From positions 4,908,017 to 4,972,016 of the forward strand of contig NZ_JQML01000001.1 of NCBI RefSeq assembly GCF_000744705.1: 64,000 nt of DNA, read 5' to 3'. The notes below the pieces were generated by a model. It saw nothing but the letters and a program-made list of their open reading frames with translations, did no database searches and was not told where the DNA came from. Below are positions 1 through 64,000 of the stretch, one piece after another. Origin of the DNA: Streptacidiphilus albus JL83 (GTDB taxonomy: Bacteria; Actinomycetota; Actinomycetes; Streptomycetales; Streptomycetaceae). Numbering within the stretch: position 1 is the first letter of the stretch; each line of letters starts with the position of its first letter. Made by a program: the position numbers and the translations under genes.

Positions 1-204
1 GGCCAGGTCGTCGCCCGGCTCGGCGAGCTGCCGGAGGACCCGCTGTACGTGGTCTGCCGGGTCGGCGGGCGCTCCGCCCAGGTGGTCCAGTACCTGGTGG
101 CACAGGGGCGGGAGGCGCTGAACGTCGACGGCGGGATGTACGCCTGGGAGGCCGCAGGGCGTCCGATGGTCAGCTCCTCGGGCAGTCAGGCCTTCGTGCT
201 GTAG
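1..204 (+). CDS. Rhodanese-like domain protein (C-terminal part, 5' truncated)
   Basis: The frame is open from base 1 to a TAG at 202-204 and encodes the last 67 residues of a rhodanese domain. The active-site loop CRVGGRS is visible; the Cys is the sulfur-carrying residue of this fold and the loop has the six-residue length typical of sulfurtransferases. It is followed by the usual end of the domain (NVDGGMYAWEAAGRP). The protein probably transfers sulfane sulfur or senses redox state. The N-terminus lies outside the window, so a single-domain protein cannot be told from a fusion. Confidence 0.85.
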   Translation, partial: GQVVARLGELPEDPLYVVCRVGGRSAQVVQYLVAQGREALNVDGGMYAWEAAGRPMVSSSGSQAFVL

Positions 205-255
205 CCACCGGCCCCCGGAACCGGGGGTGTTGCGGTCGGCGGCGCCGGGCGGTAT

Positions 256-291
256 CAACTCAATGAACTGACGATGCGTCAGAAAGAGTTG
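256..291. promoter_or_regulatory. Nested inverted repeat upstream of the acyl-CoA ligase
   Basis: CTGACG (268-273) and CGTCAG (277-282) form a perfect palindrome around ATG. This is enclosed by CAACTC (256-261) and its complement GAGTTG (286-291). The element ends 11 bp before the GTG start of the ligase. The size and symmetry fit a TetR-family operator controlling fatty-acid or acyl-CoA genes; the bound regulator is not identified. Confidence 0.55.
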
Positions 292-302
292 GGGGTCCGC
301 CC

Positions 303-2009
303 GTGCCCGCAGATCCGTGCCCTTCCACCCTGGTCGGGGCCGTCCTCGCCCAGCACCGGGTGCACCGCCCCGGCCTGGTCGGCGAGGGCTTCAGCCTCAG
401 CCACCACCGGCTGCTCCGCGCGGCCTGTGCCAGGGCCGCGCTGCTCGGCGAGCTGCTGGCGGCGGCCGAGCACCCGCATGTCGGCCTGCTGCTCGACAAC
501 ACCCCCGAGTACGTCCACTGGCTGCAGGCCTGCGTCCTCGGCGGCGCCACCGCCGTCGGCATCAACCCCACCCGGCGCGGACCGGACCTGGAACGCGACA
601 TCCGGCACACCGACTGCGCCGTGCTGGTCACCGAGCGGCGGCAACTGCCGCTGCTCGCCGGGCTGGTACTCCCCCGGCAGCTGCTCGTGGTCGACGACCC
701 CGGCTTCGCCGAGCTGCTCGCCCCCTACGCCGACGCCCCGCCGCCCGCGAAGCTGCCCGAGCCCGCCACCCGGGTGCTGCTGACCTTCACCTCGGGCTCG
801 ACCGGTGCGCCCAAGGCCGTCGTCTGCAGCCAGCGGCGGCTGGCCGGGGCCGGGAACAAGCTCCGCGCCCGCTTCGGCCTCACCTCCGCCGACACCGGCT
901 ACGGCTGCATGCCGCTGTTCCACGGCAATGCGCTGATGGGCCTGTGGTCGCCGCTGCTGATGGCCGGCGGGACGGTCGCGCTGCGCCGCCGCTTCTCCGC
1001 CTCCCGGTTCCTGGAGGACGTCCGCGCCCACGGCGCCGGGTACTTCACCTATGTGGGCCGTGCGGTCTCCTACGTCCTGGCCACCGAGGCCCGGGCGGAC
1101 GACGCCGACTCGCCGCTGCGGCTCGGCTTCGGCACCGAGGCCGGCGCGGTCGACGCCGCCCGCTTCGAGGCCCGGTTCGGCTGTCGGCTGGTCGAGGGCT
1201 ACGGCTCCTCCGAGGGCGGCTGCAACCTCCAGCAGGATCCGTCGGCCCCGCCCGGGGCGGTCGGCCGCGCGGGCGCCGGCCCGGACGACGACCTCGCCGT
1301 GGTCGACCCGGAGACCGGCGCCGAGTGCCCGCGCTCCCGCTTCGACGCCCACGGCCGGCTGCTCAACGGGGAGGAGGCCATCGGCGAACTGGTCAACCGC
1401 ACCGACCGGGCCGGCTTCGAGGGCTACTGGCGGAATCCGGAGGCCGGGGCCGCCCGGATCCGCGACGGCTGGTACTGGACCGGCGACCTCTTCCACCGCG
1501 ACGCCGAGGGCTGGTTCCGCTTCGCCGGTCGCACCACCGACTGGCTCCGGGTCGACAGCGAGAACCTGGCGGTCGCCGACATAGAGAACATCCTCGCCCG
1601 CTGGGAGCGGGCCCGGGCCGTCGCCGTCTACGCGGTGCCCGACCCGGTGGCGGGGGACCAGGTGATGGCCGCCGTCGAGCTGACCGGGCGACAGGAGGCC
1701 GACAGCGTCGAGCGTCTGGCGACGGAGCTGACGGCCTTCCTGGCCGCCCAGCCCGACCTCGGCACCAAGATGCCGCCGCGTTTCGTCCGGCTGGTCCCGG
1801 AGATGCCGGTGACCGCCACCCACAAGACGGCCAGGACCGGGCTGCGCCGCGAGCACTGGCAGGTCGCCGACCCGGTGCTCTGGCGGCCCTACGGCCGCGG
1901 CGGCGAGGAGACCGGCTACCGGCTGCTCACCGCCGCGGACGCGGCCGGGCTGCGGGCCGCCTTCGCCGCCCAGGGGCGGTCGGCGCTGCTGGGGGACGGT
2001 CCGGCATGA
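303..2009 (+). CDS. Acyl-CoA synthetase / AMP-dependent ligase (FadD-like)
   Basis: A 568-residue ANL-superfamily enzyme that probably activates a fatty or other carboxylic acid with ATP to an acyl-adenylate and then to the CoA thioester. The phosphate-binding motif TFTSGSTGAPK is at about residues 161-171, the YGSSEGG adenine-binding segment follows mid-protein, and WYWTGDL...FAGRTTDWLRV marks the hinge to the C-terminal domain. THK near residue 511 probably supplies the catalytic lysine. The length fits the family. The GTG start at 303 sits just downstream of the palindrome at 256-291. A GNAT gene follows after 46 bp. The substrate cannot be read from the sequence; actinobacterial FadD17-type ligases are the closest match I recognise. 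Confidence 0.88.
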   Translation: MPADPCPSTLVGAVLAQHRVHRPGLVGEGFSLSHHRLLRAACARAALLGELLAAAEHPHVGLLLDNTPEYVHWLQACVLGGATAVGINPTRRGPDLERDIRHTDCAVLVTERRQLPLLAGLVLPRQLLVVDDPGFAELLAPYADAPPPAKLPEPATRVLLTFTSGSTGAPKAVVCSQRRLAGAGNKLRARFGLTSADTGYGCMPLFHGNALMGLWSPLLMAGGTVALRRRFSASRFLEDVRAHGAGYFTYVGRAVSYVLATEARADDADSPLRLGFGTEAGAVDAARFEARFGCRLVEGYGSSEGGCNLQQDPSAPPGAVGRAGAGPDDDLAVVDPETGAECPRSRFDAHGRLLNGEEAIGELVNRTDRAGFEGYWRNPEAGAARIRDGWYWTGDLFHRDAEGWFRFAGRTTDWLRVDSENLAVADIENILARWERARAVAVYAVPDPVAGDQVMAAVELTGRQEADSVERLATELTAFLAAQPDLGTKMPPRFVRLVPEMPVTATHKTARTGLRREHWQVADPVLWRPYGRGGEETGYRLLTAADAAGLRAAFAAQGRSALLGDGPA

Positions 2010-2055
2010 TGGCCGCGACCGAGCAGGGCCAACGCCGACCTCCCCAAGGGACGAC

Positions 2056-2562
2056 ATGACTGACAGCACCGACGGCCACCTGTACGCCGAGCGCCTCCAA
2101 CTCCACCCGATCGGGCCGGAGTCGGCGGTGGACCTGAGCACGGGCGGCGCCGGCGGCTTCGACTGGGTCGCCGACGGTCCCTACGAGGGGACCAGGGACG
2201 CCTGCACCATGGCGGCCAAGGCCGCGCAGGCGGGCGTCTTCGCGCCGCGCTGGGGCGTCTACGCCGTGGTCCGGACCGAGGACGGCGCGGCCGTCGGCGG
2301 CATCGGCTTCCACGGCCCGCCGAGCGAGGGCTCGGCCGAGATCGGTTACGACCTCGCCGCCTCCCAGCGCGGTCGGGGCTACGCCACCGAGGCGGTGGCG
2401 GTGATCTCCGCCTTCGCCCTGGACCAGCCCGAGGTCGACGTCGTCGTCGCCCACACCGAGCCCGGGAACACCGCCTCGCAGGCGGTGGTGGTCCGGGCCG
2501 GCTTCGTCCGCGACGGCGAGGGCGAGGACGGGCTGTTCCGCTTCGTGCTGCGACGCGGCTGA
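2056..2562 (+). CDS. GNAT-family N-acetyltransferase (RimJ/RimL-like)
   Basis: 168 residues with the GNAT fold signature. The acetyl-CoA pyrophosphate loop is visible as SQRGRGYATEA, and the following segment VVVAHTEPGNTASQAVVVRAGF is the usual helix and strand of RimJ/RimL-type enzymes. Such enzymes move the acetyl group of acetyl-CoA to a protein N-terminus or small amine; the substrate here is unknown. The ATG follows AAGGGACGAC, an acceptable ribosome site. It is co-directional with the ligase 46 bp upstream and convergent with the bkd operon. Confidence 0.85.
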   Translation: MTDSTDGHLYAERLQLHPIGPESAVDLSTGGAGGFDWVADGPYEGTRDACTMAAKAAQAGVFAPRWGVYAVVRTEDGAAVGGIGFHGPPSEGSAEIGYDLAASQRGRGYATEAVAVISAFALDQPEVDVVVAHTEPGNTASQAVVVRAGFVRDGEGEDGLFRFVLRRG

Positions 2563-2578
2563 GCCCTCCCGACCCGGT

Positions 2579-3946
2579 TCAGAGGTGGCGGAGCAGGGTG
2601 GCGGGGTCCTCCACCGCGTCGGCGACCAGCCGGAGGAACCCGCCCGCCGTCGCGCCGTCGCAGACCCGGTGGTCGAAGGTGAAGGAGAGCTGGACGACCT
2701 GACGGACCGCCAGCACCCCGTCCACCACCCAGGGTTTGGCCGTGATCCGGCCCACCCCGAGCATCGCCGCCTCCGGGTGGTTGAGGATCGGGGTGGAGCC
2801 GTCGACGCCGAAGACGCCGTAGTTGTTGAGGGTGAAGGTGCCGCCGGTCAGCTCGGCGGCGGCGAGCCGACCGGTGCGGGCACTCTCCGTCAGCCGGGCT
2901 GTCTCGGCAGCCAGTTGGGCCGTGTCGAGCAGATGGGCGTCCCGGACCACCGGAACCACCAGGCCGCGGGCGGACTGGGCGGCGAAGCCCAGGTGCACGG
3001 CGCTGTTCCGGCGGATGCCGGTGGCGGTGCCGTCGGCGTCGGTGACCACGGTGGAGTTGAGGGCGGGATGCACCGCCAGCGCGGCGGTGCAGATCCGGGC
3101 CAGCAGCGGCAGCAGCCCGATCCTGGGCTCCCGTCCGCCGCGGTTGAGCGCGTCGCGGGCGGCGAGCAGCCCGGTGGCGTCGGCGTCCACCCAGCAGGTG
3201 GCGTCGGGGATCTCGCGACGGCTGCGGGTGAACCGCTCGGACGCGATCCGCGCCGCCCCGCGCAGCGGCACGACCTCGTCCTGGGCCGGCTGCGGGGCCG
3301 CTTCCGGCGCCGGGGCCTGGGCGGCGATGCCGCGCTCGACGTCGGCGCGGAGGATCAGCCCGTCGGGGCCGCTGCCGGGCAGCTCGGCCAGGTCGAGGCC
3401 GTGCTCCCGGGCGAGCCGGCGGACCAGCGGGGAGATGACGGCCGGCGGCTGCCGGTGCGCGGCGGCCGGGCGGGCCGGCACGGCGACCGGTACCACGACC
3501 GGCACCACGACCGGCGCGGCGACCGGCGCGGTGACCGGCACCACGACCGGCGCGGCGACCTGCACGGTGCCGTTCGCGGTGCCGTTCGGGGCGAGCCGGC
3601 GGCGCCGGGCGCCCTTCCCGGACTCGGCGGTGCCGTAGCCGACGAGGACGTTGCCGGAGCCGGAGCCGGTGGTGGCAGCGGGGGAGGTCGCGGGCTCGGC
3701 CGGGCCGACCGCGACGGTGACCAGCGCGGCGCCGACCGGGATCTCCGCACCCACCTCACCGAAGCGGGCGGTGACCACCCCGCCGTACGGGCAGGGGACC
3801 TCGACCATGGCCTTCGCGGTCTCCACCTCGGCCACCGGCTGGTCGACCTCGATCACCTCGCCGACCTCCACCAGCCAGCGGACGATCTCGGCGGAGGTCA
3901 GGCCCTCCCCCAGGTCGGGCAGCGGGAACTCGCGTACGGAGGGCAT
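2579..3946 (-). CDS. bkdC: Branched-chain 2-oxoacid dehydrogenase E2 (dihydrolipoyl acyltransferase)
   Basis: 455 residues: E2 core of a 2-oxoacid dehydrogenase complex, moving the acyl group from lipoyl-lysine to CoA. Domains in order: lipoyl domain (residues 1-75, lipoyl Lys45 in ETAKAMVEV), a linker, the E3/E1-binding domain (SPLVRRLAREHGLDLAELPG) and the catalytic domain ending with HRVCDGATAGGFL, where His and Asp of the HRxxDG motif act in transfer. The linker is odd: it is a run of Val-Pro-Ala repeats (AAPVVVPV type) encoded by tandem ACCGGC-rich DNA at about 3480-3560. The start chosen is the ATG 5 bp after the E1 beta stop; the open frame continues upstream but only inside E1 beta. 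Last gene of the operon. Confidence 0.92.
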   Translation of the reverse strand: MPSVREFPLPDLGEGLTSAEIVRWLVEVGEVIEVDQPVAEVETAKAMVEVPCPYGGVVTARFGEVGAEIPVGAALVTVAVGPAEPATSPAATTGSGSGNVLVGYGTAESGKGARRRRLAPNGTANGTVQVAAPVVVPVTAPVAAPVVVPVVVPVAVPARPAAAHRQPPAVISPLVRRLAREHGLDLAELPGSGPDGLILRADVERGIAAQAPAPEAAPQPAQDEVVPLRGAARIASERFTRSRREIPDATCWVDADATGLLAARDALNRGGREPRIGLLPLLARICTAALAVHPALNSTVVTDADGTATGIRRNSAVHLGFAAQSARGLVVPVVRDAHLLDTAQLAAETARLTESARTGRLAAAELTGGTFTLNNYGVFGVDGSTPILNHPEAAMLGVGRITAKPWVVDGVLAVRQVVQLSFTFDHRVCDGATAGGFLRLVADAVEDPATLLRHL

Positions 3947-3951
3947 CGGGG

Positions 3952-4967
<1,016 letters not shown>

Positions 4968-4971
<4 letters not shown>

Positions 4972-6101
4972 CGCTGCTCCGCCTCCGCCTCGGCGGCGAG
5001 CTCGGCGGCCAGCTGTGCGGCCTGCTCCCGCAACTGGCTGGTGGGCTGCTCGTAGACGTGGGCGAACAGGCTCATCGGGTCGAGTTCGGGTTTCACGTGA
5101 AACATCGCGCGCATCCGGGCGGCCAGCTCCTCGGCCTCGGCGGCGGCCTCGGCCACCTCGGTGTCGCCGAGCAGTCCGGCCTTGCGCAGCCCTTCCTCCA
5201 GCAGTGTCAGCGGGTCCCGCTCCCGCCAGCCGGCCACCTCCTCCGGGCTGCGGTAGCGTCCGGCGTCGTCGGCGTTGGTGTGGGCGTCCAGCCGGTAGGT
5301 GATCGCCTCGACCAGGACCGGGCCGAGCCCGGCCCGGGCGTGCTCCACGGCCTCCTGCAGCACGGTGTGCACGGCGGCGGCGTCGTTGCCGTCGACCAGT
5401 CGGCCGTGGATGCCGTAGCCGACGGCCTTGTGGGCGAGGGTGGGTGCGGCGGACTGCTTGGACAGCGGGACCGAGATGGCGTAGCCGTTGTTCTGCACCA
5501 GCACCACCACCGGGGCGTTCAGCACCCCGGCGAAGTTCAGTGCCTCGTGGAAGTCGCCCTCGCTGGTCCCGCCGTCGCCGACCAGGGCCAGCGCCACGGT
5601 GTCGTCGCCGCGCAGCCGCGCGGCGTGGGCCAGCCCGACGGCGTGCGGGGCCTGGGTGGCCAGCGGGGTGCTGAGCGGGGCGACCCGGTGCTCGTAGGGG
5701 TCGTAGCCGCTGTGGGCGTTGCCGCGGAGCAGGGTGAGTGCCTCGACCGGGTCCACGCCCCGGGAGACCACGGCGAGGGTGTCGCGGTAGCTGGGGAAGA
5801 GCCAGTCCCCGTCGCGCAGCGCGGTCGCGGCGGCGATCTGGCAGGCCTCCTGGCCGGTGGAGGAGGGGTAGACGGCCAGGCTGCCCTGCTTGGTCAGGGT
5901 GGTCGCCTGCTGGTTGTAGCGGCGTCCGACGACCAGTCGGCGGTACAGCTCGCGCAGCAGGTCGGGGTCCATCTCAGCCAGGGCCGGGGTGCCCAGCACC
6001 CGGAACGGCTCGGCGTCGGGCAGCAGTGGCGCGGGGTCGCGGCGGGGGGTGTGGCCGTCCGGTGGCCAGGTCGGCGCGACGGGGTGGTCCAGCACGGTCA
6101 T
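4968..6101 (-). CDS. bkdA: Branched-chain 2-oxoacid dehydrogenase E1 component, alpha subunit
   Basis: 377 residues. The thiamine-diphosphate/Mg motif runs from GDGGTSEGDFHEALN to QNNGYAISVP, and the segment HRVAPLSTPLATQAPHAVGLA is characteristic of branched-chain rather than pyruvate dehydrogenases. The phosphorylation-loop equivalent YRLDAHTNADD is present. A good ribosome site (GGAGG in the reverse complement of the cacctcctg at about 6106) precedes the ATG at 6101. First gene of the leftward bkd operon, divergent from an Lrp-type regulator. Its coding sequence contains a perfect parS palindrome at 5090-5103, encoding part of FHVKP. Confidence 0.94.
5090..5103. promoter_or_regulatory. parS: parS centromere-like site inside bkdA
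   Basis: GTTTCACGTGAAAC, a perfect 14-bp palindrome, is identical to the Streptomyces parS consensus bound by ParB. In Streptomyces such sites cluster in the oriC-proximal part of the chromosome and often lie within genes. This one is read through as codons of E1 alpha. It implies that the window is not far from oriC, although dnaA/dnaN are not in it. Confidence 0.85.
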
Positions 6102-6162
6102 GGCGGCACCTCCTGGGGGTGAGAGAGGGTAAGGCGGTGCGACGGACCGGCAGGTCCTCCCT

Positions 6163-6176
6163 ACCGATTGTTCGGT
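6163..6176. promoter_or_regulatory. Putative operator between bkdA and bkdR
   Basis: ACCGA-TTGT-TCGGT is a perfect palindrome in the 176-bp divergent region between bkdA (starts 6101, leftward) and the Lrp-type regulator (starts 6278, rightward). The spacing fits a TetR-type operator and a TetR gene lies nearby at 7068-7673, but an Lrp site is also possible in this AT-richer stretch (6160-6195). Confidence 0.45.
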
Positions 6177-6277
6177 CGTTTGATCGAACTGGCTATGGCC
6201 CCGGGTAAGTGGTGGACAATCGGCCGCAGTCGCGCTGTCCTGGAATCAGGACGTCCACCGTTGGAGGGCAGGGGGGC

Positions 6278-7003
6278 ATGTCCACTGAACAGATGGCCGG
6301 AGCCGGGGAACCGGGCTCCGGACGGCGCCCGCAGCTGCCGGCGCTGCGCTCGGGATCGGCTGCGGACTGGGTCGCGGAACGGGCGCGGCAGCGCGCGGCT
6401 TCGGTGCCGGGTCGGGCCGGAGCCTCCAGGTCGAGGGCCGGGAGCGGCGGAACGGGTCACGGCCCGGTCGTTCCGCAGTCCCCGCCGCAGCCCTCGGGCC
6501 GGGACCGGGAACGTCCGCCGGAGCAGCCTCCGGCCGACGACGGCTCCGGACACCGTGCGCTGGACCGGATCGACCGGGCGATCCTGCGGCTGCTCCAGCA
6601 GGACGGCCGGGCCTCGGTGCGCTCGGTGGCCGAACGGGTGCATGTGTCGCGGGCCAACGCCTATGCGCGGATCGCGCGGATGATGGACGACGGGGTGATC
6701 CGGGGCTTCACCGCCCGGGTCGACCACGAGCGGGCGGGCCAGGGCGCCTCCGCCTACGTGACCCTGAAGATCGTGCAGAACTCCTGGCGGACCGTGCGCG
6801 GACTGCTGCTGGAACTGCCGGGGGTCGAGCACATGGCCCTGGTCAGCGGTGACTTCGACGTGCTGATGCTGGTGCACACGGTCGACAACCGGGCGCTCCG
6901 GGACCTGGTGCTGAACCGCATCCAGAACATCCCGGAGGTGCTGAGCACCCACACCCTGCTGGTCTTCGACGAGACGGACCGGACGCCGGTGCTGCCGGAG
7001 TGA
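6278..7003 (+). CDS. bkdR: Lrp/AsnC-family regulator, probable regulator of the bkd operon
   Basis: 241 residues. An AsnC-type winged helix (ALDRIDRAILRLLQQDGRAS...ANAYARIARMMDDGVIRG) starts near residue 94 and is followed by a RAM ligand-binding domain. The first 93 residues are a Gly/Pro/Arg-rich, probably disordered extension, making the protein about 80 residues longer than normal Lrp proteins. The ATG at 6278 is chosen for the GGAGGG at 6263-6268; an upstream in-frame start at 6209 lacks such a site. It is divergent from bkdABC, the arrangement known for bkdR in Streptomyces, so it likely senses branched amino acids or oxoacids. Confidence 0.85.
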   Translation: MSTEQMAGAGEPGSGRRPQLPALRSGSAADWVAERARQRAASVPGRAGASRSRAGSGGTGHGPVVPQSPPQPSGRDRERPPEQPPADDGSGHRALDRIDRAILRLLQQDGRASVRSVAERVHVSRANAYARIARMMDDGVIRGFTARVDHERAGQGASAYVTLKIVQNSWRTVRGLLLELPGVEHMALVSGDFDVLMLVHTVDNRALRDLVLNRIQNIPEVLSTHTLLVFDETDRTPVLPE

Positions 7004-7067
7004 CCCCCTCGGGCCCCGGCCGGGGTCGGGCCGGGTCCGGGTCGGGGCCCGGGGCCCGGGACGAGCT

Positions 7068-7673
7068 CTAGGCCGGGGCCTGGAGGCCGTGCAGGGTGAG
7101 GGCGATCACGGCCTCGGTGATCTGCCCGGCCGCCTTGGCGTCGGTGTCCGGGCGGTACCACTCGACCAGCGAGTTGATCATTCCGAAGATCAGCCGGGTG
7201 GCCAGCCGGGGCTCGACGTCCGAGCGCAGTTCACCGGAGCGCACGGCCGCCGCCAGCAGTTCGGCGACATGGTGGTCGAACTCCCGCCGCCGTCCCAGCG
7301 CCCACTGCTCGGTGGCGGTGTTGCCGCGCACCCGCAGCAGCAGGGTGACGTAGGGGAGTTCGGCGAGCAGCACCTCGGTGGTGCGGCGGACGACGTGCTC
7401 CAGCCGGGCGGCCGGGCTGCCGGTGGCGCCGGCGGGCTCGTCCAGGATCCCGAAGAGGCCGTCCAGGGCGCGGTCGACGGCGAGCCGCAGCAGTTCCTCC
7501 TTGCCGCGGACATGGTGGTAGATCGACGACTTGCTGATTCCGGCGGCGCGGGACAGGTCCTCCATCGAGGTGCCGTCGTAGCCGCGCTCGTTGAAGACCC
7601 GCACGGTCACGGCGAGCAGCGTCTCGACGGTGTAGCTGTCGCGGCGCGGGGGTGCGGGGTTCCTGTCGACCAT
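7068..7673 (-). CDS. TetR-family transcriptional regulator
   Basis: 201 residues with an N-terminal TetR helix-turn-helix (TVRVFNERGYDGTSMEDLSRAAGISKSSIYHHVRGKEELL, about residues 22-61) and an all-helical ligand domain ending EWYRPDTDAKAAGQITEAVIALTLHGL. It is convergent with bkdR and divergent from the MFS exporter at 7782. Two possible targets are visible: the palindrome at 7732-7749 next door and the ACCGA/TCGGT site in the bkd promoter. The ligand is unknown. Confidence 0.85.
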   Translation of the reverse strand: MVDRNPAPPRRDSYTVETLLAVTVRVFNERGYDGTSMEDLSRAAGISKSSIYHHVRGKEELLRLAVDRALDGLFGILDEPAGATGSPAARLEHVVRRTTEVLLAELPYVTLLLRVRGNTATEQWALGRRREFDHHVAELLAAAVRSGELRSDVEPRLATRLIFGMINSLVEWYRPDTDAKAAGQITEAVIALTLHGLQAPA

Positions 7674-7731
7674 GGGGACGAGTATCGCTCACGGGCCGCA
7701 CGGTCCTGCGGCTTGTCCCCGTCCCGGTGAT

Positions 7732-7749
7732 AGTTGTATTCTCACAACT
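7732..7749. promoter_or_regulatory. Operator-like palindrome before the MFS-MarR operon
   Basis: AGTTGT-N6-ACAACT is a perfect inverted repeat in the 108-bp divergent region between the TetR gene and the MFS gene. A TTATAG at 7751-7756 could be the -10 element, putting the palindrome in the promoter core where a repressor would block transcription. The arm spacing suits a MarR dimer (the MarR gene is in the operon) but TetR control is also possible. Confidence 0.5.
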
Positions 7750-7781
7750 GTTATAGAAGTCAAACCATTGAGGCGGGCCCG

Positions 7782-9236
7782 ATGACCGAAGAAGGATCCG
7801 CACTGAGCGTCCGACGACGCTTCCTGGTGCTCGCGATATGTTGCATGAGCCTGTTCATCGTCGGGCTCGACAACACCATCGTGAACGTCGCCCTGCCCTC
7901 GATCCAGCGCGATCTCCACACCTCGGTCTCCGGCCTCCAGTGGACCATCGACGCCTACACCCTGGTGCTGGCCAGCCTGCTGATGCTCTCCGGCTCCATG
8001 GGCGACCGGCTCGGCCGGCGCCGGACCTTCCAGACCGGACTGGTGCTGTTCACCCTCGGCTCGCTGCTCTGCAGCCTCTCCCCCAGCCTGAGCTGGCTGA
8101 TCGCCGCCCGGATGATCCAGGCGGTCGGCGGTTCGATGCTGAACCCGGTCGCCATGTCGATCATCACCAACACCTTCACCGACGCCAAGGAGCGGGCCCG
8201 CGCCATCGGCGTCTGGGGCGCGACCGTCGGCGTCAGCATGGCGCTCGGCCCGGTGGTCGGCGGGCTGCTGGTGGGCTCCGTCGGCTGGCAGTCGATCTTC
8301 TGGATCAACATCCCGGTCGGCATCGCGGCCCTGGTCCTGGCCGGGCTGTTCGTCCCCGAGTCCAAGGCCGCGCGGGCCCGTCGGCTGGACCCGGTCGGAC
8401 AGCTGCTGGTCATCCTGCTGCTGGTCTCGCTGACCTACGGGATCATCGAGGCGCCCAGCGTCGGCTGGCTCTCCGGACAGACCCTGGGCTGCTTCCTGGT
8501 CGCGGCCCTGGCCCTGGCCGGACTGGTCGGCTACGAGACCAGGCGCGAGGAGCCGCTGATCGACCTGCGCTTCTTCCGCAGCGTGCCGTTCTCCGGCGCG
8601 ACCGTGATCGCCGTCTGCGGCTTCGCCGCGCTGGCCGGGTTCCTCTTCATGAACACCCTGTACCTCCAGGACGCCCTCGGCTGGAGCGCGCTCCACGCCG
8701 GACTGTTCACCCTGCCGATGGCGCTGATGACGGTGGTCTTCGCACCGCTGTCCGGCCGGCTGGTCGGCTCGCGCGGGCCCAGGCTGCCGCTGCTGGCCGC
8801 CGGGATCGCGATGACGCTCAGCAGCCTGCTGCTGGTCGGGCTGAGCCCGAGCACCCCGGTCTGGCAGCTGATGACCGCGTACGTGCTGTTCGGCATCGGC
8901 TTCGGCATGATCAATGCCCCGATCACCAACACCGCCGTCTCCGGGATGCCCCGCAGCCAGGCCGGGGTGGCCGCGGCGGTGGCCTCCACCAGCAGGCAGG
9001 TCGGGCAGTCGCTCGGGGTGGCCGTCATCGGCTCGGTCGTCACCTCGGCCGTCCACGGTTCGCTGCACACCGGCTTCACCCAGGCCAGCCACACCGGTTG
9101 GTGGATCACCGCGGGCTGCGGAACCGTGGTGCTGGCGCTCGGTATCCTCACCACAGGCGCATGGGCGAAGGGCACGGCTGCCCGGAACGCCGCCCGGCTC
9201 ATCCCCGAGGACGTGAGGACACCGGTCAGCGCATGA
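7782..9236 (+). CDS. MFS drug exporter, DHA2 (14-TM) family
   Basis: 484 residues with fourteen predicted hydrophobic segments. The motif GDRLGRRRTFQTGL after TM2 and the antiporter motif region (GGSMLNPVAMSII, GPVVGGLLVGSVGWQSIFWINIPVG) mark an EmrB/QacA-type proton-drug antiporter in the cytoplasmic membrane. The ATG at 7782 (preceded by TTGAGG) is chosen; an upstream in-frame start at 7734 would lie inside the palindrome. The stop overlaps the start of a MarR gene, so the two form a self-regulating efflux operon of a common actinobacterial type. The substrate is unknown. Confidence 0.9.
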   Translation: MTEEGSALSVRRRFLVLAICCMSLFIVGLDNTIVNVALPSIQRDLHTSVSGLQWTIDAYTLVLASLLMLSGSMGDRLGRRRTFQTGLVLFTLGSLLCSLSPSLSWLIAARMIQAVGGSMLNPVAMSIITNTFTDAKERARAIGVWGATVGVSMALGPVVGGLLVGSVGWQSIFWINIPVGIAALVLAGLFVPESKAARARRLDPVGQLLVILLLVSLTYGIIEAPSVGWLSGQTLGCFLVAALALAGLVGYETRREEPLIDLRFFRSVPFSGATVIAVCGFAALAGFLFMNTLYLQDALGWSALHAGLFTLPMALMTVVFAPLSGRLVGSRGPRLPLLAAGIAMTLSSLLLVGLSPSTPVWQLMTAYVLFGIGFGMINAPITNTAVSGMPRSQAGVAAAVASTSRQVGQSLGVAVIGSVVTSAVHGSLHTGFTQASHTGWWITAGCGTVVLALGILTTGAWAKGTAARNAARLIPEDVRTPVSA

Positions 9237-9676
9237 ACACCATCGATGCCACCACCCAGCACGCCACGGATGCCCGGGACGCCGCGGCCGCCCAGGTCTA
9301 CGCGGTGATGCGGCGGCTGGTACTGGACGAGGACGACCACCGGAACGAGGTCGCCGACGCCCTCGGCATGAGCTTCAGCCGCACCAAGGCGCTGCGCCGG
9401 CTGGTGCACGGCTCACTGCGGATGAGCGAGCTGACGGCGAAGCTGGTCACCGACAAGCCCTACACCACGCTGATCGTGGACGACCTGGAGCGGCGCGGAC
9501 TGGTCGTCCGCAGCGTCCACCCGGACGACCGGCGCTGCAAGATCGTGACCATCACCGAGGCCGGGCGGGAGGCCGCCGAGCTGGCCGAGGCCATCCTGTC
9601 CCGCCCCCCGCGCGCCCTGCTGGGGCTGGGCGACGCGAAGCTGGCGGAGCTGAAGCGACTGCTCGGCAGCCTGTAA
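9233..9676 (+). CDS. MarR-family transcriptional regulator
   Basis: 147 residues with a MarR winged helix: SELTAKLVTDKPYTTLIVDDLERRGLVVRSVHPDDRRCKIVTITEAG covers the recognition helix and the wing with its usual DDRR. The ATG overlaps the MFS stop as ATGA, indicating translational coupling. It probably represses the operon through the palindrome at 7732-7749 and is released by the exported compound. A strong terminator follows. Confidence 0.88.
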   Translation: MNTIDATTQHATDARDAAAAQVYAVMRRLVLDEDDHRNEVADALGMSFSRTKALRRLVHGSLRMSELTAKLVTDKPYTTLIVDDLERRGLVVRSVHPDDRRCKIVTITEAGREAAELAEAILSRPPRALLGLGDAKLAELKRLLGSL

Positions 9677-9689
9677 AGGCGAAATCGTC

Positions 9690-9726
9690 GGGGCGTCTCC
9701 CTGCCGGAGGCGCCCCTGCTCTTTTG
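9690..9726 (+). terminator. Rho-independent terminator after the MFS-MarR operon
   Basis: GGGGCGTCTCC (9690-9700) pairs with GGAGGCGCCCC (9706-9716) around a five-base loop with one mismatch, followed by a CTCTTTT tract. It lies 13 bp after the marR stop. Confidence 0.85.
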
Positions 9727-10090
9727 CCCGTATTTTGCCCGGGGCTTACTCGGCTCATTCTTCGCGATAACCCGGCTCCGGCGCTGCGTTAAGGATGTGT
9801 ACGGATCCCTGGACATGGTGTCAAGAGAGCGTCTGGACCCTTGACGGTCTGCCTGATGGTCTGAAACGGCATCCGGGTCGAAACTCTAGGGATCCGGTGT
9901 ACTCCCGGCTGTGCGGATGCCTGCAGCGAGGACCGGAACAACCAGCGGGGAACAGGGGGCCGGACGGCCCCCGGCTGCGGCACGCGGATTTTCGTCCGCC
10001 GGCCGGCGCCCGCCGCGTTCCATTGCAGTGACCGGAGCTTCGTCCGGCCCGTTCCCGGGGCCGGTCGAGCCGATTTGACCAGAGGTGGTA
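9727..10090 (+). other. Intergenic region before the APC permease
   Basis: About 360 bp without a convincing gene. It is less GC-rich near 9727-9800 and contains a TTGACG at 9841-9846 but no well-spaced -10. AGAGG at 10081-10085 is the ribosome site of the permease. No riboswitch fold is recognisable by eye; the permease promoter is probably here. Confidence 0.5.
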
Positions 10091-11626
10091 ATGGCCGAGA
10101 TCGCCAAGGACCTGCCTGTCGTCCGCATGCCGTCGCCACGACGCGTGCGAATGATGCCGCTCGTCGCCCTCATCTTCTTCAGCGTCTCGGGCGGCGCGTA
10201 CGGCATCGAGAGCCTGTTCTCCACGTCCGGGCCGGGCATGGGGATTCTGCTGATCGTCGTCACACCGCTGATCTACAGCATTCCCCACTCGCTGGTCTGC
10301 GCCGAGCTCGGCACCGCGCTCCCGGTCGAGGGCGGCTACTACCACTGGGTCAAGAAGGGCCTCGGGAAGTTCTGGGGCTTCCAGCAGGGCATGCTCCAGT
10401 GGATCTGCAGCTTCGTGGACATGGCCCTCTACCCGGTGCTGTTCACCAGCTACCTGACCAGCCTGGTCGCCTCGGTGGCCCCCGGCAACCACGTGCTGTT
10501 CACCCTCGGGCACCTCCAGTTCGACCTGAACTGGTTCGTCTGCCTGGCCGTGATCGTGGTGTTCACCCTGGTCAACCTGCTGGGCGCGGGCTGGGTCGGC
10601 GACTCCTCGGTGGTCTTCGCGCTGATCTGCCTCACCCCGATGGTGCTGCTCAGCGGCATCGGCATCTACCACCTGATCAGCCACGGCACCAATCCGGTCG
10701 GCTCGTTCACCGCCTCGCACACCCAGTCGACCTGGAACGCCTTCGGGGCCGGCCTCTTCATCGTGATGTGGAACTACTCCGGCTGGGACAGCGTGTCCAA
10801 CGTGGCCGGTGAGATGGAGAACCCGCGCAAGCACCTGCCCAAGGCACTGGCGCTGGCCGTGGTCCTGATCATGGTGGGCTACCTGCTGCCGACCCTGGGC
10901 TCGCTGGCGGTCGGCGCCAAGGGTCCCAACGGCTGGGAGAACTGGGAGGCCGGTTCCTTCTCCGACATCGCCAAGCAGCTGGCCGGCCCCTGGCTCCAGT
11001 GGACGGTCACCATCGGCGGCATGTTCGCGGCGGTGGCGATGTTCTCGGCGCTGCTCGCCTCCAACACCCGGCTGCCCTTCGTGCTCGCCCAGGACGGCTA
11101 CTTCCCCTCCTGGGTGGCCAAGGAGACCAAGCGCTACCGGATGCCGATCGTCTCGATCATCGGCTCCTCGGTCATCTACGCCATGTTCTGCCTGAGCAGC
11201 TTCGGCAACCTGGTCATCTTCGACGTCTTCCTGACCAACATCGGGATCCTGCTGGAGGTCGCCGCGCTGATCGCGCTGCGGATCAGGGAGCCCGAACTGG
11301 ACCGCCCCTACCGGATCCCCGGCGGCTGGTGGTCGATCTCCGCGATCGTGGCGCTGCTGCTCGGCGTCTGCGGCTGGGCGGCCTGGCAGCAGTACGACGA
11401 GAGCGGCACCCAGGCGGTCCGCTACTGCCTGTACGTGGTCGGCTTCTCGGTGCTGGTCTACTTCCCGCTGGAGGCGTGGCGGAAGTGGAAGGCCAAGGCC
11501 GACCCGCTGCTCGACCTGAGCCCCGGCAGCGTCGGCTACGAGCGCTGGCTGCGCGAGGCGATCAACCACGGGCCCGCCGGGCATGCGGACGTGGCCCCGG
11601 TGCAGGAGGCACCCGCCACGGCGTGA
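10091..11626 (+). CDS. APC-superfamily amino acid / amine permease
   Basis: 511 residues with about twelve hydrophobic segments. The family start VALIFFSVSGGAYGIESLFSTSGPG is the conserved TM1 with its unwound glycines, and MWNYSGWDSVSNVAGEMENPRKHLPKAL is the TM6-TM7 region of APC transporters. The protein should exchange or import an amino acid or amine across the cytoplasmic membrane. It is followed by a polyamine-type ABC importer in the same direction, which makes a diamine, polyamine or related amino acid plausible; this is inferred from context. The ATG at 10091 is preferred over an in-frame GTG two codons earlier, which overlaps the ribosome site. Confidence 0.88.
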   Translation: MAEIAKDLPVVRMPSPRRVRMMPLVALIFFSVSGGAYGIESLFSTSGPGMGILLIVVTPLIYSIPHSLVCAELGTALPVEGGYYHWVKKGLGKFWGFQQGMLQWICSFVDMALYPVLFTSYLTSLVASVAPGNHVLFTLGHLQFDLNWFVCLAVIVVFTLVNLLGAGWVGDSSVVFALICLTPMVLLSGIGIYHLISHGTNPVGSFTASHTQSTWNAFGAGLFIVMWNYSGWDSVSNVAGEMENPRKHLPKALALAVVLIMVGYLLPTLGSLAVGAKGPNGWENWEAGSFSDIAKQLAGPWLQWTVTIGGMFAAVAMFSALLASNTRLPFVLAQDGYFPSWVAKETKRYRMPIVSIIGSSVIYAMFCLSSFGNLVIFDVFLTNIGILLEVAALIALRIREPELDRPYRIPGGWWSISAIVALLLGVCGWAAWQQYDESGTQAVRYCLYVVGFSVLVYFPLEAWRKWKAKADPLLDLSPGSVGYERWLREAINHGPAGHADVAPVQEAPATA

Positions 11627-11662
11627 CGGCGGACGCCCGATAGGGCGTACAGGAAGTTCCTG

Positions 11663-11692
11663 GGGACCGTGCGGATTCTTCCGCACGGTCCC
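11663..11692 (+). terminator. Stem-loop terminator after the permease
   Basis: A perfect 12-bp stem, GGGACCGTGCGG (11663-11674) with CCGCACGGTCCC (11681-11692), around ATTCTT. It lies 37 bp after the permease stop. There is no long T tract, as is common in actinobacteria. Confidence 0.8.
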
Positions 11693-11974
11693 TTCGGCGT
11701 CTGCTGTCACAGGTGCAGGGCTTCTGTTGCGCCTTTTACAGGCTGTATCTGGCCACCCGGAGGCCCGGTGACAGAGAGTAAGAGGTGATGCGGATCACGT
11801 TGCTGATCTGGCCAAAAGATAACGATTCCGCTGCCGAAGAGGTACCGGCCTAGGGAATTCGTTGTTTTACGGCCTAATGTCTGACCCCATCCTCTTACTT
11901 ACGTCCGCACCGACCTGGCTGTAAAGGACCTTCCACCAGCACCCGGCGTTCTGCAGAAAGGCCGTACCCCCCTC
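11693..11974 (+). other. Intergenic region upstream of the polyamine ABC operon
   Basis: About 280 bp that is AT-richer than its surroundings around 11780-11930 and probably holds the operon promoter. No convincing -35/-10 pair or operator palindrome was found. AGAAAGG near 11955 may serve as the ribosome site of the binding-protein gene. Confidence 0.45.
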
Positions 11975-13219
11975 ATGACGGGCTCCAGCTCCTTCGACCT
12001 CGCGCGGTTCGCCAACCGCACCCGCGCCCATTCGGCGGCGGCCGCCATGAGCCGCCGTTCCCTGCTTCGCGGCGCCGCGGTCGGCGGCCTGGCCGTGGCC
12101 GGCGCCGGGGCGCTGTCGGGCTGCGGTGTCCAGGGCCATGTCGTTCCGCCGGGGGCCGCCGACATCGGCGAGGCCGGGAAGGACTACTCCGACACGGAGA
12201 AGAAGGTCGTCTGGGCGACCTGGCCGGCCTACATCGACGTGAGCGAGAAGAACCCCAGCGACCACCCCACGCTGGACGCCTTCGAGAAGCAGACCGGGAT
12301 CCAGGTGGCCTACCTGGAGGTCATCAACGACAACAACGACTGGTACACCAAGATCGACCCGTACCTGGTCAAGGGGATCGACACCGGGTACGACGTGATG
12401 GTCGTCAGTGACTACATGATCTCCAAGTACAAGGCCTACGACTACATCCAGGAACTGGACCTGGCGAACATCCCCAACCACGCCAAGCTGCTGCCGAGCG
12501 TGCTGCGCGACCCTGCCGACCCGGGCCGCCGCTTCTCGGTGCCGTGGGCGTACGGCTACACGACCATCGCCTACAACAGCAACCTGGTGAAGCAGCCGAT
12601 CAGCTCGATCTCGGAGATCTTCACCCGCCCCGACCTGCGCGGGAAGGTCTCGCTCTTCAGCGAGATGGAGGACACCATGGGCCTCGCGCTGCTGGCCACC
12701 GGATCGAACCCGGAGAAGTTCACCGACGCCCAGTTCAACACCGCGCTGGAGTACGTCCGCCGGGCCAAGGACTCCGGCCAGATCCGCGCCTTCACCGGCA
12801 ACGACTACCTGAGCGACTTCCAGCAGGGCAACACCGCCGTGACCATGGCCTACTCCGGCGACGTCGCCCAGCTCGGCAAGCCCAACCTGGTCACCGTGAA
12901 CCTCCCCAAGGAGGGCCTGCTGTCCTGGTCGGACAACTGCGTGATCCCCAACTACGCCCGGCACAAGACCAACGCCGAGAAGTTGATGAACTTCTACCTC
13001 CAGCCGGACATCGCCGCCGAGCTCGACGACTACATCGACTACATTCCCTCGGTCGAGGGCGCCGTCGCCGCGCTGCAGCAGCTCGACTCGACCGCCGCGG
13101 CCGTCCCGCTGATCGTGCCGACCAAGGCGATGGACGCCGCGTCGCACGGGTTCATGGCCCTCAGCATCGACCAACTCAACGACTACACCAGCCGATTCCA
13201 GCAGGTCACCGGCCAGTAG
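11975..13219 (+). CDS. potD: Polyamine-type ABC transporter substrate-binding lipoprotein (PotD-like)
   Basis: 414 residues. The N-terminus has a twin-arginine signal (SRRSLLRG, residues 26-33) followed by a lipobox LSGC with Cys50, so the protein is probably exported folded by Tat and lipid-anchored outside the membrane. The mature part is a PotD/PotF-type binding protein (VVWATWPAYIDVSEKN..., PWAYGYTTIAYN, LVTVNLPKEGLLSWSDNCVIPN). It likely delivers spermidine, putrescine or a related amine to the PotBC-like permease. First gene of a four-gene operon with potABC-like genes. The exact ligand cannot be deduced. Confidence 0.9.
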   Translation: MTGSSSFDLARFANRTRAHSAAAAMSRRSLLRGAAVGGLAVAGAGALSGCGVQGHVVPPGAADIGEAGKDYSDTEKKVVWATWPAYIDVSEKNPSDHPTLDAFEKQTGIQVAYLEVINDNNDWYTKIDPYLVKGIDTGYDVMVVSDYMISKYKAYDYIQELDLANIPNHAKLLPSVLRDPADPGRRFSVPWAYGYTTIAYNSNLVKQPISSISEIFTRPDLRGKVSLFSEMEDTMGLALLATGSNPEKFTDAQFNTALEYVRRAKDSGQIRAFTGNDYLSDFQQGNTAVTMAYSGDVAQLGKPNLVTVNLPKEGLLSWSDNCVIPNYARHKTNAEKLMNFYLQPDIAAELDDYIDYIPSVEGAVAALQQLDSTAAAVPLIVPTKAMDAASHGFMALSIDQLNDYTSRFQQVTGQ

Positions 13220-13252
13220 CGGCCCCGTCCCCTCAGCGAAAGTAGAGTCTCG

Positions 13253-14404
13253 ATGAGCTCCAACGATGTACTCGGCCGCACCGAGGGCGGGGATCTCCGC
13301 CTCGTCGGCCTGACCAAGCGCTTCGGCTCCTTCAAGGCCGTGGACAACCTCGACCTGGTGATCCCCCAGGGCTCCTTCTTCGCCCTGCTCGGCGCCTCCG
13401 GCTGCGGCAAGACCACCACCCTGCGGATGGTCTCCGGCCTGGAGGACCCGACCGCCGGCCAGATCTTCCTCGGCGACCAGGACGTCACCGACACCAAGCC
13501 GTACCGACGACCGGTCAACACGGTCTTCCAGAACTATGCGCTCTTCCCGCACCTCGACATCTTCGAGAACGTCGCCTTCGGCCTCCGCCGCCGCGGCTTC
13601 AAGAGCGTGAAGCCGCAGGTCGACGCGATGCTGGAGCTGGTCGAGCTGGGTCACCTGGCCAAGCGCAAGCCCACCCAGCTCTCCGGCGGCCAGCAGCAGC
13701 GGATCGCGCTCGCCCGCGCCCTGATCAACCAGCCGCAGGTGCTGCTGCTGGACGAGCCGCTGGGCGCACTGGACCTGAAGCTCCGTCGGCAGATGCAGAT
13801 CGAGCTCAAGCGGATCCAGACCGAGGTCGGGCTGACCTTCGTCCACGTCACCCACGACCAGGAGGAGGCCATGACCATGGCCGACACCATCGCGGTGATG
13901 AACCACGGCCGGATCGAGCAGATGGGCTCCCCCGCCGAGCTCTACGAGAACCCGCAGACGACCTTCGTCGCCAACTTCCTCGGCCAGTCCAACCTGATCC
14001 CCTGTACCGTCGAGGGCAGCAGCGGCGACGTGGTCACGGTCAGCTTCCACGGCCGCAAGCTCACCCTGGACGCCAAGCGCTGCCGCGCCCTCACCGGCCC
14101 GGTCATCCTCGGCGTCCGCCCGGAGAAGGTGCAGATCGCGGTGGGCGAGGCCGAGGTGCCGGCCGGCTCCAACTCCCTGGAAGGCACCGTCTCCGACGCC
14201 TCCTTCATCGGCGTCTCCACCCAGTACCTGGTCAAGCTGGCCTCGGGCGAGGAGATCGCGGTCTTCGAGCAGAACACCGGCCGCGCCATCCAGCGCCCCG
14301 GCAGTGCGGTCACCGTCTACTGGGACCCGAGCCAGGGCTTCGGCCTGGACGGCACCCAGGACATCGGCGCCGGCGCGGCCCTGGACGAGGAGGGCGCTGC
14401 GTGA
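13253..14404 (+). CDS. potA: Polyamine-type ABC transporter ATPase (PotA-like)
   Basis: 383 residues. Walker [10 protein letters not shown] at residues 47-55, Q-loop in FQNYALFPH, signature [15 protein letters not shown], Walker [13 protein letters not shown] and H-loop HVTHDQ are all present, followed by a C-terminal TOBE-type regulatory domain from about residue 240. It powers import through the two permeases encoded next. Its stop overlaps the GTG start of the potB-like gene. Confidence 0.93.
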
Positions 14405-15330
14405 CCACCCTCACTCCGCCGAAGCCGCAGGCCGCGGAGCCGGAGCGGCCGGCCGACCGCAAGGTCCGCCGCAACCTCACCCCCTGGGTGCTGCTGCTGC
14501 CCGGCCTGCTCTGGCTGATCGTCTTCTTCCTGGTGCCGATCCTGACCTCGGTCTCGGCCTCGGTCCAGACCGGCAACTTCGACGACGGCTTCAAGGTCAC
14601 CTGGGACTGGGGCAACTACTGGACCGCGATCCACAGTTACGGCACCCAGTACTGGCACTCCGGGCTCTACTCGGTGCTGACCACGATCTTCTGCCTGGCA
14701 CTCGGCTACCCGGTCGCGTACTTCATCGCCTTCAAGGGCGGCAAGTACAAGTCGCTGCTGATGGCCCTGGTGATCGTGCCCTCGTTCACCAGCTTCCTGA
14801 TCCGCACCATCGCCTGGAAGACGATCCTCGCCGACAACGGCACGGTCGTCCACGTCCTGAACGACCTCGGCATCCTCAGGATCACCAGCTCGCTGGGCTG
14901 GACCGTCGGCGACCATGTGCTGGCCAGCCCGACCGCCGTGGTCTGCGGCATGGTCTACAACTTCCTGCCGTTCACCATCCTTCCGCTCTACACCTCGCTG
15001 GAGAAGATCGACCCGCGGCTGCACGAGGCCGGCCACGACCTCTACTGCAACGCCTTCACCACCTGGCGCCGGATCACCCTGCCGCTGTCCATGCCCGGCG
15101 TGATCGGCGGCACCCTGCTGACCTTCATCCCGGCGGTCGGCGACTACATCAACGCCCAGCTGCTGGGCAACCCGAACACCAACGTGGTCGGCCAGAAGAT
15201 CGAGGACCTGTTCCTGCGCAACACCCAGGGCTACCCGGTCGGCTCGGCGATCTCGGTCGTGATGATGGTCGCGACGCTCGCCCTGGTCATGACCTACATC
15301 CGCAAGGCCGGTACGGAGGACCTGATCTGA
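14401..15330 (+). CDS. potB: Polyamine-type ABC transporter permease 1 (PotB-like)
   Basis: 309 residues, six hydrophobic segments and a cytoplasmic N-terminal extension. The EAA-type coupling loop is EAGHDLYCNAFTTWRRITLPLSMPG, which docks on the ATPase. GTG start within the potA stop (GTGA); its own TGA shares one base with the ATG of potC. Operon position and sequence fit the first permease subunit of a spermidine/putrescine importer. Confidence 0.92.
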   Translation: MTTLTPPKPQAAEPERPADRKVRRNLTPWVLLLPGLLWLIVFFLVPILTSVSASVQTGNFDDGFKVTWDWGNYWTAIHSYGTQYWHSGLYSVLTTIFCLALGYPVAYFIAFKGGKYKSLLMALVIVPSFTSFLIRTIAWKTILADNGTVVHVLNDLGILRITSSLGWTVGDHVLASPTAVVCGMVYNFLPFTILPLYTSLEKIDPRLHEAGHDLYCNAFTTWRRITLPLSMPGVIGGTLLTFIPAVGDYINAQLLGNPNTNVVGQKIEDLFLRNTQGYPVGSAISVVMMVATLALVMTYIRKAGTEDLI

Positions 15331-16196
15331 TGGCCACGCTCACCTCTGCCCCCGCCCGCACCGCCGGCGGGACCCAGCAGCCGATCCGCCGCCAGTCCCC
15401 GCTGAACTGGGCCCGCGAGCACATCCTGCTGGTGGCCACGGTCCTGATCTTCGTCTTCATGCTGGCCCCGAACGCGGTCATCCTGTGGATGTCGTTCAAC
15501 AAGCCGATCGGCAAGTTCGACTACACCTGGAACAAGTTCTCCCTGGACGCCTGGAAGAGTCCCTGCGCCAACAGCGAGATGTGCCACAGCCTCGGCCTCT
15601 CGCTGCAGATCGGCGTCGTCGCCACCATCGGCTCCACCATCCTCGGCACGATGATCGCCTTCGCGATGGTCCGCTACCGCTTCAAGGCCCGCTCCGGCAT
15701 CAACGCCCTGCTGTTCCTGCCGATGGCGGCGCCCGAGGTGGTCATGGGCGCGACCCTGACCGCGCTGTTCTTCAACACCGTCGGCCCCGGCTCGCTCGGC
15801 TTCTGGACCATCACCACGGCCCATGTGATGTTCTGTCTCAGCTACGTGGTGGTCACCGTCAAATCCCGGCTGGCCGGCATGGACCCGACCCTGGAACGCG
15901 CGGCGCAGGACCTCTACGCCACCCCGTTCCAGACCTTCATGAAGGTCACCCTGCCGCTGGTCGCGCCCGGCATCGCCGCCGCCGCGCTGCTCGCCTTCGC
16001 GCTGTCGATCGACGACTACATCATCACCGTCTTCACCGCCGGCAACCTGGAGACCTTTCCGATGTACATCTACGGGTCGGTGCAGCGCTCCTACCCGGCG
16101 CAGATCGACGTCATCGGTTCGATGATGCTGCTCGGCACCATGGCGATCATCGCCGTGTCGCAACTCCTCGGCCGGGCCAGGAGCGCCCGCAAGTAG
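15330..16196 (+). CDS. potC: Polyamine-type ABC transporter permease 2 (PotC-like)
   Basis: 288 residues with six membrane segments and the coupling loop ERAAQDLYATPFQTFMKVTLPLVAPG. SIDDYIITVFTAGNLETFPMYIYG near the C-terminus is typical of PotC. The ATG at 15330 shares a base with the potB stop, indicating coupled translation. It is the last gene of the operon, which ends with a 13-bp perfect hairpin. Confidence 0.92.
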   Translation: MATLTSAPARTAGGTQQPIRRQSPLNWAREHILLVATVLIFVFMLAPNAVILWMSFNKPIGKFDYTWNKFSLDAWKSPCANSEMCHSLGLSLQIGVVATIGSTILGTMIAFAMVRYRFKARSGINALLFLPMAAPEVVMGATLTALFFNTVGPGSLGFWTITTAHVMFCLSYVVVTVKSRLAGMDPTLERAAQDLYATPFQTFMKVTLPLVAPGIAAAALLAFALSIDDYIITVFTAGNLETFPMYIYGSVQRSYPAQIDVIGSMMLLGTMAIIAVSQLLGRARSARK

Positions 16197-16221
16197 CACC
16201 ACCCCGCAGCCACCCGTCACC

Positions 16222-16259
16222 GCGCGCCCCGTCCGGACCCCCCTACGGACGGGGCGCGC
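16222..16259 (+). terminator. Terminator after the potDABC-like operon
   Basis: A perfect 13-bp stem, GCGCGCCCCGTCC (16222-16234) with GGACGGGGCGCGC (16247-16259), around a 12-base loop, 25 bp after the potC stop. No T tract. Confidence 0.8.
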
Positions 16260-16272
16260 ACCTCTGTCCCCC

Positions 16273-16284
16273 TAGGCTGGCGGG
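16273..16284 (+). promoter_or_regulatory. -10 element of a probable leaderless transcript
   Basis: TAGGCT at 16273-16278 is a good -10 hexamer and lies six bases before the ATG at 16285, so transcription would start at the initiation codon. No ribosome site is present upstream of the ATG, which supports leaderless expression. Confidence 0.6.
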
Positions 16285-17049
16285 ATGGACGAGAGCAGCG
16301 GCGGGATCAGGACCTGGCGGGCATACGCGGGGGACAGCGTGCTGCTGGACGGCTTCCACGCGTTGAAGCACGCGCTGCGCTTCGGCGCCGAGGTCCGGAC
16401 GGTGCTGACCAGCGACGGCGCCGGGGTCGCCGTGCTGGCCCGGGAACTGGCGCCGGACGTCGCCGAGCGGATCGCCGAGCTGGCGGTGGAGGTCCCGGCG
16501 GTGGCGCTGCGCGAGCTCGTCCCGAGGCTGCACCCCACCGGCATCGCCGCACTCGCCGTCCGCCCCTCGCGGGGGCGCAACCTCGCGGTGCTGGGCGCGC
16601 AACCGCGCCGGACCCCGGTCGTGGTCCTGGACAACCCGCGCAACCTGGGCAATATCGGCGCCGTGGTCCGGCTCGCGGCCGGCTTCGGCGCGACCGGCGT
16701 GGTCACCACCGGCGACACCGATCCCTGGCACCCGACCGTGGTCCGGGCGGGTGCGGGACTCCACTTCGCCACGGCGGTCGAGCAGCTGACGCTGGAGCAG
16801 TTGCCCTCGGGGCCGCTGTACGCGCTGGACCCGGAGGGCGAGGACATCCGGGCCGTGGCTTTCCCCGACAACGCGCTGCTCGCCTTCGGTTCGGAACGCC
16901 ACGGCCTCTCACCGGAGCTGCGGGCGCGGGCCGACCGACTGGTGGCGATCCCGATGCAGCCCCAGGTCTCCAGCTTCAACCTGGCCACCAGCGTGGGGAT
17001 GGGACTGTTCCACTGGATGTCCGCGCGGGCCGACGGAAGCCATTCGTAG
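16285..17049 (+). CDS. SpoU/TrmH-family RNA 2'-O-methyltransferase
   Basis: 254 residues. All three SPOUT knot motifs are visible: NPRNLGNIGAVVRLAAGFG (motif 1, Asn and Arg in catalysis), FGSERHGLS (motif 2) and IPMQPQVSSFNLATSVGM (motif 3). The enzyme transfers a methyl group from S-adenosylmethionine to a ribose 2'-OH of tRNA or rRNA. The N-terminal region (residues 1-105) is a small substrate-binding domain. The target nucleotide cannot be deduced. The gene appears to have a leaderless start and ends 53 bp before a 33-bp palindrome. Confidence 0.9.
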   Translation: MDESSGGIRTWRAYAGDSVLLDGFHALKHALRFGAEVRTVLTSDGAGVAVLARELAPDVAERIAELAVEVPAVALRELVPRLHPTGIAALAVRPSRGRNLAVLGAQPRRTPVVVLDNPRNLGNIGAVVRLAAGFGATGVVTTGDTDPWHPTVVRAGAGLHFATAVEQLTLEQLPSGPLYALDPEGEDIRAVAFPDNALLAFGSERHGLSPELRARADRLVAIPMQPQVSSFNLATSVGMGLFHWMSARADGSHS

Positions 17050-17101
17050 CCATTCCCACCTGCGTGATGCCCGGTGCCGGGGGCGGACTCCGGCACGGGA
17101 C

Positions 17102-17134
17102 GGGCTATGCCTCGTTTGAAACGAGGCATAGCCC
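17102..17134. repeat. 33-bp perfect palindrome (copy 1 of a repeated element)
   Basis: Sixteen-base arms (17102-17117 and 17119-17134) complement perfectly around a single G. The core CTCGTTTGAAACGAG is identical to the core of the palindrome at 17794-17822. It lies between the convergent methyltransferase and BRO-like genes and could serve as a bidirectional terminator, but its second copy lies inside a coding sequence. Confidence 0.85.
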
Positions 17135-17164
17135 CTCACCTCAGGTTGCAACCAGGGCTCGCGG

Positions 17165-18016
17165 TCAGGGCAGCGGGACGCCCATCGCCTTCAGCTCGTG
17201 CAGCAGCGTGGCGATCTCCCGAGCCGTTCCCTCCAACCGCATCGTTCCCACGGTCACGGTCACGGTCATCCGTCCGCCAGAGGGGGACGAGCAGGCAGCG
17301 GGGGTCTCGGGCTCGCGTGGAGCGCCGAGCCGCCTGACGACGTCCACGAAGCGGATGCTGCCGCAGGGACGGATGCCCTTGCTGCCCCGGATGCCGACCC
17401 GACGCAGCTCCGGGCAGCGGTAGAACGGGCCGAAGGGCGGGCCGCTGTCCTCACCCTTGTTCGGAAAGACCACATCTGTCTGACCGTGGAGGCAGTGGAC
17501 GCTGCCGTCGGAGAGGACGCGGAAGTCGACATCCTCGATGCCGTCGATGCGCATGACCACGTCGAGCGGTTGGTCGACAGCCTCGGTGAGCGTCTCGGCC
17601 ATGCGCCGGCGCTGCTCGTCGAGGTCGGTGTCCCCACGCCGGAGGGAGGGGAGCAACTCGCTGGTGACCCACTGCTGGAACGGCTTGGCGGAGGGCTTCC
17701 GGGACCGCATGATCAGCGTGTACAGGCCGGACTCGCTGATCAGGTTGAGGGTCTGGTTGCCTCGGGCGTAGCCATTCCGAGCTGGCCTTTCGTCGTATGG
17801 CTCGTTTGAAACGAGCCATACGCTACGCATATCGAGGACCCTGCTCTCTCCGTTCTGGAGCACCCTGACAGCGTCGGTCGCATTCTGACGTCCCAGGATT
17901 CGGCAGACGTCGAGCGTGGCGAACCACGGCTCGCCGTCGATCATCACGACGCGGATCGGCTGCCCGGTGACCGGGAAGGCCGAGCGGGTCAGGGTGGGTT
18001 GTTCGGTGTGTGGCAT
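17165..18016 (-). CDS. BRO-N / phage antirepressor-like protein
   Basis: 283 residues. Residues 20-120 form a BRO-N type DNA-binding domain (VVMIDGEPWFATLDVCRILG, then LNLISESGLYTLIMRSRKP and FQQWVTSELLPSLRRG). The C-terminal part is not a recognised antirepressor domain. Within the domain, residues 67-84 look like an insertion, and the DNA encoding this stretch carries the palindrome 17794-17822. The start codon lies in one arm of a 12-bp inverted repeat (18011-18054), suggesting autoregulation; GAGAGGGA gives a ribosome site. Such genes come from phages or mobile elements but are also scattered singly in Streptomyces chromosomes. The function is unknown. Confidence 0.75.
   Translation of the reverse strand: MPHTEQPTLTRSAFPVTGQPIRVVMIDGEPWFATLDVCRILGRQNATDAVRVLQNGESRVLDMRSVWLVSNEPYDERPARNGYARGNQTLNLISESGLYTLIMRSRKPSAKPFQQWVTSELLPSLRRGDTDLDEQRRRMAETLTEAVDQPLDVVMRIDGIEDVDFRVLSDGSVHCLHGQTDVVFPNKGEDSGPPFGPFYRCPELRRVGIRGSKGIRPCGSIRFVDVVRRLGAPREPETPAACSSPSGGRMTVTVTVGTMRLEGTAREIATLLHELKAMGVPLP
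17794..17822. repeat. 29-bp perfect palindrome inside the BRO-like gene (copy 2)
   Basis: Fourteen-base arms around a central G at 17808, with the 15-base core CTCGTTTGAAACGAG shared with 17102-17134. A GTAGCCATTCC 11-mer also recurs near both copies (17047 and 17768). It keeps the BRO-like reading frame open. Confidence 0.85.
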
Positions 18017-18054
18017 GACGTCCCTCTCGGGTAGCTGGTTCTGACGTCATGCCA
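18011..18054. promoter_or_regulatory. 12-bp inverted repeat over the BRO-like gene start
   Basis: TGGCATGACGTC (18011-18022) and GACGTCATGCCA (18043-18054) are perfect complements 20 bp apart. The left arm contains the start codon. A DNA-binding product such as the BRO-like protein bound here would block its own expression; that is inference. Confidence 0.6.
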
Positions 18055-18173
18055 AACGCCGATTGTCTGACCGGGTCACCCATTCAGCGGAGCGAATAGT
18101 GCGTGTACGGCGCGAAGGGTGAATACGTGCGCGGGGGTGGCTCGGCGCCACCCCCGCCCGCGCTCCGGGGTGG

Positions 18174-19895
18174 CTACTTCTTCGCGCCGCCGGTGATCAG
18201 CGAGGCTGCCGCCGCGATCAGGCACGCGGCGAGGGCGAACCAGAAGGCCACCGCCAGACCGTCCTTGAACGGGCCGGTGACCAGGTGCGGGAAGAAGCTG
18301 CGCCCGGTCAGGTAGGAGGCCTTGTCGGCCGGCAGGTTGTGCAGGATCTGGTTGCCGAGCAGCTGCTTCATCGGGTTGTAGCCGAGGAAGGCGGCGAACA
18401 GCACCGCCAGCGGCGGCAGGTGGGAGATCTGCGTGGCCGCTGCCGAGGGCACGCCCTGGGCGGTCAGGCCGCTGTACATGTCGCTCGGCAGGTGGGTGGC
18501 CAGACCGGCCACCATCAGGCTGAAGAACACGCCGATGGACAGCACCATCGCGGTGTTCTGGAAGGTCGCGGTCATGCCGGCGCCGACGCCGCGCTGGTTG
18601 GCCGGCAGCGAGTTCATGATCTGGACCCGGTTGGGCGAGGCGAAGAGGCCGGCGCCGATGCCGTTGAGGACCAGGATCAGCGCGAACGCCCAGTACGGGA
18701 AGTCCACCGGAAGCACCATCAGCAGGCCGAAGCTCAGGGCGTTGAGCAGGGCGCCGGCGACGGTGAACATCCGGGAGCCGTAGCGGTCCGAGAGCACCCC
18801 GGACAGCGGCGCGGCGACCAGCAGGCCGATGGTCAGCGGGATCATGTAGATGCCGGCCCAGAGCGGTGTCTGCTCGAAGCTGTAGCCGTGCAGCGGCAGC
18901 CAGATGCCCTGGAGCCAGATGATCAGGATGAACTGCAGCCCGCCCCGGCCGAGCGCGGCCAGCAGGCTGGCCAGGTTGCCGGCGGTGAACGCCTTGATCT
19001 TGAACAGGTCGAGGTGGAACAGCGGGTCCGTGACCCGGGTCTCGATCCAGCAGAAGAGCAGCAGCACGACCAGGCCGCCGATCAGCGCGGTGAGCACCCA
19101 GGGGTTGCCCCAGCCGGTGTCGCTGCTGCCGTAGGGCTGGATGCCGTAGGTGATGCCGACCAGGATGGAGATCAGGCCGACGGCGAAGGTGAGGTTGCCC
19201 CACCAGTCCATCTTGGCCCGGTGCCGGACGCTGGTGTCCTTGAGCTTGAGGTAGGCCCAGACCGTGCCGAAGATGCCGACCGGGACGGAGACCAGGAAGA
19301 TCCAGCGCCAGCCCACCGGGCCGAGCACGCCGCCGAGCATCAGGCCGATGAAGCTGCCGGCGATGCCGGCGATGACGTTGATGCCGAGCGCGGTGCCGCG
19401 CTGCTTGGCGGGGAAGGCGTCGGTGAGGATCGCGGTGGAGTTGGCGAAGATCAGCGCCCCGCCGATGCCCTGGACCACGCGCCAGCCGATCAGCCAGAGC
19501 GCGGCGGTGGCGCCGTGGCCGAAGGTGCAGGACAGGAAGATCGAGCAGATGGTGAACACGGCGAAGCCCATGTTGTACATCCGCACCCGGCCGAACATGT
19601 CGCCGAGCCGGCCGAAGGAGACCACCAGCACGGCGGTCACCACCATGAAGCCCATCATCATCCACAGCAGGTAGCTGGTGTTGTGGGGATCGAGGGGGTC
19701 CAGCTTGATGCCGTCGAAGATATTGGGCAGCGCGATCAGCACGATCGACTGATTGATCATCACCATCAGCATGCCGAGGGTGGTGTTCGACAGAGCGAGC
19801 CACTTGTAGTGAGGTCCGTGCGGACTGACGTGCTCAGATGGATCATGTGGAGCGGTTGCAGTGGATATGGGTGGTTTTGCGGTGTCGCCGGCCAT
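18174..19895 (-). CDS. MFS transporter, DHA2 (14-TM) family
   Basis: 573 residues with about fourteen hydrophobic segments. SFGRLGDMFGRVRMYNMGF is the conserved loop 2-3 motif, and the antiporter region is visible around RVVQGIGGALIFANSTAILTDAF. Probably exports a drug or metabolite by proton antiport. The ATG at 19895 is chosen because it begins MAGDTAKPP and has GAGG nine bases upstream; the open frame extends 21 codons further without better signals. No dedicated regulator is adjacent. An ene-reductase gene lies 105 bp upstream in the same direction, so the two could be co-transcribed. Confidence 0.88.
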   Translation of the reverse strand: MAGDTAKPPISTATAPHDPSEHVSPHGPHYKWLALSNTTLGMLMVMINQSIVLIALPNIFDGIKLDPLDPHNTSYLLWMMMGFMVVTAVLVVSFGRLGDMFGRVRMYNMGFAVFTICSIFLSCTFGHGATAALWLIGWRVVQGIGGALIFANSTAILTDAFPAKQRGTALGINVIAGIAGSFIGLMLGGVLGPVGWRWIFLVSVPVGIFGTVWAYLKLKDTSVRHRAKMDWWGNLTFAVGLISILVGITYGIQPYGSSDTGWGNPWVLTALIGGLVVLLLFCWIETRVTDPLFHLDLFKIKAFTAGNLASLLAALGRGGLQFILIIWLQGIWLPLHGYSFEQTPLWAGIYMIPLTIGLLVAAPLSGVLSDRYGSRMFTVAGALLNALSFGLLMVLPVDFPYWAFALILVLNGIGAGLFASPNRVQIMNSLPANQRGVGAGMTATFQNTAMVLSIGVFFSLMVAGLATHLPSDMYSGLTAQGVPSAAATQISHLPPLAVLFAAFLGYNPMKQLLGNQILHNLPADKASYLTGRSFFPHLVTGPFKDGLAVAFWFALAACLIAAAASLITGGAKK

Positions 19896-20000
19896 GTGGG
19901 AAGCCTCATTTCGGTGGTTGCTACCTGCAACTATCCCAGGACCGCTTGAGGTTGTCACGCGACCACTGACCGGCGACCGGGTTACGCGCGGGCGACGGAG

Positions 20001-21089
20001 TTACGCGCGGGCGTACTGGGGGGCGCGCGGGATCGGCGTGCCCAGGGCGTCCGCCGCGTGGCGGGCCCAGTACGGGTCGCGCAGCAGTTGGCGGCCGAGC
20101 AGGACGGCGTCGGCGCGGCCCTCGGCCAGCACCGCCTCGGCCTGCGCGGGCTCGGTGATCAGGCCGACGGCGGCGGTCGGCAGACCGGTCCGGCTGCGGA
20201 CCTCCTCGGCGAACGGGACCTGGTAGCCGGGGCCGGTCGGGATCACGGCGTCCGGCACGTTGCCGCCGGTGGACACGTCGAGCAGGTCGACGCCGTGCGC
20301 CTGCAGCTCCTTGGCCAGCAGCACGGTGTCCTCGGAGGTCCAGCCCGTGCGCTCGTCCTGTTCCAGCCAGTCGGTGGCGGAGGTGCGGAAGAAGACCGGC
20401 AGCTCCTCCGGCCAGACGGCGCGGATGGCGTCGACGACCTCCAGCGCGAACCGCATCCGGTTCTCCGGCGAACCGCCGTAGCCGTCGGTGCGGGTGTTGG
20501 AGTAAGGGGACAGGAACTGGTGCACCAGGTAGCCGTGGGCGCCGTGCACCTCGGCCACTTTGAAGCCGGCCGCCAGGGCGCGGCGGGCGGCGTCCGCGAA
20601 CTGCTGGACGACCGCCTCGATCTCCGCCACCGACAGCTCGGCGGGTACCTGGTGGGCCTCGGAGAAGGCCAGGGCGCTCGGGGCGACGGGGGTCCAGCCG
20701 AGGGCGGCGTCGCGGTCGAGCGGCGCGCCGCCGGTCCAGGGGGAGTCGGTGGCGGCCTTGCGTCCGGCATGGGCCAGCTGGATGCCGGGGACCGCGCCCT
20801 GGGACTCCAGGAAGGAGGTGATCCGGCGGAAGGCCTCGACCTGCCGGTCGTTCCAGATGCCCAGGTCGTAGGGGCTGATCCGGCCCTCGGGGCTGACCGA
20901 GGTGGCCTCGGTGATGATCAGGCCGGTGCCGCCGACCGCGCGGGCGGCGAGGTGCTGGAAGTGCCAGTCGTTGGGCACGGCCGTGTCGGCCCCCTCGGCC
21001 GCGGCCGAGTACTGGCACATGGCGGCCATCCAGACGCGGTTGGGGATGGTCAGCCCGCGCAGGGTCAACGGCTCGAACAGGATGCTCAT
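20001..21089 (-). CDS. NADH:flavin oxidoreductase, Old Yellow Enzyme family (YqjM-type)
   Basis: 362 residues forming an FMN-binding TIM barrel. YqjM-class features are the Cys in WMAAMCQY near the FMN, AHAGRKA with the substrate-binding His, the HGAHGYLVHQFLSPYSN segment and TDGYGGSPENRMRF. It reduces activated C=C bonds of enones, quinones or nitro compounds with NAD(P)H. The ATG at 21089 (after GAGGA) is preferred to an upstream frame extension. It is divergent from a MerR regulator, suggesting redox or electrophile control. Confidence 0.92.
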   Translation of the reverse strand: MSILFEPLTLRGLTIPNRVWMAAMCQYSAAAEGADTAVPNDWHFQHLAARAVGGTGLIITEATSVSPEGRISPYDLGIWNDRQVEAFRRITSFLESQGAVPGIQLAHAGRKAATDSPWTGGAPLDRDAALGWTPVAPSALAFSEAHQVPAELSVAEIEAVVQQFADAARRALAAGFKVAEVHGAHGYLVHQFLSPYSNTRTDGYGGSPENRMRFALEVVDAIRAVWPEELPVFFRTSATDWLEQDERTGWTSEDTVLLAKELQAHGVDLLDVSTGGNVPDAVIPTGPGYQVPFAEEVRSRTGLPTAAVGLITEPAQAEAVLAEGRADAVLLGRQLLRDPYWARHAADALGTPIPRAPQYARA

Positions 21090-21232
21090 GGGGTCCTCGT
21101 CTGGGAGAGGTGAAGCTGCCGACACTCAGATTAGGCAGCGTGCGCAACTATTGCAAGTGCATGAGTTTGTTGACGTAGAGTGCCGGGACCTCTCGGAGCG
21201 GGCGCGAGGGAGACCGGGGAAACCGACTGGCG

Positions 21233-21258
21233 TTGACGTCGGCGTCAAGGTCTAGCGT
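21233..21258 (+). promoter_or_regulatory. Putative MerR operator/promoter
   Basis: TTGACG (21233-21238) and CGTCAA (21243-21248) form an inverted repeat and a TAGCGT follows at 21253-21258. MerR regulators bind palindromes lying between -35 and -10, so this could be an autoregulated promoter for the merR-thioredoxin pair. The -35 is poor. Confidence 0.45.
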
Positions 21259-21290
21259 CATCAGCACGCACCCGGCGGAAGGACAGCGGA

Positions 21291-21758
21291 ATGCGGATCG
21301 GCGAACTGGCGGAGCGCGCGGGCACCACCACGCGCACGCTGCGCTACTACGAGTCCCGCGGCCTGTTGCCCGCCCGCCGGGCGGGCAACGGCTACCGGGC
21401 CTACGGCGAGGAGGACCTGCGGCTGCTGCGGCAGATCCGGCTGCTCCAGGACTTCGGCTTCGACCTGGAGGAGACCCGGCCCTTCGTGGACTGCCTACGG
21501 GCCGGGCACCCCTCGGGGGACTCCTGCCCGGCCTCGATCGAGGTCTACCGGCGCAAGCTCGACGAGCTCGACGAGTGCATCGGGCGGCTGCAGGCGGTCC
21601 GGGCCGAGGTCGGCGCCCAGCTGCTGCGGGCCCGGCTGGAGGCCGAGGCGGCCGAGCCGGGGGAGCCCGTGTGCGAGCTCGGCCAGGGCGGCCACCGGCT
21701 GCCCCGGAGCGATGACGGACCGACGACGACCGAAGGAGCAGGACATGACGCAGAGTGA
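21291..21758 (+). CDS. MerR-family transcriptional regulator
   Basis: 155 residues. The N-terminal MerR helix-turn-helix (MRIGELAERAGTTTRTLRYYESRGLLPARR) is complete, followed by the dimerisation coiled coil. Four Cys residues (68, 79, 96, 128) could bind metal or sense redox, but they do not match the SoxR iron-sulfur spacing. AAGGA precedes the ATG. It overlaps the downstream thioredoxin gene by 14 bp and is divergent from the ene-reductase, so a thiol or electrophile stress signal is a reasonable inference. Confidence 0.88.
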   Translation: MRIGELAERAGTTTRTLRYYESRGLLPARRAGNGYRAYGEEDLRLLRQIRLLQDFGFDLEETRPFVDCLRAGHPSGDSCPASIEVYRRKLDELDECIGRLQAVRAEVGAQLLRARLEAEAAEPGEPVCELGQGGHRLPRSDDGPTTTEGAGHDAE

Positions 21759-22077
21759 GACGGTGCTCGCGGTGACCGACGACACGTTCGCGGCGGAGGT
21801 GCTGGGATCGGAGCTGCCGGTGCTGGTCGACTTCACGGCCGACTGGTGCCCGCCGTGCCGGATGATCGCGCCGGTGCTGGACGAGGTCGCCCGCGAGCAG
21901 CAGGGCCGGCTGAAGGTGGTCACCCTGAACGTGGACACCAATCCGCAGACCCAGTCCGCGTACGGGGTGCTGTCGATGCCGACGCTGATGGTCTTCCGGG
22001 GTGGTGAGCCGGTCTCCTCACTGGTGGGCGCGCGGCCCAAGCGGCGGCTGCTGCAGGAGCTCGACGGGGTGATCTGA
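21745..22077 (+). CDS. Thioredoxin with CPPC active site
   Basis: 110 residues with a full thioredoxin fold (VLVDFTADWCPPCRMIAPVLDEVA and the cis-Pro loop SMPTLMVF). The redox motif is Cys35-Pro-Pro-Cys38 rather than the usual CGPC, which would change its reduction potential. AAGGAG at 21733-21738 fixes the ATG at 21745, inside the end of the merR gene. Co-transcription with a MerR regulator suggests an inducible disulfide reductase. Confidence 0.93.
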   Translation: MTQSETVLAVTDDTFAAEVLGSELPVLVDFTADWCPPCRMIAPVLDEVAREQQGRLKVVTLNVDTNPQTQSAYGVLSMPTLMVFRGGEPVSSLVGARPKRRLLQELDGVI

Positions 22078-22289
22078 GGGCGTGGTCCGACGGCGCGTTC
22101 CGGCAGCGGTCGCGGGCGTGGCCCGTGCGCACAGGGTGACGGGGCGTGTGCGGGGTGCGTACGGTAGCGCGTTCCGATCACGTGCGCCCCACACTTCGTC
22201 GTATTAGTCGGTCCGGTCTTTTCCCCGTGTCACGCTGCTGGGCGAAAGCAGCCAGAGTGTGGTGATACGACGGGAGAAGACGCCGCAAC

Positions 22290-23966
22290 GTGTCCATCGG
22301 AAGCGCTCTCAATCGACATGGCCGATCTCGCGGTCGGCAGGAACCGGCCGTGCCGCCGGTGCTGCCGTCCGAGGTCGCCCCCGCAACGATCGTGCTGGAA
22401 GCGGCGGTGCTGGAAGCAGCCCCGGCCGCTGAACCCGCTGAACCGGCCGACGACCCGACCGCCGAACGGATTCCGGACCCGACGCCGGGCTCGGCGTCCC
22501 CGGAACCGGACCTGCTGGACGGACTCCTCCCGTTGGTGATCCCGCCGCTGCCGACCGCGCCGCCGGCCCCGGTGGGAGAGCCGGCCCGACTCCCGGTACC
22601 CGCGCGGCCGGCCTACGCCCCGCTGATCACCGACGCGCCCGGCCTGAACTGGGTCGGTCCCGGCGACGCCTGGACCCGGGCCTGGGCGGCGCACCCGCCG
22701 ACCGTACCGGCGATTGCGCCGCCGGCCCGGCCGGCCTCGCCCGCGGTCGCCCCCGGCGGCTCCGGGCCTGCCTTCCCGCCACTGCTGGACCCGGCGACGG
22801 CCGTGGCCGTCATACCCCTGGCGGCCAGGGCGCGGAGCAGCGAATCCGACATCGTCCTGGTCCGCCGCTCCCTGGCCGCCGTCGAATCCGTGGCGGACCG
22901 TGCCGTCGCCCACTTCTACGCCCTGCTCTTCGTCGCCAACCCCGAACTGCGGGCACTCTTCCCCGCCGCCATGGACCTCCAGCGGGACCGGCTGTTCCGG
23001 GCGCTGCTCGCGGCGGCCAAGGTCGCCGACGACCCCGACGCGCTCTCCGCGCTGCTGGTGCCGCTGGCGCGCGGGCACCGCAAGTACGGGGTGAAGGACG
23101 AGCACTACCCCCCGGTCGGCGCCGCCCTGGTGGCCACGCTCCAGCGCTATGCCGGCGGCGTCTGGGACCGGCACCACGAGGCCGCCTGGGGAAGGGTCTA
23201 CGGGAGCGTCTCCCGGATGATGATCGAGGCGGCCAAGGCGGACGCGGTGTCCGCGCCGCCGTGGTGGCAGGCCGAGGTGGTCGCGGTCACCCCGCTCACC
23301 GGTGAGATCTCCCAGGTGACCGTGCGGGCCGACCAGCCCTACCCCTACCGGGCCGGCCAGTACGCCACGGTGGAGGTGCCGATGTGGCCGCGGGTCTGGC
23401 GGGCCTACTCGCCGGCCACCGCGCCGCGCGCCGACGGGCTGCTCACCTTCCAGGTCAAGGCGGTCCCGGCGGGCTGGGTCAGCAACGCGCTGGTCCGCCG
23501 GACCGGCGTCGGCGACGTCCTGCGGCTGGGGCCGGCGGTCGGGACCATGGTGCTGCGGCCCGGAAGCCTGGCCCCGCTGCTGATGGTCGGCGGGGGCACC
23601 GGCATCGCGCCGATCCTGGCGCTGATCGAGGAACTGGCGAGCCGCCCGCAGCCGCAGCGGCGCTCGGTCGAGGTCCTCTACGGGGCCCGCAGGGAGGCGG
23701 ACCTCTATGCCCGGGAGCGGCTGGCGGAGCTGGCGAAACGTCACTCCTGGCTGTCCGTCCGGACCACGGTGATGGAGGGACCGAACGAGGGCGGCCTCTG
23801 CGGCTCGCTGGCGGACGTCGTCGCGGAGCAGGGGCCGTGGGAGGAGTACGAGGCCTATGTCTCCGGGCCGCCGGCCATGGTGCGGCGGACCGTCCGGGCG
23901 CTGCAGGCGGCCGGGGCGGACCGGGGCCGGATCCACCACGACCTGGGGGAGGAGACCCTGGACTGA
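22290..23966 (+). CDS. Flavohaemoglobin-like protein with long Pro/Ala-rich N-terminal extension
   Basis: 558 residues. Residues 1-180 are low-complexity and Pro/Ala/Glu-rich. A globin domain follows (about 185-315) with B10 Tyr210 in VAHFYALLF and proximal His263 in ARGHRKYGV. The C-terminal part is a ferredoxin-reductase module: RAGQYATVEV and WRAYSPA for FAD, and GGGTGIAPILALIEE for NAD(P)H. Classical flavohaemoglobins are about 400 residues and turn NO and O2 into nitrate; the extra 150 or so residues are unusual. The start is GTG 22290; a later start would remove the extension but no strong ribosome site supports one. No NsrR-type site was recognised upstream. Confidence 0.85.
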   Translation: MSIGSALNRHGRSRGRQEPAVPPVLPSEVAPATIVLEAAVLEAAPAAEPAEPADDPTAERIPDPTPGSASPEPDLLDGLLPLVIPPLPTAPPAPVGEPARLPVPARPAYAPLITDAPGLNWVGPGDAWTRAWAAHPPTVPAIAPPARPASPAVAPGGSGPAFPPLLDPATAVAVIPLAARARSSESDIVLVRRSLAAVESVADRAVAHFYALLFVANPELRALFPAAMDLQRDRLFRALLAAAKVADDPDALSALLVPLARGHRKYGVKDEHYPPVGAALVATLQRYAGGVWDRHHEAAWGRVYGSVSRMMIEAAKADAVSAPPWWQAEVVAVTPLTGEISQVTVRADQPYPYRAGQYATVEVPMWPRVWRAYSPATAPRADGLLTFQVKAVPAGWVSNALVRRTGVGDVLRLGPAVGTMVLRPGSLAPLLMVGGGTGIAPILALIEELASRPQPQRRSVEVLYGARREADLYARERLAELAKRHSWLSVRTTVMEGPNEGGLCGSLADVVAEQGPWEEYEAYVSGPPAMVRRTVRALQAAGADRGRIHHDLGEETLD

Positions 23967-24024
23967 GCGGGCCGGTCGCGGCCGTGAGCGGGCTGGTCGC
24001 GGCCGAGGGGGCGGGCGGGGCGGC

Positions 24025-24546
24025 TCAGCCGTCCCCGAGGTCCTCGGCCAGCAGGGCCCGGACTCCCTCGATATTGGCCGCCAGATAGGCCCGGAGCGTG
24101 GGCGGCACCACATTGACCGAGGTCACGCCCTCGCGGGTGAAGGGCAGCCGGACGATGTCGTACTCGCCGTTGGGCTCCTCGACCTCGGGGCCGTGCCGCA
24201 ACGAGGGGTCCATCGACTCCAGCCGGCAGACGAAGAAGTGCTGCACCTTGACGCCGTGCGGGTGGGCCGGGTCGCCGTTGTCGTGATGGGTGTACGGGAC
24301 GGTGTCGACGAAGGCCGGGACGATGGCGGTGGCCTTGCCGCCGAGTTCCTCGGAGAGCTCCCGGTGCAGGGCGTCGACGACGGTGGGGTCGGTTGGCTCG
24401 ACCCCACCGCCGGGAGTGATCCAGTAGGGGAGGTGCTTCGGCTTGGTCCGTCTGATCAGCACGATCTCGGTCCCGCCGTCCGGTCCGGCGTCGAGCAGGA
24501 TGGCGCGGGCGGTGCGCTTGACCACAGGGCGGTCACCAGGACCCAT
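24025..24546 (-). CDS. NUDIX hydrolase
   Basis: 173 residues. The NUDIX box is GGGVEPTDPTVVDALHRELSEELGG; the metal-binding RELSEELGG half is intact, while the first half is one residue longer than the consensus and has Asp in place of its first Glu. Such enzymes cleave X-linked nucleoside diphosphates. The ATG at 24546 has GAGGAA just upstream; the open frame runs much further but into the neighbouring membrane protein gene. The C-terminal half is typical of actinobacterial NUDIX proteins of unknown substrate. Confidence 0.85.
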   Translation of the reverse strand: MGPGDRPVVKRTARAILLDAGPDGGTEIVLIRRTKPKHLPYWITPGGGVEPTDPTVVDALHRELSEELGGKATAIVPAFVDTVPYTHHDNGDPAHPHGVKVQHFFVCRLESMDPSLRHGPEVEEPNGEYDIVRLPFTREGVTSVNVVPPTLRAYLAANIEGVRALLAEDLGDG

Positions 24547-24650
24547 GGGAGTTCCTCCGTGCAGTGATCTGCTTGCAGGGAGTGTGCCGCGTGGGGCCGA
24601 CGGTGAAACTCGTACGCCCGAGCGAGCGGACTGCGGGGCGCTGCTCGGGG

Positions 24651-25028
24651 TCAGTCCTTGTCCGGGAAGACCAGGTGCAGGGCCCAGGCGACGATGCTGA
24701 TGATCAGCGAGCCGAGCAGGGCCGGCACGAAGCCGTTGACATGGAAGTCGAGGCTGAGCTTCCCGGAGGCCCAGGAGGTCAGCCACAGCATCAGCGCGTT
24801 GATCACGAAAGTGATCAGTCCCAGCGTCAGCAGGAACAGCGGCAGCGAGAAGAGCTTGACGATGGGCTTGATGGCGAAGTTCACGATGCCGAAGATGAGG
24901 GCCACCAGCACCACGGTGAGCGCCTTGTGCTCCCAGTCACCTGCGGTGAGCGAGATGCCGTTGATGATCCAGGCGGCGACCCAGATGGCCACGGCGTTGA
25001 TCAGTGTCTTGCCGACGAAACGAAGCAT
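24651..25028 (-). CDS. Phage holin family IV-type membrane protein (PF04020-like)
   Basis: 125 residues with four hydrophobic segments, short basic loops and the family pattern WIINGISLT...FGIVNFAIKPIVKLFSLPLFLLTLGL. Despite the family name, these are ordinary small inner-membrane proteins widespread in actinobacteria, with no known lytic role. The ATG at 25028 is 137 bp from a divergent cupin gene. Confidence 0.85.
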   Translation of the reverse strand: MLRFVGKTLINAVAIWVAAWIINGISLTAGDWEHKALTVVLVALIFGIVNFAIKPIVKLFSLPLFLLTLGLITFVINALMLWLTSWASGKLSLDFHVNGFVPALLGSLIISIVAWALHLVFPDKD

Positions 25029-25165
25029 GCTGTGATCGTCGCAGGCGGCCGGGGTCCGACGGAAGTGGCAGCCTGGCCGAGTCCGATTCCTGTGGCAGCT
25101 TCGGTACAGACGGTTCGCGGCTGCTGGTTGAATGAGGCGACAGCGACCACAGGGAGTGGAACCCG

Positions 25166-25483
25166 ATGCAGGTATTCCGGCTGGACGATCTGGATGCGGA
25201 GCGCGCCGCGAACGAGGGGGCCTATCTGCGCTTCCTCAACGAGCGCAGCATGTCCGTCGGCCTCTACGCGCTGAACCAGGGCGACCAGGACCCGCAGCAG
25301 CCGCACCGGCAGGACGAGGTCTACCTGGTCGTCAGCGGCCGGGCCTCGATCACCGTCGGCCAGGACACCACCACCGTCGGCCGGGGCAGCGTCGTGTTCG
25401 TGCCGGCCAACACCCCGCACCGGTTCCACCACATCTCCGAGGACCTGCGGGTGCTCGTGGTCTTCTCGCCGCCGGAGGCCTGA
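25166..25483 (+). CDS. Cupin-domain protein
   Basis: 105 residues forming one cupin barrel. Motif 1 is represented by QPHRQDEVYLVVSG, containing His and Glu, and motif 2 by PANTPHRFHHI, whose His residues would complete a metal site. The function (metal-dependent isomerase, dioxygenase or binding protein) is not determinable. GGGAGTGG precedes the ATG. It is 6 bp from the tenA-like gene and clearly in one operon with it. Confidence 0.88.
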   Translation: MQVFRLDDLDAERAANEGAYLRFLNERSMSVGLYALNQGDQDPQQPHRQDEVYLVVSGRASITVGQDTTTVGRGSVVFVPANTPHRFHHISEDLRVLVVFSPPEA

Positions 25484-25489
25484 ACCGCC

Positions 25490-26155
25490 ATGGCCGAACA
25501 GCTCCGCTTCTCCGAACAGCTCTGGGCCGCCGGCGAGGGCGTCTACCGGGAGATCCTGGCCCACCCCTTCCTCCAGGGGCTGACCGACGGAACCCTGCCG
25601 CACACCGCCTTCCGCCACTTCGTCGTCCAGGACTCGCACTATCTGCGGGACTACGCCCGCGCGTTGGCCGTCTGCGGGGCCAAGGCCCCGACCGAGGAGG
25701 ACGTCCGGGCCTTCGTCGAGGACGCCGCCGGGGCGCTCACCGCCGAACAGGGCATGCACGCCGACTTCCTGGACCTGCTCGGCCCGGAAGAGGCGTCGGC
25801 GGAGGTGCTGCCGACCACGCGGGCCTACACCAGCTACCTGCTCGCCACGGTCTACGGGGGATCCTTCGCGGAGGGGCTGGCCGCGGTCCTCCCCTGCTAC
25901 TGGATCTACGCCCGGGTCGGTGCGGAACTGCTGGCCAAGTCCTCCCCCGACCCGCTGTTCGCCCGCTGGATCGCCGCCTACGGCGACGAGGAGTTCCAGG
26001 GCGTGGTCCGCCGGGTGCTGGAGCTGACCGACCGGATCGGCGCCGCACTGTCCGCCGCCGAACGCCGCCGGGCGGCCGAGCACTTCGCGCTGACCAGCCG
26101 CTACGAGTGGATGTTCTGGGACGCGGCCTGGCGCGGGGAGCGCTGGCCGGTCTGA
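25490..26155 (+). CDS. tenA: TenA-family protein (aminopyrimidine aminohydrolase / thiaminase II)
   Basis: 221 residues, all-helical TenA fold. Expected active-site residues are present: Asp48 in VVQDSHYL, Cys136 in VLPCYWIY and Glu206 in RYEWMFW, so this is the Cys-containing TenA_C class. The class hydrolyses 4-amino-5-aminomethyl-2-methylpyrimidine in thiamin salvage. No other thiamin gene is nearby; the partner is a cupin gene 6 bp upstream. Confidence 0.9.
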   Translation: MAEQLRFSEQLWAAGEGVYREILAHPFLQGLTDGTLPHTAFRHFVVQDSHYLRDYARALAVCGAKAPTEEDVRAFVEDAAGALTAEQGMHADFLDLLGPEEASAEVLPTTRAYTSYLLATVYGGSFAEGLAAVLPCYWIYARVGAELLAKSSPDPLFARWIAAYGDEEFQGVVRRVLELTDRIGAALSAAERRRAAEHFALTSRYEWMFWDAAWRGERWPV

Positions 26156-26332
26156 TCCGCGGGGTCGACCCCGGGGCAGCCCGGGGGTAGGTGATCAGGG
26201 TCGTATCCGGGACTTCTCAGGGGCGCAGGCCCCCCGCGGACACGGTCGACAGCCGTACGATCGACTCATCAGGAACGAACGGGCCCGGTGGCCCCGAGGC
26301 CCCGGGAAACCCCGTGGGGGAGGACGGACATC

Positions 26333-26542
26333 ATGAGTGAGATCTGGAAGGCACTGCCCGGTTGGGTGCGCCACATCGTGGTCCCCATCATCGTGGCGAT
26401 CGTGGCACTGTGGATCGTCTCGGCCGTCGTCGGCGCGATCTTCGGGGTGATCGGATTCCTGTTCGGCCTGATCTTCAAGGTGTTGGTGATCGTCGCGCTC
26501 GGGGCCGTGGTCGTGGTCCTGGTGAAGAAGGCCTCGCGCTAG
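26333..26542 (+). CDS. Small two-TM membrane protein (DUF5326-like)
   Basis: 69 residues with two hydrophobic helices (IVVPIIVAIVALWIVSAVVG and an adjoining longer one) and a basic C-terminus. It resembles a short Streptomyces-specific family known as DUF5326; the function is unknown. The ATG at 26333 has GGGGAGGA 13 bp upstream; the in-frame extension to 26288 has no signal. A strong hairpin follows. Confidence 0.8.
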   Translation: MSEIWKALPGWVRHIVVPIIVAIVALWIVSAVVGAIFGVIGFLFGLIFKVLVIVALGAVVVVLVKKASR

Positions 26543-26574
26543 GGCCGGACCGGCCCCGGCCGCAGCGGAACCGC

Positions 26575-26608
26575 AGGGCGCTCGCACCCGAGAGGGTGCG
26601 AGCGCCCT
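26575..26608 (+). terminator. Terminator after the small membrane protein
   Basis: A perfect 15-bp stem, AGGGCGCTCGCACCC (26575-26589) with GGGTGCGAGCGCCCT (26594-26608), with a GAGA loop and a short TTTG tail. It may act for both the rightward gene and the flotillin operon arriving from the right. Confidence 0.85.
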
Positions 26609-26669
26609 TTGTGCTGTGCTGCGCTTGTGCGTCGCGGTCCGCGTGACGCGGTCCGCGTGACGCGGGAGC

Positions 26670-28169
26670 TCAGCGCCGGTCGGCCTCGGGCTCCTCGGAC
26701 TGGACCGTGATCTGCTCGACCCGGGGGGCGCCGACGGCCGGCTCCTCCTTCATCTGGTTGAGCAGTTGCCGGGCCAGGCCGAGCCCGGTCCCGCCCATGG
26801 TGAGCGCCTTGGCGAACATCTCGCCCATGCCCTCCGCGCCGTTCAGCAGCACCATGTGCTCGACATTGCCGAAGGCCGAGGCACCGGCCCGGACGATCTC
26901 CGGCCAGTTCTCCGCCAACTGCTGCGCCACGACGGCTTCCTGATTCTCCGCCAGGGCTGCCGCGCGCGCCTTGATCGCCTCGGCCTCGGCCAGGCCGAGG
27001 GCCTTCGCCGAAGCCGCCTGCGCCAGGCCCTGGGCCTGGACCGCCTCGGCGGTGGCGAGACCACGTGCCCGGGCGGCGGCGGCCTCGGCCTCACCGGTGG
27101 CGCGGGTCTCCTCGGCCGCGGCGTGGGCGTTGGCCTTGGTGGCCTCGGCGGAGGCGAGCGCCGCCGTCTTCACCCGGGTCGCCTCGGCCGCGGCCCGCAG
27201 CTCCGTCTCCTGGGCCTGGGCCTGGGCGGCGGAGATCCGGGCGTCGCGCTCGGCCTCGGCGATGGTCCGGGTCTGGTAGGCGGCGGCGTCGGCCGGCTTG
27301 CGGACGTCGATCTGCAGCTGCTGCTCGCGGCGCTGGGCCTCCAGCTCGGCGACTCGGGTCTCCTGGACCACGACCTCCTGCCGGGCGGCGGCCTCCGCGA
27401 GCGGGCCGGCCTGCCGCGACTCCGCGGTGGCCTTCTCCATCTCGGCGCGGTAGCCCGCCTGCAGGATCTCGCTGTTGCGGGTGGACTCGGCCTTGCGGGC
27501 GTTGGCCTCCTGCTCGGCCTGGGTGGCGGCGCGGTCGGCCTCGGCCTGGGCGATCCGGGCGTCCCGGTGGACGGCGGCGGCGTGCGGCGCGGCCAGGTTC
27601 TTGATGTACCCGGTCGGGTCGAGGATCTCCTGGATCTGCAGCGAGTCGATGATCAGACCCAGCTTCTCCATCTCCGAGCCGGAGGCCGCCCGGGTCGCCC
27701 CGGTCAGCCGCTCCCGGTCGCGGATCATCTCCTCGACGGTCAGGCTGCCGACGATGGAGCGGAGGTGCCCGGCGAACACGTTGTGGACCCGACTGCCCAT
27801 CATCTTCTGCTGGTCCAGGAACCGGCGGGCGGCGTTGGCGATCGACACGTGGTCGTCGCCGACCTTGAAGATCACCACACCCCTGACCCGGACCGGGATG
27901 CCCTGGCCGGTGACGCACTCGACGTCCAGGTCGGCCTCGTTGAGGTCGAGCGAGAGCTTGCGGACCACCTGGAGACCGGGAGTCACCAGGGTCCCCCGGC
28001 CGGTGACGATGCGGAACCCCATGCCGTCGTCGACGCCGGCGGTCTTGTGCTTGGAGCCGGAGATCACGAGCGCCTCATTGGGCTCGGCCACCCGCCACAT
28101 CAGCTTGAACAGGATGACTACGACGAGCAGGACGCCCACGACGGCGCCCGCTACCAGGCCGATGAACAT
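26670..28169 (-). CDS. floT: Flotillin-like SPFH/band-7 protein
   Basis: About 499 residues: an N-terminal membrane anchor (FIGLVAGAVVGVLLVVVIL), an SPFH domain to about residue 190, then a very long Ala/Glu/Arg-rich coiled coil (about 195-420) and a C-terminal AEGMGEMFAKAL region typical of flotillins. These scaffold proteins organise ordered membrane domains. GGGGG nine bases before the ATG at 28169 favours that start; GTG at 28175 is an alternative. It follows an NfeD-like gene on the same strand, the usual partner of flotillins. Confidence 0.9.
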   Translation of the reverse strand: MFIGLVAGAVVGVLLVVVILFKLMWRVAEPNEALVISGSKHKTAGVDDGMGFRIVTGRGTLVTPGLQVVRKLSLDLNEADLDVECVTGQGIPVRVRGVVIFKVGDDHVSIANAARRFLDQQKMMGSRVHNVFAGHLRSIVGSLTVEEMIRDRERLTGATRAASGSEMEKLGLIIDSLQIQEILDPTGYIKNLAAPHAAAVHRDARIAQAEADRAATQAEQEANARKAESTRNSEILQAGYRAEMEKATAESRQAGPLAEAAARQEVVVQETRVAELEAQRREQQLQIDVRKPADAAAYQTRTIAEAERDARISAAQAQAQETELRAAAEATRVKTAALASAEATKANAHAAAEETRATGEAEAAAARARGLATAEAVQAQGLAQAASAKALGLAEAEAIKARAAALAENQEAVVAQQLAENWPEIVRAGASAFGNVEHMVLLNGAEGMGEMFAKALTMGGTGLGLARQLLNQMKEEPAVGAPRVEQITVQSEEPEADRR

Positions 28170-28313
28170 CGGCACATTCCCCCTTCTGCGCCGCCCGGCC
28201 CGTGGCTGCGCGATTGGCAGAAGTGCGCGGGCTACGAGGCGGCCGAACGGAAGTGTGCACCCATCGGACGGGTGAGCGGAAGGCGGGGTCGGAGATTGCT
28301 CGTAAAGGGCAGG

Positions 28314-28514
28314 TCAGCCGATGAGTTGGGCGACGTAGACGGTTCGCGGCGGCAGGTGCTCCTGGACCACGACGATCGCCCCGACCGGGATCTCCTCGTT
28401 CGGGACGGCGGGAAAGGCGAGGAACGCCTCGCTGCCGCCGCGGACGGCGACCAGTACCTCGCCCACCAGTCCGGGACCGATCCTCCCGGTCACCCGCCCT
28501 GTGCTGCCGACCAT
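28314..28514 (-). CDS. Short NfeD-like (OB-fold) protein
   Basis: 66 residues: GRVTGRIGPGLVGEVLVAVRG...PVGAIVVVQEHLPPRTVYVA reads as the C-terminal OB-fold of NfeD without protease or membrane domains. NfeD proteins pair with flotillins, and a flotillin gene follows 139 bp downstream on the same strand. It lies directly beside a cluster of DnaA boxes. Confidence 0.75.
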   Translation of the reverse strand: MVGSTGRVTGRIGPGLVGEVLVAVRGGSEAFLAFPAVPNEEIPVGAIVVVQEHLPPRTVYVAQLIG

Positions 28515-28604
28515 GTCCGGACCCCCTCCGCGAGCGCGTGATCCCCATGGTCCGCGCCTTGGCTCCGGACCCTACTCCGCTCCGGCGCACGCTGTGGAGG
28601 GGGT

Positions 28605-28716
28605 TGTGGACGACGCCTGTGGACAGTGGTGTCCATGCAGGTGGGAGTGGTATCCACAGGCTTGTCCACAGGGTTGTCCACAACCCGGGACCGGTGCGGT
28701 ACCGGGTTGTGGACAG
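28605..28716. promoter_or_regulatory. Cluster of DnaA boxes
   Basis: Six DnaA-type nonamers within 112 bp. Perfect Streptomyces boxes TTGTCCACA lie at 28662-28670 and 28674-28682. Near matches are GTATCCACA (28650-28658) and, on the other strand, CTGTCCACA (28618-28626 and 28708-28716) and TCGTCCACA (28605-28613). TGTCCACAACCCGG (28675-28688) and CCGGGTTGTGGACA (28702-28715) form a perfect 14-bp inverted repeat around two boxes. No dnaA/dnaN genes are present, so this is not the chromosomal oriC. Confidence 0.75.
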
Positions 28717-28721
28717 TCGGA

Positions 28722-29537
28722 TCAGCGGCGCGGGCGGCGGCACCGGGCGGAGGGACCGCCATCGAGGCCGAAGCCGGGGAGCAGCCGGGCCATCCCCTGG
28801 CGTAGCTCGGACATGTCCGCACGCATCGCGGCCAGCTCTCCGCGCAGCTCGTGGACGTCCTCGCCGACCCGGCAGAGCACCACGCTCATGGCGCCGACGA
28901 CCCGGGCGTGGGCGTCCAGCCGGCGGTCCACCGACTTGGCCCAGAGCGAGCAATTGCGCTGGTCAGGGCCGTCGGCGGGCCACTGGTACGGCTCGGGCAC
29001 GCGGGCCTCCGGGTGGGTTCGGAGGTACTCGTACTCGTCCCAGTGCGGGCCGGGGCCGAGCCGTCGCCCGGGCGGCATGCCGTGGGGCGGCGGCGTGGGC
29101 TCCCGGTGCGCGGCCTCCCGGTGCGCGGCCTCCACGTCGAGCAGGTGGCTGCGGACCTGCCGGGCGACCTTGCTGTCGCGCAGCAGCATCGCCACGTTGA
29201 GCACGGCCCGGCGGTCGTAGATTGCCAGGTTCCGTGGCCTGAGCTGCGAGGACTTCAAGTTGAAGTCAATGAAGGCGAGCATCTCGCGGTCGGTGACGAT
29301 GCGGAACCCGTTGCTCTCCAACTCCTCGCGGTGGCGCTGGATGATCGAGTTGACGGCCTTCGGTCCGACCTCGAAGTAGGCCGCGACCATCCTCGTGGTG
29401 ACGTGGACCCGGTCCGGGAGCAGGGTGAGTGCCTTGACCCGGTCGAGGGCCTCGGTGCGGTTCATGACGCTGGCGCGCAGGGCGCGGGACTCCAGCAGGG
29501 CGACTTCGGGCGGCATGGGTGTGCCCGCCTTTCGCAT
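28722..29537 (-). CDS. Streptomyces-type conserved hypothetical protein, possibly DNA-binding
   Basis: 271 residues. Residues 22-140 (RTEALDRVKALTLLPDRVHVTTRMVAAYFEVGPKAV...AVLNVAMLLRDSKVARQVRSHLLDVE) match a family I recall from many Streptomyces genomes; its helical pattern resembles phage ORF6N/KilA-type DNA-binding regions, but this is by eye only. A short duplication (AAHREAAHRE) and a Pro-rich linker precede a helical C-terminal region rich in Glu, Leu and Arg. The ATG lies in one arm of an inverted repeat (29535-29544 / 29626-29635). Its 3' end abuts the DnaA-box cluster. Confidence 0.6.
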   Translation of the reverse strand: MRKAGTPMPPEVALLESRALRASVMNRTEALDRVKALTLLPDRVHVTTRMVAAYFEVGPKAVNSIIQRHREELESNGFRIVTDREMLAFIDFNLKSSQLRPRNLAIYDRRAVLNVAMLLRDSKVARQVRSHLLDVEAAHREAAHREPTPPPHGMPPGRRLGPGPHWDEYEYLRTHPEARVPEPYQWPADGPDQRNCSLWAKSVDRRLDAHARVVGAMSVVLCRVGEDVHELRGELAAMRADMSELRQGMARLLPGFGLDGGPSARCRRPRR

Positions 29538-29872
29538 GGGATGACGGTATGACTGGGATGTCCCCAGGCCGGGGCGGAGCGCCGTCCCACCCGGACGGTC
29601 AAGGGCACGAGTCGCCTCTGTCCACTCATCCCATGGGCCGGACCGAACCGGCCAACTCTCACAGTCACTACTCGCCGCGTCATCCTGTCCTGCTTGCTCG
29701 TGCGCACACGGTCCAACGATCTGATGGTCGTACGGTTACGCCGTACGGGGGTCCTCGGGAACGGAGGGGACGGCGGCCGACTCCTCCCTGACGGAACGAG
29801 AGAAAACCAGGCGACGGGCCAGGCAGCCGCTGGGCATCATCGACTGGTTCGCAACAACCGGGGGAGGAACCC
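29538..29872. other. Divergent intergenic region before the RNA ligase
   Basis: 335 bp with no convincing gene. CATGGGATGA (29535-29544) and TCATCCCATG (29626-29635) are perfect complements 81 bp apart. CGTACGG-N5-CCGTACG (29729-29747) is a second inverted repeat, closer to the ligase gene. Either may be an operator; the DNA is less GC-rich than average, as expected of promoters. GGGGGAGGA at about 29862 is the strong ribosome site of the ligase. Confidence 0.5.
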
Positions 29873-30940
29873 ATGTCCACGCTGCGCGTCACCGCAGAGC
29901 CGCTGACCGTCCACGAGCACCCGAACGCCGACTCGCTGGAGCTGGCACAGGTAGGGCTCTACCGCGCGGTGGTGGGCAAGGGCGTGTACAACTCCGGGGA
30001 CTACGCCGTCTACATCCCCGAGCAGGCGGTGCTGCCCGAAGAGCTGATCGCCGAGCTGGGCCTGACCGGGCGTCTGGCCGGAAAGGCCGCCGACCGGGTG
30101 CGGGCGGTCCGGCTGCGCGGCGAGCTGTCGCAGGGCGTCGTCTGCCGACCGGCTGCCCTCGCCGACGTCGACCTGGTGGCCGCCCACGCGGCGGGCACCG
30201 ACTTCGCCGAGCTGCTGGGCATCACCAAGTGGGTGCCGTCGGTGCCGACGACCATGTCCGGCGATGTCGAGCCCGCGCCGGAACTGATGCCGTGGATCGA
30301 CATCGAGAACCTCAAGCGCTTCCCGGACATCTTCGCCGAGGGCGAGGAGGTCGTGGTGACCGAGAAGATCCACGGCACCGCCGGGCTCTTCTCCTACTTC
30401 GCCGACAGCGGTCGGGTACAGGTCTCGTCCAAGGGGATCGGCGCGCAGAAGCTCGCGCTACAGGAGGACGACCGCAACCTGTACTGGCGGGCGGTGCGCG
30501 CCTACGGCCTTCCGGACGTGGCGGCGAAGATCGCGGAGCGGCTGGGGGCGGACCGGGTCGGGATCTTCGGCGAGGTCTACGGAGCCGGGGTGCAGGACCT
30601 CCGCTACGGCGCCGACGCCGGGCGGGACCGGCCGGGCTACGCCGTCTTCGACGTCTCGGCGGAGATCGACGGACAGCTGCACTGGCTCGACGCAGCCGCC
30701 GTGCTGGAGGGGGCGCTGCCGCTGGTGCCGGAGCTGTTCCGGGGGCCGTTCGAGCTGGCGAAGGTACTGGAGCTGGCGGAGGGGACCGAGACGGTGTCCG
30801 GGCAGGGGCTGCACCTGCGCGAGGGCGTCGTGATCCGTCCGCTGGTCGAACGCCACAGCCCGCAGCTGGGCGGCCGGGCGATAGCGAAGGTCGTCAGCGG
30901 TGCCTACCTGACGAGGAAGAACGGCACCGAGTACGAGTAG
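29873..30940 (+). CDS. ATP-dependent RNA ligase, DRB0094 (Deinococcus Rnl) family
   Basis: 355 residues. The N-terminal part (about 1-120) is an OB-like module (EPLTVHEHPNADSLELAQVG). It is followed by a nucleotidyltransferase domain with motif I Lys165-IHG, motif IIIa GIFGEVYG, motif IV EGVVIRP and motif V IAKVVSGAYL. Such ligases seal 3'-OH/5'-phosphate RNA ends through an enzyme-adenylate, and the Deinococcus enzyme seals RNA nicks. The gene stands alone without a recognisable end-healing kinase/phosphatase partner; the PPP-type phosphatase 2.7 kb away is not an obvious one. The RNA substrate is unknown. Confidence 0.88.
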   Translation: MSTLRVTAEPLTVHEHPNADSLELAQVGLYRAVVGKGVYNSGDYAVYIPEQAVLPEELIAELGLTGRLAGKAADRVRAVRLRGELSQGVVCRPAALADVDLVAAHAAGTDFAELLGITKWVPSVPTTMSGDVEPAPELMPWIDIENLKRFPDIFAEGEEVVVTEKIHGTAGLFSYFADSGRVQVSSKGIGAQKLALQEDDRNLYWRAVRAYGLPDVAAKIAERLGADRVGIFGEVYGAGVQDLRYGADAGRDRPGYAVFDVSAEIDGQLHWLDAAAVLEGALPLVPELFRGPFELAKVLELAEGTETVSGQGLHLREGVVIRPLVERHSPQLGGRAIAKVVSGAYLTRKNGTEYE

Positions 30941-30977
30941 GACCCGCACCGAGGATTTCGGGATTGGATTTCGCTGA

Positions 30978-32162
<1,185 letters not shown>

Positions 32163-32186
32163 CACCTGGTCCCGCTGCTGGTCCCG

Positions 32187-33389
32187 CTAGTCCTGCTCTG
32201 CTTCCTCCCTGAGGTCGGCGGCCTCGGCATCGAGATCGTCCTCGTTGGGGAGGAAGCGCGACCGGGCCCGGCCGGCCGGGCGCCGCGGCGGCACGGCGGG
32301 GCGGCCGCTGTCGAAGGAGGCCGGGCTGGTGAAGTCCGGCGCGGTGAAGTTCGGTTTGGTGAAGCCGGGGCTGGAGTAGTGGGGTCCTGCTTCGGGGTCG
32401 GCTTCGAGCTCGCGGCCTTGACCGTCGGTGATGCGTTCGGGGCCGGGGCTGGTGAAGCCGGGGCTGGAGTAGTGCGGTTCCGCGTCGGGGTCGGCTTCGA
32501 GCTCGTGGCCCTGTCCGTCGGTGATGCGTTCGGGGCCGGGGCTGGTGAAGCCGGGGCTGGAGTAGTGCGGTTCCGCGTCGGGATCGGCTTCGAGTTCGCG
32601 GCCCTGTCCGTCGGTGATCCGCTCCGGTCCGGGGCTGGTGAAACCCGGGCTGGAGAAGCCGAGCCGGGGCCGGGTGCGGACCAGGCTGACGCCGACGGCC
32701 GGTGCGGCCGCGCCGTAGCCCACGCCGACCTGCTGCTCCGCCGCGCCCAACTCTGCCAGCAGATACGGCAGCAGCGCGTGGTCGCGGAGCGCCACCCGCC
32801 AGGAGTCCCTGGCCTTGGCGAGCTCCGCGTAGAGCTCGGGACTGCGGCCGTTGGGCGGGGTGGCCGCGTCCCGGGCCGCCGTGAGCAGCAGTCCGATGAT
32901 GTCGACGGCGATCGCCGTCGCGCAGAACACCGCCGAGACGAAGCCCGCGGTGACCAAGGGCTGTCCCAGCGAGACGTGTTCGGCCCGGAGCAGATAGCCG
33001 AGCAGCAGCATCACGATGGCGCCGAGCCCCGAGAGGATCGGCAGCAGTACGGCCAGCAGCGGGACCCAGCCGGCGCGTTCGGCCGCGTCCAGGGGGCTCT
33101 CCGGGGCCTGCCACTGGGCCGGGTCGTTCCCGCCGAGGCGCCCCTGGGCGCCGTTGTGCACGGTGCTGCGCACCTGCTCGCGGATTTCGCAGTAGTAGGC
33201 GTACTCGGCCGAGACCTCGGCCGATATGGTCACGCTGTCGCGCAAGGCCCGGCTGCGGAGCTGCTCGCCAGTGGGGCCGCCGGGGGTCCGGCGCAGGGCG
33301 AGACGAATCTCCTCCTGGTTCAGAAGTTCCCCGAGGATGTGCTCGAACTCGGGTCTGTCCTGGTCCTGCAGGTATGGAGCGCTGTCCAT
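32187..33389 (-). CDS. Membrane protein with three 31-residue tandem repeats
   Basis: 400 residues, unrecognised family. Residues 1-105 are soluble and predicted cytoplasmic. Two hydrophobic helices follow (LLAVLLPILSGLGAIVMLLL near 111-130 and GFVSAVFCATAIAVDIIGLL near 149-168), then a soluble region to 245. Residues 246-338 are three almost identical 31-residue repeats starting SSPGFTSPGPERITDGQG, followed by shorter SPGF/APDF-type echoes and a charged tail. The ATG at 33389 is preferred to GTG at 33404, whose ribosome site would be too close. The repeats are likely disordered and surface-exposed. Confidence 0.7.
   Translation of the reverse strand: MDSAPYLQDQDRPEFEHILGELLNQEEIRLALRRTPGGPTGEQLRSRALRDSVTISAEVSAEYAYYCEIREQVRSTVHNGAQGRLGGNDPAQWQAPESPLDAAERAGWVPLLAVLLPILSGLGAIVMLLLGYLLRAEHVSLGQPLVTAGFVSAVFCATAIAVDIIGLLLTAARDAATPPNGRSPELYAELAKARDSWRVALRDHALLPYLLAELGAAEQQVGVGYGAAAPAVGVSLVRTRPRLGFSSPGFTSPGPERITDGQGRELEADPDAEPHYSSPGFTSPGPERITDGQGHELEADPDAEPHYSSPGFTSPGPERITDGQGRELEADPEAGPHYSSPGFTKPNFTAPDFTSPASFDSGRPAVPPRRPAGRARSRFLPNEDDLDAEAADLREEAEQD
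32376..32654 (-). repeat. 93-bp tandem repeat, three copies
   Basis: Three head-to-tail 93-bp units encode residues 246-338 of the membrane protein. Unit protein differences are limited to a few positions (Arg/His after GQG; EADPDAEPHY versus EADPEAGPHY). Such near identity points to recent expansion by slippage or unequal recombination. Confidence 0.9.
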
Positions 33390-33580
33390 GTGTCTTCTAC
33401 CCACTCCCCCGAAGGCTCGGTCAGGGGCTTCTGCCTAGATGGTAGGGGCGACTGCTGACACGTTGACAGACTGTTTCCGGAATTTCAGCGGCTGGTGGGG
33501 CAGTTGATGACCCCGGTATATGCCCAGGGGCGGCTGCGGGGGCGTACGAACGCACAGGTGACGCAGTGTCGACTCCAGGT

Positions 33581-33606
33581 GTACGCCCGGCGTGCGCCGG
33601 GCGTAC
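33581..33606 (-). terminator. Terminator after the phosphatase gene
   Basis: A perfect 11-bp stem, GTACGCCCGGC (33581-33591) with GCCGGGCGTAC (33596-33606), with a four-base loop, 16 bp past the stop of the leftward phosphatase gene. Confidence 0.8.
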
Positions 33607-33622
33607 GTGGCGTCGTCCGGTT

Positions 33623-35041
33623 TCAGCCGATCGGGAGCCGGGCGACCAGCAGGCGCCCCTGACCCTCCATGGTCACGCCCCCGTCCATGGCCACGGCCAT
33701 TCCGTCCGCGTACACATGGGGACCGGTCACCGGTCGGCCGCCGGCGCCGGTGGGGGCGTCGTCGGTGCTGCCGTCGGCCAGGAGGTAGGGGATCGGGCTG
33801 TGGCCGTGGACCACCACCCGGCCGCCGAAGGTGTCCAGCAGTTCGTGGCAGGCCTGCGGTCCGGCGTCGCCGCGGAAGGCGAAGCGGCGGGTCAGCCGGC
33901 GGAAGCACTCCCACCAGTCGTCGGCCTCGTCGCCCTGCAGCACGTCGTGGATGGCGTCGTTGACGGCGTCCACCGAGTCCCCGTACTCCAGGTAGGCGGT
34001 GGTGTCGGAGTGGACCAGCAGGTGGTCGTCCTCGATGGCCATGGCCGGCAGCCGGGAGAGCCAGGTGACGTGGTGGTCCTGCAGCCGGTCCATGTCGGAG
34101 GGCTGTCCGCCGTTGAGCCGCCAGGCGGCGAGGAACGAGGCGGTGCCGGCGGTGGACTGCACGGCCTGGTCGCCGTAGCGGTCGGCGCCCAGCAGCAGCA
34201 GTTCGTGGTTGCCCATCAGGGCGCGGCAGTAGCCGCCGGCGGCGGCGGCCTGCGGGGCGAGGTCCATCACCAGGTCGATCACGCCGATGCCGTCGGGCCC
34301 GCGGTCGGTGAAGTCCCCGAGGAACCACATCCGGGCCGGTCCGGCGGACCAGTGGCCCTCGGCGTCGATGATGCCGGCCTCGTGCAGGGCGTCGAGCAGC
34401 GCCTGCAGATAGCCGTGGACGTCGCCGACGACGTAGAGCGGTCCGGGCCCGTCGCCCTCGGGGGCTGGCGGAACGGCGAACTCGACCAGGGTGGGGGTGG
34501 GCGTGAACCGGTGCACCGGTGCGGCCGGCGCACCCAGCGCCATGGTCGGCGGGTCCTGGGGACCGGGCTCCGGGACGGCGTAGGCCGGTGGGGGGAAGAC
34601 GGGGGCCGCCATGAACGCGGGATCGGGTGCGAAGCCCGGTTCGGGTGCGAACGCCGACTCAGGGGCGAACCCCGACTCAGGGGCGAAGCCCGGCTCGGTG
34701 GCGTAGGGCTGCACTGCGTCGTAGGGCTGTACCGCGTCGTAGGGCTGCGCACCGGCAGGCGCGAGCACATGGGCGACGACGTTGGTGGCTGGCGCGACCG
34801 GCTCCGGCACGTAGGACTCTCCCGTGTAGGACTCCGGCGGGTAGGACTCCGGCAGGTATGGCTCCGCCGCGAACGGTTCGGGGGCATACGGCTCGGTCTC
34901 GGTCCCGGGCCGCTGGGGCGGGGCGAAAAAGTCGTACGACCCTGAACCGTCGCCCTGGGCCGCCGGCCCGGCGGAGCTTTCAGGCGTACGGGCGCCTGGG
35001 TCCGGCTGCTCAGGCCGGGCGAAGGGGTCCACCGGTGTCAT
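33623..35041 (-). CDS. PPP-family metallophosphatase with repetitive N-terminal region
   Basis: 472 residues. The C-terminal 270 or so residues form a calcineurin-like/PPP phosphatase: GDVHG, GDFTDRGPD, GNHE, the later HSDT and VHGHSP give the full two-metal site. Bacterial PPP enzymes dephosphorylate Ser/Thr phosphoproteins or dinucleotides. Residues 1-200 are Pro/Glu/Tyr-rich low complexity with repeats (ESYPPESY, QPYDAVQPYDAV, GFAPESGFAPES) and are probably disordered. The ATG at 35041 (MTPVDPFARPEQ) is chosen because upstream codons are in promoter-like DNA. The disordered tail might bind partner proteins; that is inference. Confidence 0.85.
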   Translation of the reverse strand: MTPVDPFARPEQPDPGARTPESSAGPAAQGDGSGSYDFFAPPQRPGTETEPYAPEPFAAEPYLPESYPPESYTGESYVPEPVAPATNVVAHVLAPAGAQPYDAVQPYDAVQPYATEPGFAPESGFAPESAFAPEPGFAPDPAFMAAPVFPPPAYAVPEPGPQDPPTMALGAPAAPVHRFTPTPTLVEFAVPPAPEGDGPGPLYVVGDVHGYLQALLDALHEAGIIDAEGHWSAGPARMWFLGDFTDRGPDGIGVIDLVMDLAPQAAAAGGYCRALMGNHELLLLGADRYGDQAVQSTAGTASFLAAWRLNGGQPSDMDRLQDHHVTWLSRLPAMAIEDDHLLVHSDTTAYLEYGDSVDAVNDAIHDVLQGDEADDWWECFRRLTRRFAFRGDAGPQACHELLDTFGGRVVVHGHSPIPYLLADGSTDDAPTGAGGRPVTGPHVYADGMAVAMDGGVTMEGQGRLLVARLPIG

Positions 35042-35194
35042 TCGCCCATCATAGGAAGCCGCAGTTCGCGCTGTACGCACCTGGGCGGGATCAATACCCC
35101 CGGGGCGGCCGAAAAAGAGTGTCGATGACACCCGTTTGCGGGTCTTTATCCGGTTAACGTCATGGGCCCACACGTCCATCCACGGCCCCTGGTC

Positions 35195-36304
35195 TCATGT
35201 TTCGCCGGGTGGTCGGGGGGCGTTGATGGTGATCCGGTTCGGTCGGCGCTGGGAGGACTGCCGGACGATCAGCTCGGTGGGCATCATCTGTCCGGAGGGG
35301 AACTCGTGCGGCAGGTTGGCGCCCTCGATGGCATCGATGAGCAGGTTCACCACCGTGGTTCCGATCCGCTGGGGTTTGAGCGAGAGGGTGGTGACCGGCG
35401 GTTCGGTGGTCGCGTAGACGTCGCTCTCGCTGCAGCAGACGAGCAGCAGGTCCTCCGGCACGCGCAGCCCGTAGCGGCGGGCCGCGGCGAGCAGGTCGGT
35501 ACCGTTGGGGTCGAAGAGGCCGTAGACGGCGTCCGGACGGTCCGGACGGGCGAGCAGCCGGTCGGCGGCCACCGCTCCCGCCGAGGGGTCGTGCGCCGGG
35601 TACGCCTCGTACAGCGGTTCCTGGTGGACCCGGCGGCACCAGCCGAGGTAGGCCTCGGTGCTGAGCCGGGTGTAGGTGTCGGTGCTGGTGCCGGTGAGCA
35701 GGCCGATGCGGCGGGCCCCGGCCTCGGTGAGGTGTTCCAGGATGTCCAGCACGGCACTGCCGTGGTCGTTGTCGACCCAGGCGGTGACCGGGCAGTTGCC
35801 CGGACGGCCGTCGCTCACCACGGGCAGGCCCTGCCGGTAGAGCTCGGCGACCATCGGATCGTGGTCGGAGGGGTCGATCACGACAGTGCCGTCGAGCGCG
35901 ACGTTGCTCCAGACGTCGTGCCGGGAGGCGGCGGGCAGCACCACCAGGGCGTAGCCGCGGTTGAGCGCCGCCGAGGTGGCGGCCCGGGCCATCTCGGCGA
36001 AGTAGGCGAATTCGGTGAAGGTGAAGGGCTCCTGGCCGTAGGTGGTAACGGTCAGGCCGATCAGGCCGGAGCGTCCGGTGCGGAGGGTGCGGGCGGCGGC
36101 GGAGGGACGGTACCCGAGCCTTTCCGCGACCTCGCGGACCTTGCTGCGGGTCTCGTCCGGGAGGCGGCCCTTGCCGTTGAGGGCGTCGGAGACGGTGGTG
36201 ATGGACACCCCCGCCGCGGCGGCGACGTCCCTGATCCCGGCGCGTTCCAGCCGCCGGGCGCCGGTCGGGCGTCGGCCGCTCTGGTTGGCTGCTGCTGCTG
36301 TCAT
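35195..36304 (-). CDS. LacI-family transcriptional regulator
   Basis: 369 residues. The N-terminal LacI helix-turn-helix and hinge are IRDVAAAAGVSITTVSDALNGKGRLPDETRSKVREVAERLGYRPSAAARTL, followed by a periplasmic-binding-protein-like ligand domain (FDPNGTDLLAAARRYGLRVPEDLLLVCCSE...). It is divergent from the HisC-like aminotransferase gene. The effector is unknown. The ATG at 36304 gives a usual-length protein. Confidence 0.88.
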   Translation of the reverse strand: MTAAAANQSGRRPTGARRLERAGIRDVAAAAGVSITTVSDALNGKGRLPDETRSKVREVAERLGYRPSAAARTLRTGRSGLIGLTVTTYGQEPFTFTEFAYFAEMARAATSAALNRGYALVVLPAASRHDVWSNVALDGTVVIDPSDHDPMVAELYRQGLPVVSDGRPGNCPVTAWVDNDHGSAVLDILEHLTEAGARRIGLLTGTSTDTYTRLSTEAYLGWCRRVHQEPLYEAYPAHDPSAGAVAADRLLARPDRPDAVYGLFDPNGTDLLAAARRYGLRVPEDLLLVCCSESDVYATTEPPVTTLSLKPQRIGTTVVNLLIDAIEGANLPHEFPSGQMMPTELIVRQSSQRRPNRITINAPRPPGET

Positions 36305-36583
36305 GTCGCACCGATGGTAGGGCGCGCCAGCGGCGCTTGGGGATGGTCTGGGTGGGTTGGCGGAAGATACGTTTCTCCATGAGCATTTGTGCTCTTTGTG
36401 CCTACTAGCGTGACCATTTGGGCCCACCTGCCTGCGTTTCGTCCATGGGCTGCCGAAGGCGCCGAGGAAGCATCTGCGAGGTGTCACCGGCACATGTCAC
36501 TCTCACGGGTGAGATATCGCCGATCGGCTCGTATGGTGATCTCGACTGGACGCTGTGCAGGTACGACGTGGAGGACGACCGCG
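36305..36583. promoter_or_regulatory. Divergent promoter region between the LacI gene and hisC-like gene
   Basis: 279 bp, AT-richer than the genes. GAGCA-TTTG-TGCTC forms a short palindrome near 36381-36394 and is followed by a repeated TTTGTGC. These lie close to the LacI gene start and are candidates for its operator. GGAGG at 36570-36574 is the ribosome site of the aminotransferase. Confidence 0.45.
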
Positions 36584-37708
36584 GTGAGTGACAAGGACCA
36601 GCAGTACGGACAGCAGGGGCCGAAGCTCCGCGACACCCTGAGCGGGGTTCCCGCCTATGTGCCGGGCAAGCCGGCCCGGGGGACCGCCGACGGGCGCGCC
36701 GCCTTCAAGCTGTCCTCCAACGAGAACCCCTACCCGCCGCTGCCGGGTGTGGTGGAGGCCGCGGTGGCCGCGGCCGGCTCCCTCAACCGCTACCCCGACA
36801 TGGGCAGCAGCGGGCTGATCGCCGAGCTCGCGCAGCGCTTCGGCGTCCCCGAGGAGCACATCGCCACCGGCACCGGCTCGGTCGGCGTCGCGCAGTCGCT
36901 GATCCAGATCACGGCCGGACCGGGTGACGAGGTGGTCTACGCCTGGCGCTCCTTCGAGGCCTACCCGATCATCGTCCAGATCAACGGGGCGACCTCGGTC
37001 CAGGTCCCGCTCCGCGCCGACGAGACCCACGACCTGGACGCCATGCTGGCCGCCGTCACCGAGCGGACCAGGCTGATCATCGTCTGCAACCCCAACAACC
37101 CCACCGGGGCGGTCGTCCGCCGGGGCGAGTTGGAACGCTTCCTGGACGCGGTGCCGGCCGATGTCCTGGTGGTGCTGGACGAGGCCTACGGCGAGTTCGT
37201 CCGCAACGGCGTCGGCGACGCGGCGGACGAGGTGCCGGACGGCATCGAGCTCTACCGGGACCGTCCCAATGTCTGCGTGCTGCGCACCTTCTCCAAGGCC
37301 TACGGCCTGGCCGGGCTGCGGGTCGGCTTCGCCGTCGCGCACGAGCCGGTCGCCCGGGCCCTGCGGCAGACCGCGGTGCCCTTCGGCGTCAGCCAGCTCG
37401 CACAGGACGCGGCGGTCGCCTCGCTGCGGGCCGAACCGGAGCTGCTGGAGCGGGTCCAGGCGCTGGTCGAGGAGCGCGGCCGGGTCGTCACCGCCCTCAC
37501 CGAGCAGGGTTGGACGCTGCCCGAGGCGCAGGCGAACTTCGTCTGGCTCCGGCTGGGCGAGCGGACCATGGACTTCGCGGCGGCCTGCGCCGAGGCGGGG
37601 GTCGCGGTGCGGCCGTTCGCCGGCGAGGGCGTCCGGATCACCATCGGCGAGTCGGAGGGCAACGACCTCTTCCTGCAGACGGCGGAGCGGTTCCGCAAGG
37701 AGCTCTGA
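36584..37708 (+). CDS. hisC: Histidinol-phosphate aminotransferase-like PLP enzyme
   Basis: 374 residues, fold-type I aminotransferase. SNENPYPP near the N-terminus, [21 protein letters not shown] and [15 protein letters not shown] with the Schiff-base Lys are diagnostic of HisC-type enzymes. No other his genes are nearby, so it may instead act on aromatic amino acids, as actinobacterial HisC2/Pat enzymes do. The GTG at 36584 with GGAGG nine bases upstream is the start. In S. coelicolor, as I recall, the orthologue is directly followed by cydA; here about 15 kb of other genes intervene. Confidence 0.85.
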
Positions 37709-37921
37709 GGCCAAGGGGCTCCGAGGCTGGCGGAGCTGCGAGTTAGCGGGAGGCTGTCGGGACCATAAGGGGTTCCTGGCAGCGATCGGACCCCGGGGGC
37801 GGGACAAGCGTCGACTGATGGGTGTTCCGCCCCTTCTGTGCCCCTGGTGCGCGCGCGGATTGCCAGCTGATCCACAGGTTCGCCTCAGCCCCTGGACTGA
37901 CGGTGCGGCCAGGCTCCGGGC

Positions 37922-39304
37922 ATGAAGGCGCTTCCGCGACGGCGCAGGGCCGTCCTGTTGAACTCCCTGCTCGCCCTGGGACTGCTGGCGGGTGTGGGCG
38001 CCGCCTACGCAGCCGTCGGCCCCGGCGGTTCCGGCACCAAGTCCACCGCGAGCACCACGACCGCGACCGTGCAGCGGGGGACGGTGCTCGCCACCGTCTC
38101 CGGTTCCGGCTCCCTCATCTCCCCCTCGGACGCGGGCGACAGCTTCGTCACTGGGGGCACGGTCACTGCGGTCCGTGTCCAGGCTGGGGACAAGGTCACC
38201 AAGGGGGAGGTGCTGGCCGAGGTCGATCCGACGACCGCGGACGCGACCCTCGCCCAGGCGCAGGCGGCGCTGGTCTCCGCACAGGCCACGCTGGCCTCGG
38301 CCGAGGCCGGCACCACCACCACGGTCAGCAGCGGCGGTTCGACCGGCGGCAGCGGCGGGTCCACCGGCGCCGGCGCGGGTTCGGGCTCTGCCGCAGGTTC
38401 GACCGGCAAGGCCGCCGCCGCGACGACCGCGACCGCGACCGCCGCAGCCACGACCACCACCACGACCACCGTCAGCGCCAGCGCCGTCGCCGCCGCGAAG
38501 GCTCAGGTCACCCAGGACCAGGCGGCCGTCACCGCCGCGCAGTCGGCGGTCGCCGGCACCGTCCTCTACGCCGGCACCGCCGGCACGGTCGCCTCCGTCT
38601 CCAACAAGGTCGGCGACACCGTCTCCGGCAGCAGTTCGGGAAGCGGCGGCAGTTCGAGCGGCGGCAGCAGCGCGGGCAGTGGCAGTTCCTCCTCCTCCGA
38701 CTCCAGTACGCCCACCGGCTTCGTGGTGATCACCAATCCGACCGGGATGGAGGTCCAGGCGGACTTCTCCGAGACCGACGCGCTGAAGCTGGTGCAGGGC
38801 CAGGGCGCCTCGGTCACCCTGAACGCGAACAACGCCACCCTCGACGCCAAGGTGGTCTCCGTCAGTTCGCTCCCGGTGAGCAGCAGTTCCACCGGCAGTT
38901 CCAGCAGTGCGGTCGAGTACGAGGCGACGCTGGCGATCACCAGTGACACCAGCGCGCTGCGCACCGGCCTGAGCGCCACTGTCTCGGTCGACACCGGGGT
39001 CGCCGAGAACGCCCTCTACCTGCCGACGGCGGCCGTCAACGGCACCGGTACGACCAGGACGGTCACCGTGGTCGAGGCGAACGGAAGCACCCAGACCCAG
39101 AGCGTGACGGTCGGGATCGAGGGAACCAGCGGCATCCAGATCGTCAGCGGACTGACGCTGGGCCAGAAGGTCCAGGAGACCACCGTCTCCACCTCCACCT
39201 CGTCCGGCGGCGGGTTCGGCGGCAGCGGCTTCCCGGGCGGTTCGGCCGGTGGCGGCAGCCGTGGCGGCGGGGGCGGCTTCGGCGGCGCGGGCGGTGGCAA
39301 CTGA
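37922..39304 (+). CDS. MacA/HlyD-like adaptor protein, module 1
   Basis: 460 residues. A single N-terminal membrane anchor/signal (AVLLNSLLALGLLAGVGAAYAAV) is followed by a biotinyl-lipoyl-like half (VSGSGSLISPSDAG...VTAVRVQAGDKVTKGEVLAEVDP), a short helical hairpin broken by a Ser/Gly/Thr-rich linker, the second lipoyl half (AGTVLYAGTAGTVASV), a beta-barrel (GFVVITNPTGMEV) and a Gly/Ser/Phe-rich tail. It would sit outside the membrane and join the ABC transporter encoded next. The ATG lacks a clear ribosome site. The stop shares one base with the ATG of the ATPase gene. Confidence 0.85.
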   Translation: MKALPRRRRAVLLNSLLALGLLAGVGAAYAAVGPGGSGTKSTASTTTATVQRGTVLATVSGSGSLISPSDAGDSFVTGGTVTAVRVQAGDKVTKGEVLAEVDPTTADATLAQAQAALVSAQATLASAEAGTTTTVSSGGSTGGSGGSTGAGAGSGSAAGSTGKAAAATTATATAAATTTTTTTVSASAVAAAKAQVTQDQAAVTAAQSAVAGTVLYAGTAGTVASVSNKVGDTVSGSSSGSGGSSSGGSSAGSGSSSSSDSSTPTGFVVITNPTGMEVQADFSETDALKLVQGQGASVTLNANNATLDAKVVSVSSLPVSSSSTGSSSSAVEYEATLAITSDTSALRTGLSATVSVDTGVAENALYLPTAAVNGTGTTRTVTVVEANGSTQTQSVTVGIEGTSGIQIVSGLTLGQKVQETTVSTSTSSGGGFGGSGFPGGSAGGGSRGGGGGFGGAGGGN

Positions 39305-40143
39305 TGCCGGCGCTGCCGCCGCCGGTGATCACGGTCCGCCGGCTGGTCAAGTCCTACGGCGAGGGTGAGGCGGCGGTCCACGCGCTGCGCGGGCCGACGG
39401 ACGCCGAGGGCCGGGCGCTGGGCGTCGACCTGACCGTCCAGGTCGGGGACTTCGTGGCGATCATGGGTAGTTCCGGTTCGGGCAAGTCGACGCTGATGAA
39501 CATCCTGGGCTGCCTGGACGTCCCGACCTCTGGTCGGTACCTGTTGGACGGGATCGATGTCGGTGGTCTGGACGAGCACCAGTTGTCGTTGGTGCGGAAC
39601 CGCAAGATCGGGTTCATCTTCCAGTCGTTCAACCTGGTGCCGCGGACCACGGCGATCGCCCAGGTCGAGCTTCCGCTCGCCTATGAGGGGGTGAAGGCCG
39701 GGGAGCGGCGGCGGCGGGCGCTGGCGGCGCTGACCCTGGTCGGCCTGGCCGACCGGGCGGACCACCGTCCCAACGAGCTCTCGGGTGGCCAGCAGCAGCG
39801 CGTCGCTGTGGCCCGCGCGCTGGTCACCGCTCCGGCGATGCTGCTGGCGGACGAGCCGACCGGCAACCTGGACAGCCGCTCCACCGACGACGTGCTGGCG
39901 ATCGTCGACCGGTTGAACGCCTCCGGCCGCACGGTCGTGCTGATCACCCACGAGGACGAGGTCGCCCGGCACGCCAAGCGGATCGTCCGGCTGGTCGACG
40001 GTCGGATCCACGAGGACGTGCGCCAGGGACCGCCGGTGGGTCCGCCGCCGGCGCTGCTGGACCCGGTCGGCTTCGCGGCGGCCTCGCTGCACATCCAGAA
40101 CCGGGCGGCCGTCGCGCTGCCGCCGCTGGGGAGTGGGCGGTGA
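39304..40143 (+). CDS. MacB/LolD-type ABC transporter ATPase, module 1
   Basis: 279 residues with Walker [11 protein letters not shown]-loop FQSFNLVPR, signature [15 protein letters not shown], Walker [13 protein letters not shown] and H-loop [13 protein letters not shown]. It belongs to the branch that works with FtsX-type permeases and acts in mechanotransmission or export rather than classical import. About 470 bp (39448-39920) are nearly identical to the module 3 ATPase. Translationally coupled to both neighbours. Confidence 0.93.
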
Positions 40144-41351
40144 ACCCGTTCCAGACCCTGCGCTTCGCCTTCGGCGGCCTGGCCGCCAACAAGGTCCGCT
40201 CGGTGCTGACCATGCTGGGGGTGCTGATCGGCGTCGCGGCGGTGATCCTGCTGCTCGCGGTCGGCAACGGCTCCTCCGCCGCGGTGAAGGCGTCGATCTC
40301 CTCGCTCGGCGCCAATGCGCTGATCGTCACCTCCGGCACCGGCAACAGCGCGGCCTCCACCGCGACCAGCACCGAGCCGCTCTCCGTGGCCGATGCCAAG
40401 GCCCTGTCCGACACCACCCTGGCCCCGGACATCAAGGGCATCGCGCCCGAGGTCAGCACCTCGGGAACGGCGGTCCACGACGGCATCTCGCACAGTGTCA
40501 GTTCGGTGATCGGGACCTATCCGGCCTACTTCGAGGCCACCAACAGCAAGATCGCCCAGGGCGGCTACTTCACCGACGACGATGTGCTGAACGACCGCAA
40601 GGTCGCCGTGATCGGCTCCACCACCGCGACCGACCTGTTCGGCACGGTCAGCCCGGTGGGGAAGACGATCACCATCGGCAGCACCCCGTTCACCGTGGTC
40701 GGCGAACTGGCGACCAAGGGCAGCACCGGGCTGACCTCCGCCGACGATGTGGTGGTCGCACCGCTGACGACCATCCAGAACGGCTTCACGGGCTTCGGCC
40801 CGCTGAACCAGATCGTGGTCGAGGCCACCTCCTCGTCCCGGATCACGGCGGTGACCCAGGAGATCAGCACCATTCTGATGAACCAGCACGGCATCACCAG
40901 CGCCTCCGCCGCCGACTTCCAGATCAGCAGCGCCACCAGCCTGTTGAGCACCCAGGCGTCGACGACCAGGACGTTCACCGTGCTGCTGGGCGCGGTGGCG
41001 GCGATCTCGCTGCTGGTCGGCGGGATCGGGATCACCAACATCATGCTGGTGACGGTGACCGAGCGGACCCGGGAGATCGGCATCCGCAAGGCCATCGGCG
41101 CGCCCAAGGGCGTCATCCTGGGCCAGTTCCTGGCTGAGGCGATCCTGCTGTCGATGCTCGGGGCCGGGCTCGGCGTACTGGTCGCGCTCTTCGGCACGCA
41201 CTTCACCATCGACGGCATCAAGCCCGTCGTCATGCCCTCCTCGGTGTACGGGGCGTTCGGCGTCGCCGTGGCCATCGGCCTGTTCTTCGGCAGTTATCCG
41301 GCCAACCGGGCGGCGAGCCTGCGCCCGATCGAGGCGCTGCGCCATGAGTGA
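40140..41351 (+). CDS. MacB-type ABC permease (FtsX/MacB_PCD), module 1
   Basis: 403 residues. A first membrane helix ([25 protein letters not shown]) is followed by a large extracellular MacB_PCD domain (about residues 45-270) and three C-terminal helices. The conserved turn [19 protein letters not shown] couples to the ATPase. GTG start in the ATPase stop (GTGA); the stop overlaps the next ATG by eight bases. It should form a dimer with two ATPases and the adaptor to move a peptide, lipid or antibiotic, or to transmit force. Confidence 0.92.
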
Positions 41352-42162
41352 CGACCACGACGAGGGCACGGACAGGAAGAGGCAGACGGTGACCGACCAC
41401 CAGGAGAGCGACGTCGAGGCGACGACGCGGCTGCCCGTGCTCCGCGCGAGCGGTCCGACCGTGCCGGAGCGCAGCGACCGTGACGGCCACGGAGACCGCG
41501 AGGGCCACGGCGACCGGGAGGGCCACGGAGACCGCGAGGGCCACGGCGACCTCGACGCCTTCGATCCGGAGGCGATCCTGGCCGAGCCGCCGGACGCGCT
41601 GGACATCGCGGCCGAGCTGGCCGCGCCGCCGCGCCGCAAGCTGCCGCTGCTGAGCCTGCTGCTGTTCGCCGGCATGGTGGCCGGCCTGGCCTTCGGCGGC
41701 GGGGCCTACTACCAGAAGCACTACGGCACGGCTGCCTCCGGCACCGCCGGTGGCTTCTCGGCGCGGTCCGGAGGCGGCTTCGGCGGCGGGACGGCGCGCT
41801 CCGGCGAGGGCGGGGCGCCCACCGGCGCCGAGGGCGGCGGCTTCGGCGGCGCGGCAGCAGGCGCGGGCGCGGGGTCGGGCGCGGGGTCGGGCGCGGGATC
41901 GGGCGCGGGATCGGCGGCAGGGGCGGGCGGCGCGGGCGCAACCAGTGCCACCACCGGTACGGTGAAGCTGGTCGACGGTACGACGGTCTACCTGACCACC
42001 TCCTCGGGAAGCGTGGTCAAGGTGACCACCGGAAGCTCCACCAGGATCACCAAGTCGACCGACGTCGGCACCAGCGCGCTGCTGCCCGGGCAGAGCGTCA
42101 CCGTCGAGGGCACGGCCGACAGTTCCGGCGACCTCGCCGCCACCAGCGTCGCCGAGGGCTGA
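41344..42162 (+). CDS. Single-pass membrane protein with DUF5666-like C-terminal domain, module 1
   Basis: 272 residues. The cytoplasmic N-terminal 100 residues include a GHGDRE tandem repeat and [23 protein letters not shown], also seen in the module 3 protein. One membrane helix follows, then a long Gly/Ala/Ser-rich stretch and a C-terminal small beta domain ([32 protein letters not shown]...[18 protein letters not shown]) resembling DUF5666. Four-gene coupling indicates that it works with the transporter, probably as an outer-face accessory. Function unknown. Confidence 0.75.
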
Positions 42163-42222
42163 CCGGGGACGCCCGGCCGCGGTCCGGGGCCTCCGCGCAG
42201 ATGGCGGCGGACTCGCAAATCC

Positions 42223-42357
42223 CTGGGAGTTCGCTGGGATTCCGGAGGCCCCCGGACCCGCCCGGCACCGGCTGCGGCCTGCACGGACCGCTCGGGCCTC
42301 GGTCGATGGCGGCCCGGGCGGGCGGCCGCTCCCAGCGGGCTCCCAGAATCCTCCCAG
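42223..42357 (+). promoter_or_regulatory. Direct repeats with 11-bp period upstream of module 2
   Basis: CTGGGA occurs at 42223-42228 and 42234-42239. Its complement TCCCAG occurs at 42330-42335, 42341-42346 and 42352-42357. All neighbouring repeats are exactly 11 bp apart, one helical turn, as expected for an OmpR-family response regulator dimer series. The last copy ends 35 bp before the module 2 adaptor start. Confidence 0.65.
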
Positions 42358-42392
42358 GGCTTCGTCCGGGGAGCCGATCACGATGACTCGCT

Positions 42393-43613
42393 ATGAAGGT
42401 GCTCCCCCAGCGGCGCAGGGCCGCTCTGCTGAACTCCGTTCTCGCCGTGCTCCTCGTGGCCGGGTCCGGAGCGGCCTACGCCGCTGTGAAGACCTCGTCG
42501 AGCACGCCCAAGACGACGACCGGCACCACCGACTACACCGTCGCCAAGGGCCTGGTGCTGGCGACCGTGACCGGCAGCGGGTCCCTGTACTCGCCCAGCG
42601 ACGCCGGGGTGAACTTCACCACCGGCGGCACGCTGACCGAGGTCGACGTCCAGCCGGGCCAGAAGGTCACCAAGGGCGAGGTGCTGGCCAAGGTCGACCC
42701 CACCGCCGCCGATGCCACCCTGACGACCGACCAGGCCGCGCTGACCGCCGCGCAGGCCAACCTGAACCAGGTGGAGAACCCGACGGCGACCACCACCGAC
42801 GGCGTCACCAGCACCCCGACCGTCAACGCCGACCAGTTGACCCAGGCCCAGTCCCAGGTCACCTCGGCACAGAACGCGGTCACCGCCGCCCAGGCCGCCG
42901 TGGCCGGAACAGTACTGACGGCGCCGATCTCCGGGGTCGTCAACTCGGTGGCCGGCAAGGTCGGTTCCAGCGTGTCCAGCGGCGGCAACTCCACCACCAC
43001 CAGCGCGGGCACCGCGCCCACCGGCTTCGTGGTGATCACCAACCCGACCGGGATGGAGGTCGAGGCCGACTTCGCCGAGGCCGACGCGCTGAAGCTGGTC
43101 GCCGGGCAGTCCGCCACGGTCACTGTCACCGCCAGCGGCACCGAGGTCAACGCCAAGGTGCTGTCGGTCGGTTCGCTGCCGGTGAGCGGCTCCGGGGTGA
43201 GCTCCTCCGGCACCGTCGAGTACGCCGCGCTGCTCTCCATCACCAGCCCCACCAGTGGTCTGCGCACCGGTCTGAGCGCGACTGTTTCGGTTCTGACCGG
43301 CGAGGTGGACAATGCGCTGTACCTGCCGACCGCAGCGCTGACCGGGACCGGCACCACCCGGCTGGCGACCGTGGTCGGCGCGAACGGCAAGACCACGTCC
43401 CAGAGCGTCACCGTGGGTCTGGCCGGTGACACCGATGTGCAGATCGTCAGCGGGCTCACCGATGGGGAGAAGGTGCAGGTGACCGTGACCACGACTTCGG
43501 GCGGCTTCGGCGGCTTCGGTGGAAGGGCCGGTGGCGGCGGCTTCGGCGGCGGCGCCGGCGGCGGAAGGGCCGGTGGCGGCGGCGGATTCGGCGGAGGGGG
43601 TGGGCGGGGATGA
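42393..43613 (+). CDS. MacA/HlyD-like adaptor protein, module 2
   Basis: 406 residues with the same plan as the module 1 adaptor: KVLPQRRRAALLNSVLAVLLVAG anchor, lipoyl half with GGTLTEVDVQPGQKVTKGEVLAKVDP, short hairpin, second lipoyl half, a barrel starting GFVVITNPTGMEV, and an almost pure Gly/Phe/Arg tail. No clear ribosome site before the ATG; CACGAT eight bases upstream could be a -10 of a leaderless mRNA. Its stop overlaps the ATPase start as ATGA. Confidence 0.85.
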   Translation: MKVLPQRRRAALLNSVLAVLLVAGSGAAYAAVKTSSSTPKTTTGTTDYTVAKGLVLATVTGSGSLYSPSDAGVNFTTGGTLTEVDVQPGQKVTKGEVLAKVDPTAADATLTTDQAALTAAQANLNQVENPTATTTDGVTSTPTVNADQLTQAQSQVTSAQNAVTAAQAAVAGTVLTAPISGVVNSVAGKVGSSVSSGGNSTTTSAGTAPTGFVVITNPTGMEVEADFAEADALKLVAGQSATVTVTASGTEVNAKVLSVGSLPVSGSGVSSSGTVEYAALLSITSPTSGLRTGLSATVSVLTGEVDNALYLPTAALTGTGTTRLATVVGANGKTTSQSVTVGLAGDTDVQIVSGLTDGEKVQVTVTTTSGGFGGFGGRAGGGGFGGGAGGGRAGGGGGFGGGGGRG

Positions 43614-44569
43614 CCCCCCGGCTGCCGTCGCTGCGCCGAAGAGGCCCGACGGCACCGGGGGACCCGGGCGGCCCGCAGGATCCTGCGGCCGCCCCGGCCC
43701 CCGTGCCGCCCCCCGAACTGCCACCGCCTGTAGTACCGGTGGTGGAGTTACAGGCGGTGGTGAAGACCTACGGCATCGGGGATGCCGTGGTGCATGCCCT
43801 CAGCGGGCCGCTGGACCCGGGAACGGGCGCGGCGCTGGGGGTCGATCTCACGGTCGAGGCAGGTGACTTCGTGGCCGTGATGGGCAGTTCCGGTTCGGGC
43901 AAGTCGACCATGATGAACATCATCGGCTGTCTGGACGCCCCGACCTCGGGCCGCTACCTGCTGGACGGCACCGACGTCGGCTACCTGGACGAGCAGCAGC
44001 TGTCGCTGGTGCGGAACCGCAGGATCGGGTTCATCTTCCAGTCCTTCAACCTGGTGCCCCGGATGAACGCCTTCGACCAGGTCGCGCTCCCGCTGGCGTA
44101 CGCGGGGGTGCGGGCGGAGCAGCGGCGGCTGCGGACGCTGGCGGCACTGAGCCTGGTGGGGATGCTGGACCGGGCCGAGCACCTGCCGAACGAGCTCTCC
44201 GGTGGCCAGCAGCAGCGGGTGGCGGTGGCCAGGGCGCTGGTGATGACCCCGGCGATGCTGCTGGCGGACGAGCCGACCGGCAACCTGGACAGCCGCAGCA
44301 CCGACGAGCTGCTGATGATCATCGACCGGCTGAACGCCGCCCGCCGGACCGTGGTGATGATCACCCACGAGGACGAGGTCGCCCGGCACGCCAAGCGGAT
44401 CGTCCGGCTGGTCGACGGCCGGATCGTCGCGGACGTCCGGCAGGCCCCGCTGGACGGGCTGCCGCCGTCGATGGCCGACCCGGACTTCGCCGAGCACTCG
44501 CTCCATGTGCGGCGCGAAGAGCCGGACCTGGCGGCCGGGCGGGTGCCGAGGCGGGAGGCGGAGCAGTGA
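43610..44569 (+). CDS. MacB/LolD-type ABC transporter ATPase, module 2
   Basis: 319 residues; the ATPase domain begins near residue 45 after a Pro-rich N-terminal extension. Walker [11 protein letters not shown]-loop FQSFNLVPR, signature [15 protein letters not shown] and Walker [13 protein letters not shown] are intact. It is more diverged from modules 1 and 3 than those are from each other. No permease gene follows: the next gene is a DUF5666-like protein, so this ATPase must use a permease from another module or work differently. Confidence 0.92.
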   Translation: MTPRLPSLRRRGPTAPGDPGGPQDPAAAPAPVPPPELPPPVVPVVELQAVVKTYGIGDAVVHALSGPLDPGTGAALGVDLTVEAGDFVAVMGSSGSGKSTMMNIIGCLDAPTSGRYLLDGTDVGYLDEQQLSLVRNRRIGFIFQSFNLVPRMNAFDQVALPLAYAGVRAEQRRLRTLAALSLVGMLDRAEHLPNELSGGQQQRVAVARALVMTPAMLLADEPTGNLDSRSTDELLMIIDRLNAARRTVVMITHEDEVARHAKRIVRLVDGRIVADVRQAPLDGLPPSMADPDFAEHSLHVRREEPDLAAGRVPRREAEQ

Positions 44570-45033
44570 GGTACCGCAGGCGACCGTGGACGACGCTGCT
44601 GCTGTGCGCGGGGATCGTCGCGGCGGTCGGCTTCACGGCGGGTGCGCTGACGGAGCACCGGCAGAGCCCGGACGGCAGCGGCGGCCGGTCCTTCTCCGCC
44701 ACGGCCTTCGCCTCGGCCCGGGCGGCGGCGGGCGCCGGCGGCCTTTCCGGCGGCGCCGGCGGTGCGGCGGGCTCGGGCACCGGCACGGCTGCCGGTGGCG
44801 GCGCCACGACCGGCACGGTGCTGCTGGTGGACGGCGACACCATCTATCTGACCGAGTCCTCGGGCACCGTCGTCAAGGTCGTCACCGGGAAGTCCACCCC
44901 GGTGCTGGTGAACGGCGCGGGCACGGTCGCCGAGCTGAAGGTCGGCCGGTCGGTCACGGTCCGGGGGGTGCCGGACTCCTCGGGGGACCTGGCGGCGACC
45001 AGTGTCACCGAGACCGGCACCGGCACCGGCTGA
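44566..45033 (+). CDS. Short membrane-anchored DUF5666-like protein, module 2
   Basis: 155 residues: a basic start (MRYRRRPW), one membrane helix (TLLLCAGIVAAVGFTAGAL), a Gly/Ala-rich stretch, then the DUF5666-like beta domain (TGTVLLVDGDTIYLTESSGTVVKVVTGKS...[18 protein letters not shown]). It lacks the long cytoplasmic part of its module 1 and 3 homologues. The GTG start overlaps the ATPase stop. A strong bidirectional hairpin follows. Confidence 0.75.
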   Translation: MRYRRRPWTTLLLCAGIVAAVGFTAGALTEHRQSPDGSGGRSFSATAFASARAAAGAGGLSGGAGGAAGSGTGTAAGGGATTGTVLLVDGDTIYLTESSGTVVKVVTGKSTPVLVNGAGTVAELKVGRSVTVRGVPDSSGDLAATSVTETGTGTG

Positions 45034-45053
45034 CAGGTCGCGCCGCCGAACGA

Positions 45054-45091
45054 GCAGGGGCGGTACCGGAAATCTCCGGTACCGCCCCTGC
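45054..45091. terminator. 17-bp perfect hairpin between convergent genes
   Basis: GCAGGGGCGGTACCGGA (45054-45070) pairs with TCCGGTACCGCCCCTGC (45075-45091) around AATC. It lies between the module 2 operon and the convergent lipoprotein gene and should terminate both. Confidence 0.88.
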
Positions 45092-45118
45092 GGGTCGTGC
45101 TGCCGTGCCGTCGGGCCG

Positions 45119-45718
45119 TCAGGCGCTCGGCGAGGGTGAGGGGGCCCCGTTGCCGCCACGGGTCGGCAGCAGCGGCTTGCAGACCTTCAGGGCTGCCACG
45201 GTCTTCGCGTCGGTGCTCTTCAGCAGCGCGCCCAGGCCGGCGGCGTTGACGGTGACCCCGTTGTCCTTCATGCAGCTGGTGAAGGCCGCCAGCGCGGTGC
45301 CGCCGAGTCCCTTGCCGCCGCCGAAGCCGCCTCCCTTGGGCCGGAGCGAGGCGCAGGCCTGCATGGCCGCTGCCGTGCTCGGGTTGGCCGAAGCGCCGCC
45401 GTAGCCGCCGTAGCCACCACCGCCGTAGCCGCCGCCGTACCCGCCGCTGTGGCTGGGGCGGGGGGCGTTGGGGTTGTGGCTGAAGCTGCCGCTCGGGCGG
45501 CCCGAGGGCAGGGTCACGCCGTGCTGGCTGAGGCAGGTCCGGTAGGCGGCCATGCCGTTGCCGGCGGCCGAGCTGGCCGAGGCGCCGGCACTCGAGGCGG
45601 CGGTGGCGGTGGCGCTGGAGCTGGACGAGCAGGCCGTGAGCAGCATTGCTCCCGACGCGAGGAGGCCGGCTGCCGCGAGAGCCCGATGGGCCGTCGTCCT
45701 GCTGAGGCTGTTGATCAT
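45119..45718 (-). CDS. Secreted lipoprotein with Gly/Tyr-rich centre and spaced cysteines
   Basis: 199 residues. Signal peptide with lipobox LLTAC, Ser-rich tether, then YRTCLSQHGVTLPSG, a Gly/Tyr-rich run (GGYGGGYGGGGYGGYGG), ACASLRP, FTSCMKDNGVTV and LKVCKPLLP. The mature part has four Cys in a CLxxHGV / CxxxNGV internal repeat that may form two disulfides. The family is unrecognised by name, but I recall such lipoproteins near MacAB-like genes in actinobacteria. It is convergent with module 2 and divergent from module 3, so it may share the 45719-46008 promoter region. Confidence 0.75.
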   Translation of the reverse strand: MINSLSRTTAHRALAAAGLLASGAMLLTACSSSSSATATAASSAGASASSAAGNGMAAYRTCLSQHGVTLPSGRPSGSFSHNPNAPRPSHSGGYGGGYGGGGYGGYGGASANPSTAAAMQACASLRPKGGGFGGGKGLGGTALAAFTSCMKDNGVTVNAAGLGALLKSTDAKTVAALKVCKPLLPTRGGNGAPSPSPSA

Positions 45719-45945
45719 GACCGGTGGTTCCTCCGTACGGTTGCGGGTGGCTGGTGTGCCGTGGTGGTGGGTACGGGGAGCACACCACCACTAGAGGAAG
45801 ACCCAACCGCACAGGGGTGGAGGACCCCTGACCGATGACTGCGGACTTCCTGTGAGTTGCTAGGTGCGTCATGTGGTGGAGGTGTTAATGACGCCCCGGT
45901 TCGGGCTTTATGTCCAAGTTGCTGGAAGTCCCCGGGCGCTCGCAC

Positions 45946-45962
45946 TCCCAGGGAACTCCCAG
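45946..45962 (+). promoter_or_regulatory. TCCCAG direct repeat upstream of module 3
   Basis: TCCCAG at 45946-45951 and 45957-45962, 11 bp apart, 47 bp before the module 3 adaptor ATG. It is the same motif and period as upstream of module 2. Probable -10 candidates downstream are CAGGCT at 45971-45976 or 45995-46000. Confidence 0.6.
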
Positions 45963-46008
45963 ATGTGTGTCAGGCTCCGGTAGGTCGGCCGGTTCAGGCT
46001 GTGGCGCT

Positions 46009-47562
46009 ATGAAGGTGCTTCCACGGCGGCGCAGGGCCGTCCTGTTGAATTCCGTACTCGGCCTTGTGCTGGTGGCGGGCGCAGGTGCCGCGTATGCGGC
46101 GGTGAACGAGGGCAGTACCACCGCCAAGACCACGGTGAAGACGGCGACCGTCGCCCAGGGCACGGTCACGGCCCAGGTCTCCGGCTCCGGCTCGCTGGTG
46201 TCCCCGTCCAACGCCGGCGTCAGCTTCGTCACCGGCGGCACGCTGACCGAGGTCGACGTCGCCCCGGGCGACAAGGTCACGGCCGGTGAGGTACTGGCGA
46301 AGGTCGACCCGACGAGCGCCAACGAGACGCTCAGCACCGACCAGGCCACGCTCGCCTCGGCCCAGGCCAACCTGACCAGTGTGGAGGAGGGCAACGCCTC
46401 GGTCTCCGCCGCTTCGGGCAACTCCGGCGGCAACGGCGGCAATGGCGGCAACGGCGGTTCGGGCAACTCCGGCGGTAACAGCGGCAACGGCGGTTCGGGC
46501 AACACGACGCCCACCACCTCGGCCTCCTACAGCCGCTCGCCCAGCCCCGGCGCCTCCGCCAAGCCGAGCGCCTCGCCCACGGGCCACCGCTCCGGCGGTC
46601 CCAAGCCCACTGCCACGGCCAGCGCGTCCGGCAGTTCCTCGAACTCGACCGACGCGGTGCAGGCCCAGCCGGCCTCGTTCGTCGAGGACGCCGCCACCCC
46701 GAGCGCCACGCCCACCGTCAACCCGGTGCAGCTGGCCGACGCCGAGGAGCAGGTCACCGAGGCCCAGAACGCGGTCGACGCGGCCCAGCGCGCGGTGGCC
46801 GGCACGGTCATCACCGCGCCGGTCAGCGGCACGGTCGCCTCGGTCGCCGGCGCGGTCGGCCAGACCGTCTCCGGCTCCGGCGGTTCCAGCACGGCCGGCG
46901 GCTCCGGCGGCGGCAACTCCGGGGGCAGCGGCTCCTCCTCCTCTTCCTCTTCCTCCACCTCCGGCACCCCGACCGGCTTCGTGGTGATCACCAACCCCAC
47001 CGGGATGGAGGTCAGCGCGGACTTCTCCGAGGCCGACGCACTCAAGCTGCAGGCCGGACAGTCCGCCACGGTCAGCCTGAACGCGGTGTCCGGCAGCACG
47101 CTCGACGCCAAGGTGCTGTCCATCAGCTCGCTGCCGGTGAGCTCCTCCGGCTCCTCCTCCGGCTCCAGCGCGGTGCAGTACGCGGCGCTGCTGGCCATCA
47201 CCAGCGACACCACCAACCTGCGTACCGGCCTCAGCGCCAGCGTCCAGGTGACCACCGGTGAGGCGGACAACGCGCTCTACGTGCCGACCACCGCGATCAC
47301 CGGCACCGGTGCCGCCAGCACCGTCACCATCCAGAGCGCCGACGGCACCACCACCCGGCAGAACGTGGTCGTCGGGGTCCAGGGCAACACCGACGTGCAG
47401 ATCGTCAGTGGGCTGACGCTCGGTCAGAAGGTCGTGCTGACGGTGGTCTCGGCCGGCGGCAGCAACGGCTTCCCGAGCGGCGGGTTCCCCGGCGGTGCCG
47501 GTGGCGGGCGCGCCGGTGGCGGCGGCGTCGGCAGCGGCCTGACCGGGGGTGGCCGAGGATGA
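46009..47562 (+). CDS. MacA/HlyD-like adaptor protein, module 3
   Basis: 517 residues, the longest of the three adaptors. Anchor RAVLLNSVLGLVLVAGAGAAYAAV, lipoyl half GGTLTEVDVAPGDKVTAGEVLAKVDP, and a long Asn/Gly/Ser/Pro-rich insert (about residues 130-230) where the coiled-coil hairpin would be. The second lipoyl half, the GFVVITNPTGMEVSADFSEA barrel and a Gly-rich tail follow. The ATG at 46009 is chosen by homology with the other two adaptors; the frame is open to 45910, across the TCCCAG repeats. The stop overlaps the ATPase ATG. Confidence 0.85.
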   Translation: MKVLPRRRRAVLLNSVLGLVLVAGAGAAYAAVNEGSTTAKTTVKTATVAQGTVTAQVSGSGSLVSPSNAGVSFVTGGTLTEVDVAPGDKVTAGEVLAKVDPTSANETLSTDQATLASAQANLTSVEEGNASVSAASGNSGGNGGNGGNGGSGNSGGNSGNGGSGNTTPTTSASYSRSPSPGASAKPSASPTGHRSGGPKPTATASASGSSSNSTDAVQAQPASFVEDAATPSATPTVNPVQLADAEEQVTEAQNAVDAAQRAVAGTVITAPVSGTVASVAGAVGQTVSGSGGSSTAGGSGGGNSGGSGSSSSSSSSTSGTPTGFVVITNPTGMEVSADFSEADALKLQAGQSATVSLNAVSGSTLDAKVLSISSLPVSSSGSSSGSSAVQYAALLAITSDTTNLRTGLSASVQVTTGEADNALYVPTTAITGTGAASTVTIQSADGTTTRQNVVVGVQGNTDVQIVSGLTLGQKVVLTVVSAGGSNGFPSGGFPGGAGGGRAGGGGVGSGLTGGGRG

Positions 47563-48470
47563 GCCACGCCCTGCCGGCCCTGCGCCGGCGCGCAGCCGCG
47601 GCCGAGGCGGCCACTGCGGTCGAGTCCGGCGGTCGGCCGGGCCGGCCGGCGGGCGGCCCGGTCCCGGTGATCACCGTGCAGCGGCTGGTCAAGTCCTACG
47701 GCGAGGGCGAGGCGGCGGTCCACGCGCTGTCCGGCCCGCTGGACTCCCGGGGCGAGCCGCACGGCGTCGACCTCAGCATCCATGTCGGCGACTTCGTGGC
47801 GATCATGGGTAGTTCCGGTTCGGGCAAGTCGACGCTGATGAACATCCTGGGCTGCCTGGACGCGCCGACCTCGGGTCGGTACCTGCTGGACGGGATCGAT
47901 GTCGGTGGTCTGGACGAGCACCAGTTGTCGTTGGTGCGGAACCGCAAGATCGGGTTCATCTTCCAGTCGTTCAACCTGGTGCCGCGGACCACGGCGATCG
48001 CCCAGGTCGAGCTTCCGCTCGCCTATGCGGGGGTGAAGGCCGCGGAGCGGCGGCGGCGGGCGCTGGCGGCGCTGACCCTGGTCGGCCTGGCCGACCGGGC
48101 GGACCACCGTCCCAACGAGCTCTCGGGTGGCCAGCAGCAGCGCGTCGCTGTGGCCCGCGCGCTGGTCACCGCCCCGGCGATGCTGCTGGCGGACGAGCCG
48201 ACCGGCAACCTGGACACCCGCTCCACCGACGACGTACTGGCGATCGTCGACCGGTTGAACGCCTCCGGCCGAACCGTCGTCCTGATCACCCACGAGGACG
48301 AGGTCGCCCGGCACGCCAAGCGGATCGTCCGGCTGGTCGACGGCCGGGTGCAGTCCGACGTCCGGCAGGCACCGGTCGTCGGCCCGCCGCCGGCGCTGCT
48401 CGACCCCGACCTCTTCGCCGAGAACTCCCTGCACGTCCAGGGACAGGCACAGATTGGAGTCCAGGGGTGA
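47559..48470 (+). CDS. MacB/LolD-type ABC transporter ATPase, module 3
   Basis: 303 residues with complete ATPase motifs ([45 protein letters not shown]). Nucleotides from about 47796 to 48268 are nearly identical to module 1 while both ends diverge, which suggests gene conversion. Coupled by ATGA to the adaptor and by GTGA to the permease. Confidence 0.93.
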   Translation: MSHALPALRRRAAAAEAATAVESGGRPGRPAGGPVPVITVQRLVKSYGEGEAAVHALSGPLDSRGEPHGVDLSIHVGDFVAIMGSSGSGKSTLMNILGCLDAPTSGRYLLDGIDVGGLDEHQLSLVRNRKIGFIFQSFNLVPRTTAIAQVELPLAYAGVKAAERRRRALAALTLVGLADRADHRPNELSGGQQQRVAVARALVTAPAMLLADEPTGNLDTRSTDDVLAIVDRLNASGRTVVLITHEDEVARHAKRIVRLVDGRVQSDVRQAPVVGPPPALLDPDLFAENSLHVQGQAQIGVQG

Positions 48471-49681
48471 ACCCGCTCCAGACACTGCGCTTCGCCGTCG
48501 GCGGACTCGCGGCCAACAAGGTCCGTTCCGGGCTGACCATGCTCGGCATCCTGATCGGCGTCGCCGCCGTCATCCTGCTGCTCGCCGTCGGCAACGGCTC
48601 CGAGCAGGCCGTGGTGAACTCCATCGACGCGCTGGGCACCAACTCGCTCACGGTGACCTCCGGGACCTCCTCGGCGACCTCCACCGCGACCGCCATCCAG
48701 CCGCTGACGGTGGCCGACGCCAAGGCGCTGGCCGACACGGCCCAGGCGCCGGACATCGCCGGCGTCGCCCCCGAGGTCACCACCTCGCAGACGGCCATCT
48801 ACAACGGCGTCTCGCACAGCGTCAGTTCGGTGATCGGCACCTACCCGGCCTACTTCGAGGCGTCCAACAGCAAGGTCACCACCGGTGACTACTTCAGCGA
48901 CGAGGACGTCCTCAACTCCCGCAAGGTGTGCGTGATCGGCTCCACCACCGCGACCGACCTGTTCGGCACGGCCAGCCCGATCGGCAAGACGATCACCCTC
49001 GGCGGGACCCCGTTCACCGTGGTCGGCGAGCTGGCCACCAAGGGCTCCAGCTCCAGCAGCTTCAACGACCCCGACGACACGATCATCGCGCCGCTGCCGG
49101 CCGTGCAGAACGCCTTCACCGGCTTCGGCTCGCTCAGCCAGATCCTGGTGGAGGCCACCTCGGCCTCCACCACCACCCAGGCGACCAACGAGATCACCAC
49201 GATCCTGATGGGCACCCACGACATCACCAGCGCCTCGGCCGTCGACTTCCGGGTCAGCAGCCAGACCACGCTGCTCGCCACCCGCTCCTCCAGCACCCAG
49301 ACCCTGACCGTCCTGCTCGGCACGGTGGCGGCGATCTCGCTGCTGGTCGGCGGGATCGGGATCACCAACATCATGCTGGTGACGGTGACCGAGCGGACCC
49401 GGGAGATCGGCATCCGCAAGGCCATCGGCGCGCCCAAGGGCGTCATCCTGGGCCAGTTCCTGGCCGAGTCGACCCTGTTGTCACTGATCGGCGGTGGACT
49501 GGGGGTCGTCGCGGCACTCATCGGAGCGCACTTCACCATCGTCGGCATCAAGCCGGTGGTGATTCCGGAGTCCGTCTACGGCGCCTTCGGCATCGCCGTC
49601 GCCATCGGCCTGTTCTTCGGCAGCTACCCCGCCAACCGCGCGGCCAGCCTGCGCCCGATCGACGCGCTGCGCCATGAGTGA
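48467..49681 (+). CDS. MacB-type ABC permease (FtsX/MacB_PCD), module 3
   Basis: 404 residues with the same topology as module 1: an N-terminal helix ([24 protein letters not shown]), an extracellular MacB_PCD domain and three C-terminal helices. A roughly 150-bp block covering [19 protein letters not shown] and the coupling turn is identical to module 1. The stop overlaps the DUF5666-like gene start exactly as in module 1. Confidence 0.92.
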   Translation: MNPLQTLRFAVGGLAANKVRSGLTMLGILIGVAAVILLLAVGNGSEQAVVNSIDALGTNSLTVTSGTSSATSTATAIQPLTVADAKALADTAQAPDIAGVAPEVTTSQTAIYNGVSHSVSSVIGTYPAYFEASNSKVTTGDYFSDEDVLNSRKVCVIGSTTATDLFGTASPIGKTITLGGTPFTVVGELATKGSSSSSFNDPDDTIIAPLPAVQNAFTGFGSLSQILVEATSASTTTQATNEITTILMGTHDITSASAVDFRVSSQTTLLATRSSSTQTLTVLLGTVAAISLLVGGIGITNIMLVTVTERTREIGIRKAIGAPKGVILGQFLAESTLLSLIGGGLGVVAALIGAHFTIVGIKPVVIPESVYGAFGIAVAIGLFFGSYPANRAASLRPIDALRHE

Positions 49682-50474
49682 CAGCTACCAACTTCCCAGG
49701 GAGGATGCGGACATGGCCGCACGCCGTACCGATCTCGTCCAGGCCGACCCGGATTCGTCCGGGCGCGGGGTCGAACTCGCCAAGACCACCGACCACAACT
49801 CCTTCGTCCCCGGCCTGCGGGCCGACGAGGGAGAGGCGCCCGAGCTGCTGGACGCCACCCAGGAGCTCTTCTCCGCCGGGCAGAGCCCGGAGGACATCCT
49901 GGCCGAGCCCCCGGACGCCCGGGACATCGCGGCCGAGCTGTCCGCGCCGCCGCGCCGCAAGCTGCCCTGGCTGACGCTGATCCTGGCCGCCGGGGTGATC
50001 GCGGCCGGCTCCTTCTGGGGCGGCGCCATGGTCCAGAAGAACAGCGGCTCCTCCAGCAGCGGCACCGCGGCCTCCTTCGCGGCCCGTTTCCGCTCCGGTG
50101 CCGCGGGCGGCGCCGCGGGCGGTGCCACGGGCGGCGCCGCCGCCGGGGGCTTCGGCCGCGCCGGGGGCACCGGGGGCGGCAGCGCCTCCGGCACCGGCTC
50201 CACGACCGGGACGGTGAAGCTGATCGACGGCTCCACCATCTATGTCACGGACAGTTCCGGGAATATCGTGAAGGTCACCACCGGCAGCTCCACCTCGGTC
50301 AGCATCGCGTCGACCGGTACCGTCAGCCAGCTCCAGCCGGGGCAGACGGTCACCGTCCGGGGCGCCACCGACTCCTCCGGCGACCTGGCGGCGACCAGTG
50401 TCACCGAGGGCGCCAGTGCCGCCGGCAGCGGTGGCGGGTTCGGCGGCGGCGGCTTCGGTGGCGGGGCCGGCTGA
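49674..50474 (+). CDS. Single-pass membrane protein with DUF5666-like domain, module 3
   Basis: 266 residues: cytoplasmic N-terminal region (about 95 residues) containing [24 protein letters not shown], one membrane helix (LTLILAAGVIAAGSFWGG), a Gly/Ala/Ser-rich stretch, the DUF5666-like beta domain ([29 protein letters not shown]...[17 protein letters not shown]) and a Gly/Phe tail. Close homologue of the module 1 protein. The two-component genes follow after 100 bp. Confidence 0.75.
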   Translation: MSDSYQLPREDADMAARRTDLVQADPDSSGRGVELAKTTDHNSFVPGLRADEGEAPELLDATQELFSAGQSPEDILAEPPDARDIAAELSAPPRRKLPWLTLILAAGVIAAGSFWGGAMVQKNSGSSSSGTAASFAARFRSGAAGGAAGGATGGAAAGGFGRAGGTGGGSASGTGSTTGTVKLIDGSTIYVTDSSGNIVKVTTGSSTSVSIASTGTVSQLQPGQTVTVRGATDSSGDLAATSVTEGASAAGSGGGFGGGGFGGGAG

Positions 50475-50485
50475 CGCACAGCAGC

Positions 50486-50519
50486 TCCTCATCCGATCCT
50501 CATGTCGGACGCGTACCTT
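50486..50519 (+). promoter_or_regulatory. TCCTCAT direct repeat and -10 of the two-component operon
   Basis: TCCTCAT at 50486-50492 and 50497-50503 (11-bp period), followed ten bases later by TACCTT (50514-50519) as -10. This is the classic layout of an OmpR-class activated promoter and suggests autoactivation by the response regulator encoded next. Confidence 0.6.
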
Positions 50520-50574
50520 CCACTGGCACCCTCCGTCTCCCTTCCGCTCTCCCTTCCTTCCGGGGCCGCTCATC

Positions 50575-51303
50575 ATGGACACCACCGAGGCCAGCCTGCT
50601 GGTCGTCGACGACGAACCCAACATCCGGGAACTGCTGTCCGCGTCACTGCGGTTCGCGGGCTTCCGCGTGTCCTCCGCCGCCTCCGGGGCGGAGGCCGTC
50701 ACCGCAGTGGCCCGGGACCGGCCGGACCTGGTAGTGCTGGACGTGATGCTGCCCGACATGGACGGCTTCGCAGTGGTCCGGCGGCTGCGTGACGAGTCCA
50801 ACCCCGCGGTCAGGGGTGCGGAGCGGGACCGGATCCCGGTGATCTTCCTGACCGCCAAGGACGGGGTGGACGACAAGATCAGCGGACTGACCGCGGGCGG
50901 CGACGACTACGTCACCAAGCCCTTCAGCCTGGAGGAGCTGATCGCCCGGATCCGGGCGATCCTCCGCCGGACCGGCGGTGTCGTCGACGACGACCACCTG
51001 GTCGTCGCGGACCTGGAACTGGACCCGGTCGGACACCAGGTCCACCGGGGCGGACGCCCGGTGTCGCTTTCGCCCACCGAGTTCAAGCTGCTTGAGTACC
51101 TGATGAACAACACCGGCCGGGTGGTGTCGAAGATGCAGATCCTCGACCACGTCTGGGCCTACGACTTCGGCGGCGACCTCAGCATCGTCGAGTCCTACAT
51201 CTCCTACCTGCGCCGCAAGGTCGACTCGGGCGCCGACGGCAGCCCCAAGCTGATCCACACGGTCCGGGGCATCGGCTACGTCCTCCGCCGCCCGGCGGCC
51301 TAG
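50575..51303 (+). CDS. OmpR-family response regulator
   Basis: 242 residues. Receiver domain with acidic pair VVDDE, phospho-acceptor Asp in VLDVMLPDMDGF, Thr in FLTAKD and Lys in VTKPFS; then a winged-helix effector domain (LSPTEFKLLEYLMNN...LSIVESYISYLRRKVD...IHTVRGIGYVLR). The ATG at 50575 begins MDTTEASLLVVDDE; the upstream open frame is the promoter. It is translated with the histidine kinase (1-bp gap) and is the obvious candidate for binding the 11-bp-period repeats upstream of modules 2 and 3. Confidence 0.93.
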   Translation: MDTTEASLLVVDDEPNIRELLSASLRFAGFRVSSAASGAEAVTAVARDRPDLVVLDVMLPDMDGFAVVRRLRDESNPAVRGAERDRIPVIFLTAKDGVDDKISGLTAGGDDYVTKPFSLEELIARIRAILRRTGGVVDDDHLVVADLELDPVGHQVHRGGRPVSLSPTEFKLLEYLMNNTGRVVSKMQILDHVWAYDFGGDLSIVESYISYLRRKVDSGADGSPKLIHTVRGIGYVLRRPAA

Positions 51304-51304
51304 G

Positions 51305-52801
51305 GTGCCGAACGGGGTCCTGGGCGCGGCGCGGCGGCGGGTGGCGCGCTTCTTCCGGCGGCTGCGCCGGGTGCGCTTCTCGTCGTTCTCGCTGCGCAGC
51401 CGGCTGCTGTGCCTGGCCGTGGCCCTGGTCGCGGTCGGGCTGACGGTCAGCGACGCCCTGGTGCTGACCACCGTCCAGCCCAAGCTGGTCAGCCGGGCCG
51501 ACAGCCAGCTGGAGCGGTTCGCCAAGGCGGTCGCCCATTCCCAGGGGCGGATGCTGCTGGGCGGCGGGCCGGGCGGCTGGGGGATGGCGCCGCAGTACAT
51601 CGCCGGCGTCGTCCAGGCGTCCGGTGCCGGTACCACGACCGTCTGGTACCCGGACTCGGCCACGGCGGGGATGCCGCGCCCCCAGCTCTCCGCCTACACC
51701 GTCGCCGAGCTGCACAGCCACACGGTGGATCCGATCACCGTGCCCAGCGTCGGCAGTACCCACAGCTGGCGCGTTCTCGCCGTGACCGGTTCGGACCCCA
51801 GCGCGGTGGTCGTGGTAGCGGTCTCGCTGGACGAGACCAACGCCACCGTCGGCAATCTGGTCGAGGGCTTCTGGGCGATCGGCGGAGGCGTACTACTGCT
51901 GATCATCCTGATCGGCTGGTTCGCGGTCCGGACCGGGCTCAGGCCGTTGCAGCAGATCGAGACCACGGCCACCGAGATCGCGGCTGGCCATCCGCTGTCG
52001 CACCGGATGCCGGAGGCCTCGCACCGGACCGAGGTCGGCCGGATGTCCAGCTCGCTCAACTCGATGCTGGAGCAGATCGAGTCGGCGTTCGCGGCCCGTG
52101 CCGCCTCCGAGGCCCGGATGCGCTCCTTCGTCGCCGACGCCAGCCACGAGCTGCGCACCCCGCTGGCCGGGATCCGCGGCTTCGCGGAGCTCTACCGGAT
52201 GGGCGCGCTGAGCGAGGAAGCCGACATCAAGCGCACCATGGCGCGGATCGAGAGCGAGGCCGTCCGGATGGGCGGCCTGGTCGAGGACCTGCTGATGCTG
52301 GCCCGGCTGGACGAGCAGCGGCCGATCGAGCTGGCCCCGATGGACCTGCGCACCCTGGCCGCCGACGCGCTGCACGACACCACCGCGCTGGACCCGACCC
52401 GCCCGGTCTCGCTCACCGGTCCCGGTGGCACGACCGCGCCGGGCGCGGCGCTGGTCCTCGGCGACGAGGCCCGGCTGCGCCAGGTGGTGACCAACCTGGT
52501 CGGCAACGCCGTCCGGCACACCCCGCCCGGCACCCCGGTCCGGATCGGCGTCGGGATGGTCGACGGACGCGGCGTGATCGAGGTCGCCGACCAGGGACCG
52601 GGGCTGACCCCGGAGCAGTCGGCCCGGGTGTTCGAGCGCTTCTACCGGGTGGACGCCTCCCGCAGCCGCCAGGAGGGCGGCGGCGCCGGTCTCGGCCTGG
52701 CCATCGTCTCCGCGCTGGTCGCCGCCCACCGGGGCGACGTCCAGGTCGAGAGCGCCCCCGGCCGGGGCGCGGTCTTCCGGGTCCTCATCCCCACGGGGTA
52801 A
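51305..52801 (+). CDS. Two-component sensor histidine kinase
   Basis: 498 residues, membrane sensor. TM1 (LLCLAVALVAVGLTVSDALVL) and TM2 (FWAIGGGVLLLIILIGWFAV) enclose a sensor domain of about 150 residues outside the cell. HAMP follows, then the H-box FVADASHELRTPLAGIRGF, N-box NLVGNAVRHTPPGTP, and G boxes (VADQGPGLTPEQ, GGAGLGLAIVSALVAAH). GTG start 1 bp after the regulator stop. It likely senses an envelope condition or export substrate for the neighbouring ABC modules. A terminator with T tract follows. Confidence 0.93.
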   Translation: MPNGVLGAARRRVARFFRRLRRVRFSSFSLRSRLLCLAVALVAVGLTVSDALVLTTVQPKLVSRADSQLERFAKAVAHSQGRMLLGGGPGGWGMAPQYIAGVVQASGAGTTTVWYPDSATAGMPRPQLSAYTVAELHSHTVDPITVPSVGSTHSWRVLAVTGSDPSAVVVVAVSLDETNATVGNLVEGFWAIGGGVLLLIILIGWFAVRTGLRPLQQIETTATEIAAGHPLSHRMPEASHRTEVGRMSSSLNSMLEQIESAFAARAASEARMRSFVADASHELRTPLAGIRGFAELYRMGALSEEADIKRTMARIESEAVRMGGLVEDLLMLARLDEQRPIELAPMDLRTLAADALHDTTALDPTRPVSLTGPGGTTAPGAALVLGDEARLRQVVTNLVGNAVRHTPPGTPVRIGVGMVDGRGVIEVADQGPGLTPEQSARVFERFYRVDASRSRQEGGGAGLGLAIVSALVAAHRGDVQVESAPGRGAVFRVLIPTG

Positions 52802-52829
52802 CCCCAGGTCGCAGCGCCATTGCAGAACG

Positions 52830-52866
52830 GTTGCCGGTCCGCCCACGCGGACCGGCAACTGTCTTT
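52830..52866 (+). terminator. Terminator after the two-component operon
   Basis: A perfect 13-bp stem, GTTGCCGGTCCGC (52830-52842) with GCGGACCGGCAAC (52847-52859), loop CCAC, followed by TGTCTTTT. Confidence 0.88.
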
Positions 52867-52990
52867 TGCGCCTGCGATCTGTCCGATGATGTCGGAATTG
52901 CTGTAAATAAGGCGATCTGACGACCCCTCCCGTGTGGTGAAGGCCACGCGCGTTGTGGCGAATCATGTGCGAAGCGTGCGCGAGAATATC

Positions 52991-53008
52991 TTGTGAAAGT
53001 GTTCACAT
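52991..53008. promoter_or_regulatory. Rex operator (ROP) upstream of cydA
   Basis: TTGTGAAAGTGTTCACAT closely matches the Streptomyces Rex consensus TTGTGAACGCGTTCACAA. Rex senses the NADH/NAD+ ratio and represses cydABCD under aerobic conditions in S. coelicolor. The site is 72 bp before the cydA start, within the 279-bp intergenic promoter region. Confidence 0.85.
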
Positions 53009-53080
53009 TCACGAGCACGAGCTTTGCGTGCCCGCGTGGTGACTTAGGCATGAACACGCACAGACAGCGGAGGCGGCGAC

Positions 53081-54658
53081 GTGTACCTCGCACTGGCTTC
53101 GGACACGGTGGCTCGGTGGCAGTTCGGCATCACCACCGTCTACCACTACCTCTTCGTTCCGCTCACCATCGCGCTGGCCGCCATCACCGCTGGTCTGGAG
53201 ACCGGATACGTCCGGACCGGCAAGGTGAAGTACTTCCACGCCACCAAGTTCTGGGGCAAGCTCTTCCTGATCAACATGGCCCTGGGCGTCGCCACCGGCA
53301 TCGTCCAGGAGTTCCAGTTCGGGATGAACTGGTCGGAGTACTCCCGCTTCGTCGGCGACGTCTTCGGCGCCCCGCTGGCGATGGAGGCGCTGATCGCCTT
53401 CTTCTTCGAGTCCACCTTCATCGGGCTCTGGATCTTCGGCTGGGACCGGCTGCCGAAGAAGCTCCACTGCGCCTGCATGTGGATGGTCGCCATCGGCACC
53501 CTGCTGTCGGCCTACTTCATCCTCGCCGCCAACTCCTGGATGCAGCACCCGGTCGGCTACCACGTGAACCCCGCCACCGGTAAGGCGCAGCTGACCAGCA
53601 TCAGCGCGGTGCTGTTCCAGGACACCACCGTGGTGGTGGTGACGCACACCCTGGTCGCGGCCTTCCTCACCGGAGCGGCCTTCGTGGTCGGCATCTCCAG
53701 CTACCACCTGTGGAAGGCCCGGCAGGCGCAGGCCAAGGGCGTCGAGGTGAACCGGCCGAAGATCGCCGCGATGCGCACCTCGCTGCGGCTCGGCCTGGTG
53801 CTGGCCGTCGTCTCCGGGCTCGGCGTCGCCATCACCGGCGACACCCTGGGCAAGGTCATGTTCGAGCAGCAGCCGATGAAGATGGCCGCCGCCGAGGCGC
53901 TCTGGGAGACCAAGGCGCCCGCGCCCTTCTCGGTGTTCGCGATAGGAGACGTCTCCAAGGGCCGGAACGACGTCGAGCTGTCCATCCCCGGCCTGCTCTC
54001 CTTCCTCGCCCACAGCGACTTCAGCAGCCCCGTCCCCGGCATCAACCAGACCGCCGCCGCCGAGGCCGCGAAGTACGGCGGCTCCCCCTCCGACTACATC
54101 CCGAACGTCTTCGTCACCTTCTGGGGCTTCCGCCTCATGATCGGCTTCGGGATGACCTCCTTCGTCTTCGGCATCGCCGGACTCTGGCTGACCCGCAAGA
54201 AGCGCTGGCTGGCGCCGGACCGGCGGAGCGGCGACGACGAGGTCCCGGCACTGATGCTGACGCCCACCCGGGAGCTCGGTCCCTTCCTCACCAAGTGGGG
54301 CTGGCGCTGCGGCATCCTCACCCTCGGGTTCCCGCTGATCGCCAACAGCTTCGGCTGGATCTTCACCGAGATGGGCCGTCAGCCCTGGGTCGTCTTCGGC
54401 CTGATGAAGACCTCCGCCGCGGTCTCGCCGAACGTGGGCGTCACCGAGCAGATCATCGCGCTCTGCGTCTTCACCCTGCTGTACGCGGTGCTGGCGGTCG
54501 TCGAGATCCGGCTGATGGTCACCTACGCCAAGGCCGGACCGGCCACCGACGAACTGCCGCCGGCCACCGACCCGGTCCTGCGCGGACCCGGCTCCTGGCC
54601 GGGCACCGGCGACGGGACCGACGAGGACGCCGACAAGCCGCTCGCCTTCGCGTACTGA
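53081..54658 (+). CDS. cydA: Cytochrome bd ubiquinol/menaquinol oxidase subunit I
   Basis: 525 residues with about nine membrane helices. FGITTVYHYLFVPLTI carries the high-spin haem ligand His22; the QDTTVVVVTHTLVAAF helix and the LMIGFGM segment carry the expected His and Met ligands of haem b558. The complex oxidises menaquinol and reduces O2 to water with high affinity, without proton pumping. GTG start with GGAGG eight bases upstream. Followed by cydB after 43 bp and controlled by the Rex site upstream. Confidence 0.95.
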   Translation: MYLALASDTVARWQFGITTVYHYLFVPLTIALAAITAGLETGYVRTGKVKYFHATKFWGKLFLINMALGVATGIVQEFQFGMNWSEYSRFVGDVFGAPLAMEALIAFFFESTFIGLWIFGWDRLPKKLHCACMWMVAIGTLLSAYFILAANSWMQHPVGYHVNPATGKAQLTSISAVLFQDTTVVVVTHTLVAAFLTGAAFVVGISSYHLWKARQAQAKGVEVNRPKIAAMRTSLRLGLVLAVVSGLGVAITGDTLGKVMFEQQPMKMAAAEALWETKAPAPFSVFAIGDVSKGRNDVELSIPGLLSFLAHSDFSSPVPGINQTAAAEAAKYGGSPSDYIPNVFVTFWGFRLMIGFGMTSFVFGIAGLWLTRKKRWLAPDRRSGDDEVPALMLTPTRELGPFLTKWGWRCGILTLGFPLIANSFGWIFTEMGRQPWVVFGLMKTSAAVSPNVGVTEQIIALCVFTLLYAVLAVVEIRLMVTYAKAGPATDELPPATDPVLRGPGSWPGTGDGTDEDADKPLAFAY

Positions 54659-54701
54659 CTGCGTACCTGAGAACGCGCACTGAGATCGTCAGGAGTCACC
54701 G

Positions 54702-55712
<1,011 letters not shown>

Positions 55713-55729
55713 GCGGGGGCACCGCACCC

Positions 55730-57754
55730 ATGAAGCCCGTCGATCCGCGCCTGCTGCGGCACGCCGCCGCCACCCGCGGCTTCCTGATCGCCTCCGTCCT
55801 GCTCGGCCTGGCCGGGGCGCTGCTGGTGGTCGCCCAGGGGGTGCTGGTGGCGAGCCTCGTCGTCGGCTCCTTCCAGCACCACCGCAGCCTGTCCGCGTCG
55901 CTGCCGCAGCTGGGGCTGCTGGCGGCGGTCGGGCTGGGCCGGGCGCTGGTCGCCTGGCTGACCGAGCTGGCCGCGCACCGGACCAGCGCGGCGGTGAAGT
56001 CGCAGCTGCGCGCGGCGCTGCTGCGCCGGGTCACCGCGCTCGGTCCCGGCGGACTCACCGAGCAGCGCCGCGGCGAGATCGCCACCCTGGCGACCCGGGG
56101 CGTGGACGCGCTGGACGACTACTTCGCCCGCTACCTGCCGCAGTTGGCGCTGGCGGTGGTCGTCCCCGGGGTGCTGCTGGCGGTGGTGCTGCGGGCCGAC
56201 TGGCTGTCCGCGCTCACCCTGGCCGCGACCCTCCCGCTGATCCCGTTGTTCATGGTGCTGATCGGCCTGGCCACGCAGAAGCGGATGGACCGTCAGTGGC
56301 GCTCGCTGGCCCGGCTGTCGCACCACTTCCTGGACGTGGTCGAGGGCCTGCCGACGCTGAAGGTCTTCGGCCGGGCCAAGGCCCAGGCGCGGACCATCCG
56401 CACGGTCACCGACGACTACCGCAGCAGCACCATGGCCACGCTGCGGCTGGCCTTCGTCTCCTCCTACGCGCTGGAGCTGCTGTCCACGCTGTCGGTGGCA
56501 CTGGTCGCGGTCAGTATCGGACTGCGGCTGGTGGACGGCGGGATGTCGCTCTACCTGGGGCTGCTGATCCTGGTGCTGGCGCCCGAGGTCTACACCCCGA
56601 TCCGGCAGGTCGGCACCCACTACCACGCGAGCGTGGAGGGGCTGACGGCGGCGGGAGAGATCTTCGCGGTGCTGGAGACCCCGCTGCCGAGCGTGGGCAC
56701 CGAGCCCGTCCCGGCCGACCTGACACTGGCCGTCCATGAGTTGACCGTCCGACACCAGGGCCGTACGGTGCCGGCGCTGGCCGGACTGACGCTGGACTTC
56801 GCGCCCGGCCGGGTCACCGCGCTCACCGGACCCAGCGGCGCGGGCAAGAGCACCCTGCTGTCGGTGCTGCTCGGGCTGACCGCGCCGACCGGCGGCGGCG
56901 TCACCGTCGGCGGGGTACCGCTGGCCCGGCTCGACCCGGCCGCCTGGCACCGGCAGATCGCCTGGCTGCCGCAGCAGCCCGGGCTCTTCGCCGGCAGCAT
57001 CGCCGACAATGTCCGGCTGCCCCGCCCCGAGGCCGACGACGCCGCGGTGCTCGCGGCGCTGCGCGACGCCGAGGCGCTGGACTTCGTGCTCGCCCTGCCG
57101 GACGGCATCCGCACCGAGCTGGGCGAGGGCGGCCGGGGCCTGTCCGGCGGCCAGCGCCAACGGATCGCCCTGGCCCGGGTGTTCCTCGCGGACCGGCCGC
57201 TGGTGCTGCTGGACGAGCCGACCGCCAACCTGGACGGTGCGGCCGAGGCCGCGCTCGTCCGCGCCATCGGCCGGCTTGCCCGCCCGTCACCCACCACCAC
57301 CCTTGCCGGAGACGCTGCGCGTCGCACCTCCCGCCCGTCACCCACCACCACCCTTGCCGGAGACGCTGCGCGTCGCACCTCCCGCCCGTCGCCCACCACC
57401 ACCCTTGCCGGAGACGCTGCGCGTCGCACCTCCCGCCCGTCGCCCACCACCACCCTTGCCGGAGACGCTGCGCGTCGCACCTCCCGCCCGTCGCCCACCA
57501 CCACCCTTGCCGGAGACGCTGCGCGTCGCACCTCCCGCCCGTCGCCCACCACCACCCTTGCCGGAGACGCTGCGCGTCGCACCTCCCGCCCGTCGCCCAC
57601 CACCACCCTTGCCGGAGACGCTGCGCGTCCACCTCCCGCCCGTCGCCCACCACCACCCTTGCCGGAGACGCTGCGCGTCCCACCTCCCGCCCGTCGCCCA
57701 CCACCACCCTTGCTGGAGACGCTGCGCGTCCCGCTCCTCCCGGCCGGACGGTGA
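55730..57754 (+). pseudogene. cydD: CydD-like ABC exporter subunit, disrupted by a 51-bp minisatellite
   Basis: A 674-residue open frame. Six membrane helices (residues 15-310) and an ATPase domain with Walker A GPSGAGKST, signature LSGGQRQRIALARVF and Walker B LVLLDEPTANLD are intact. After ALVRAIGRLA the sequence enters nine tandem 51-bp units, and the frame ends at a TGA at 57752-57754. The missing end of the ATPase (GRTVILTAHRPALLALADEV, with the H-loop His) is encoded just after the array but in another frame, because unit 7 lacks one base. CydDC exports cysteine/glutathione and is needed for cytochrome bd assembly. As read, the product lacks the H-loop; a sequencing or assembly error in the repeats is possible. 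Confidence 0.8.
57281..57731 (+). repeat. 51-bp minisatellite within cydD, nine copies
   Basis: Units begin at 57281, 57332, 57383, 57434, 57485, 57536, 57587, 57637 and 57688. Each full unit is 51 bp (17 codons, RPSPTTTLAGDAARRTS in the cydD frame) except unit 7, which is 50 bp because GTCGCACC reads GTCCACC. Unit 9 is degenerate at its end. Units 1-2 have CCCGTCACCC and later ones CCCGTCGCCC. The near identity indicates recent expansion. Confidence 0.95.
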
Positions 57755-57810
57755 TCCTCACCGCGCACCGCCCGGCGCTGCTCGCGCTCGCGGACGAGGT
57801 CCACCGGATC
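57745..57810 (+). other. Out-of-frame end of the CydD ATPase domain
   Basis: Read in the frame of 57751 this encodes RTVILTAHRPALLALADEVH followed by RIPL, the H-loop segment that normally ends a CydD ATPase. Inserting one base in repeat unit 7 would bring it back into the cydD frame. This frame then stays open far into cydC, so a second frameshift or an internal cydC start must be assumed. Confidence 0.75.
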
Positions 57811-57913
57811 CCGCTGCCGGACACCTCCCAGGACGCCCCCGCCGCACCCGCCCCGTGGCCGCCGACCTCCCCGCGCCGCGCCCGCGCAGGCCCGGCCCGC
57901 CGAACCGCCGCTG

Positions 57914-59689
57914 GTGGTCGCCCCGGCCGAGACCCGGCCCCGGCTCGCCGCCGCGACCGTGCTCGGCTCGCTCGCGCTGGGCTGCAGCATCGCGCTGATC
58001 GCGCTCTCCGGCTGGCTGATCGCCCGGGCCTCGCAGCAGCCGCCGGTGCTCTACCTGATGATGGCGGTCACCGGTGTCCGGACCTTCGGACTCGGCCGCA
58101 GCGCCTTCCGCTACGCCGAGCGGCTGGTGGCCCACAACGCGGTGCTGCGCGCCCTCGGTGCGCTCCGTACCGCCGTCTACATCCGGCTGGAACGGTTGGC
58201 GCCCGCAGCGCTCGCCTTCCGCTCCGGGGACCTGCTCTCCCGGCTGGTCGCCGACGTCGACTCGATGCAGGACCACTACCTCCGGCACCGGCTGCCGCTG
58301 CGGACCGGCGTCGTCGTCGGCCTGGCCACCGCGCTGGCGATCGGCCTGGTGCTGCCCTCGGCCGGGCTGCTGCTCGGCCTCGGACTGCTGCTCGGGGGCG
58401 TGGCCGTCCCGGCCCTGGCGGTGCTGCTCTCGCGGAACGCGGAACGGCGGCAGGCCCCGGTCCGGGGACGGCTGTCCACCCAGGTCGTGGACGTCCTCTC
58501 GGGGACGGCCGAGCTGACCGTCGCCGGTGCGCTGCCCGCCCGGCTCGCCGAACTCCGCGCCACCGACGCGGAACTGCGCCGGATCGGCGCCCGCTCGGCG
58601 GCGACCGCCGGGATCGGCTCGGGGCTGGTCGCGCTGCTCACCGGACTGACCGTCACCGCGCTGGCCGCCGTGGGCATCGCCGCCACCGACAGCGGCGCCA
58701 TCCACGGGGTGCTGCTCGCCGTCCTGGTGCTGACCCCGCTGGCCGCCTTCGAGGCCGTCGCCGGACTGCCGATGGCCGCGCAGATCCGGGAGCGCAGCGT
58801 GCGGGCCGCGCAGCGCGTCGCCGAGGTCACCGACGCCGCCGAGCCGGTGACCGAGCCGTCCCACCCGTCGCCCGACCACCACCCCCGAGGGAATCGCTCC
58901 GCTCTCCCTCCCTTTGCGCTCCCGCTGCCCGCCGACCCCTTCCCGATCCGGGTCCGCGGCCTGGCCGCGAGTTGGCCCGGACGCGAGGAGGCCGCGCTGG
59001 CCGGTATCGACCTGGACCTCGCGCCGGGGCGCCGGATCGCCGTCCTCGGCCCCAGCGGCTCCGGCAAGACCACCCTGGCGATGCTGCTGCTGCGGTTCCT
59101 GGAGCCGCAGGCGGGCCGGATCACCCTCGGCGGCACCGACGCCGCCGCCCTGGACGGCGACGACGTTCGCCGGGTGGTCGGGATCTGCGCCCAGGACGCC
59201 CATGTCTTCGACAGCTCGCTGCGGGAGAACCTGCGGCTGGCCCGCCCCGGCTGCGAGGAGCCCGAGCTGTGGGCGGCGCTGACGGCGGCCCGCCTCGCCG
59301 ACTGGGCGCGGGGCCTGCCCGAGGGCCTGGACACCATGGTCGGCGAGCACGGTGCGCGGATCTCCGGGGGTCAGCGCCAGCGGCTCGCGCTCGCCCGGGC
59401 GCTGCTCGCCGACTTCCCGGCGCTGATCCTGGACGAGCCCGCCGAGCACCTGGACCTGGCCACCGCCGACGCGCTCACCGCCGACCTGCTCGCCGCCACC
59501 CGGGACCGGGCCACCCTGCTGATCACCCACCGGCTGGCCGGCCTGGACAGCGTCGACGAGATCCTGGTCCTGGACGCGGGCCGGATCGTCCAGCGCGGCA
59601 CCTGGTCCGAACTGGTCGCGGCGGACGGCCCGCTGCGGCTGATGTGGGAGCGGGAGCGGCAGGCGGACCTGCTGACGGCGGGTCAGTAG
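57914..59689 (+). CDS. cydC: CydC-like ABC exporter subunit
   Basis: 591 residues. Six membrane helices (about 15-320; AERLVAHNAVLRALGALRTAVYIRLERLAP is typical of CydC) and an ATPase domain with GPSGSGKTT, ISGGQRQRLALARALL, ALILDEPAEHLDL and H-loop LITHRL. Between them, residues 317-335 contain a Pro/His-rich insert (SHPSPDHHPRGNRSALPP) whose DNA resembles the cydD minisatellite. GTG at 57914 is the assumed start; the same frame is open back to 57755, and Streptomyces relatives often have a fused CydDC, so the true N-terminus is uncertain. The stop overlaps the convergent next gene by seven bases. Confidence 0.88.
   Translation: MVAPAETRPRLAAATVLGSLALGCSIALIALSGWLIARASQQPPVLYLMMAVTGVRTFGLGRSAFRYAERLVAHNAVLRALGALRTAVYIRLERLAPAALAFRSGDLLSRLVADVDSMQDHYLRHRLPLRTGVVVGLATALAIGLVLPSAGLLLGLGLLLGGVAVPALAVLLSRNAERRQAPVRGRLSTQVVDVLSGTAELTVAGALPARLAELRATDAELRRIGARSAATAGIGSGLVALLTGLTVTALAAVGIAATDSGAIHGVLLAVLVLTPLAAFEAVAGLPMAAQIRERSVRAAQRVAEVTDAAEPVTEPSHPSPDHHPRGNRSALPPFALPLPADPFPIRVRGLAASWPGREEAALAGIDLDLAPGRRIAVLGPSGSGKTTLAMLLLRFLEPQAGRITLGGTDAAALDGDDVRRVVGICAQDAHVFDSSLRENLRLARPGCEEPELWAALTAARLADWARGLPEGLDTMVGEHGARISGGQRQRLALARALLADFPALILDEPAEHLDLATADALTADLLAATRDRATLLITHRLAGLDSVDEILVLDAGRIVQRGTWSELVAADGPLRLMWERERQADLLTAGQ
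58862..58917 (+). repeat. Minisatellite-like insert in cydC with small inverted repeat
   Basis: CACCCGTCGCCCGACCACCA-type DNA at 58862-58883 resembles the start of the 51-bp cydD units. It is followed by GAGGGA (58887-58892) and its complement TCCCTC (58905-58910). It lies exactly in the linker between the membrane and ATPase domains. Confidence 0.55.
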
Positions 59690-60387
59690 GTCGGGCCGAG
59701 GAGCTGGAGCCGACGGACGAGGAGCCGGCGGTGGACGGACAGGCCCACGATCACGACCAGGGCCAGGATCCGCACGCCCTCGGCCAGGAGCAGCGACCGG
59801 CGGTAGCTCTCCAGTTGGGCGACGGCGGTGGACGGGTCCAGCGCGGCCAGGTGCGGCTCGAAGAACCCGACCGCCAGGAAGGCCAGGAAAGCGGCGGTCG
59901 CCGCCATCGAGCTCCGGTGCAGCCTCACCTGACCGGGGGCGACGCCGTTCCCGGGGGTGAGGGACTGCCGGCGCAGCGCGTTCAGGCTCTGCTGCCCGGC
60001 GAGGACGATGTTCAGCATGAAGAGCCAGAACGCGACGGTCATCAGCGAAGAGGAGTTGTGCATCATCCGGCCGAGACTGTCGTCGTGGGCGAGACGGGCC
60101 GTCGTGGGGTCCTGCCAGTAGTCGACCCTGGCGGTCAGGTCGAGCGCCGTCAGGACGAACTCGGCTGTGTAGAGCAGCAGGTAGACCGCGCTCACGGCGT
60201 CGGTGAACCAGGACCGCTCCTCCACGACCGAGAGTCGGCTCCCGGTCCTTGCCCAGGCCGAGGCGGCCTGGCCCATGGCGACGGTGATCCGCCCGTCCCT
60301 CCGGGATTCCGTCGGCGAGACGTCGCAGGAGTGGCCGTCGCCGGGCACGTTGATGTTGGGGACGACGGAGCAGTCTGGGCAGGACAT
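59683..60387 (-). CDS. Membrane protein with N-terminal CPDC motif
   Basis: 234 residues, unrecognised. Begins MSCPDCSVVPNINVPGDGHSCDV, with a CxxC pair and a third Cys that may bind metal or form a disulfide. Four hydrophobic helices follow (near AVSAVYLLLYTAEFVLTAL, LMTVAFWLFMLNIVLAG, AATAAFLAFLAVGFF and GVRILALVVIVGLSV). The start at 60387 gives this domain; the frame extends further without signals. It overlaps the end of cydC on the opposite strand. Confidence 0.65.
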   Translation of the reverse strand: MSCPDCSVVPNINVPGDGHSCDVSPTESRRDGRITVAMGQAASAWARTGSRLSVVEERSWFTDAVSAVYLLLYTAEFVLTALDLTARVDYWQDPTTARLAHDDSLGRMMHNSSSLMTVAFWLFMLNIVLAGQQSLNALRRQSLTPGNGVAPGQVRLHRSSMAATAAFLAFLAVGFFEPHLAALDPSTAVAQLESYRRSLLLAEGVRILALVVIVGLSVHRRLLVRRLQLLGPTY

Positions 60388-60660
60388 GTCAGGACATTCC
60401 TCGGAGAACGGGCAGGCGGATCCGCAGGGCGGCCGCAGCGAGAGGGCGTTCAGGAACGACCAAGGTAGCGGTCCGCCGTCGTGCTGCCTACGGGAGTGTG
60501 CGGCGCCGGGGCTGTTGCGCCGTTGTTGCGAAGGGGGAACAGATCCACGATCTTGGGATGGCAGTCTTTTCCAGGTAGGAGAGCAGCAATCGGAGGCCCG
60601 GCGGAGCGGTTCGCCGCCGGCGGCTCCGCCGTCGCACAGCACCTTCCTGGAGGACCTGCC

Positions 60661-60849
60661 ATGTCCGTCCGTTCCCGGCTCGGCGTAGCCGCTGCCGTCC
60701 TGCTCACCGGTGCTGTCACCGTGGGGGTCTCCGCCCTGCCGACCTCCGACTACGCCGGCGCCCCGGCCAAGGCGGCCGTCGCGCCGATGGCACCGGCTTC
60801 CGCCACCCCGGCCCCGGGGTCCCCGCAGACGGCGCCGACCTCGCACTGA
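60661..60849 (+). CDS. Small secreted peptide
   Basis: 62 residues: a signal peptide (MSVRSRLGVAAAVLLTGAVTVGVSA) followed by about 35 Ala/Pro/Thr-rich residues without Cys. GGAGG 10 bases before the ATG supports translation. Function unknown. The 270 bp upstream are gene-free and contain a GGCGGAGC/GCTCCGCC inverted repeat (about 60601-60632) just before the ribosome site. Confidence 0.6.
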   Translation: MSVRSRLGVAAAVLLTGAVTVGVSALPTSDYAGAPAKAAVAPMAPASATPAPGSPQTAPTSH

Positions 60850-60905
60850 GCGCGGCGGCCGTCGCCGGCCCCGCGCGGCGAGCGCAGGGGACGAAAGCCG
60901 CGAAC

Positions 60906-60917
60906 TACCCTCGCTGC
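60906..60917 (+). promoter_or_regulatory. -10 element of a probable leaderless kinase transcript
   Basis: TACCCT at 60906-60911, six bases before the ATG at 60918, with no ribosome site. Confidence 0.5.
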
Positions 60918-62780
60918 ATGGAGCCCCGTACCGACCTCCCCGTCCCCGAGGCCTCGCCTCCCGGCCGCCTCTCCGGGCTCGACGACCTCGGCCTGGACGT
61001 GCTGCTCACCGAGGTGACCGAGCGGCTCCGGGCCGTCGTCGTGGTCAACGACCGGATGCGCGAGCTGCTTGAGGCGGTGGTCGCGGTCAGCGCCGGACTC
61101 GACCTGAACGAGACGCTGCACCGGATCGCGGTGACCGCCGCCGACCTAGCCGATGCCCGGTACGCGGCCGTCGGCGTCCACATGGCCAACGGCATGGGCC
61201 TCGCCGGGTTCATCACCGCCGGCATCCCCGAGCAGGAGGCCCGGCTGATCGGCCCGCCGCCGACCGGACGCGGTCTGCTGGGAGCCCTGGTCGCCGACCC
61301 CGAGCCGATGCGGCTGGCCGACCTGACCCGGGACCCGCGCGCCGCCGGCTTCCCGCCGGACCACCCGCCGATGCACACGCTGCTGAGCGTCCCGATCCGG
61401 GTGCGGGACTGGGTCTTCGGCAACCTCTATGTCACCGAGAAGCTCGGTGGACGGAAGTTCACCGCCGAGGACCAGCAACTGCTGGAGGCGCTCGCCTCGG
61501 CGGCGGGCATCGCCGTGGAGAACGCCCGGCTGTACGAGGAGGGCCTGCGCCGGGAGCGCTGGATCGCCGGGGCGGCCGAGGTCACCACCGTCATGCTGGC
61601 GTCCGACGACGCCCACGTGGCCCTGGCCATCGCGGCCGAGCAGATCCGCGAGCTGGCCGAGGCCGATCTCGCGATGATCCTGCTGCCGACCGGCGACGGC
61701 GGGCTGCGGGTCTCCCACGCCACCGGGGACGCGGCCGAGTTCGTCCTCGGCGAGTACGTCTCCGGCGGTGGGATCGCCGAACGGCTGCTGGCCGGCGACC
61801 TGGTGGTCACCGAGGACCTGAGCACCGACGCGCTGGCCCGGTACCCGGTCTCCAAGATGTTCGGCCCGAGCATGGGGCTGCCGCTGCAGAGCGCCCGACG
61901 CGTGATCGGCGCGATCGCCGTCTGGCGGGCGGTCGGGGCCGCGCCCTTCACCGAGGACGAGCAGAGCCACGCCCAGGCCTTCGCCGCCCAGGCCGCGCTC
62001 GCGCTCCGACTCGCCGAGGGGCAGCGGGACCAGCAGCGCCTCGCGGTCTTCGAGGACCGCGACCGGATCGCCCGCGACCTCCACGACCTGGTCATCCAGC
62101 GACTGTTCGCCACCGGGATGCTGCTGGAGAGCGCCGCCCGGCTGGCCCAGGTACCGGAGGTGGCCACCAGGATCGGCCGGGGCGTCGACGAACTCGACGC
62201 CACCATCCAGGAGGTCCGCACCGCGATCTACGCGCTCCAGCACGACGACACCCCGGCGGACGGCGGCGACCTCCGCCGCCGCATCCTGCGCGAGGCCAAC
62301 CAGGCGGCCGCGCCACTGGGCTTCAAGCCCTCGGTGGCCTTCGTCGGTCCGGTCGGGACCATGGTGGGGGAGTCGCTCGCCCGCCAACTGGTCCCGGCCC
62401 TGCGGGAGATGCTCGCCAATGCGGCCCGGCACGCGCGCGCCTCGGCGGTCGCGGTCACGGTGGACGTCACCGTCCACATCGACCCCGAGGGCCGCCCGGT
62501 GTCCGCCCGCCCCGAACCGCGACCCGGCAACCCGGAGGCGGAAGCGGACCCGGAGGCGGACGAGGACGAGGACGTGGCGGAGGCGCTGCGCGCGGCCGGG
62601 GCGGGCCGGCCGGGGGTGCTGCTCACCGTCGCCGACGACGGGGTGGGGATCCCCCCTGGGGGCCGCCGCAGCGGACTGCGCAACCTGGCCGAGCGGGCGG
62701 GCGTGCTGGGCGGCGACGCCTGGAACGAGCCGGGCCCGGAGGGCCGGGGGACGGTGGTGTCCTGGACCGCCCTGCTGTGA
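60918..62780 (+). CDS. GAF-domain sensor histidine kinase (DevS/DosT-like, HisKA_3)
   Basis: 620 residues, no membrane segment. Two tandem GAF domains (about 50-205 and 220-365) precede a NarL-type dimerisation domain with phospho-acceptor His in EDRDRIARDLHDLVIQRLFATGM, and a HATPase (EMLANAARHARAS; DDGVGIPPGG; RSGLRNLAERAGVLGG). An acidic insert (EAEADPEADEDEDVAEA) interrupts the ATPase domain. The plan matches DevS/DosT kinases that sense redox, O2 or NO through haem in the first GAF; the haem ligand cannot be confirmed by eye. No response regulator is adjacent. Proximity to cydABDC makes a respiratory signal plausible. Confidence 0.88.
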   Translation: MEPRTDLPVPEASPPGRLSGLDDLGLDVLLTEVTERLRAVVVVNDRMRELLEAVVAVSAGLDLNETLHRIAVTAADLADARYAAVGVHMANGMGLAGFITAGIPEQEARLIGPPPTGRGLLGALVADPEPMRLADLTRDPRAAGFPPDHPPMHTLLSVPIRVRDWVFGNLYVTEKLGGRKFTAEDQQLLEALASAAGIAVENARLYEEGLRRERWIAGAAEVTTVMLASDDAHVALAIAAEQIRELAEADLAMILLPTGDGGLRVSHATGDAAEFVLGEYVSGGGIAERLLAGDLVVTEDLSTDALARYPVSKMFGPSMGLPLQSARRVIGAIAVWRAVGAAPFTEDEQSHAQAFAAQAALALRLAEGQRDQQRLAVFEDRDRIARDLHDLVIQRLFATGMLLESAARLAQVPEVATRIGRGVDELDATIQEVRTAIYALQHDDTPADGGDLRRRILREANQAAAPLGFKPSVAFVGPVGTMVGESLARQLVPALREMLANAARHARASAVAVTVDVTVHIDPEGRPVSARPEPRPGNPEAEADPEADEDEDVAEALRAAGAGRPGVLLTVADDGVGIPPGGRRSGLRNLAERAGVLGGDAWNEPGPEGRGTVVSWTALL

Positions 62781-62794
62781 GTCGGTCCGCCGGG

Positions 62795-63625
62795 TCAGAA
62801 CCGGTCCAGGCCGCGCACCACCGACTCGATCACCTGGGCCACGCCGTCCTCGTCGTGGTCGGCGGCACGGTGCGCGGTCGCGGCGAGGACCAGCGGGTGG
62901 GCATTGGCGACGGCGAAGGCCGTGCCGGCCCAGTCCAGCATCGGCAGGTCGTTGGGCATGTCGCCGAAGGCGACCACCTCCTCGGCGGTCACGCCCCGCG
63001 CCGCGCACCAGCGGGCCAGGGTGGTCGCCTTGCTCACCCCGAGCGCGCTGATCTCCAGCATCGGACTGGAGCGGGTGATCTCCGCGTACTGCCCGGCCAC
63101 GGCCAGGGCGCGGCGCAGGAACTCGTCCGGGTCGAGACCGGGGAGCCTGGCCAGCATCTTGAACACCCCGTCGCCCTCGGGCGAGCCGAGGATCTCCTCG
63201 GCCGTGCCGACCCGCTGCGCCGTCTGGTCGCCCCACATCGGCGAGGTGTAGTCCTGCTCCACCGCGAACCCCGACGGGTACTCGAAGGCGAAGGCCACCT
63301 CCGGCAGCTCCGCCCGCAGCGCCTTCACCACCGCCAGCGCGTCCTCCGGGCGGAGCGCGGCGGAGCTGACCAGCTCCCGCTGCCGCACGTCGTAGACGGC
63401 CGCGCCGTTGGAGCAGATGGCGATCCCGTGGTCACCGGTGATCGTGCGCACGGTGTCCATCCAGCGCGGCGGGCGTCCGGTGACGAACACGATGCACAGC
63501 CCCGCCGCCTCGGCCAGCGTCAGCGCCTCCCGGGTCCGCTCGGACACGGTGCCGTCGCTGCGCAACAGCGTCCCGTCAAGATCGGTGGCGATGAGGCGGG
63601 GGCGTACGGAGGAGGTGTGGTTCAC
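62795..63625 (-). CDS. HAD-superfamily phosphatase, Cof type
   Basis: 276 residues. HAD motif I is DLDGTLL (nucleophile first Asp, acid second Asp), motif II VTGRPP, motif III Lys in VSKATTLARW and motif IV FGDMPNDLPML. The cap is of the Cof/type IIB kind, acting on sugar phosphates or nucleotides. GTG at 63625 has GAGGATGG upstream and is preferred to the ATG at 63643. Convergent with the sensor kinase. Confidence 0.9.
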   Translation of the reverse strand: MNHTSSVRPRLIATDLDGTLLRSDGTVSERTREALTLAEAAGLCIVFVTGRPPRWMDTVRTITGDHGIAICSNGAAVYDVRQRELVSSAALRPEDALAVVKALRAELPEVAFAFEYPSGFAVEQDYTSPMWGDQTAQRVGTAEEILGSPEGDGVFKMLARLPGLDPDEFLRRALAVAGQYAEITRSSPMLEISALGVSKATTLARWCAARGVTAEEVVAFGDMPNDLPMLDWAGTAFAVANAHPLVLAATAHRAADHDEDGVAQVIESVVRGLDRF

Positions 63626-63957
63626 CCCGCCATCCTCGCGCATGGCGATATCCGCGTGTTCGCCGCATGCTCGGCGCGGTCGCCGGGGCGCCCGGCGATG
63701 CCGATTCCCGATTTCGTCACTGTGGGTGACAATCTGAGCGAGCAGGGTTCCTGATCCCTGGCTGCGGCGCGCGTTAGGAACCCGTAGGCCACATGATCGT
63801 TTCCCGCACGATGCTCAACAGACATGCTATTCCTGTGAAATGACAGCAAGCGGTCAGCGGGGCATCCGGCACACCCAGCCGGTTCGTGTGCCACTGACGT
63901 TCTCGATAACTAGTCACAGAATGCGACATACCCGGCTCACAGTCCGACCTCGCACCA
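63626..63957. other. Intergenic region near the right edge
   Basis: 332 bp, markedly AT-richer at 63770-63930. Short open frames here (for example leftward MSVEHRAG from 63826) overlap the HAD gene start and resemble nothing. It probably holds the promoter of the HAD gene and of a gene starting near the window edge. Confidence 0.45.
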
Positions 63958-64000
63958 TGCAGCAGCCGCACTCCGACGGAACCTCCGCACGCGGGCGTCG
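63958..64000 (+). CDS. Possible start of a gene running off the window
   Basis: ATG at 63958 opens MQQPHSDGTSARGRR to the last base. The composition is that of a basic N-terminus, but the upstream bases contain no clear ribosome site. Product unknown; included only because no stop is met before the edge. Confidence 0.25.

Follow-up and report, generated by a model that had tools for sequence, protein, structure and literature searches.

A palindrome among the DNA-binding-domain codons of BRO-N genes covaries with the recognition helix and may be a self-encoded binding site

The window analysed here, a stretch of 64,000 nucleotides from Streptacidiphilus albus JL83, contains a BRO-N domain gene flanked by two other genes and carrying two related palindromes, one among its own codons and one just past its stop codon. 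The features of the locus are:

16285-17049: TrmH-like methyltransferase gene, the convergent neighbour (named from sequence reading and the list of open reading frames)
17045-17064, minus strand: tail of the downstream unit, CGCAGGTGGGAATGGCTACG (from alignment to loci L155 and L124)
17065-17101, unstranded: GC-rich imperfect inverted repeat, terminator-like, between the downstream palindrome and its tail
17102-17134, unstranded: second palindrome, 33 bp, centred 49 nt past the stop codon, its inner core that of the intragenic one
17165-18016, minus strand: BRO-N domain protein gene, an 852-nt open reading frame of 283 aa whose C-terminal part is without a Pfam match
17764-17793, minus strand: tail segment 3' of the intragenic palindrome, holding GGAATGGCTACG (from repeat comparison and relatives)
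17794-17822, unstranded: intragenic palindrome, 29 bp, in wing-loop codons, proposed self-encoded binding site (from repeat and palindrome analysis)
17858-17890, minus strand: recognition-helix segment RQNATDAVRVL, residues 43-53 (model helix 46-51 and family covariation)
17894-17917, minus strand: first helix of the helix-turn-helix, residues 34-41 (AlphaFold model, block pLDDT 96-97)
18174-19958: MFS-transporter-like gene, the other neighbour (named in the same way as the first)

The protein matches Pfam Bro-N (PF02498) over residues 21-123 (E 2.1e-21; 76.8 bits against a cut-off of 25.6), and in the structures predicted for it and for a phage-type domain a helix-turn-helix is followed by a two-stranded wing. 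In these models the palindrome encodes a wing strand in the phage type (residues 46-53, after a recognition helix at 34-39) and, in the window protein, a wing loop modelled with low confidence; residues N45, T47 and D48 of the window protein occupy the three family positions that covary with the palindromic half-site. A fold search of the PDB returned no match at E<=0.001, with weak Ski/Dachshund-type matches, and a PDB sequence search returned three weak matches for the window protein and three for the profile of the phage A1 set, none of them convincing. The C-terminal part of the protein (17165-17500) carries the conserved Cys/His motifs HCLHG, YRCPEL and RPCG, which perhaps bind metal.

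An earlier note on this DNA had described two perfect palindromes of 33 and 29 bp with a common core and a nearby 11-mer, one of them within the BRO-N domain, and this description holds. The palindromes GGGCTATGCCTCGTTTGAAACGAGGCATAGCCC (17102-17134) and CGTATGGCTCGTTTGAAACGAGCCATACG (17794-17822) are both odd, with one centre base, and the latter covers parts of residues 65-75, inside the Pfam match. With up to two mismatches, the 15-bp core occurs at these two sites only in the window (four strand matches against 0.02 expected, a number reached in 0 of 100 shuffles). A repeat comparison recovered a 25-bp pair between the two palindromes (92% identity) and an 18-bp direct repeat (89%; 17045-17062 and 17767-17784) containing the 11-mer, GTAGCCATTCC, which recurs because it is part of the tail of the palindrome unit. 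In the whole 9.9-Mb genome the core is present in these two copies, 690 bp apart, and nowhere else. The 15-bp core was found in none of the 13 other genomes of the genus, and a related core pattern was found in 5 of 31 related genomes, every time at the BRO locus only. In a scan of other bacteria with the 15-mer, the matches listed fell in unrelated-looking places. When second palindrome copies were sought within about 20 kb, 3 of 57 and 1 of 40 loci had a score reached by at most 1 of 100 controls.

BRO relatives are present in 13 of 14 genomes of the genus, the strain's own included, and, at E<=1e-20, in 52 of 297 genomes of the family. The suggestion that the palindrome adds about 18 residues (67-84) to the domain is contradicted by the alignment of these orthologues, in which the residues are generally present, the region is of equal length, and different palindromes occupy the same codon (GTAACCCTCATTTCAAATGAGGGTTAC in L127, CGTATGCCTCAGTCAGAGTGAGGCATACG in L128 and GATTACTCTCAGAAATTCTGAGAGTAATC in L171). 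Shorter BRO genes were found twice, in L164 and in one paralogue of L145. Since the core occupies two genomic places only and the orthologues are not shorter, the proposed analogy to the in-frame insertions known as Rickettsia palindromic elements fails as well. Several genomes of the genus carry tandem BRO paralogues with different palindromes (L134/L136, L135/L139, L137, L133), and in such pairs the palindrome is often degraded in one copy.

The palindrome recurs at a fixed place across a much wider set of genes. Among the 64 BRO genes found in Streptomycetaceae, 62 could be anchored; the best palindrome lies at the same codon in 43 of these, and at least 11 of 13 arm positions are paired at that codon in 34. 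A phylum-wide search found PF02498 in 20 of 296 genomes and, with 22 of 23 genes placed and the window gene not counted, at least 11 of 13 positions were paired within the domain in 13 of 22 hits, compared to 12 of 425 control windows. Genes on viral contigs have the palindrome at a constant distance from the end of the BRO-N domain, with a score of 11/13 or more in 34 of 68 genes of the phage A1 set (65 of 3301 null windows) and in 29 of 47 of the A2 set (51 of 2127). DinD-type genes have a palindrome, mostly even, at a fixed place of their own (25 of 46, versus 11 of 768 controls). Taking the best centre in a segment inflates pairing somewhat in these counts, and the null windows of the phylum-wide, A1, A2, DinD-type and held-out comparisons were searched identically. 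The redundancy filter had kept 68 of 80 A1 genes, 47 of 52 A2 genes (two further loci of 54 were excluded), 46 of 72 DinD-type genes and 252 of 399 in a further set; one scan of loci had taken in 40 of 51. The even DinD-type palindromes (L489-L560) vary in their inner part, whereas the outer part, CATTTT...AAAATG, is fairly constant.

The palindrome thus belongs to a large part of the BRO-N superfamily but not to the whole of it: half of the A1 phage genes score below 11/13 and, of the six named phages examined, Donkeykong (12 of 13), Ld17 (11), phi11 (10) and Paisley (10) have a palindrome, while P1201 and Donovan showed no clear one at the expected place. PMC4257102 reports that the BRO domain of phage P1201 ANT8 confers DNA binding.

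Synonymous codons are chosen for the palindrome. In 180 canonical genes, 9.13 of 11 positions are paired on average, compared to 5.44 after synonymous codon shuffling, and the observed pairing is exceptional (p<=0.01) in 128 of the 180 genes, versus one or two at three shifted control places. Among the mismatches at k3-11, G.T (39) and A.C (33) reveal no strand asymmetry and thus no sign of an mRNA helix; an excess of G.T suspected in the first Streptomycetaceae set was gone in this larger one.

We then asked what the half-site follows. Corrected mutual information between helix positions 2, 4 and 5 and the DNA peaks at arm positions k4-k7, reaching up to 0.87 bit between helix and arm in the A2 group, compared to medians of -0.01 to 0.07 bit in the other DNA columns of the domain. 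High information is concentrated in the codons of the helix itself and of the palindrome; the scattered columns elsewhere are strongest for helix position 6. In phage-group genes with 45-55% domain identity, half-site similarity is 0.83 when all three residues are shared (38 pairs) and 0.34 when none is (1079 pairs), and even at 75-90% domain identity it is only 0.47 if none is shared (46 pairs). The relation extends across groups, with a similarity of 0.51 for shared residues versus 0.27 for none (0 of 2000 permutations), where the two groups compared differ in wing length and their palindromes encode non-equivalent segments. Individual pairings can be recognised too: in the A2 group most KYWxDL helices are accompanied by TCCGA and most RYWxDL helices by TACGA. 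Only genes with a palindrome of at least 7/9 and set spacings entered the training set and the two sets (90 and 38 genes) used for covariation. As judged from these comparisons, the half-site follows three recognition-helix residues and not overall relatedness.

Helix positions 2, 4 and 5 had been selected on the first data and were then kept fixed, and the prediction was set before the final two scans, which gave a held-out set of 68 new genes with no more than 80% identity to earlier ones. A palindrome (at least 7/9) is present in 44 of the 68, versus 22 of 340 control places, and covariation was assessed on these 44. Half-site similarity is 0.79 when all three residues are shared (247 pairs, 32 loci) and 0.26 when none is, a difference reached in 0 of 2000 permutations. 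Among the held-out genes, TCG stands at k6-k4 in 18 of 20 with an N..D helix and in 1 of 24 others; in the training set the counts are 25 of 33 and 1 of 111. The window gene, which was excluded from the code table, fits this rule, its N45 and D48 being accompanied by TCG at k6-k4 of the intragenic palindrome.

Recombination between alleles could be followed in E. coli, where a BRO-N prophage gene matches 422 of 5426 genomes, with at least 80% of the gene covered in 114 of the 422 and only the second half matched in the others listed. By their first part, ten copies taken from 460 places fall into four types. Two belong to the reference type; in the other eight the domain is mostly 43-72% identical to the reference (L796 is lower further upstream), and past the domain identity jumps abruptly to mostly 92-100%. 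The palindromes of the four types score 11, 10, 9 and 9 of 13, two of them weak. On this alignment evidence E. coli prophage alleles swap a segment holding the helix and the palindrome, and since the exchanged part contains both, the two move together.

The second palindrome of the window belongs to a unit (17045-17134) of a kind often found 3' of the BRO stop codon in Streptomycetaceae, a palindrome followed by a tail that lies near the 3' end of the convergent neighbour; in the window the tail overlaps the stop codon (17047-17049) of the TrmH-like gene. Related genomes conserve the tail, which is about 20-26 nt long, lies 3' of the palindrome (minus strand) and includes the 11-mer. That of the downstream unit matches the sequences directly after the intragenic palindromes of L155 (19 of 20 nt) and L124 (20 of 21 columns), with an alignment score reached in 2 of 200 shuffles. 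In other Streptomycetaceae the downstream palindrome is usually of a different half-site class from the gene's own, and the window is unusual in that both share the same core. The unit is absent after several BRO genes, inverted after that of L177, and in L161 three palindromes of different classes stand in a row after the stop codon. These downstream units may act as second operators or in recombination, or may be left over from lost paralogues. Elsewhere the tail motif was a poor guide to BRO units, with a palindrome of at least 11/13 in 1 of 35 copies examined, that one being a BRO gene. The 16-mer GTTTCCGCAGGTCAGA, which is also the tail adjoining BRO palindromes, occurs, with at most one base differing, in each of the 26 Streptomycetaceae genomes tried (0 for the reversed control), often in clusters as inverted pairs (L831-L860) and in some loci beside a DnaA-box-like sequence (L845, L847, L859); the strain's own genome has it at eight places, four of them at 4.861-4.876 Mb.

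The palindrome inside a BRO-N gene is, we believe, probably bound by the gene's own protein and would most likely serve it as an autoregulatory operator. In this large family of DNA-binding proteins from bacteria and phages, the recognised site thereby appears to lie within the code for the DNA-binding domain itself. The basis is comparative: the fixed place, the synonymous codon use, the half-site set by helix residues and the exchange in E. coli. Binding is strongly implied by the covariation of helix and half-site; binding itself, dimerisation and repression are what we infer from the sequences. A symmetric BRO-N dimer would use its helix-turn-helix to contact the palindrome, in codons directly past those for the recognition helix; these codons specify the wing strand in phage-type proteins and a flexible wing loop in those of Streptomycetaceae. 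When a helix residue changes, the palindrome would change too, and because helix and both arms would change together, protein and site would stay matched. Helix and site would be inherited or recombined as one short cassette, and the bound dimer would stop RNA polymerase about 200 nt into its own gene and also block transcription of any incoming copy with the same specificity. The window gene would have a matching second site just past its stop codon.

Of two hallmarks of an autoregulatory operator, a palindrome matched to the recognition helix is present and a site at or near the promoter generally is not. Second sites upstream, near promoters, show no enrichment (p<=0.05 in 7 of 181 genes, versus 9.1 expected), so that most genes have no site nearby other than the intragenic one; as ordinary autoregulation would favour promoter-near sites, this counts against an operator role. 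The A1 genes below 11/13, the two named phages with no clear palindrome, and the usual difference in half-site class between the downstream palindrome and the gene's own in other Streptomycetaceae also weigh against the reading proposed here. In two viral loci, near-copies of the gene's own palindrome lie upstream (L299 at -280 and L455 at -234 from the palindrome centre) and are perhaps promoter operators.

Other explanations account for parts of these observations. A mobile element of palindromic DNA inserted in frame, as an actinobacterial equivalent of the Rickettsia elements, would agree with the reading frame being kept and with a Streptomycetaceae unit that stands both within BRO genes and directly behind them, though some genes lack the downstream copy and L177 has it inverted. 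Copy number, absence of the core from the 13 other genomes of the genus, orthologue length and the confinement of the related pattern to BRO loci contradict it, and palindromes in phages and DinD-type genes also speak against it, making it extremely improbable. The earlier note's alternative, that the pair marks the ends of a mobile segment of about 0.7 kb, fares somewhat better. A role of the two palindrome-plus-tail units as segment ends, or as sites of recombination for exchanging BRO cassettes, is consistent with the same unit standing in the gene and after the stop codon, in the window and in many related genomes, and with the same-genus genome G011, in which BRO is lacking and the two neighbour genes are adjacent. 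However, the downstream unit is missing in several genomes, the E. coli exchange spans the first part of the gene and not this segment, no evidence of its present mobility was found in the window and related genomes, and the intragenic palindrome is better explained otherwise, so we regard this as unlikely.

The palindrome could also be selected as an mRNA hairpin or terminator-like structure, as any DNA palindrome can fold as RNA and several Streptomycetaceae genes have G.T mismatches. The lack of strand asymmetry, the one-base centre of many copies and a half-site that tracks recognition-helix residues leave this with little credence. We give equally little to helix and wing covarying through contact within the protein, with the palindrome arising incidentally, from codon use or from template-switch copying of one arm from the other. 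The phage-type model, in which the palindrome-encoded strand follows the recognition helix, would suit such a contact, but synonymous codons favour pairing, the same code holds across groups even though in one of them the palindrome-encoded part is a loop eight residues later, and the core recurs in the window's second palindrome, which is non-coding. Contacts within the protein could in principle produce the covariation, but would explain neither palindromy nor synonymous choice nor the non-coding copy.

Going beyond binding of the palindrome by the protein it helps to encode, it is conceivable, though we hold it with some doubt, that BRO-N genes are self-addressed specificity cassettes, in which paired changes and recombination yield a lineage-specific mark of self and non-self. 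Such a mark would serve immunity or the control of incoming copies, per phage or host lineage. If self-binding is correct, the hypervariable wing of a common and poorly understood family would be explained, the binding sites of many BRO-N and DinD-type proteins could be read from their own gene sequence, naturally occurring data would become available on a protein-DNA recognition code, and the question of BRO-N targets would become directly testable.

The window protein is a member of the BRO-N and phage antirepressor family (PF02498), and both palindrome and code are found in relatives annotated as antirepressors. In the open-licence literature, with subscription journals mostly outside its scope, we found neither a conserved palindrome within BRO-N genes nor a code linking helix to site described. 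Rickettsia palindromic elements are likewise palindromic DNA in frame within a gene but, unlike them, the BRO-N palindrome is not dispersed and represents no insertion relative to orthologues. ParB is also a DNA-binding protein with a palindromic site, parS, inside its own gene; parS is nearly invariant and repeated around the chromosome, whereas BRO-N sites are varied in sequence, change along with the protein and mostly occur once. LacI-family operators lie in regulatory regions near genes, whereas the BRO-N site lies within the codons of the DNA-binding domain. For the LacI family, PMC2978694 describes recognition residues correlated with operators across a large family.
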